DNA from: a virus | Length of the DNA stretch: 27,350 nucleotides | Strand: one strand, 5' to 3' | IMG/VR virus record: IMGVR_UViG_3300009158_000168 | Span: 1 to 27,350 of that record | In this document: in pieces, positions 1 to 27,350 of the stretch | Position numbering within the stretch: the stretch's first letter is position 1 | Layout of the letters: every line of letters begins with the position of its first letter | Position numbers and translations under genes: made by a program | Notes under the pieces: generated by a model | The model's database searches: none | What the model saw: only the letters and a program-made list of their open reading frames with translations | What the model was told of the DNA's origin: nothing

Positions 1-10
1 GCGCGGTCAT
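1..10 (-). CDS. start of next leftward gene, partial
   Basis: Three codons (M-T-A) are visible before the window edge. The ATG at 10-8 overlaps by one base the TGA stop of the preceding leftward gene, giving a TGATG junction typical of coupled translation. Nothing can be said about the product. It is listed because the overlap suggests that the leftward operon continues outside the window. Confidence 0.4.
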
Positions 11-543
11 CACTGGCCCCCCTTCTTTTGTTCCGCGATCATATCCATCATAGAGATACGTACCGGAGCGTTAGCGGGCCGTTCATAGTCCCAACCATCA
101 GCGATGAGATTGACAAGCTTATCGGTGACACGTTGAGACAACTCATCCGCAAAGGATCCGCGCCAGGTGTCATGCTCGCATGCCTGGTACCGGTAGCACT
201 GTACCGCGCCTAATGCGCGGGCCACTGTCACTAGATCACTGTCTACGCGCTGCCAGGTGTACGTTTCCGCGTAGTAGTTGCACATCTCAACGCCATCAGA
301 ATATCGACTAGCCAGTGAACGTACGTTAGCGTCGATCAGCTCGCGCCCTAGCGCGTCTGCTTCGGTCATGCTGCCGCGGGTCAAGTTGTACCCTTCGCGG
401 ATCTCAGTCTGCTCTACTAGCTCCGGATCTGTTGGGGGTACGCCGTAAGTGTAGACAGTGTGACCTAGTGTCCGGCTCCCCCAATCTACTAACACGCTCA
501 CCATAAGATCTATGGTGTCCTTATTTACTTGGTATGCACTCAT
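10..543 (-). CDS. conserved phage/plasmid protein of unknown function, 177 aa
   Basis: Soluble 177-residue protein with no membrane segment or signal peptide. The opening MSAYQVNKDTIDLMVS and the later stretch with Y-x-Y-Q-A-C-E (about residues 116-122) resemble a small protein family that I recall from phages and plasmids of several bacterial phyla, where the N-terminus begins M-S-x-Y and a Y-Q-x-C-E motif precedes a C-terminal helix. No function is established for it. The start is supported by a strong ribosome binding site (AAAGGGGG about 7 nt before the ATG). The gene has its own promoter just upstream and is the third gene of the leftward operon. The family call comes from memory of the motif, not from a search. 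Confidence 0.75.
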   Translation of the reverse strand: MSAYQVNKDTIDLMVSVLVDWGSRTLGHTVYTYGVPPTDPELVEQTEIREGYNLTRGSMTEADALGRELIDANVRSLASRYSDGVEMCNYYAETYTWQRVDSDLVTVARALGAVQCYRYQACEHDTWRGSFADELSQRVTDKLVNLIADGWDYERPANAPVRISMMDMIAEQKKGGQ

Positions 544-639
544 ACCGTTACCCCCTTTAAGGTATCTGGCCGGCAGACTTTGCCGGTCATAGCGTGCTAG
601 TAGGTCATGAACCTTTGCCGCCTACGCGGACTAGCACTA

Positions 640-660
640 GACAAGTGTAGAACACTTGCG
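640..660. promoter_or_regulatory. palindromic operator candidate
   Basis: Perfect inverted repeat CAAGTGT-aga-ACACTTG (642-658) covering the -10 of the promoter at 644-672. Its left arm extends to GACAAGTGT (640-648), the exact reverse complement of ACACTTGTC, which occurs twice more at the upstream operon promoter (1410-1418 and 1435-1443). A shared motif at both promoters of one operon is what a dimeric repressor would need. The binding protein is not in the window. Confidence 0.5.
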
Positions 661-672
661 CGGAATTGTCAA
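644..672 (-). promoter_or_regulatory. sigma70-type promoter of the 177-aa gene
   Basis: Read on the minus strand: -35 TTGACA (672-667), 17-nt spacer, -10 TACACT (649-644). The -35 is a perfect consensus hexamer, the spacing is ideal and the -10 matches 4 of 6. It lies immediately downstream of the stop of the ArdC-like gene and about 100 nt before the start at 543. The -10 is embedded in a palindrome, which suggests repression or activation at this site. Confidence 0.6.
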
Positions 673-673
673 G

Positions 674-1105
674 CTATGCCGGCACCCCGTCGAGATCCCG
701 CGCCAGGGTAGGACTATCTTCCGATAACACGTCCGTGTCTAGGACGTCGAACACATAGCGAACCGTGTACCCCACTCGCTTAGGATCACTATCCTGGCCG
801 GCGGCCTTGTCGCGTTTCATAATCGGCGCGAATATCGCATAGCCTTGCGAACCCTTGCGAACAATACGCCCGGCAGCGCGCCACTCATGGAACCCCGCTA
901 CCGCTTGCGGGAGATCCCGGTCACGTTCTAACGCTTGCGCGTAGATCATTGCCACATTCCGCCGGGAATACTTAGATAGCACTAATAACGCTAGGTCAAT
1001 ATCTGCCGGATTAGCTTGATCGAGATCATTAGCAGCTATGACTAATAGGTCTAACCTTGCGGCCCTATCGGCACGTTGAGTGTCTGTTAATACTTTGCGC
1101 GACAT
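674..1105 (-). CDS. ArdC-like N-terminal domain protein (anti-restriction / ssDNA-binding type)
   Basis: 143 residues that match the pattern of the ArdC N-terminal domain: a helical first half, then FHEWRAAGRIVRKGSQG (about 72-88) followed by Y-A-I-F-A-P (89-94), and GYTVRYVFDVLDT (about 112-124), corresponding to the family's W-R-x-x-G-R-x-V-x-K-G-x-x-G and Y-x-x-x-x-V-F-D signatures. In ArdC and related plasmid or phage proteins this domain binds single-stranded DNA and is associated with protection of incoming DNA from restriction. The usual C-terminal metallopeptidase part is absent here, so the protein is a stand-alone N-domain. It begins 2 nt after the stop of the 79-aa gene (TAG-tc-ATG), so the two are probably translationally coupled. 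Family assignment is confident from motifs; the anti-restriction role here is inferred. Confidence 0.75.
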   Translation of the reverse strand: MSRKVLTDTQRADRAARLDLLVIAANDLDQANPADIDLALLVLSKYSRRNVAMIYAQALERDRDLPQAVAGFHEWRAAGRIVRKGSQGYAIFAPIMKRDKAAGQDSDPKRVGYTVRYVFDVLDTDVLSEDSPTLARDLDGVPA

Positions 1106-1107
1106 GA

Positions 1108-1347
1108 CTAGAACTCCATTTCGCCGGAATGGGTGAAAAGGCCATCGATGCCAACAGTGTCAAAAGTAGCTAGGGTCACTGTCTGATCCATGCCCCACTC
1201 GCGGCCTAACATACGTTGCGCGTATTCTTCGGCCTGGCCCATATCTGAAAAATGCTTAGTAGCTGCTATGGCGTAGTAGTCGCTTAGTGTGACCCTTACG
1301 GTACCCACTGGCCGCGCTAGATCATTGTCTGGTGTTGTAGTTATCAT
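1108..1347 (-). CDS. hypothetical protein, 79 aa, first gene of leftward operon
   Basis: Small soluble protein without a recognised domain. The start at 1347 is supported by an AAGAGGGG ribosome binding site and by a full consensus promoter 45-75 nt upstream. It ends 2 nt before the ArdC-like gene. Being first in an operon with an ArdC-like protein and driven by a near-perfect sigma70 promoter, it is likely expressed early after infection. Its function is unknown. Confidence 0.65.
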   Translation of the reverse strand: MITTTPDNDLARPVGTVRVTLSDYYAIAATKHFSDMGQAEEYAQRMLGREWGMDQTVTLATFDTVGIDGLFTHSGEMEF

Positions 1348-1391
1348 TAGTTACCCCTCTTAGGTAGGCCGGAACTATTCCGGTATTAGTC

Positions 1392-1420
1392 ATAATAGGG
1401 AATCGTTTAACACTTGTCAA
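1392..1420 (-). promoter_or_regulatory. strong sigma70-type promoter of leftward operon
   Basis: On the minus strand: TTGACA (1420-1415), 17-nt spacer (1414-1398), TATTAT (1397-1392). The -35 is perfect and the -10 matches 5 of 6. It sits about 45 nt upstream of the first leftward gene. An ACACTTGTC motif (1410-1418) overlaps the -35, so binding there would block polymerase. This is the best canonical promoter in the window. Confidence 0.75.
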
Positions 1421-1446
1421 GCCCTAACTATGTGACACTTGTCACA
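1410..1446. promoter_or_regulatory. repeated operator candidate ACACTTGTC
   Basis: Two direct copies of ACACTTGTC, at 1410-1418 and 1435-1443, spaced 25 bp (about 2.4 helical turns). The second lies inside the inverted repeat TGTGAC-actt-GTCACA (1431-1446). A third copy in reverse orientation lies at 640-648. The first copy overlaps the -35 of the operon promoter. Confidence 0.45.
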
Positions 1447-1447
1447 G

Positions 1448-1711
1448 GATCAGGATCGAGATCAGGCCGGCACTAGATCACGATCACTACAAGATCCGGA
1501 CAAGATCACTACAACGTAGGCAACGTACCTAGTCCGGCACGAAAGTTGCGGGATAGTTTAACGATCAGGATCAGAAGATCCGGCACCTACATTCTAGATC
1601 CGGCATACATATAGGGGAGTAGATACGCCGGCAAGATCCGGATCAGGACACGCCGGAACCGGACACACGTCTAGTCCCCTCACGATCCGGACATGCCACA
1701 AGTATGACCGG
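1448..1711. repeat. GATC/CCGG-dense non-coding region
   Basis: Non-coding stretch with 14 GATC sites (from 1448 to 1687) and 11 CCGG sites (from 1467 to 1711). About one GATC would be expected by chance in this length. The two motifs often fuse into GATCCGG, which occurs at 1493, 1577, 1597, 1635 and 1684, and GATCAGGATC occurs at 1448 and 1563. No open frame of note crosses it. Clusters of short sites in a divergent intergenic region are typical of replication origins or multi-copy protein-binding regions; dense methylation targets are another possibility. Function not demonstrated. Confidence 0.6.
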
Positions 1712-2284
1712 ACCTATGCCGAGCCACCCCCCCATGTATAGGTATGTAATGAGACAGGTATGTTCTCACTCTTTTGCTGTGTGTGTGGTCTGGTTGACTA
1801 CGGTGTGTGGTGGTTGACCACTCTAGGTGGTGTTGTACGGTTCGGGTGGTGGTTTACCAGCTGTTGATCACCGGCTTTAGTTGGCATGGAAGAAAAAGAA
1901 AAACTCACCGACTTGGACCCGCATCGTGACATCGTGACATCACTTCTTTGCAAACAACCGCTGGCGTAGCCAAGGGCGTTAGCCGCCGCAGGCGGAACCA
2001 GATCGTGACAGTCTTGGTTTAGCTCCCCCCACAGTTTAGATACCAAAGTGATACCAAGGTCGCCGTAGCCAAATTGTTTTAGCCGACACCGGAAGGTTTA
2101 ATGAGATGACGTTCATTACGCTGCTTGAATCTCTTACGCAATAGGATCAATAATTACATAACGGTATTGTCTGATTGCAGGATTCATCTACCCCAGTTCC
2201 CTGGTGTGAAATGTCCCGCAACATGCAACAGTTGTACGACCATGCCTGCCTTGACGCTATCCCAGCGTGGAGGACTTGATGAAG
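1712..2284. other. intergenic region with a G/T-rich direct repeat
   Basis: No convincing gene. 1771-1860 is strongly G/T-biased on the plus strand and contains an imperfect direct repeat: GTGTGTGGT followed by GGTTGAC at 1781-1798 and again at 1803-1818. Short inverted repeats lie at 1750-1768 (TGAGA/TCTCA) and 1983-1995 (CCGCC/GGCGG). ATCGTGAC occurs in tandem near 1924-1939 and once more near 2003. Weak promoter-like hexamers TTGAAT (2125) and AATAAT (2149) are present. Small frames inside it lack ribosome binding sites and look accidental. Confidence 0.4.
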
Positions 2285-2315
2285 TTGACATTATCGTAGC
2301 ACATGGTGTTAGTGT
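2285..2315 (+). promoter_or_regulatory. promoter with extended -10, probably leaderless transcript
   Basis: TTGACA (2285-2290), 19-nt spacer, and TGT-TAGTGT (2307-2315) with the TG of an extended -10. The ATG at 2323 follows only 7 nt behind the -10, so the transcript would begin at or within a base or two of the start codon. This fits the lack of any ribosome binding site before 2323. It is the only right-hand promoter here with a perfect -35. Confidence 0.5.
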
Positions 2316-2322
2316 TTCCACT

Positions 2323-2481
2323 ATGAAATCTAAACCTGTTTGGGAAAAACCAAACCCTAAAAAGAAATCAACACCGTTATCTTCTGCACAGAAGGCTTCT
2401 GCGAAAGCTAGTGCTAAGAAGGCTGGTAGGCCGTATCCGAACCTGATTGATAATATGGCTGCTTCACGGAAGAAGAAGTAA
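2323..2481 (+). CDS. small Lys-rich phage protein, 52 aa
   Basis: Very basic 52-residue protein with Lys/Ala/Ser-rich low-complexity sequence in the middle and the ending GRPYPNLIDNMAASRKKK. I recall this R-P-Y-P-N-L-x-D-N-M-A ending from small proteins next to terminase genes in many uncultured aquatic phages; no function is known. A longer reading frame opens upstream with a TTG at 2125, but its first part lacks the composition of the rest and has no ribosome binding site, so the ATG at 2323 behind the leaderless-type promoter is preferred. The stop overlaps the next start (TAATG). Confidence 0.6.
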   Translation: MKSKPVWEKPNPKKKSTPLSSAQKASAKASAKKAGRPYPNLIDNMAASRKKK

Positions 2482-2747
2482 TGCCTGCAAAGAAAGATCC
2501 ACGTTTGGAACGGGCAGGGGTTTCTGGTTATAACAAACCAAAAGCTACTCCTAATAATCCAACTAAATCTCATGTGGTTGTAGCCAAAGTTGGGGATCAA
2601 GTTAAACTGATTCGGTTTGGTCAGCAAGGGGTTAAGGGTTCACCGGATGGGTCTGCAAGGAATGAAGCGTTTAAAGCTCGCCATGCAAAAAATATTGCTA
2701 AAGGTAAATTGTCTGCTGCTTACTGGGCAAACAAAGTTAAGTGGTAG
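2481..2747 (+). CDS. small basic phage protein, 88 aa
   Basis: 88-residue basic protein. The second half, F-G-Q-Q-G-V-K-G-S-P and then FKARHAKNIAKGKLSAAYWA (about 65-84), matches a highly conserved ending found in small proteins of many aquatic phages, usually close to terminase or structural genes. Its role is unknown; basic charge suggests contact with nucleic acid. The ATG overlaps the previous stop (TAATG), and its own stop TAG (2745-2747) forms the first three bases of the candidate -10 box of the terminase promoter. Confidence 0.7.
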   Translation: MPAKKDPRLERAGVSGYNKPKATPNNPTKSHVVVAKVGDQVKLIRFGQQGVKGSPDGSARNEAFKARHAKNIAKGKLSAAYWANKVKW

Positions 2748-2750
2748 AAT
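2742..2750 (+). promoter_or_regulatory. extended -10 box before terminase
   Basis: TGG-TAGAAT (2742-2750), an extended -10 with 5 of 6 matches to TATAAT and no good -35. The terminase ATG follows after 9 nt and has no ribosome binding site, so a leaderless or near-leaderless transcript is likely. The box overlaps the stop codon of the upstream gene. Confidence 0.45.
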
Positions 2751-2759
2751 AAACCCAGT

Positions 2760-4730
2760 ATGGGAACAAAAAGAGCTGTCCCAATTCAGGACAAAGCCAA
2801 GTTCTTTGCTTTAATAGCTTCAGGACGAAACATTAAAGATGCCTGTGCCGAGACAGGGGTTCATGTCAATACGGGTTCCCGCTGGTTGAAACGAGCCAAA
2901 GAGCTAGAAGCGAACCGTAAAGAAGCAAACCATAAAGCCAACACGGGTGCAGGTAACGGTGGTCGCCAAGAACGTGCGCACATGGACTTCATGGACACCA
3001 TTGACTTGCCATCTGCTATTCCGCATGACATGCTTTGTGAGGAAGCCCTTCGAGGGTTGGAAGATTTTGATTATTTTCGCCGGCGATATTTAGGGCGTGT
3101 CCCAAGTCCGTGGCAAGTAGAAGCTGCGTTGACTCTTGTTAAACTATTGGAGTCCGAAGAAAAAGAATTCGTTGTTCTTAACGTTCCTCCAGGTGCGGGC
3201 AAATCCACTTTGTTCCATGATGTTGCTGTGTGGGCGATAGTTCGCAACCGGCGTGTGCGTGTAATGATTGGGTCCGTGTCGCAGAATATGGCGAAGATGT
3301 ATTCCCGTCGTATTCGTGAAACGCTCGAAAGGGTTTCCCCAATTCTCCCTGATCCGATGATGGTTCAAAAGGGGTTAGCAATAGATGCAGAAGGATGTTT
3401 AACAATTGACTATGGAAGATTCAAACCAGTGGACAAAGGTGCCTTATGGCGGGCAGAAGAATTTGTCGTCGAACAACTTGACGGAAACGGGTTGGACAAC
3501 AAAGAGCCAACTGTACGTGCCTACGGAATTGAAGCAGAATTCATCGGACACCGAGCCGACCTCTGCCTTTTTGACGACGTTGCCTCACCAGATAACGCCC
3601 GTGAAAGCGTCGCAAGGGATAAATTACTTGAACGTTGGGATGGAGTTGCAGAAGCACGTTGCGACCCAGGTGGTTTACTGGCTGTTGTTGGACAGAGACT
3701 CGGATCTGGAGATCTCTACGCCCATTGCCTCTCAAAAGAAACCTACGACATTGAAGAAGACATCAGTTATGACGGGTCAGATGTTGAAACTCCTGAAGAT
3801 GTTCAACAAGGTCAACCTGTCCGGCAGAAGAAATACCGCCAAATAATCTATAAAGCCTATTATGAGGAACTAGACACAGGTAAAGAGTCCCGTTCATTCA
3901 AATCCCTGCCATACCCCGACGGTCCCCTGCTAGATCCCCGTCGTTTGCCGTGGAAAGACCTGTCATTTATTCGATACTCCAAACCTGACCTGTTTAACGT
4001 GGTGTATCAGCAAGAAGACCTTGATCTTGACACCCGACTGGTACACCGAACGTGGATTACTGGTGGGTTAGGACCAGATGGGGTTGACTATCCAGGCTGT
4101 ATAGATAACCACCGTCAACCTGGGCATATCCCTGAAGGTTTAGCCCACCCGTGGATCAGTATCGTAGCTGTAGACCCCAGCCCTACAATGTTTTGGGCTT
4201 TTGTATGGATCATCTACCAGCCTCAAACAAACCTTTATCACGTAGTGGATATCGAGCGTGTCAAATTATCCGCTGAAGAAGTCCTTGGATACGACACCAT
4301 GACCAGTCAATACTCTGGGCTGATGGACGAATGGCAAGAACGGTCATACCAAATGGGTTATCCCATCTCTCACTGGGTTGTAGAGATCAACGCAGCCCAA
4401 CGGTTCCTTTTAGCCCACGACTTTGTACGCAAATGGCAAGCCCTACATAGAGTCAATGTGATACCACATACCACTAGCCGAAATAAACTAGATGAATCCC
4501 TTGGTGTTGAGGCTTTACTGCCAGCGGTCATTCGTTCAGGGGCTTTACGCCTACCTTCCATGAGTGGTAACTGGAAAACTTTGGCAGCTACAGACGAGTT
4601 AACTAAATGGGCTAGAGATAAAAAAAGCGGCACAGACATTGTTATGGCTTTGTGGATGGCAATTTTGAACCTGCCAAACCTAACACAAGCAAAGGCTCCA
4701 CCACGGCAATGGCGACCAAAATGGCTATGA
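2760..4730 (+). CDS. terL: terminase large subunit with fused N-terminal HTH
   Basis: ATP-driven DNA packaging motor and nuclease. Residues about 12-50 form a helix-turn-helix (ACAETGVHVNTGSRWLKRA) of the kind found in small terminase subunits or other DNA-binding domains; no separate small terminase gene is seen nearby. The ATPase has Walker A PPGAGKST (143-150), Walker B LCLFDD (268-273) and the following VGQRLGSGDLY (310-320), equivalent to the coupling motif. The C-terminal RNase H-like nuclease has its three acids at D472 (AVDPSP), E542 (VVEINA) and D626 (TDIVMALWMA). All key residues are present and 656 residues is a normal length for a fused form. The start follows from the leaderless-type promoter at 2742-2750. 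Confidence 0.95.
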   Translation: MGTKRAVPIQDKAKFFALIASGRNIKDACAETGVHVNTGSRWLKRAKELEANRKEANHKANTGAGNGGRQERAHMDFMDTIDLPSAIPHDMLCEEALRGLEDFDYFRRRYLGRVPSPWQVEAALTLVKLLESEEKEFVVLNVPPGAGKSTLFHDVAVWAIVRNRRVRVMIGSVSQNMAKMYSRRIRETLERVSPILPDPMMVQKGLAIDAEGCLTIDYGRFKPVDKGALWRAEEFVVEQLDGNGLDNKEPTVRAYGIEAEFIGHRADLCLFDDVASPDNARESVARDKLLERWDGVAEARCDPGGLLAVVGQRLGSGDLYAHCLSKETYDIEEDISYDGSDVETPEDVQQGQPVRQKKYRQIIYKAYYEELDTGKESRSFKSLPYPDGPLLDPRRLPWKDLSFIRYSKPDLFNVVYQQEDLDLDTRLVHRTWITGGLGPDGVDYPGCIDNHRQPGHIPEGLAHPWISIVAVDPSPTMFWAFVWIIYQPQTNLYHVVDIERVKLSAEEVLGYDTMTSQYSGLMDEWQERSYQMGYPISHWVVEINAAQRFLLAHDFVRKWQALHRVNVIPHTTSRNKLDESLGVEALLPAVIRSGALRLPSMSGNWKTLAATDELTKWARDKKSGTDIVMALWMAILNLPNLTQAKAPPRQWRPKWL

Positions 4731-4732
4731 TG

Positions 4733-4741
4733 TGTTATCGT
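4733..4741 (+). promoter_or_regulatory. extended -10 box before portal gene
   Basis: TGT-TATCGT (4733-4741) in the 38-nt gap between terminase and portal. It leaves a leader of roughly 20 nt that includes the portal ribosome binding site (AAAGGTGA, 4758-4765). A second box GGC-TATGAT (4724-4732) sits just in front. No -35 is evident. Confidence 0.35.
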
Positions 4742-4768
4742 TGCATTGTTTGTAACCAAAGGTGACGC

Positions 4769-6607
4769 ATGAAATCAGTTGAAGAAATCGTTGATCTATA
4801 CAGAGAGCGTCTTGAAGCGCAAGGTCCGATTCTCAATCAAATGCGGGAAGTACGCCGCCTAGCTAACGGTGATGTTGTTGTCCCTCTTAATGAACTTGAC
4901 CGTTCAGCTCGTTCTTCTGTAGCTAACCTACTGGTTCAGGGTCTAGATCAAATGTCTATGCGTGTCGCATCTACCATGCCGTCGCCTTATTTCCCTGCAA
5001 TGCGTGAAGGACAGGATCGTTCTATGCAACTTGCTCGTGACCGGAAGCGGGCAATGCTTGCCATTTGGGATCAGAACCGCATGAACATGAAGATGCGTCG
5101 CCGTGCTAGGCACTTACTTGCATACAGCAACTCGCCTATTTTTATTAAACCCAACTTTGATAAGCACATCCCTGAATGGCAGCTTCGCAACCCGCTTGAT
5201 ACCTTCCCTGCGCCGACCATAGATATTGACAACCCAGTCCCAGATAACTGCATCTTCACATACGCACGAACATACCGTTGGTTAACCCAAAACTATGGCG
5301 ACAAAGTAAACGGAATCCTTCGTGTAGGGCAACCATCGTGGGACACAATGTTCAAAATCCTTGAATACGTCTGCGACAACGAAGTAGTTACCTGTGTTAT
5401 CGGATCTGAAAAAGGGATGGCGATGGAATCGGGCGCACCATTCATGGGTTCCCACGTTGTTGAACTAGAACGAATCAGCAACAAAACAGGTATGCCACTT
5501 GTAGTAGTGCCACAACGCATCACCCTTGACAAGCCACACGGACAATTCGACGGTCTAATGGGTATGTACTACACCCGTGCAAGATTGCAAGCTCTCACCG
5601 AAATAGCTATTGAGCGTGGAATCTTCCCAGATGAATACCTCATTGCCCGCCCAGGTGAAAACCCAGAGATTATTCAGATTGCTGATGGTAAAACAGGGCA
5701 ACTTGGTGTTGTTAAAGGTGGAGATATTCAGGTACAAAACATCTCACCTGGATACAAAACAGACGTAGCTCTTGACCGTCTTGAACGCCAAGAACGCCTC
5801 GAAGGTTCTATCCCAGCAGAGTTCGGTGGAGAATCAGGCACCAACATCCGTACTGGTCGCCGTGGAGAAAACATCCTCGCAGCAACAGTTGACTTCCGTG
5901 TACAAGAAGCCCAAGATTTGTTCGCTTCGTCAATGGTTGAAGAAGACAAGATTGCTATCGGAATCGAAAAAGCCTATTGGGGTAGCTACTCCAAATCATT
6001 CTTTGTTTCAGGAATGGGTGGTGGAGTCAAGGACTACACACCAAACAAACTATGGGAAACAGACTTCCATTATGTTTCATACTCCGCAGCCGGTTCAGAT
6101 GTGAACAACCTCATCGTCGGTCTTGGTCAGCGTCTTGGTACAGGACTTATGTCTAAAGAATCAGCTCGTGAAGCAGACCCACTTATCGCAGATCCAGAGA
6201 TGGAAAAAGACCGCATCGTTGCTGAAGGAATCGAAGCTGCATTGTTGTCTTCTATTCAGGCACAAGCCGCAGATCCGAACGGTCCATACCAGCCAGACGA
6301 CCTTGCGTACATTGCTGAACAGGTTGGTTCTAACAAGATGTCGCTTCCTGAAGCAATCATGTCTGCACAGAAACGTGCGCAAGCACGACAAGCAACACCT
6401 GCCCCTGCCGGCGCACCAGAAACAATGCCAGGTCTTGCACCACCAGGCATGGGAGCCGAACAACCAGCAGGTCCTCCGACTGGAGCTGGCGGTCCACCTT
6501 CGCTAGAATCATTACTAGGTCAACTAGGTGGTGGCGCAGGTGCAGCTGCACAGCCACAATCACCAGGTGGAGTAATGGCACTTGCTAATAGTCTTGGAGG
6601 GGCATAA
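4769..6607 (+). CDS. portal protein
   Basis: Forms the twelve-fold ring at one capsid vertex through which DNA enters and leaves and to which the tail attaches. Support comes from position directly after the terminase, the 612-residue length and the sequence style: N-terminal helices (SVEEIVDLYRERLEAQ), a membrane-free alpha/beta core with the order LxNPLDTFPAP near residue 146, and a long acidic helix in the second half. The last 65 residues or so are Pro/Gly/Ala/Gln-rich and probably disordered. I recognise it as the portal type of uncultured actinobacterial phages rather than from a single diagnostic motif. A ribosome binding site AAAGGTGA precedes the ATG. Confidence 0.8.
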   Translation: MKSVEEIVDLYRERLEAQGPILNQMREVRRLANGDVVVPLNELDRSARSSVANLLVQGLDQMSMRVASTMPSPYFPAMREGQDRSMQLARDRKRAMLAIWDQNRMNMKMRRRARHLLAYSNSPIFIKPNFDKHIPEWQLRNPLDTFPAPTIDIDNPVPDNCIFTYARTYRWLTQNYGDKVNGILRVGQPSWDTMFKILEYVCDNEVVTCVIGSEKGMAMESGAPFMGSHVVELERISNKTGMPLVVVPQRITLDKPHGQFDGLMGMYYTRARLQALTEIAIERGIFPDEYLIARPGENPEIIQIADGKTGQLGVVKGGDIQVQNISPGYKTDVALDRLERQERLEGSIPAEFGGESGTNIRTGRRGENILAATVDFRVQEAQDLFASSMVEEDKIAIGIEKAYWGSYSKSFFVSGMGGGVKDYTPNKLWETDFHYVSYSAAGSDVNNLIVGLGQRLGTGLMSKESAREADPLIADPEMEKDRIVAEGIEAALLSSIQAQAADPNGPYQPDDLAYIAEQVGSNKMSLPEAIMSAQKRAQARQATPAPAGAPETMPGLAPPGMGAEQPAGPPTGAGGPPSLESLLGQLGGGAGAAAQPQSPGGVMALANSLGGA

Positions 6608-6609
6608 CA

Positions 6610-7005
6610 ATGGCTAAGGATTATCCAAATCGTTCAGATCTTCGAGGGGGGAAAATGCCAAAAATGGTTGCAACAGGACAAACATACGGTGAAGCAGGAA
6701 AGCAAATGGCTGCACAATCTGCTGTACCAATGGGTCCATCACCAATGTCTAACGCAATTCCACAGGCACCACCAGCTCAACCAGGTTCACTTGGTGCGTT
6801 AAACCGCCCAACTGAACGCCCTAACGAACTAGCAACACTTGGTTCAATGGTAGGACCTGGACCTGGACCCGAAGCATTAGGCGCACGACCAACAGTTCCG
6901 GTCACAGGTTCAAAAGAAGACATGGTTGAACGTGTACGAGCCATTGCAGATTCGTATCCTTCCCCTGTTTTGTTGATGTTCCTTGCCGAACTTGAAAGGT
7001 CTTAA
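6610..7005 (+). CDS. hypothetical protein between portal and internal proteins, 131 aa
   Basis: 131 residues. The N-terminal half is rich in Pro, Met, Gln and Gly (disordered), including PNRSDLRGG and GQTYGEAGKQMAAQSAVPMG; the last 30 residues are predicted helical (MVERVRAIADSYPSPVLLMF). Proteins of this appearance are often found after the portal gene in uncultured aquatic phages, without known function. GGAGGGG at 6596-6602 provides a good ribosome binding site, and the stop overlaps the next start (TAATG). It may be a minor head or neck component. Confidence 0.7.
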   Translation: MAKDYPNRSDLRGGKMPKMVATGQTYGEAGKQMAAQSAVPMGPSPMSNAIPQAPPAQPGSLGALNRPTERPNELATLGSMVGPGPGPEALGARPTVPVTGSKEDMVERVRAIADSYPSPVLLMFLAELERS

Positions 7006-7328
7006 TGGCTTTTATAACTAAAGATCTTCCCTTAAAACTTGAAGATGTCCAAACATGGGAAACACAACGGGCAGAACGTATCAACACATACAAATCTATT
7101 TACACCCAAAACACCGCACAAGAATTGATTGATGCGGCAAGTAATTTCAATTGGCTTCACCCACAAATCACAGCCGCTTTAATTCTTAATGGTGCCAACT
7201 ATCTAGTTCAAGACGCTGCAACACATGCAGCTGAAAAAATGGCTGATGCTGGCATAGCTCCAGCTGATCGTGTAACAGCCAATCGTCGTCTTAAAGGATT
7301 AACAAAATCAATTATGGATAATCAATAA
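7005..7328 (+). CDS. hypothetical protein, 107 aa
   Basis: Mostly helical, soluble, 107 residues, with no recognised motif. It is joined on both sides by one-base stop/start overlaps (TAATG at 7003-7007 and at 7326-7330), so its expression should follow that of the portal and the large internal protein. Position suggests a virion or assembly protein. Confidence 0.7.
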   Translation: MAFITKDLPLKLEDVQTWETQRAERINTYKSIYTQNTAQELIDAASNFNWLHPQITAALILNGANYLVQDAATHAAEKMADAGIAPADRVTANRRLKGLTKSIMDNQ

Positions 7329-10300
7329 TGGGTTGGTCAAATCCTTTTGATTTTATTGGTGATCTTAAAGACACGGCTTTTGAATTTATCTATTCAAAAG
7401 GTAAATCAGCAACCAATGCCATACCTGCCGACGTGCGAGAAGAACTTGGTGTAATAGCAAAACCTGTCGTTGTCGGAACAAAAGTAGGGACAAGAACAGT
7501 TGCTGCCGCAGCTGACTTCCCTATCCAAACATTAACTAACTCATTAGCTTTTCTGTACAATAATCCAGAACTATATGCACCAATAATGAAAGGCAACCGT
7601 GGTCCTGGATTCAAAAAAAACGATGCTTCTTATTTAGATCAACTTAAAGGCATCGTCACAAATACAACAGCCGGTCAAGTAATTGCAGATGCTCTCCCAG
7701 GTGGCGACAAACTTGATATTGGCAGTGGATTTTTTGTTGGAGGCAGAACACAAGAAGATGTTTCTAAAGGAAAAATTGAAACACAACCACAAATTTATGG
7801 ACATACATTTACAGTAGGTAGAGCCTTTGCTGCACCACTTGCTGATGTTGGTATGATTGAACCAGGTAGTACAGCATGGAACACTATTTCTGGTGGTATT
7901 GATGCTGCTTACACTTTGGCAGCCGACCCCCTCAACTGGCTACCTGCTGGAGCAGTTTTAGATCTTGGAAAACTTGGTGACATCCCACTTACCGCTGGGG
8001 CTAGGGCAGGTAAACGAGCAAAAGTTACTACCACCCTGTCAAGCCAAGCAAGAAAAATTCTTGAAGAAGCAGTACAAGATGGGAGAGTCACACTTGATGC
8101 GGCTGGTGCCATCAACAATGGTCGACGTACTGTGAACCCGAACAACTGGGAAGCTTTCAAAGTAACCCCCAAGGGACAGAAATGGCTTGAATTATTTGTG
8201 GGTCCTGACTCTGGAACATCCGCAGAAATTTGGCGCAGATCAGGAGGAGCAATCCCTCCAGGCACCGCCGTTAAACTTCAAAATGCCAACACCCTTGATG
8301 AAGTAATAGCAATTTTTGATGATGCAGTATATACAGCCGACCCATTAACTCATGTTCGTACAATGCCTGGAATTGACCCTCGCCCTGTTGTAACTAAAAC
8401 CGGAGTGGTAATTAAAGGCAACGTGTCAAGGTATCGCCCGTTTGCTGACACACTTCCAGAGTCCACAGACTTCCCATTAAACAATCCTTTAACTGCCTCT
8501 AAAAACGCTGACAGTGTTATGGGTGTTCTTGAAGTTCCAATGCCCGTGCGCAACCGATTGATGACACAACTATTTGAAGCATTTAGTGGTACAGATGATA
8601 CAAAAATTTTTGATTGGTTAGATGAGTTTGAAAGTGTTGTTATTAAAGATCAACTAGGCAAATGGAATTATAGTGAAGACGAAATTGCTCGTATTGCTTC
8701 TTGGAAAAGAAAATTTCAAGAAACCGTAACCGGTTATGTAACAGATAGTGCAGGATCGTCAGTCCCTTTGCCTTGGCTTGTTGGTGGGACAAACGGCGGG
8801 TATGGTCCACTTCTTATCAGCCAGCAATTAAGAGTAAACCCTATCTTGATTGACCCTGTTGATCTTCGACAAATTGCAGACAGATTAGGTCCTTTGCGTT
8901 CACGACTTGAAAAACTTCGTCGTACCGTAGTAGAAGAAATTATTGATCCTGTTACTGGTGAACGAATTATTTTAGAAACTAAACCAAACATTGCTGTAGC
9001 AGCCCCACTTTGGGTTGTAGAAGCTGCTGGCGATCTTGTTGATTATTCAATGTCAAGGGTTTGGAAAGCTAATGTACTTATTAGACCTAAGTATATTATT
9101 AAAACACTTCCGGAAGAAACTGCTCGTTTAGCATTTTCTGGTATTTTTGACCACCACTATCAATACATGATGCAACTATTTAGTGACAGTAACAACATTG
9201 ACGCAATGGGTAGGGTTATCGCAACGTCTCGCCAAGCTTCTAAAATGGAAGCAGAAATTACTGAACTAAATCGTCTTCTTCGTAAATATGAAGACTTAAA
9301 AGCAGCTGGAGTAACAACTAAATTTACCGTTCCCATTGACCAAGTAATTGCTAACACCCAATCTAAAATAGACTTACTAGAACAAGGGTTAATTGATTTT
9401 GATGCAAGATTTGCAGAGGAACTTCCTGGCATGGATGACGCTATTTTGCGTGGTCAAGCAAACCGAACAAATGATTTGCTTAATAACCCAGCTGCTGTAA
9501 GTGGGGCTGCATCTAGAGGTCATGTTCAGTCAGTTGAACTGGCAGTGAACCCAAGACTTTGGTCTAGCACTATGGCACAACGGATTGCTGAACGTGCTTC
9601 AAATGATTATGTAAGAAAAATAGCTGAAGATTTAATAAATGGTGTATCTGTTGACGACATTACATTGCGCTTTATGGACGACAAAGACCTTGGTCCAATT
9701 CTCAAAAAATACATTGCAGGCGAAGGCAACCTTGATCCTAATTATGTTTGGGATTTTGATGGCATAAGAAAGTTTGTTCAAACAACAGTTAACGACATTG
9801 AAAATTACACAATGGGCGACGATTTAATTCTTGAAGCTATTTCCACAAACAGATTTGGTGGAGAAGAACTATCGGGTCGTAGAGGTTTTGCAGGGTATAC
9901 AGGTAAAGCAAATCTTGATTTCAAGCCAAACAACCTTCTTAAAAAGCACATCTTTGATACTCATTTAGCAAATCCATTGGCTCCGGCACGTATCAACTAC
10001 TTTCCTTCTGTACTCGACAGATCAAGTGCGACATTAGCTACTGCTCAAAGAGTAAGTAAAAGATATGACGCAATGCTTTCTTTTGCGTGGGATGGGCTAT
10101 ACGGTGCAGCGTCAGACAAACTGGCACGTGTCCCAACATGGAACCAAGCCAAATGGCAACGCATTATTGAAATGGTCCCAGTCATGGACAAAGCAGAAGC
10201 TGACCGTCTTGTAACAATAGTAAACCAAACAGACATTCTTCAATCGTTAAAAGATGACATTATTGAAGCCGCCGCATCAGCCCAAGGTGAAATGACTGTT

Positions 10301-11992
10301 GAAGATGTAAACCTTCTTGGTGAACTATTTGCTACACGATTCACAAAAGATACTTACTTTGATGCTTCCCGCAAAACAAAATTTGGTGCAGCTCACAGAA
10401 AGATTTTTCCTTTCTTTGACGCTTTTGTTGAGTTGACAGGTTCGGCTTTGAAAATGGCAACCAATCCTAAAGTTATCCACCGTGCAGATCAACTAATGGG
10501 TGAATTGCGTCAAAACACTTTCTTTGGTACAGACGTTGATGGCGACGGGAAAAAAGATTCTTTTCTTTACAAAGATCCAGTATCGGATCAAGAAATGTTT
10601 GCCTTCTCTGTAGGAGGAGGGTTTCTAAAAGAATGGAGAAAGAACGGTCTTGATTTCAGGGTAGGCAACACTCTTAATAGTCTTTCTCTTATCACAACCA
10701 CATACCCTGGTATCGGTCCGGTAGTCGCAGGTCCGTTAGTTAAAATGCTTCCCGACACAGCAGACTTTGACAAACTACGTGACCTTATTGCACCATTTGG
10801 TATCCCCGATTTATCTAGCCCAGACATTGCCCAGTTTGTTCTCCCTGGTGCATCAGATCAAGTAATGAGAATCCTTGGTTCAAATGGCATAGAATTATTT
10901 TCTAAAGTAGAAGATAGACAAAAAGCTGCACAAACAATTATCCGTGCTTTGCAAGTTGCTTCAGCGACAAAAGACTACGACCCAGTAACCCCAGGTCAAC
11001 AAGGACCCACTGGTTATGAATCCATTGAACAGTGGCAAGCAGATGGTAAAGAACTAGGAACCAAAATTTACGGTCTTATTGGATGGGCTGGATTGTTCCT
11101 ACCTGGTGCGCCTATCGCCCAGTGGACAGCTAAAACCAAAAAAGGCAACGTTCTTATCAGTGTCATTGCTGAACGTTGGAACCAGATTGACAAAATGGGT
11201 GACAAGAACGGTCTTAACTATCAAGACAAACTTGAGTTGCTTGTAAACGAATGGGGCAATGAAAACTTTGTTGCTTTCATGCAACCCATTACAGAAAGAA
11301 GTATTGCTGGTTCTTCATCGACCAAGGAATACTACGACTGGTATCGTCTAAACAAACCGGTTGTTGATAAATACAAAAATGTTGGTGGCTATTTTAGCCC
11401 TAAATCAAGTGAACTTGACCCTGATGTTTGGAATATCCAAAAACTTGCTGGCGATGTAAAATACAAAGACCCTGAAAAGTTTGCCATTAACCTTGAATCA
11501 GCTCTTGCTAACTTTGTGTTTAATAGGAACATGAGAGAAGTTATGGCAAGCATCCCACCTGATGAGATGTTTGGAACTTTGGCTAATCTTAAAATTAAAG
11601 AACAGAAAAAGATACAAACCAAAGCGGTTCAAGCGGCTTACCCTAACTGGGATCGGGCAGCGGCAGCTACGGCTTCACAACGCAACCGTCGCATCCAGTT
11701 ACTTGAAGCACGTAAATTCATCGCAGAACCAAGCGTCCAAGATAATGAGGCAGTCAAAGCTGCTACTGAATACTTCAAGTACCGTGACGCAAACGTAGAC
11801 TATACAATCGGTAACTTTTTTCAAGTAACAGAAGATAACTGGGCAACCGCTTCTAAGATTCGTGGGGCTGTGGTTTTACGTCAGGCTTTGTGGGATGAGG
11901 GTGAACGCCTTGCTGAAAAGTATCCTGAGTTTGTGAACTTGTGGCAGAATGTTTTGTCCCGTGAATTTATTTCTATAGAAGTGGAAGATTAA
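7328..11992 (+). CDS. very large internal virion protein candidate, 1554 aa
   Basis: At 1554 residues this is by far the largest gene here. No signal peptide is visible. It includes a likely coiled coil near 640-705 (MEAEITELNRLLRKYEDLKA and a following helix), the stretch RKIFPFFDAFVELTG near 1024-1038, which resembles an F-P-F-x-x-A motif seen in large polyvalent or ejected proteins of phages, and DVDGDGKKDSF near 1069-1079, which has the form of a calcium-binding loop. Short Gly/Pro-rich hydrophobic stretches occur near 1250. It lies between portal and scaffold, where podoviruses often encode proteins ejected with the DNA. I see no RNA polymerase, transglycosylase or protease signature. 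The role as an internal/ejection protein is inferred from size, position and composition. Confidence 0.65.
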   Translation: MGWSNPFDFIGDLKDTAFEFIYSKGKSATNAIPADVREELGVIAKPVVVGTKVGTRTVAAAADFPIQTLTNSLAFLYNNPELYAPIMKGNRGPGFKKNDASYLDQLKGIVTNTTAGQVIADALPGGDKLDIGSGFFVGGRTQEDVSKGKIETQPQIYGHTFTVGRAFAAPLADVGMIEPGSTAWNTISGGIDAAYTLAADPLNWLPAGAVLDLGKLGDIPLTAGARAGKRAKVTTTLSSQARKILEEAVQDGRVTLDAAGAINNGRRTVNPNNWEAFKVTPKGQKWLELFVGPDSGTSAEIWRRSGGAIPPGTAVKLQNANTLDEVIAIFDDAVYTADPLTHVRTMPGIDPRPVVTKTGVVIKGNVSRYRPFADTLPESTDFPLNNPLTASKNADSVMGVLEVPMPVRNRLMTQLFEAFSGTDDTKIFDWLDEFESVVIKDQLGKWNYSEDEIARIASWKRKFQETVTGYVTDSAGSSVPLPWLVGGTNGGYGPLLISQQLRVNPILIDPVDLRQIADRLGPLRSRLEKLRRTVVEEIIDPVTGERIILETKPNIAVAAPLWVVEAAGDLVDYSMSRVWKANVLIRPKYIIKTLPEETARLAFSGIFDHHYQYMMQLFSDSNNIDAMGRVIATSRQASKMEAEITELNRLLRKYEDLKAAGVTTKFTVPIDQVIANTQSKIDLLEQGLIDFDARFAEELPGMDDAILRGQANRTNDLLNNPAAVSGAASRGHVQSVELAVNPRLWSSTMAQRIAERASNDYVRKIAEDLINGVSVDDITLRFMDDKDLGPILKKYIAGEGNLDPNYVWDFDGIRKFVQTTVNDIENYTMGDDLILEAISTNRFGGEELSGRRGFAGYTGKANLDFKPNNLLKKHIFDTHLANPLAPARINYFPSVLDRSSATLATAQRVSKRYDAMLSFAWDGLYGAASDKLARVPTWNQAKWQRIIEMVPVMDKAEADRLVTIVNQTDILQSLKDDIIEAAASAQGEMTVEDVNLLGELFATRFTKDTYFDASRKTKFGAAHRKIFPFFDAFVELTGSALKMATNPKVIHRADQLMGELRQNTFFGTDVDGDGKKDSFLYKDPVSDQEMFAFSVGGGFLKEWRKNGLDFRVGNTLNSLSLITTTYPGIGPVVAGPLVKMLPDTADFDKLRDLIAPFGIPDLSSPDIAQFVLPGASDQVMRILGSNGIELFSKVEDRQKAAQTIIRALQVASATKDYDPVTPGQQGPTGYESIEQWQADGKELGTKIYGLIGWAGLFLPGAPIAQWTAKTKKGNVLISVIAERWNQIDKMGDKNGLNYQDKLELLVNEWGNENFVAFMQPITERSIAGSSSTKEYYDWYRLNKPVVDKYKNVGGYFSPKSSELDPDVWNIQKLAGDVKYKDPEKFAINLESALANFVFNRNMREVMASIPPDEMFGTLANLKIKEQKKIQTKAVQAAYPNWDRAAAATASQRNRRIQLLEARKFIAEPSVQDNEAVKAATEYFKYRDANVDYTIGNFFQVTEDNWATASKIRGAVVLRQALWDEGERLAEKYPEFVNLWQNVLSREFISIEVED

Positions 11993-13915
11993 ATGGCTAT
12001 TACAACTTTAGAATCAGACAAAACAGTTAAAGTCCCTTATGGATTCAAGGGTGAAAAAATAACTATTGCTGAAATGATAAAGACAAAAGAGTTCACATCT
12101 CTTGAACCTTTATTTGCTGAACGTATCTTGGACATGATTCGTGACAACCCATCTATTGGTATTTTGAAAGGTGGCGGTGGTCGAACCGAAGAACAAGTAC
12201 GTAATCTTTTTTATGCTAACTACAAAAAAATCAATGATGCACCCGACTATGAAAACGACGCTTCTAAGTATGAAGAAATTAAATCAGGTAAATTAAAATG
12301 GAACCCTGAAGATAGCCAGTGGTATAGAAGGGCAACAGACAGAACTGTTGCTGTGCCTGGTGGTAGCTGGCATGAAGGTGGATATGCCGTTGACTTTACC
12401 GGCAACATTGATTTAGCTGGCAAGGTTAGTAAAAATTACCAGTTAGAACAAGTTACTGGTACCGGAGAAACACACCATTTCCAGCCTCTTGGTGTTCCTA
12501 TTTCTAAGCGTATGTTTCTTGAATTAAAAAACAACTATGGCATTGACGCTATCAAGACCCCGTTGTCTCCAGATCTTCTTTTGTATATCAACAAAGAGAT
12601 TGCTTCTAACGTCCCTCGCCATCCTCAAAGAATTAAAAAAGTTCTTGATGCAGCTCTTGCTAAGTTCAAAACTACTTTGCCAGGGGCAGATGAGAAAACG
12701 GTTCGTGAGCAATTTTTAACTTTTGCTGGTCAATCTGCTTCCGCTGTCAAGGTTGATTGGAGTCAAGTACGAGAGATAACCCCAACCACTGTCGCCAAGG
12801 CTATTGCGCCGAGAACCACTACCACTTCTACAATTCCCGCAACCACCACAACCGGAGTTCCCAAAACGACAACCACAACGGTTAAGCCCACAACCACAAC
12901 CATTCCTGCGGGTTTGACACCATTAGAAATAATGCAAAATACCGCAGCTGAATATGCAAACAATTTAAGTACCACCACAACAATGGCTCCCCAAACAACA
13001 ACTACAATGCCTGTAACTACCAAACCACCGAAACCAACAAGTACAACTATGGCTCCAACAACAACCACCACCGCTCCCCCCGCAACACAGCCAACAGTTC
13101 CTCGTCCTGGTCAGTCTTCAACCTCAACTACTACAAGCACTTTGCCCCCACGATCAACAACTACCAACCCTGGTCAATCTGTAGCCCCAACCACTACCAT
13201 CCCCACGCAAAACGATGTTCCAGTAGGTATTGCTCCCACTCTATCCAACCCCGCTACATTGTCTGCCGATGGCGGGCAATACGCTTTGGGTGTTTCTGGT
13301 CGTCGAATCTACAACAGCAAAGGCGTACTTGTTAGTTATGAGGGGTATAAATACACAAACCCAACAACGGGCGTGGTGTCTCAACCTCAATACTTTACCG
13401 GCGACGAAGACGCTCTTTATGGTTTATCCATCGAAGCATTGTCTACATTACAAAATGCTATGTATAACGTAGGGAGACTTGGAAAAGGTTATACACCTGG
13501 CGTAGTTGACTCTAAAACAACATCAGCGTATAAAAGTCTTCTTGTCACAGCAAACGGTTATGGAGAAGATTTTGAAACAACAATCTCTCGTTTAGCGACA
13601 ACAGGATCTTCTGCTCGTGGTGGGGCTTTAACTCAATACCGTGTATCCAATGACGCAGATGTTCGAGCAATAATGAACAAGGTTTCCCAGCAAACCCTTG
13701 GACGCAAACTAGGCGAAGGTGATCTCAACAGATTGTCGGGGTTATACCGTGAACTTGAAAGAACTTCTGGACAAAGCAACGCAGCTGAAATTGTTCAACC
13801 ACCGCAGGTTGAAACATTTACACAAAACAAACTAGAAGAAATGTTCCCTGAAGATACCAACGCCCGACAGTTCGGATCATATCTGACAGCAATTGAAAAG
13901 AAGTACAACCTCTAA
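11993..13915 (+). CDS. virion peptidase, M15/VanY-like, with Thr-rich linker
   Basis: Three-part protein of 640 residues. Residues 55-170 look like a zinc D-Ala-D-Ala carboxypeptidase/endopeptidase of the M15 type: GGGGRTEEQ (60-68, corresponding to the family's G-x-R-S...Q), SWHEGGYAVDF (125-135, zinc ligands H127 and D134) and ETHHFQP (159-165, catalytic E159 and zinc ligand H162). Residues about 265-405 are a mucin-like Thr/Pro/Ser linker with many TTTT runs. The C-terminal 230 residues include a segment like a peptidoglycan-binding repeat (GKGYTPGVVDSKTTSAYKSL) and helices. It probably cuts peptide cross-links in the cell wall during DNA entry. It begins directly after the stop of the 1554-aa gene. 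The enzymatic call is good; the entry role is inferred. Confidence 0.7.
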   Translation: MAITTLESDKTVKVPYGFKGEKITIAEMIKTKEFTSLEPLFAERILDMIRDNPSIGILKGGGGRTEEQVRNLFYANYKKINDAPDYENDASKYEEIKSGKLKWNPEDSQWYRRATDRTVAVPGGSWHEGGYAVDFTGNIDLAGKVSKNYQLEQVTGTGETHHFQPLGVPISKRMFLELKNNYGIDAIKTPLSPDLLLYINKEIASNVPRHPQRIKKVLDAALAKFKTTLPGADEKTVREQFLTFAGQSASAVKVDWSQVREITPTTVAKAIAPRTTTTSTIPATTTTGVPKTTTTTVKPTTTTIPAGLTPLEIMQNTAAEYANNLSTTTTMAPQTTTTMPVTTKPPKPTSTTMAPTTTTTAPPATQPTVPRPGQSSTSTTTSTLPPRSTTTNPGQSVAPTTTIPTQNDVPVGIAPTLSNPATLSADGGQYALGVSGRRIYNSKGVLVSYEGYKYTNPTTGVVSQPQYFTGDEDALYGLSIEALSTLQNAMYNVGRLGKGYTPGVVDSKTTSAYKSLLVTANGYGEDFETTISRLATTGSSARGGALTQYRVSNDADVRAIMNKVSQQTLGRKLGEGDLNRLSGLYRELERTSGQSNAAEIVQPPQVETFTQNKLEEMFPEDTNARQFGSYLTAIEKKYNL

Positions 13916-14973
13916 TGGCTACCGCACAAGACAAAGCTTTCCTTGCCGAAATAAACAAAAGACTTGGAACTAAATACACATCTGTCAAGGCATATCTGAC
14001 CGACAATGGAGAACTTGAACCGAAAGGAAGTAAAGCTGCTGGTCGTTTAGCCGCCCTTGAAAATTTTAGAGGCAAGTCAAAACGGACAGCAATGGTTTTG
14101 TCCGGAGCGGTTTTTGAGGAATCAAAAAAAATCTATGGTTCGACAGCAAACCTGTACAACATCCCTGAACTTAAAACCATTTTTGATGATGCGTTTGTTA
14201 ACCAGTGGGATTCAGACACCCTGATTAGGGCTATTGATAATACCAAATGGGCGACCAGCCGTACCCAGTCGCAGGAAACTTATGACGTTCAAAAGGCTAC
14301 TGATCCTGTAGAACTACAAAACAAAGTGGACAGTATTGTTCCTACTGTTCGCAGGGTCCTTGCTGGCAAAGGCATTACTCTTGATGAAGCATCAATAAAA
14401 TCTATTGCTGAAAAGGGAACCCGTAACGGTTGGACTGCCGAACAATGGGACTCTGATTCCGCAGCTGAAGCCATCCGTTTACAACCAACCCCAGCAACCG
14501 CTGGCGCATCGATGGCTCCGGTGTCTGCTGTCACTGCGTCATCTTTGCGTATGTTGGCAAAACAATTTGGTGTTGACCCGACAGATACAACGCTCAATTC
14601 TTGGGTTAACGAGATTTCTACTAACACCAAAACCAAGGAACAGTTCAATGAATCAATGCGTTCCTCTGCCCAAACTTTGTACCCGACCCTTGGTGAGCGT
14701 TTGAAAACAGAAACCTTTGACGCAATCACATCTCCTTACAGAACTCTCTATTCTAAAGTGTTGGAAGTAGACGAAGGCAGTGTTGACCTGACAAGCCCAA
14801 CCTATTCCAACCTGTTTAACGCCGGCGATGAAAAGAACAAAAGAATGATGAACGCAACCGAATGGACATCCTTCTTACGGAAACGTCCTGAATGGCAAAA
14901 TACCCAGAACGCCTATCAAGAATACGCAAGTGCCGCTTCTACTCTAAACAAAATCTTCGGAGGAACACTGTAA
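13915..14973 (+). CDS. phage structural/internal protein, 352 aa, unknown function
   Basis: Helical soluble protein. The C-terminal 130 residues (TLYPTLGERL, then SPYRTLYSKVLEVDEGSVDL, ending with R-P-E-W-Q-N-T-Q-N-A) match a pattern I recall from internal or tape-like proteins of uncharacterised actinobacterial phages, including the R-x-x-P-x-W-x-x-T-x-N-A signature. It is coupled by TAATG to the M15 protein before and to the 290-aa protein after. With these it probably forms a set of ejected or tail-interior proteins. Confidence 0.65.
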   Translation: MATAQDKAFLAEINKRLGTKYTSVKAYLTDNGELEPKGSKAAGRLAALENFRGKSKRTAMVLSGAVFEESKKIYGSTANLYNIPELKTIFDDAFVNQWDSDTLIRAIDNTKWATSRTQSQETYDVQKATDPVELQNKVDSIVPTVRRVLAGKGITLDEASIKSIAEKGTRNGWTAEQWDSDSAAEAIRLQPTPATAGASMAPVSAVTASSLRMLAKQFGVDPTDTTLNSWVNEISTNTKTKEQFNESMRSSAQTLYPTLGERLKTETFDAITSPYRTLYSKVLEVDEGSVDLTSPTYSNLFNAGDEKNKRMMNATEWTSFLRKRPEWQNTQNAYQEYASAASTLNKIFGGTL

Positions 14974-15845
14974 TGCCTGCATCAGATCTACTTAAAGGTG
15001 TCATCTCAAAGTTCAGATTAGACCCAACACAAACTAAAGCCATCTTTAATTTCTTCGATCAAAAAGTTTCTGACCCTACGGTTGTGTTTACTGAAGAAAC
15101 AATTTCTTATTATGTTTCCCAAGACCCAACTATCCAAACCATATTTGATACTCGTTTTGCTGGTAATAAAGAACTTCGTGACGCAGGAAAACCTGAACTG
15201 TCATACAGTAGTTACATCACACGAGAACAAGAATTCAAAAACGACCTTCGAGATGCAGGATTTCCACCAGGGTTTTACGACACCCCTGATGCCATCGCTA
15301 AACTAATCAGCGGAGAAACATCCCGCCAAGAACTACAAGATCGTGCCAAAGCCGCTTATGTAGTAGTCAAGCAAGCAGATCCCGTTATTGTTTCTGAGTT
15401 AAGAAGGCTTTATGGTCTTGGTGATGGCGACCTAGCCGCTTATTTCCTTGACCCAACCCAAGCAGTAGATGCCATTGGTAAACGCCTCACAGGTCAAGAT
15501 CTTCTCCGTCGTACTGCCGCTGCCCAGATTGGTGCGCAGGCACAGACTCAGGCAGGTATCGGTCTTTCTGCCGCCCAAGCTGAATCAATCCAAACAAGTG
15601 GCTTTAGTACCTCTGATGCTCAACAGAAATTTGCCGATATTGGCGCACAACAGGAACTTTACAATCCACTTCAAGGTGAGCAAGCCATCACACAAGAACA
15701 GCAAATTGCTGGGACCTTCGGTACAAACGCTGAAGCACGTAAAGCAATCACAGCTCGCAAGCGTTCACGCCAAGCCGCTTTTGAAACTGGTGGTGGATTC
15801 GCAACAACACAAGGCACGTCAGCACTCGGCACAGTAGGGCAGTAG
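14973..15845 (+). CDS. phage structural/internal protein, 290 aa, unknown function
   Basis: The start at 14973 is set by CGGAGGA (14958-14964) about 8 nt upstream and the TAATG overlap; an in-frame ATG at 14892 lies deep inside the previous gene and is unlikely. The N-terminal half is helical with several D/P-rich turns; the central motif LYGLGDGDLAAYFLDPTQA (about 145-165) and the Ala/Gln-rich helical region after it are familiar from phage proteins that sit before the scaffold and capsid genes. No function is established. Confidence 0.65.
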   Translation: MPASDLLKGVISKFRLDPTQTKAIFNFFDQKVSDPTVVFTEETISYYVSQDPTIQTIFDTRFAGNKELRDAGKPELSYSSYITREQEFKNDLRDAGFPPGFYDTPDAIAKLISGETSRQELQDRAKAAYVVVKQADPVIVSELRRLYGLGDGDLAAYFLDPTQAVDAIGKRLTGQDLLRRTAAAQIGAQAQTQAGIGLSAAQAESIQTSGFSTSDAQQKFADIGAQQELYNPLQGEQAITQEQQIAGTFGTNAEARKAITARKRSRQAAFETGGGFATTQGTSALGTVGQ

Positions 15846-15862
15846 CACAAAACTATTTAGTG

Positions 15863-15871
15863 TGTTAGTTT
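15863..15871 (+). promoter_or_regulatory. extended -10 box before scaffold/capsid unit
   Basis: TGT-TAGTTT (15863-15871), differing from the box at 2307-2315 only in the seventh base. It lies in the only gap of more than 100 nt inside the structural cluster and would give a leader of about 115 nt for the scaffold and capsid genes. No -35 is seen. Confidence 0.35.
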
Positions 15872-15879
15872 AAGTCTGA

Positions 15880-15973
15880 TCCCGACGGGAAGACCTACTG
15901 ACAGCCCCCCTAGTCAGCAGCGTAAATATGGGGTGTAAAAACTAAGTAGCCATCGCAACCCTCCAGTGCGATG
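15880..15973 (+). promoter_or_regulatory. structured leader upstream of scaffold gene
   Basis: The 148-nt gap between 15846 and 15993 holds three successive inverted repeats: TCCC-gac-GGGA (15880-15890), CTGAC/GTCAG (15898-15917) and CATCGCA-N9-TGCGATG (15951-15973, perfect 7-bp stem). The last one ends 6 nt before the AAGGAGAG ribosome binding site. None is followed by a T run, so they do not look like terminators; they may stabilise the mRNA or adjust translation of the scaffold. Confidence 0.4.
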
Positions 15974-15993
15974 TGGACCAAGGAGAGTGCCAT

Positions 15994-16452
15994 ATGTCAG
16001 AATACGAAGATTTCGATTCAGAATTCGACGACCAAACGGAAACCGAACCCACACAGAATCCTGTACGGGCAAGGATGAAGCAGTTGGAAAAAGAAGCCAG
16101 AGAGCTACGCAAACAAGTTGCGGAATTCTCAGCAACCCAACGAGAACTAGCTTTCGTTAAAGCAGGAATTGATCCCGCTTCACCGCAAGCCAAGTATTTC
16201 GTTAAAGGTTACGACGGTGAACTAACTCCAGAAGCGATCCGTGAAGCCGCCGTGGAAGCACAGCTAATTACACCCCTAGCGTCGGAAGATGCAGACAAGC
16301 AAGCATGGAAGCAGTCCAACAAGATTGCAGCCGGTAGCGAGTCAGCCCCTCCTCCACCGTCGTGGAATAAAAGGATTAGTGAAGCATCATCTGAACAAGA
16401 GGTTTACGCTATTTTTGCTGAGGCGCAAGCCCAAGGTATTGACCTTGGGTAA
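15994..16452 (+). CDS. capsid scaffolding protein candidate, 152 aa
   Basis: Acidic N-terminus (YEDFDSEFDD) followed by a basic coiled coil (MKQLEKEARELRKQVAEFSA, about 30-49) and a helical C-terminal part. This is the usual organisation of internal scaffolds, and the gene lies directly before the major capsid gene. The ATG at 15994 has AAGGAGAG (15980-15987) at ideal distance; an in-frame ATG at 15973 would put the ribosome binding site inside the gene. Scaffolds guide capsid shape and then leave or are digested. A small gap follows before the capsid gene. Confidence 0.75.
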   Translation: MSEYEDFDSEFDDQTETEPTQNPVRARMKQLEKEARELRKQVAEFSATQRELAFVKAGIDPASPQAKYFVKGYDGELTPEAIREAAVEAQLITPLASEDADKQAWKQSNKIAAGSESAPPPPSWNKRISEASSEQEVYAIFAEAQAQGIDLG

Positions 16453-16487
16453 CCAAAACCCCCTCTAAAATTTAAGGAAAACCCCAA

Positions 16488-17471
16488 ATGGCTGATTATT
16501 ACGCCAATGAGATAAGCACCGCAAGCTTGTCAACAGACCAAGTAGCTTTTGAGAAGTTGGCATATTTTGCCCTTCGCCCAGAAATGTATTTTGACCAGTT
16601 CGCATCTGTTCAAGCTACAAACGCTACCAACCCAGGTGCTTCAGTGAAGTTCACCGTATTCGCAGATCTTGCAGCGGCTACAACGCCACTCGGTGAAGCT
16701 GAGGATGTAACCCCTGTCTCAATGAGCGACAGCCAAGTTACTGTAACCCTTGAAGAATACGGTAACGCAACTGTTACCACCGCTAAGCTCCGTGCATCAT
16801 CGTTCCTTCCTGTGGATCCAGTAGCTGCTCAGGCTGTTGGTTACAACGCTGGTTTGTCAATTGACACCATCGCTCGTAGTGCCATCCAGGCTGGTACAAA
16901 CGTGATTTACGCAACGGGTGGAGCGCAAACCGCTTCTAGCCGTATCACGATGAAGACCGACCAGACGCTTACCGCTAAAGATGTTCGTCGTGCAGTGGCT
17001 GAATTGCGTGGAGCTAACGTTCCAACAATCGGTGGCAACTATGTCGGTTTCATCCACCCAGACGTTTCGTACGACCTTCGTGGTATTACAGACGCATCTG
17101 GTTGGCGTGACTCATACAAGTACACCAACGCAATGCCTCTTTACAACGGTGAAATTGGTATGTTTGAAGGCGTTCGTTTCATGGAGTCGCCTCGTGCGCC
17201 TCTGTTCACAAACGCTTACAACGGTGCAGGTGCCGCTGGTACTGGTGACTCATACGGAACCCTCATCATGGGACAACAGGCTCTTGCCAAGGCTGTCTCA
17301 ATGGGTGGCGAGTATGGCGACCAGCCAACAATCGTGTACGGAACAGTTACAGACCTTCTGAAGCGTTTCCGCCCAGTTGGTTGGAAGCATTTCGTTGGTT
17401 ACGCAGTATTCCGTCAGGAAGCTTTGCGTCGCATCGAATCTGCTTCAAGCATTGGTACAAACAACTCCTAA
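16488..17471 (+). CDS. major capsid protein, N4-gp56 family
   Basis: 327 residues with HK97-fold character of the N4-gp56 type: an N-terminal part with VKFTVFADLAAATTPLGEAE (about 54-73), then VTVTLEEYGNATVTTAKLR (84-102), a long alpha/beta middle with a T-x-x-D-x-R-R-A-V-A-E-L-R helix (about 163-175), G-x-x-H-P-D-V-x-Y-D-L (187-197), a loop with I-G-M-F-E-G-V-R-F (224-232) and a C-terminal F-R-Q-E-A-L-R-R strand/helix. It forms the icosahedral shell. Ribosome binding site AAGGAA lies 8 nt before the ATG. It is followed by a strong terminator, consistent with being the end of a highly expressed scaffold-capsid unit. Confidence 0.92.
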   Translation: MADYYANEISTASLSTDQVAFEKLAYFALRPEMYFDQFASVQATNATNPGASVKFTVFADLAAATTPLGEAEDVTPVSMSDSQVTVTLEEYGNATVTTAKLRASSFLPVDPVAAQAVGYNAGLSIDTIARSAIQAGTNVIYATGGAQTASSRITMKTDQTLTAKDVRRAVAELRGANVPTIGGNYVGFIHPDVSYDLRGITDASGWRDSYKYTNAMPLYNGEIGMFEGVRFMESPRAPLFTNAYNGAGAAGTGDSYGTLIMGQQALAKAVSMGGEYGDQPTIVYGTVTDLLKRFRPVGWKHFVGYAVFRQEALRRIESASSIGTNNS

Positions 17472-17496
17472 TTTCCGACAAGGAATTTATAACGGA

Positions 17497-17523
17497 AGCC
17501 CCTGCCGAAAGGTGGGGGCTTTT
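17497..17523 (+). terminator. intrinsic terminator after capsid gene
   Basis: AGCCCCTGCC-GAAA-GGTGGGGGCT: 10-bp stem (two G-T pairs) with a GNRA tetraloop, followed by TTTGTTATT. It begins 25 nt after the capsid stop. It is the clearest intrinsic terminator in the window. Confidence 0.85.
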
Positions 17524-17531
17524 GTTATTAT
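17523..17531 (+). promoter_or_regulatory. extended -10 box directly behind terminator
   Basis: TGT-TATTAT (17523-17531), 5 of 6 matches to TATAAT, with the ATG of the next gene 6 nt further on and no ribosome binding site. A transcript would start at or near the A of the ATG. The position of a -35 is occupied by the terminator hairpin, so the box must act without it. This gives transcription of the neck/tail genes after the capsid terminator. Confidence 0.55.
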
Positions 17532-17537
17532 CTAGAT

Positions 17538-17792
17538 ATGGCAACATTTATTACCCCAACGGATAACTTTGTGTATTGGGCTGAACCAGACGAACGAGGA
17601 ATCTTTGCTCATCTTCGTCCTGGTCGTCGTGGACGGAACGTGTTCAAAATGACTGATGGGTCGTTTCAGGAAACTGAACCGTCTGATCATAGTTTGATTT
17701 CCTATACATACCACGGGGGTCATGTGCATACGTTGACTGCTACTGAGGAAACTGATCTTATAGCTGCTGGTTATGGGGCGTTCATTTCGTGA
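17538..17792 (+). CDS. small neck/connector-region protein, 84 aa
   Basis: 84 residues, mainly beta. The C-terminal YTYHGGHVHTLTATEETDLIAAGYG (positions about 56-80, given in parts: G-G-H-V-H and E-T-D-L-I-A-A-G-Y) resembles small phage proteins of the head-tail region in which a G-G-H-x-x motif precedes an A-A-G-Y ending. Function is not known. It opens a new transcription unit behind the capsid terminator and overlaps the next gene by 4 nt (GTGA). Confidence 0.65.
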   Translation: MATFITPTDNFVYWAEPDERGIFAHLRPGRRGRNVFKMTDGSFQETEPSDHSLISYTYHGGHVHTLTATEETDLIAAGYGAFIS

Positions 17793-18061
17793 AGCATAGA
17801 GAGACTCATCCGTTTTTGGATGTTGAAGGTTGTTTTGGTTGCAGGGTTGCTGGTGTTCAGATGGGGTCTAACTCTACGACCACTAAGGGTGAATCGGTTG
17901 CTGAGATTAACCAGCGTGAAAAGAACTGGTCTAAAGATATGCCTGCCTATAAGCGTTTACGGGCTGAAGGGCTACAGCCAAAGACTATTGATGGCTGTCA
18001 TGCTGTTGAGCAGTTGGCTACTTCACGGCATCAAATCGAAGGAACGCCAGTACCTCTTTAG
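17789..18061 (+). CDS. conserved phage protein with CxxC, 90 aa
   Basis: Starts with GTG in a GTGA overlap with the previous stop. It has a C-F-G-C motif at about 15-18 and then a charged helical part (REKNWSKDMPAYKRLRAEGL, about 43-62) and a G-C-H-A-V-E segment. This H-P-F-x-x-x-E-G-C-F-G-C beginning and D-x-x-A-Y-K-R-L-R helix recur in a family I know from actinobacterial phages. The cysteines could hold a metal together with nearby histidines, but only two are in close spacing. Function unknown. Confidence 0.65.
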   Translation: MKHRETHPFLDVEGCFGCRVAGVQMGSNSTTTKGESVAEINQREKNWSKDMPAYKRLRAEGLQPKTIDGCHAVEQLATSRHQIEGTPVPL

Positions 18062-18070
18062 TGGTAATAT
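18062..18070 (+). promoter_or_regulatory. extended -10 box, probable leaderless start
   Basis: TGG-TAATAT (18062-18070), 9 nt before the ATG at 18080, the same distance as at the terminase gene. There is no ribosome binding site and no -35. Confidence 0.4.
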
Positions 18071-18079
18071 ACCCTTGAT

Positions 18080-18418
18080 ATGGCTGCACCTGCAAAACAA
18101 GATTTAATTATCACTCGTGGTGATACGGAAACCGTTGTGGTGACAATGGTTGATGAAGATGGCACAGCTGTCAACATCACGGGTCGTACCTACACATCCC
18201 AGATGCGCACCACCCCAGATATTTCTGCTATCAGCATCACAGGTACATGTGCTGTAACTGATGGTCCAAACGGCAAGCTGACCGCCACGTTCAGTGCTAC
18301 CGGCACTGCGGCTCTTGATCCTGGCTTTCTTTATTGGGATTTGCAAGAGAACGCTTCGGGTGTTATTTCTACTATTCTGTCTGGGACTGTCACGGTTCTT
18401 GCCGATGTGACTCGGTAA
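18080..18418 (+). CDS. tail/baseplate-type beta protein, 112 aa
   Basis: All-beta protein starting with a pattern common in phage baseplate or fibre-anchoring domains: D-L-x-I-x-R-G-D-T (8-16), then [13 protein letters not shown] (25-37). This resembles the BppU-type N-terminal domain of tail fibres and baseplate proteins. It is followed immediately by fibre genes, which supports a role as a link or hub. Specific function is not certain. Confidence 0.6.
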
Positions 18419-18420
18419 CG

Positions 18421-19326
18421 ATGGCTACTACAGACGTTGAGGTTGTTCGTGGTTCTACGACTGTTGGGTTAACTACTTCTGCATCTATTACGGTTGTTGG
18501 TTCTTCTGCTGCTGGTCCACAGGGGGCTACTGGTCCGACAGGTCCGACTGGTGCTACAGGCGCACAAGGTGTTACTGGACCTACAGGCTCACAAGGTATT
18601 CAAGGTGTTACTGGACCGACTGGTCCGACAGGTGCCGCTAGTACCGTTACAGGACCAACTGGGGCAACTGGTGCAGCCTCTACCGTTACTGGACCTACTG
18701 GACCTACAGGACCTACAGGGGCAGCATCCACGGTTACTGGACCTACAGGTGCGCAGGGAGTCACAGGACCGACTGGACCTACTGGAGCTGCTTCGACAGT
18801 CACGGGACCGACTGGACCTACAGGCGCAGTTGGTGCTGCGTCTACTGTCACGGGACCTACTGGTCCTACGGGGGCGGTTGGTGCTGCAAGCACAGTCACT
18901 GGACCTACTGGTCCTACTGGGGCTACAGGTGCAGCTTCAACAGTAACTGGACCTACAGGTCCTACGGGTCCTGCTGGTACGAACGGTTTTGTTGGTTCCA
19001 ATGGTGCGACGGGTCCGACTGGACCAACAGGTGCAGCTGGAGCTAACGGGGCTACGGGTCCGACTGGTGCTACAGGTCCAACTGGTCCGATAGGCGGGCA
19101 AGGACCGACGGGTCCTACAGGTCCTACGGGTGGCACAGGTGCTGCAGGCGCAAACGGTGCGACAGGACCTACTGGACCTACAGGTGCGACAGGTGCAGCT
19201 TCGACAGTGACAGGTCCGACTGGGGCTGCTGGAGCGACAGGTGCTACTGGACCTACGGGAGCATCTGCACCGACTCAAACAACAAGTAATCTAATGACTT
19301 ACACAATGATGAACATGGAGTTCTAA
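18421..19326 (+). CDS. collagen-like fibre protein, 301 aa
   Basis: Residues from about 32 to 282 are Gly-X-Y repeats of mainly GPT, GAT and GAA type, without Pro at every X position, as in bacterial and viral collagens; it should form a triple helix. The repeats are interrupted eight times by ASTVTG, which changes the Gly phase by one residue. The first 30 residues are a short beta-like head ([14 protein letters not shown]) and the last 20 ([21 protein letters not shown], about 281-301) may nucleate the trimer. The ATG at 18421, 2 nt behind the previous stop, is preferred over an earlier in-frame ATG at 18334 inside the previous gene. It is likely a tail or head fibre. Confidence 0.85.
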
Positions 19327-19661
19327 TGGCTAGTGGTGATGTATTCCCTAAAATGTTGACTGTCCCTACACAGGTGGGTACGTCGACTACGACTTTGTTT
19401 ACTGTGCCTGCGTCGCATCAGTACACGATTAAGCAGATTGTGATTTGCAATACGGATGGCGTGGATCGTTTAATTACGTTGGCTCGTGGCACAGCTGCTA
19501 CTGCTGCTAACTGCTTCACATATAACTTGCCGGTTGCTGGTTACGACACGGTTGTGTTGGATACTGGTTTGGTGTTGGAGGCTACGGAGACTGTGCAGGG
19601 TTTGTCTGATACGGCTTCTAAGGTGACTGTGACTATCACGGGTTGGGACCGTACTATCTGA
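19326..19661 (+). CDS. small beta protein of fibre region, 111 aa
   Basis: All-beta, 111 residues, with strands such as TTTLFTVPASHQYTIKQIVI (about 20-39) and a conserved-looking N-T-D-G-V-D-R (42-48). Proteins like this accompany tail fibres in many phages and resemble fibre-tip or capsid-decoration domains. Stop/start overlaps on both sides (TAATG, TGATG). Exact function unknown. Confidence 0.6.
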   Translation: MASGDVFPKMLTVPTQVGTSTTTLFTVPASHQYTIKQIVICNTDGVDRLITLARGTAATAANCFTYNLPVAGYDTVVLDTGLVLEATETVQGLSDTASKVTVTITGWDRTI

Positions 19662-20689
19662 TGGCTATTTCTAGTGTTTTGGGTTCGTCTGCGTTGTTGC
19701 CTGCGGGCTTGGGGTTCCGCAATGTCATCATTAACGGGTCTATGCAAGTTAGTCAGCGTTCAGCAGTAGGTACAGCCGTTACAGGAATAACAAGTAGCGG
19801 TTATTACACAGCAGACCGTTTCTACACAGGTCTTGCCACACTTGGCACATGGAGTCAAACTACTGTTGATGATGCACCAACAGGTTCAGGGTTTCGCAAC
19901 AGTCTAAAAATGGCTTGCACAACTGCTGATGCTTCACCTGCTGCTGATGATGTTTTGTTTTTATTGCAAGCAATTGAAGGACAAAATCTTCAGCAATTTG
20001 CTAAAGGAACTTCTAGTGCAAAACCTTTTACTCTTTCTTTTTGGGTAAAGTCTTTCCAAACTGGTACTTTTATTATTGAATTTGTTGATAATGATAATTC
20101 AAGGTCAATTAGCAAGTCTTACACAATTGATGCTTCAAACACTTGGGAATATAAAACACTTATATTTCCTGCTGATGTAACAGGTGCATTTGACAATGAC
20201 AACAACAGTTCATTAAGTGTTATTTGGTGGCTTGGTGCAGGTTCCACTTATTCATCAGGCACACTGCAAACAACTTGGGGAACACAGGTGTCTGCTAATC
20301 GTGCTGTTGGTCAAACCAACTTGGCTTCATCAACCAGCAACAACTTTCAGATTACGGGTGTGCAGTTGGAACAGAACTACCAGCCAACTCCGTTTGAACA
20401 ACGACCTATCGGTGTAGAACTGGCATTGTGTCAACGGTATTTTTTCAAGTTTGTTGGTGCTGCAATCACTTGGCTATCGTTTCAATATGCAGGGACACAA
20501 TACCGATTGACACTTCCGCATCCTGTTTCAATGCGTATCGCTCCCCACACTGTTTCTACATCTACATGGCAAGGTGGAACAACCCCGTCATTAAGCGGTT
20601 CCAGTATTCTTGCAACTAACTGGGCTACAACAGGTGGTTGGTTTTATATGAACGAAGCAACATCTATTGAAATAAGTTCGGAGTTGTAA
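19661..20689 (+). CDS. tail fibre protein with carbohydrate-binding-like domain, 342 aa
   Basis: The start at 19661 follows a TGATG overlap. The N-terminus reads G-F-R-N-V-I-I-N-G-S-M-Q-V-S-Q-R (22-37 approx.), then Y-Y-T-A-D-R-F-Y; this R-N-x-I-I-N-G-x-M-x-x-x-Q-R and D-R pattern marks a common class of phage fibres, followed by a jelly-roll-like domain (FTLSFWVKSFQTGTFIIEFV, about 129-148, and VQLEQNYQPTPFEQRPIGVE, about 236-255). The C-terminal 80 residues are a separate beta part. The jelly roll is of the type that binds sugars on the host surface. Receptor-binding role is inferred. Confidence 0.75.
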   Translation: MAISSVLGSSALLPAGLGFRNVIINGSMQVSQRSAVGTAVTGITSSGYYTADRFYTGLATLGTWSQTTVDDAPTGSGFRNSLKMACTTADASPAADDVLFLLQAIEGQNLQQFAKGTSSAKPFTLSFWVKSFQTGTFIIEFVDNDNSRSISKSYTIDASNTWEYKTLIFPADVTGAFDNDNNSSLSVIWWLGAGSTYSSGTLQTTWGTQVSANRAVGQTNLASSTSNNFQITGVQLEQNYQPTPFEQRPIGVELALCQRYFFKFVGAAITWLSFQYAGTQYRLTLPHPVSMRIAPHTVSTSTWQGGTTPSLSGSSILATNWATTGGWFYMNEATSIEISSEL

Positions 20690-20848
20690 ATGTATTACAT
20701 ACATACTGACCCTCTATTAAATTCAACGACTTTGGCTTTGCATGATGGCGAAGTTGTTACTTTCTTTACGGAACAAAGTCCTTTGCATCCTGCGTATCTT
20801 GCGTGGGTTGCTGAAGGTAACACCGCAGAAGAATGGACAGGTAACTAA
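20690..20848 (+). CDS. small fibre-associated protein, 52 aa
   Basis: 52-residue frame beginning MYYIHTDPLL and ending AYLAWVAEGNTAEEWTGN, located exactly between two fibre genes. The A-Y-x-A-W-x-A-E-G-N-T ending is frequent in small tail-fibre-associated proteins and chaperone-like parts (tail fibre assembly style). The ATG follows directly on the previous stop with GGAG 6 nt upstream, and its stop overlaps the next start (TAATG). Function is inferred from motif and position. Confidence 0.65.
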   Translation: MYYIHTDPLLNSTTLALHDGEVVTFFTEQSPLHPAYLAWVAEGNTAEEWTGN

Positions 20849-21387
20849 TGGGTATCACACAGCAAGTAGGTGCTAGTTCACTAATCAAACCAGGCGTTAT
20901 AGACAACACGGCTGCACGACCTGCATCACCTTACGAGGGTCAGATGGTGTACGAAAAAGACACAGACAAGGTGTTGGTGTGGAACGGGTCAGCATGGTTG
21001 TATTCATTAACACCACAAACTTTAGAACCTGGCGCATGGCAAACATGGTCACCAACTGTTACGCCTTCTACGGGGGTTTTCTACATTCTTACCGTAAACA
21101 TTGCAAGATATACACAAATAGGAAAAACTGTTTCTGGTTATATTGACTTTACTCTTACTTCAATAGGTACAGGCGTAGGTGTTCCAAGATTTACAATTCC
21201 TGTAACCGCATCTTCAACATATTTTACTCCAGTAGGTCAATACAGAGAATTAGCAAATACTGGCAACAGTGGAATTATTGGATTTGCAGGAAGTACAACA
21301 ATGATGGATATGCGTCAATACAATAATGCTGACCACTTATCTGCAAACAACCGTTATGGTGGTTCCTTTACTTATGAGGCGGCGTAA
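20848..21387 (+). CDS. tail fibre protein with PYEGQM module, 179 aa
   Basis: The first 60 residues hold the module I-K-P-G-V-x-D-N-T-A-A-R-P-x-S-P-Y-E-G-Q-M-V-Y-E-x-D-T-D, then LVWNGSAWL (residues about 14-52). The C-terminal part is beta (WQTWSPTVTPSTG and YTQIGKTVSGYIDFTL) and belongs to a common fibre-tip type. The next gene has the same N-terminal module with a different C-terminus, so the module is likely the docking part. TAATG overlaps on both sides. Confidence 0.7.
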   Translation: MGITQQVGASSLIKPGVIDNTAARPASPYEGQMVYEKDTDKVLVWNGSAWLYSLTPQTLEPGAWQTWSPTVTPSTGVFYILTVNIARYTQIGKTVSGYIDFTLTSIGTGVGVPRFTIPVTASSTYFTPVGQYRELANTGNSGIIGFAGSTTMMDMRQYNNADHLSANNRYGGSFTYEAA

Positions 21388-21944
21388 TGGCTATTAGTAA
21401 TAATTCAACTGGGTTGCGCCCTGGTGTTTGCACATCATCGACACGCCCTACAGCCCCGTACGAAGGTCAGATGATTTACGAAACCGACACGGATTTGGTT
21501 TATTTATGGAATGGTTCTGCGTGGGTTGAAATTGTATCTGCGTTAACAAAAGCACCACGAGGCGTAATGGGCTACGCAAAATCAACCGCAGACTCAACAA
21601 GCATTAGTACAACTACGGCTGATGTTCCTGGAATGTCTATCACTTTTACAGCCGCAGCCAACCGCCTTTATCGGGCAACTTTTGAGTGTTTTTACTCCGT
21701 AAGTCTTAATTCGCAAAATCAGTTTTTTATTACTGACGGTTCAAACAACATGGTTGACCAAGTTTATGCGGAATCAAATTTACAGTTCAATCCAATAGCC
21801 CTTATCTACGTTTTTACAACTACCGCAGGCAGCAAAACATACAAAGTTCGTGCAACTACAAGCGCAGGAACAATGACTATCTATGGCGCAACATCTGGCA
21901 ACCGTAGTTACTCATTTGTTATTGAAGATATTGGCGCAGCCTAA
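21387..21944 (+). CDS. tail fibre protein with PYEGQM module, 185 aa
   Basis: N-terminal module homologous to that of the preceding protein: R-P-G-V, then S-T-R-P-T-A-P-Y-E-G-Q-M-I-Y-E-T-D-T-D, then YLWNGSAWVE (about 11-50). The C-terminal part is unrelated to the neighbour (MSITFTAAANRLYRATFECF, about 73-92, and a closing RSYSFVIEDIG) and resembles a beta-sandwich tip domain. The pair looks like a duplicated fibre base with exchanged tips. Confidence 0.7.
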   Translation: MAISNNSTGLRPGVCTSSTRPTAPYEGQMIYETDTDLVYLWNGSAWVEIVSALTKAPRGVMGYAKSTADSTSISTTTADVPGMSITFTAAANRLYRATFECFYSVSLNSQNQFFITDGSNNMVDQVYAESNLQFNPIALIYVFTTTAGSKTYKVRATTSAGTMTIYGATSGNRSYSFVIEDIGAA

Positions 21945-21967
21945 ACCTGCCAGCAGAAGGGAACCAC

Positions 21968-23005
21968 ATGAAAATTGCTGTATACACAATCGCTCTTAAC
22001 GAGCAACAACATGTCCAGCAATGGGCAGACTCCTGCACCGATGCTGACTATCGCCTCATCCTAGACACAGGCTCAACAGACCAAACCACGGCACTCGCCC
22101 ACCAACTCGGTATCCACACCGTTACCCGTGTTGTCAGTCCGTGGCGGTTTGACACAGCCCGCAACATGGCACTCTCCATGCTCCCCAAAGACATTGACCT
22201 GTGCGTCGCTTTAGACATGGATGAGCAACTGCAACCAGGTTGGCGTGAAGCCCTAGAAGCCATCCCTGCTGGTACGACCCGCCCCCGATATAAATACATC
22301 TGGTCATGGAACCCAGACGGGTCGGAAGGCTTGGTTTATGGTGGCGACAAAATCCACGCACGGCACGGATACAGCTGGAAACACCCAGTCCATGAAGTCC
22401 TCAAACCCACCGACGGTGAAACCCAACACTGGGTAGACGGGCTACAAATCCACCACCACCCAGACAACACAAAGTCCCGCAGTCAATACCTACCCCTACT
22501 CAAACTTGCAGTAGAAGAAGACACTAGGGATGACCGCAACCAGTTCTACCTAGCCCGTGAACTGTACTTTGCCGGTGACTACAGCCTTGCCCAATACCAC
22601 TTTGCACGACACCTAGACCTATCGACGTGGGGTTCAGAACGAGCAGCATCCCACCGGTGCCTAGCCAAAATGGTTCCCCACGCAGCCGACTACCACCTGT
22701 ACCGAGCAATAGCTGAATCACCATCCCGCCGTGAATCATGGGTAGACCTAGCCCAGTATTACCACAACCAACACAACTGGCTCGCCTGTCGCAACGCAGC
22801 ATCTATGGCTTTAGCAATCACCGAAAAACCATTGGACTATCTCTGTGAAGCAGAAGCCTGGGGTTGGCTACCACACGACCTAATGGCAATCGCCTCATAC
22901 CACCTCGGTGACACTGACGAAGCGTTCTTTCACGGATCACAAGCTGTGGCATTAAACCCTGATGATGAAAGGCTTCAAACAAACCTGACACATTATCGGC
23001 TATGA
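21968..23005 (+). CDS. family 2 glycosyltransferase with TPR-like C-terminus
   Basis: GT-A glycosyltransferase of 345 residues. Nucleotide-sugar site: I-A-L-N-E (8-12), D-T-G-S-T-D (33-38), the D-x-D of LDMDE (82-86) that binds the metal, and K-H-P-V-H-E-V-L (138-145), typical of the WaaE/SunS-like group. Residues about 190-340 are helical repeats (FYLARELYFAGDYSLAQYHF; YHLGDTDEAFFHGSQAVALN) of TPR character, which would hold a protein acceptor. Codons are much more C-ended than in the neighbouring fibre genes, which suggests separate acquisition. It lies in the fibre cluster and has its own ribosome binding site AAGGGA. Likely acceptors are virion proteins or the host surface; this is inferred. 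Confidence 0.85.
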   Translation: MKIAVYTIALNEQQHVQQWADSCTDADYRLILDTGSTDQTTALAHQLGIHTVTRVVSPWRFDTARNMALSMLPKDIDLCVALDMDEQLQPGWREALEAIPAGTTRPRYKYIWSWNPDGSEGLVYGGDKIHARHGYSWKHPVHEVLKPTDGETQHWVDGLQIHHHPDNTKSRSQYLPLLKLAVEEDTRDDRNQFYLARELYFAGDYSLAQYHFARHLDLSTWGSERAASHRCLAKMVPHAADYHLYRAIAESPSRRESWVDLAQYYHNQHNWLACRNAASMALAITEKPLDYLCEAEAWGWLPHDLMAIASYHLGDTDEAFFHGSQAVALNPDDERLQTNLTHYRL

Positions 23006-23006
23006 T
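22998..23006 (+). promoter_or_regulatory. -10 box before small Lys-rich genes
   Basis: GGC-TATGAT (22998-23006), 5 of 6 to TATAAT, overlapping the end of the glycosyltransferase gene (stop 23003-23005). The ATG at 23035 is 28 nt downstream with AAGGAG as ribosome binding site, so this transcript would have a leader. The same GGC-TA-N-GAT form is seen at 27319. Confidence 0.35.
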
Positions 23007-23034
23007 ACGCAGATACCTACCATAAGGAGTTGCT

Positions 23035-23193
23035 ATGTCTGCTAAAGGTGAAATGTACAAGTCAAAGGGTGCCATGAAGAAGCACGAAATGGGCGAAGGT
23101 TCAGCGGCTCGCATGAAAGAATACGGTTCCAAAACTGCTGGTGCCAAGAAGATGGCTTCCAAGGCTCCTGTTCGTAAGAAGAAGATGAAATAA
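23035..23193 (+). CDS. small Lys-rich protein, 52 aa
   Basis: 52 residues, about a quarter Lys, with MSAKGEMYKSKGAMKKHEMG at the start and K-K-K-M-K at the end. Low complexity and very basic; likely disordered and able to bind DNA or an acidic partner. AAGGAG precedes the ATG. Stop/start overlap TAATG with the next gene. Proteins of this type recur in aquatic phages without known function. Confidence 0.65.
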   Translation: MSAKGEMYKSKGAMKKHEMGEGSAARMKEYGSKTAGAKKMASKAPVRKKKMK

Positions 23194-23369
23194 TGGTCGC
23201 CAAGAAGGTTGCCAAGAAGGTAGCCAAAGTGCAGAAAGTTATGCACGAATTCAAAGCGGGCGGTCTTCACTCAGGAAAAGGTGGACCTGTCGTTAAATCA
23301 CGTCAGCAAGCCATCGCTATTGCCATGTCTGAAGCTGGCATGGCTAAGAAAGCATCGAAGAAGAAGTAG
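23193..23369 (+). CDS. small basic protein, DUF6496-like, 58 aa
   Basis: 58 residues. The segment VMHEFKAGGLHSGKG (about 17-31), then V-V-K-S-R-Q-Q-A-I-A-I-A-M-S-E-A-G (33-49), fits the DUF6496 pattern (V-M-x-E-x-K-x-G-x-L-x-S-G ... Q-A-I-A-I-A-x-S-E-A). The N-terminus is a K-K-V-A repeat and the C-terminus is Lys-rich. Function of the family is unknown. It overlaps the next gene's GTG (TAGTG). Confidence 0.75.
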   Translation: MVAKKVAKKVAKVQKVMHEFKAGGLHSGKGGPVVKSRQQAIAIAMSEAGMAKKASKKK

Positions 23370-24256
23370 TGGCTACAGTCGCCCAAGTCATTAACCGAAC
23401 CCAACGGCAACTGCTATCTGGTGTTATTGAGGAACGTAACAAACTTGCTTCGGCAATTAATGCTACGGCGACAACCCTTACCCTGACCTACGAAGTTGCT
23501 GGAGTCCGTGCAGGCACCGTTATCGAAGTAGATGCGGAACAAATGTATGTCTGGTCTGTCACTGAATCCAGCAAAACCGTCACCGTAGAACGAGCTTTCA
23601 ACGCCACAGTCGCAGCAGCTCACGCAACTAACGCCATGCTGATCGTCAACCCACGGTTTCCACGGGCGCAAATCCTAGAAGCAATCAACGACGAATTAGC
23701 CGACCTGTCATCCCCTATGAACGGGCTGTTCCAAGTTAAAATCCTTGACCTGAACTACAACGGTTCAGACCGTCAAATCAACCTGCCATCAGTCGCAGGC
23801 GTTATTGACATCATTGAAGTCCGTGCAAGATACCTATCGTCTGACTATCAGCAGGTACGCAACGTCAAACTCTTGCGTGACATGCCAACCAAAGACTTCG
23901 GTTCAGGCTTAGCACTGCAATTCGACCAAGGTGTACGCCCAGGAGATGTCCGTGTCACCTACCGATCCCCATTCACCAGAGTCACCACCGAAACAGAAGG
24001 CATCCAGTTAAACGCTGGGTTCCCCGAATCAGCAGAAGACCTCCTTGTTATCGGCGCACAAATCAGACTCGTATCACCACGAGAAGTGAAACGCAACTTC
24101 ACCGAATCCCAAGGCGACACCCGCCGTGCAGATGAAGTCACAGCCGGCGCAGTATCAGGCAGTATCACTAGCCTTATCCGTATGCGTCGTGATCGCATCA
24201 CAGCCGAAGCAGCCAAGCTCGCTCGGCAATACCCTACGTTCCTGCAAAGAGGTTAA
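23369..24256 (+). CDS. head-tail adaptor / tail tubular A-like protein, 295 aa
   Basis: GTG start in a TAGTG overlap. Residues about 25-95 are a beta domain (V-I-E-V-D-A-E-Q-M-Y-V-W-S-V, then TVTVERAFNATVAAAH) that also occurs in the collar fibre below. The rest is alpha/beta with FPRAQILEAINDELADLSS (about 97-115), which resembles the start of podoviral adaptor proteins (T7 gp11-like), and ends in a long helix. Adaptors join the portal to the tail nozzle. Position directly before the nozzle candidate supports this. The call rests on order and style more than on a diagnostic motif. Confidence 0.6.
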   Translation: MATVAQVINRTQRQLLSGVIEERNKLASAINATATTLTLTYEVAGVRAGTVIEVDAEQMYVWSVTESSKTVTVERAFNATVAAAHATNAMLIVNPRFPRAQILEAINDELADLSSPMNGLFQVKILDLNYNGSDRQINLPSVAGVIDIIEVRARYLSSDYQQVRNVKLLRDMPTKDFGSGLALQFDQGVRPGDVRVTYRSPFTRVTTETEGIQLNAGFPESAEDLLVIGAQIRLVSPREVKRNFTESQGDTRRADEVTAGAVSGSITSLIRMRRDRITAEAAKLARQYPTFLQRG

Positions 24257-24259
24257 GTC

Positions 24260-26107
24260 GTGGCGACAGCATCCACGTTTAGCATCTCTTTTGTAAATAC
24301 CCCTGCGTTTTATTCGGGTACAGCACAAACGAATGTTGTCCCTTCTCTTTACCCTGTGGCTATCAATGGTCGCCCGTATCTGATTGATATGAAATCAGGC
24401 AGGTATGTGCGTAGCCATGAGCAGCGTGTACGTGATTCGCAAGACACTTCTACCGCCCCTGGTGAGGCAGCTATTAACCCTGGTGGTTTGTGGCGCAGAG
24501 GTCAGGACTCATGGCATCTTGGTGCTGGTCAACAGTATGCCGATACTGCCGAAGCCAAGGACTACATGTTCTACAAATCTAAAGGTATAAACCCTTGGAT
24601 CAAAGGACAAATATCTTTGCTGAATACCACAGCATTGAATGTTGGCACGGGCGCACCGACCACTGCCACTAAACAACTGATGTGCGTTGCCGGTGGATAC
24701 ATTTATGTTGCTGACGGGCAATCATTGAAACGTGCTACTACGGTAACTGGCAACTGGACAACAATCAGTACAGGGGCGCAAGCCAAGGATATTGTGGCGT
24801 TATGTTCTGACGGTACAAGAGTCTTTATCGGCTATACAACTGACAGTGTTCATGTGCATGACAGTGCTGGTACAAGCATTTCAAGCCACACCACAGGGTC
24901 CCACACCTTCACTTCTTTGGCTTACGCCAACGGACGTATCATCGGCACCCAAGCAAACATCATCATGGATGTAAGCACATCAGGTGGCGGTAACACAGTA
25001 CACACAAACCGCAACTCTGCAATGCGTTTCGTTGGCAGTGCAGGCGGTAACGGGTTCATCTATATAGCTGGGTTTGCAGGCGATGTAAGCCTGATCTACA
25101 AAACAACATTAAAAGCTGACGGTACCGCTTTAGATGATTGTTCTGTTGCAGGGCAACTACCTTACGGGGAAATAGTTTCAAGCCTCGACTCATACCTTGG
25201 ATTCATCTTTATTGGCACAAACAAAGGTATCCGTATGGCTACCACAGACGCATCAGGCAACCTACTCCTCGGTTCCATGATCCCAACATCCGGTTCAGTA
25301 AACGATTTCACTGGCGATGGACGCTTTGTTTGGTTCACTTGGACAAACTACGACGGTACTTCTAGCGGTTTAGGTCGTTTAGATTTGACTGTCAACACAA
25401 GCCCAAACACCCCCGCTTTTGCTACCGACCTCATGTATACAAACACAGGGGTCGTACAAAGTGTTGTTACGTTTGATTCTAAACGGGTGTTCTCTATCAA
25501 CGGCATCGGTGTTGTTGCTGAAAACACAGCAAGTGTTGTCCCATCAGGAGAAATTGAAACAGGCACATGGCGTTGGGGTATCCCAGACCGTAAGTTCGTA
25601 GCCAAATTTGATGTCCGAACCGAACCGCTACTTGGGTCTGTTAAAGCATATCTATCTAACGACCATTCTGCTTACACTTTACTTGGCACATTCTCTGACC
25701 AAAGTGGAATCGAAAATACCTACCAAGGAACCGACACAAAAACTATTGAAGCTGATTTCAAACTGGTGTTGACCCGTGGAACTGTTGCCACCGTTGACAG
25801 CCCTATTGTCACCCGTTGGATGGCACGAGCCTACGCAGCCCCATTCAGATCAGAAGTATTCTCTATTCCCATCCTTCTCCACACCAAGATTCGCCCTCGT
25901 GACCGTGACATATATATGGATCCCGAAACAGAATTAGACAACCTCAATAACCTCATTCGCAACCCTCGCATCATCACCCTCCAATTAGGCACCAGTTCAT
26001 ATAGTGTCATCACTGAAGATGTTGAATGGCAACCCACAGACAGCACAGGAAACACCTGGTCTTGGGATGGCACGGCAACTGTTACAATGCGATCTGTAGA
26101 AAACTAG
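24260..26107 (+). CDS. tail nozzle / beta-propeller protein candidate, 615 aa
   Basis: GTG start with AAGAGG upstream. A long all-beta protein: the middle (about 130-400) is a series of repeated four-strand blades with ends such as GGYIYVADG, GTRVFIGYT, NGRIIGTQ, GFIYIAGF, GFIFIGTNKG and GRFVWFTW, spaced 40-60 residues, as in beta-propellers. The C-terminal part is another beta domain. Podoviral nozzles (T7 gp12-like tail tubular B) contain a propeller and follow the adaptor gene, as here. No catalytic motif seen. The alternative is a receptor-binding propeller. Confidence 0.6.
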   Translation: MATASTFSISFVNTPAFYSGTAQTNVVPSLYPVAINGRPYLIDMKSGRYVRSHEQRVRDSQDTSTAPGEAAINPGGLWRRGQDSWHLGAGQQYADTAEAKDYMFYKSKGINPWIKGQISLLNTTALNVGTGAPTTATKQLMCVAGGYIYVADGQSLKRATTVTGNWTTISTGAQAKDIVALCSDGTRVFIGYTTDSVHVHDSAGTSISSHTTGSHTFTSLAYANGRIIGTQANIIMDVSTSGGGNTVHTNRNSAMRFVGSAGGNGFIYIAGFAGDVSLIYKTTLKADGTALDDCSVAGQLPYGEIVSSLDSYLGFIFIGTNKGIRMATTDASGNLLLGSMIPTSGSVNDFTGDGRFVWFTWTNYDGTSSGLGRLDLTVNTSPNTPAFATDLMYTNTGVVQSVVTFDSKRVFSINGIGVVAENTASVVPSGEIETGTWRWGIPDRKFVAKFDVRTEPLLGSVKAYLSNDHSAYTLLGTFSDQSGIENTYQGTDTKTIEADFKLVLTRGTVATVDSPIVTRWMARAYAAPFRSEVFSIPILLHTKIRPRDRDIYMDPETELDNLNNLIRNPRIITLQLGTSSYSVITEDVEWQPTDSTGNTWSWDGTATVTMRSVEN

Positions 26108-26116
26108 GAGAATATA

Positions 26117-27319
26117 ATGGCTTTACCGGTACGAAAAGGATATAAAGGCGCACCTGCTCAGGCTGTGCTGACCAATAGCCCAACCAATAGCGATACTTCT
26201 TTTGTTGTAGACACTGTTACTGGGTGGGCTACTACTTTCCCATTTTATTGTGTTGTCGATCCTGGCACTTCAAAAGAAGAAAAAGTTAAGGTCACAGCAA
26301 TTTCGACGTTAACTTTGACTGTTGTTCGGGCGCAAGATGACACCTCTGCACAGGGTCATAACGCTGGTGCGGCTATTTATCCTGTGTTTACTGCTGACGA
26401 AGCCGACGAAGCCAACTTGATTGCGTCCGTGATGACCACCAAAGGTGACGTTATTGCAACTGACGGATCAACTATCAACCGTCTTGGTGTTGGTACAAAT
26501 ACTCACGTGTTACAAGCTGACAGTACTGCTACTAACGGTGTCAAATGGGGACAAGTTGCTACAGCCGGCATCGCTGATTCTGCGGTTACCTTGGCAAAAC
26601 TTGCTACTGCATTACAGGCTTATCTTGTTCCTGTCGGTAGCATCTCTGCCTATGCTGGCGTTACCGCACCTACAGGTTGGTTGCTTTGCGACGGTACAAG
26701 TACCACGGGTTATACAGCATTGGCTGCATTGGTTGGTGCCACCACCCCTGATATGCGTGGTCGATTCCCTATCGGTGACAATTCAACTCTGACGTTGCTC
26801 GGCACGGGCGGTTCAACAACCATCGCTGAAGGTAACCTTCCTTCCCATACACATACGGTTTCTGGCACTTCAGATGGGATGAACCAAAACTCAACCCCAA
26901 GCCATACCGTTACTGACCCTGGACATAACCATACGCAGAACTCGCATAACCATACGCAAGACGCTCATAGTCATACCATTGACAACCATACACATACAAA
27001 CCAAGTAACTTATATCAGCCCTGCTGCGTCACACGCTCATAACAACATCTCTGATTATGTTGCTGCTGGCACAAATGGTGCTTCTACTAGTCCAACCGTT
27101 GCTTCTATATCCACAACAAGCCTTTCAGCCAACTCAAACACGGCAACTAACCAAGCAACGACTGCTACTAACCAAGCTAATACAACAGGCATCACTGTTG
27201 CAGCCCATAACATTGCCCACACCCACACCTTCAGTGCCACCACCAATGGCGGTACAGGCTCAGGAACCGCCTACTACCAGCCATACCTCGTAGTCAACTA
27301 CATCATCAAACACGATTAG
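26117..27319 (+). CDS. tail collar fibre with HxH repeats, 400 aa
   Basis: 400 residues in three parts. Residues 15-93 form a beta domain like that of the adaptor (KVKVTAISTLTLTVVRAQDD, then G-H-N-A-G-A). Residues 172-220 are a phage tail collar domain (VGSISAYAGVTAPTGWLLCD and PDMRGRFPIG). Then follow seven H-x-H motifs (about 244-246, 270-272, 277-279, 284-286, 291-293, 306-308, 368-370), as in short tail fibres where such motifs bind iron along a trimer axis. It ends with T-A-Y-Y-Q-P-Y-L-V-V-N-Y-I-I-K, the typical collar-fibre ending. Ribosome binding site AGGAGA. Host attachment is the likely role. Confidence 0.85.
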   Translation: MALPVRKGYKGAPAQAVLTNSPTNSDTSFVVDTVTGWATTFPFYCVVDPGTSKEEKVKVTAISTLTLTVVRAQDDTSAQGHNAGAAIYPVFTADEADEANLIASVMTTKGDVIATDGSTINRLGVGTNTHVLQADSTATNGVKWGQVATAGIADSAVTLAKLATALQAYLVPVGSISAYAGVTAPTGWLLCDGTSTTGYTALAALVGATTPDMRGRFPIGDNSTLTLLGTGGSTTIAEGNLPSHTHTVSGTSDGMNQNSTPSHTVTDPGHNHTQNSHNHTQDAHSHTIDNHTHTNQVTYISPAASHAHNNISDYVAAGTNGASTSPTVASISTTSLSANSNTATNQATTATNQANTTGITVAAHNIAHTHTFSATTNGGTGSGTAYYQPYLVVNYIIKHD

Positions 27320-27327
27320 GCTAAGAT
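27319..27327 (+). promoter_or_regulatory. -10 box before next gene
   Basis: GGC-TAAGAT (27319-27327), 6 nt before an ATG at 27334. The spacing is the same as at 17526 and there is no ribosome binding site, so a leaderless start is possible. It begins at the last base of the collar-fibre stop. Confidence 0.35.
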
Positions 27328-27333
27328 ACCACC

Positions 27334-27350
27334 ATGATCAAAGTACAAAC
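27334..27350 (+). CDS. start of next rightward gene, partial
   Basis: Five codons (M-I-K-V-Q) are visible before the window ends. The ATG lies 14 nt after the collar-fibre stop and behind a TANNNT box. Product unknown. Confidence 0.4.

Follow-up and report, generated by a model that had tools for sequence, protein, structure and literature searches.

A predicted M15-type peptidase head that behaves as an exchangeable cassette in a putative virion protein of a probable actinobacteriophage

Does a viral open reading frame (ORF) that opens with a peptidase-like domain and runs on through a threonine-rich tract encode an enzyme of entry, an enzyme of lysis or neither, and is that domain a fixed part of the protein? 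The question was raised by a 27,350-base IMG/VR virus record (IMGVR_UViG_3300009158_000168), which was analysed as one stretch and is called the window below. Terminase, portal, capsid, collar and fibre-like genes were present; no tape-measure gene was recognised in the window, and Rfam and tRNA scans of it were empty. The nearest isolates by capsid protein were Streptomyces phages such as FlowerPower (Beephvirinae, NC_048706), and Abafar, another member of the Beephvirinae, has been described as a podovirus (PMC11536984). A relative of the window encodes a WhiB-type regulator (L123:1675-2019, minus strand; Pfam 1.5e-15). Given this regulator and the Streptomyces phages as nearest isolates, the host is probably actinobacterial. 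Elsewhere in the window, the N-terminal domain of an ArdC-type anti-restriction protein was found at 674-1105 (minus strand; Pfam 2.1e-6), and the tail-gene cluster at 18334-19326 includes a collagen-like GPT-repeat protein. The features used in the analysis are as follows:

2760..4730, plus strand: terminase large subunit
4769..6607, plus strand: portal protein
7328..11992, plus strand: putative large internal/ejection protein, 1554 aa; positional counterpart of FlowerPower gp9 (1635 aa)
11993..12802, plus strand: predicted M15 (VanY-type) zinc peptidase head, residues 1-270, with R64, S125, H127, D134, E159 and H162
12809..13237, plus strand: Thr/Pro-rich, presumably disordered tract, residues 273-415
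13238..13915, plus strand: adaptor domain A (residues 416-640), which matches the protein of head-less relatives over its main part at 88% identity
13915..14973, plus strand: adaptor domain B, encoded on its own; its homologs in FlowerPower are the C-terminal portions of gp11 and gp12
14973..15845, plus strand: gp13-like protein; start placed at 14973 to fit the 290-aa start of relatives (mechanical ORF start at 14892)
15973..16452, plus strand: probable scaffold protein, named from its position directly before the capsid gene; acidic; phrog_7813, function unknown
16488..17471, plus strand: major capsid protein
21968..23005, plus strand: GT2-like glycosyltransferase with TPR (phrog_13126)

The M15-headed ORF spans 11993-13915 on the plus strand and encodes 640 aa. 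A preliminary description had placed the gene at 12110-13260, which covers residues 40-423, so that the full ORF is larger. The four residues named there (H127, D134, E159 and H162) were all found at the positions given, and the linker estimated at about 140 Thr/Pro-rich residues measured 143 aa, 52 of them Thr and 24 Pro. The C-terminal virion domain also proposed there agrees with the gene's position and with a profile match, over a short stretch, between it and a syntenic Streptomyces podovirus gene. A layout of M15 zinc peptidase, Thr/Pro-rich tract and domain of a probable virion protein is thus supported at the level of sequence; at the domain level the preliminary description was largely right, and it missed that the head is present in some relatives and absent from others and is exchangeable. 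The full protein had no relative in 50,697 phage records (tblastn), in which the head alone drew chance matches only. A sequence search of the PDB returned nothing relevant, no family for the whole 640-aa protein was found in PHROG or NCBIfam, and no membrane segment was detected in the protein.

A profile search with peptidase M15 families, suggested in the preliminary description, gave a divided result. The Pfam VanY model scored the window head at 17.3 bits (E 0.0042), below its curated cut-off of 25, a cut-off that serves the model as a convenience and does not define the family. The motif PGxSxHxxGYAVDF was then searched in viral contigs and recovered two relatives of the same layout (L036 and L041), which scored above the cut-off (6.1e-15 and 9.5e-14) and which were linked to the window family by hhalign (E 3.5e-8, 30% identity). 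Despite the sub-threshold Pfam score, the M15 assignment is carried by this profile-profile link and by the motifs. The head contains both the SxHxxGxAxD motif (S125, H127, D134) and the ExxH motif (E159, H162). In an alignment of 38 sequences, including 30 cellular M15 proteins, all catalytic positions of the window family lined up with the cellular ones; R64, S125, H127 and D134 were invariant, and E159 and H162 were conserved in at least 90%. R64 and S125 are likewise typical of M15. No family member, even at 55-57% identity, has lost any of the ligands, the catalytic Glu or R64.

The structure of the head was modelled using AlphaFold2. The mean pLDDT was 45.8 with five near-identical sequences and rose to 82.3 (pTM 0.80) with the deeper alignment. 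The best 22 Foldseek matches of this model in the PDB were all M15 enzymes (VanY, VanXY, LdcB/DacB, Ply500, LysB4; best E 1.5e-4), with modest TM-scores to the solved structures (0.30-0.35 by query; by target, no higher than 0.53). Alignment, VanY-type phage proteins, predicted model and Foldseek agree, and together they support reading the head as an M15 (VanY-type) zinc peptidase. It shares with the known members of this family (VanY, VanXY, LdcB, Ply500, LysB4) the zinc ligands, the catalytic Glu, the Arg before the active site and, in the model, the fold. It differs from them in an extra N-terminal region and a long insertion, in having E-T-H-H where the known enzymes have E-P-W-H, and in its fusion to a putative virion adaptor.

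The surroundings of the gene were compared with those in FlowerPower, where the order is terminase, endolysin, portal, small genes, 1635-aa protein, gp10, gp11 (NlpC/P60), gp12 (SLT), gp13, tRNAs, a 162-aa gene and capsid. In the window it is terminase, portal, small genes, 1554-aa protein, M15-headed gene, domain-B gene, gp13-like gene, probable scaffold and capsid. The M15-headed gene is therefore located between the portal and large protein on one side and the scaffold and capsid on the other, as gp11 and gp12 are in Beephvirinae. Domain A had no convincing Pfam or PHROG family in eight relatives and shares a 47-residue motif with FlowerPower gp10 (4e-5; hhalign probability 70%). Domain B matched the C-terminal parts of gp11 and gp12 (3e-22 and 5e-23), in which it is preceded by an NlpC/P60 head (1.7e-29) and an SLT head (3.6e-5), respectively, and the window's domain-B protein matched 29 Streptomyces phage records. 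Depositors of the Streptomyces relatives have named gp12 “minor tail protein” or “glycosylase”. From synteny and the matches of domains A and B, the window gene would correspond to the gp10 slot with a head added, the Streptomyces heads being on gp11 and gp12, and its product may be counted among putative internal (ejection) proteins encoded between portal and scaffold. It resembles gp11 and gp12 in its place in the gene order, in the homologous adaptor domain B next to it and in having an N-terminal wall hydrolase; unlike them, it carries a different catalytic head and a long Thr/Pro tract, and its head is on adaptor A with domain B as a separate gene (in relatives L003-L005 the head is on B).

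At the same place, relatives L021, L022, L023, L025, L026 and L027 encode a head-less protein, and their neighbouring genes are mostly 81-98% identical to those of the window. This protein has 269-279 aa, starts with MAPNPMAP and continues through Thr/Pro-rich residues into domain A. The more distant L029 likewise lacks an M15 head, which makes gain of the head in the window lineage the simpler reading. Three backgrounds were distinguished (window/L021/L029; L002/L007; L003-L005). Between them, identity is 22-32% for the large protein and for domains A and B, 77-97% for the portal and 78-93% for the M15 head. Between L002 and the window, for example, the head is 93% identical, the large protein 28%, and domains A and B 27%; L003-L005 carry the head as a fusion with domain B and not with A. 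Being absent from close relatives and 76-93% identical on different carriers in more distant phages, the M15 head, with part of the tract, appears from these comparisons to behave as an exchangeable cassette, which is the main new result. The block at 7328-14973 (large protein, A and B) as a whole occurs in at least three such types, and the portal, scaffold and capsid genes that go with them are 64-98% identical.

DNA similarity between the window and L021 ends at the stop codon of the large gene and returns within the tract, so that the junctions of the head cassette are the start codon and the Thr/Pro tract. The point at which the gene passes into its head-less form maps near residues 350-372 (about nt 13040-13110); there the window is L002-like on the left (KPTSTTMxPxTTTT) and L021-like on the right (TQPTVPRPG), with a precision limited by the low complexity of the tract. 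Tentatively, the low-complexity DNA coding for Thr and Pro could serve as a recombination seam at which wall-cutting heads plug in or drop out.

The tract itself is far richer in these residues than the other window genes (7.9% T, 4.9% P), and it is uneven, including an island that is not Thr-rich, TPLEIMQNTAAEYANN. Its Thr codons are mixed (ACA 38%, ACC 37%, ACT 19%, ACG 6%; longest run of an identical codon, 3), and microsatellite expansion was rejected as its origin for this reason. Head-less relatives keep 49-59 residues of it, so it cannot be solely a tether for the enzyme. The proposal in the preliminary description that its length would let the enzyme reach through a thick wall gained no support from the comparisons. 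The preliminary description had further held that such linkers are frequent in actinobacterial surface proteins. This found weak support, (ACN)8 runs occurring in 26 of 80 genomes from an actinobacterial phylum sample and in 22 of 80 from a Sphingomonas-centred one, with great abundance confined to a handful of the actinobacterial genomes sampled. The papers searched contained nothing on threonine-rich linkers in phage lysins. In phage ct2KA10, the gp13-like protein of the same gene block contains a long Gly-Thr repeat, also a low-complexity tract (L019:15339-16931).

Two further kinds of protein were noted in relatives. Between the collar gene and a candidate lysin, just past the window's end, five relatives encode a Thr-stalk protein (L122:8678-9706, L123:10655-11734 and L124:10138-11151 on the minus strand; L126:5698-6651 and L128:8565-9548 on the plus strand). 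It has a signal-peptide-like start in four of the five, a short N-terminal domain, a stalk with up to 30 Thr per 40 residues and a hydrophobic C-terminus ending in a basic tail, and would fit the description of a mucin-like surface protein far better than the window protein does. Proteins of about 175 aa (L123:9000-10700, L124:9427-9954, L126:7061-7579, L128:9958-10485) carry an SxHxxGxAxD-like motif (SVHATGAAVD or SVHATGRACD), had no Pfam match and are possibly, judging by this motif, a divergent M15-like lysin family.

In our judgement the window protein is rather probably an entry-stage virion peptidoglycan peptidase of a short-tailed actinobacteriophage, probably internal and ejected, with its head an exchangeable cassette on adaptor A or B. 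Virion location, ejection, zinc binding, substrate and entry role are all proposed here from the genes themselves. Zinc would be held by H127, D134 and H162 with E159 as the general base, and during delivery of virion proteins the head would act on the host wall by cutting its peptide portion. Domain A would anchor the polypeptide in the virion, next to the product of the domain-B gene and the large internal protein of 1554 aa, and the Thr/Pro tract would be an unfolded hinge between head and domain A. Entry is favoured over lysis because of the gene's position in the internal-protein block and because M15-headed relatives have separate candidate lysins.

A lysis role would make the protein an endolysin that is freed as infection ends and binds the wall through domain A. 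M15 enzymes are commonly endolysins (Ply500 and LysB4 are in the Foldseek list), the domain A pattern LQ..L..G..DxkT..Ay recalls peptidoglycan-binding repeats, although without a Pfam match, and no other lysin was seen in the window, which is incomplete. The gene is, however, within the head/internal-protein block and outside any lysis cassette, and close relatives that lack the head still keep domain A. A separate small candidate lysin, without a Pfam match, is encoded beyond the tail genes in the M15-headed records G006 and G007, the head-less G009 has a free-standing VanY-type M15 protein after its tail genes (189 aa, 5.1e-17), and Streptomyces phages with homologous adaptors also have a separate endolysin gene; with these, an endolysin is quite improbable. 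That the protein is instead a part of the tail tip or tail knob, digesting the wall from outside without being ejected, is unlikely. The depositors' label of minor tail protein for domain B homologs would suit it, as would a long (143 aa) and probably flexible tract that gives the head reach, but collar and fibre-like genes form a separate cluster after the capsid gene, the M15-headed gene adjoins the portal and the 1554-aa protein, often the place of internal proteins, and part of the tract is kept in head-less forms. An inactive head that has a peptidoglycan-binding or structural role alone might be suspected from its dispensability in close relatives and its poor Pfam score; the family-wide retention of ligands, catalytic Glu and R64 makes this very improbable.

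Equally hard to credit is a tract that is an O-glycosylated, mucin-like stalk, modified by a phage glycosyltransferase and shielding or displaying the enzyme. The Thr density is high, and the GT2-like gene at 21968..23005 is the enzyme to which the preliminary description had pointed. This gene was nevertheless present in all six records that cover the tail cluster, head or not (G003, G006 and G007 with the head; G009, G011 and G013 without it, at the same place), and in one of the three head-less records (L033) the adaptor-A protein is without any Thr tract. Moreover, the substrates of protein O-mannosylation in actinobacteria are exported proteins, whereas the assembly of virion proteins is cytoplasmic. 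The proposal was weakened by this co-occurrence test, and the link between glycosyltransferase and tract was dropped. At about 18061-18080 the window is without a 360-aa glycosyltransferase-like gene that is found in relatives (L021:13151-14233, L023:11478-12560, L033:13128-14207).

An entry-stage peptidase in an internal protein would have its closest analogues in T7-like phages, in whose ejection proteins peptidoglycan-hydrolase domains swap between gp16 and gp15 homologs (PMC8954989). Movement of hydrolase heads between ejection proteins is thus already known there; new, by this analogy, would be an M15 head doing so. The T7 gp16 and K1E gp15-like proteins share with the window protein a hydrolase in an internal (here putative) virion protein and swapping of the hydrolase domain, but their hydrolases are of transglycosylase or lysozyme type and their hosts Gram-negative, and no sequence relation to the window proteins was found. 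The transmembrane segments of the large T7 gp16-like ejection protein are absent from the 1554-aa protein: neither it nor FlowerPower gp9 had a hydrophobic 19-residue window above 1.5 or a membrane segment. The phi29-like phages of Gram-positive hosts have been described as lacking ejection proteins (PMC8954989). For these two reasons, an ejectosome in the present phage group would be an extrapolation. A VanY-like domain in a virion protein is also seen in the tape measure protein of the Rhodobacter phage RcZahn (tblastn with L036 as query, E 9e-4), which differs in being long-tailed, by its tape measure gene, and in having no match to adaptor A or B.

A short-tailed phage whose host is thick-walled has to breach that wall to deliver its DNA, and the entry machinery of such phages is poorly described. 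If the seam reading is true, one phage group trades entry enzymes between very different delivery modules. Natural pairs are provided by close relatives that differ in whether they have the M15 head, and by the occurrence of one head on three internal-protein backgrounds; because such pairs exist, what an entry hydrolase contributes to host range and to entry is testable. The M15 head family may also be a source of enzymes for abundant, mostly uncultured actinobacteria.
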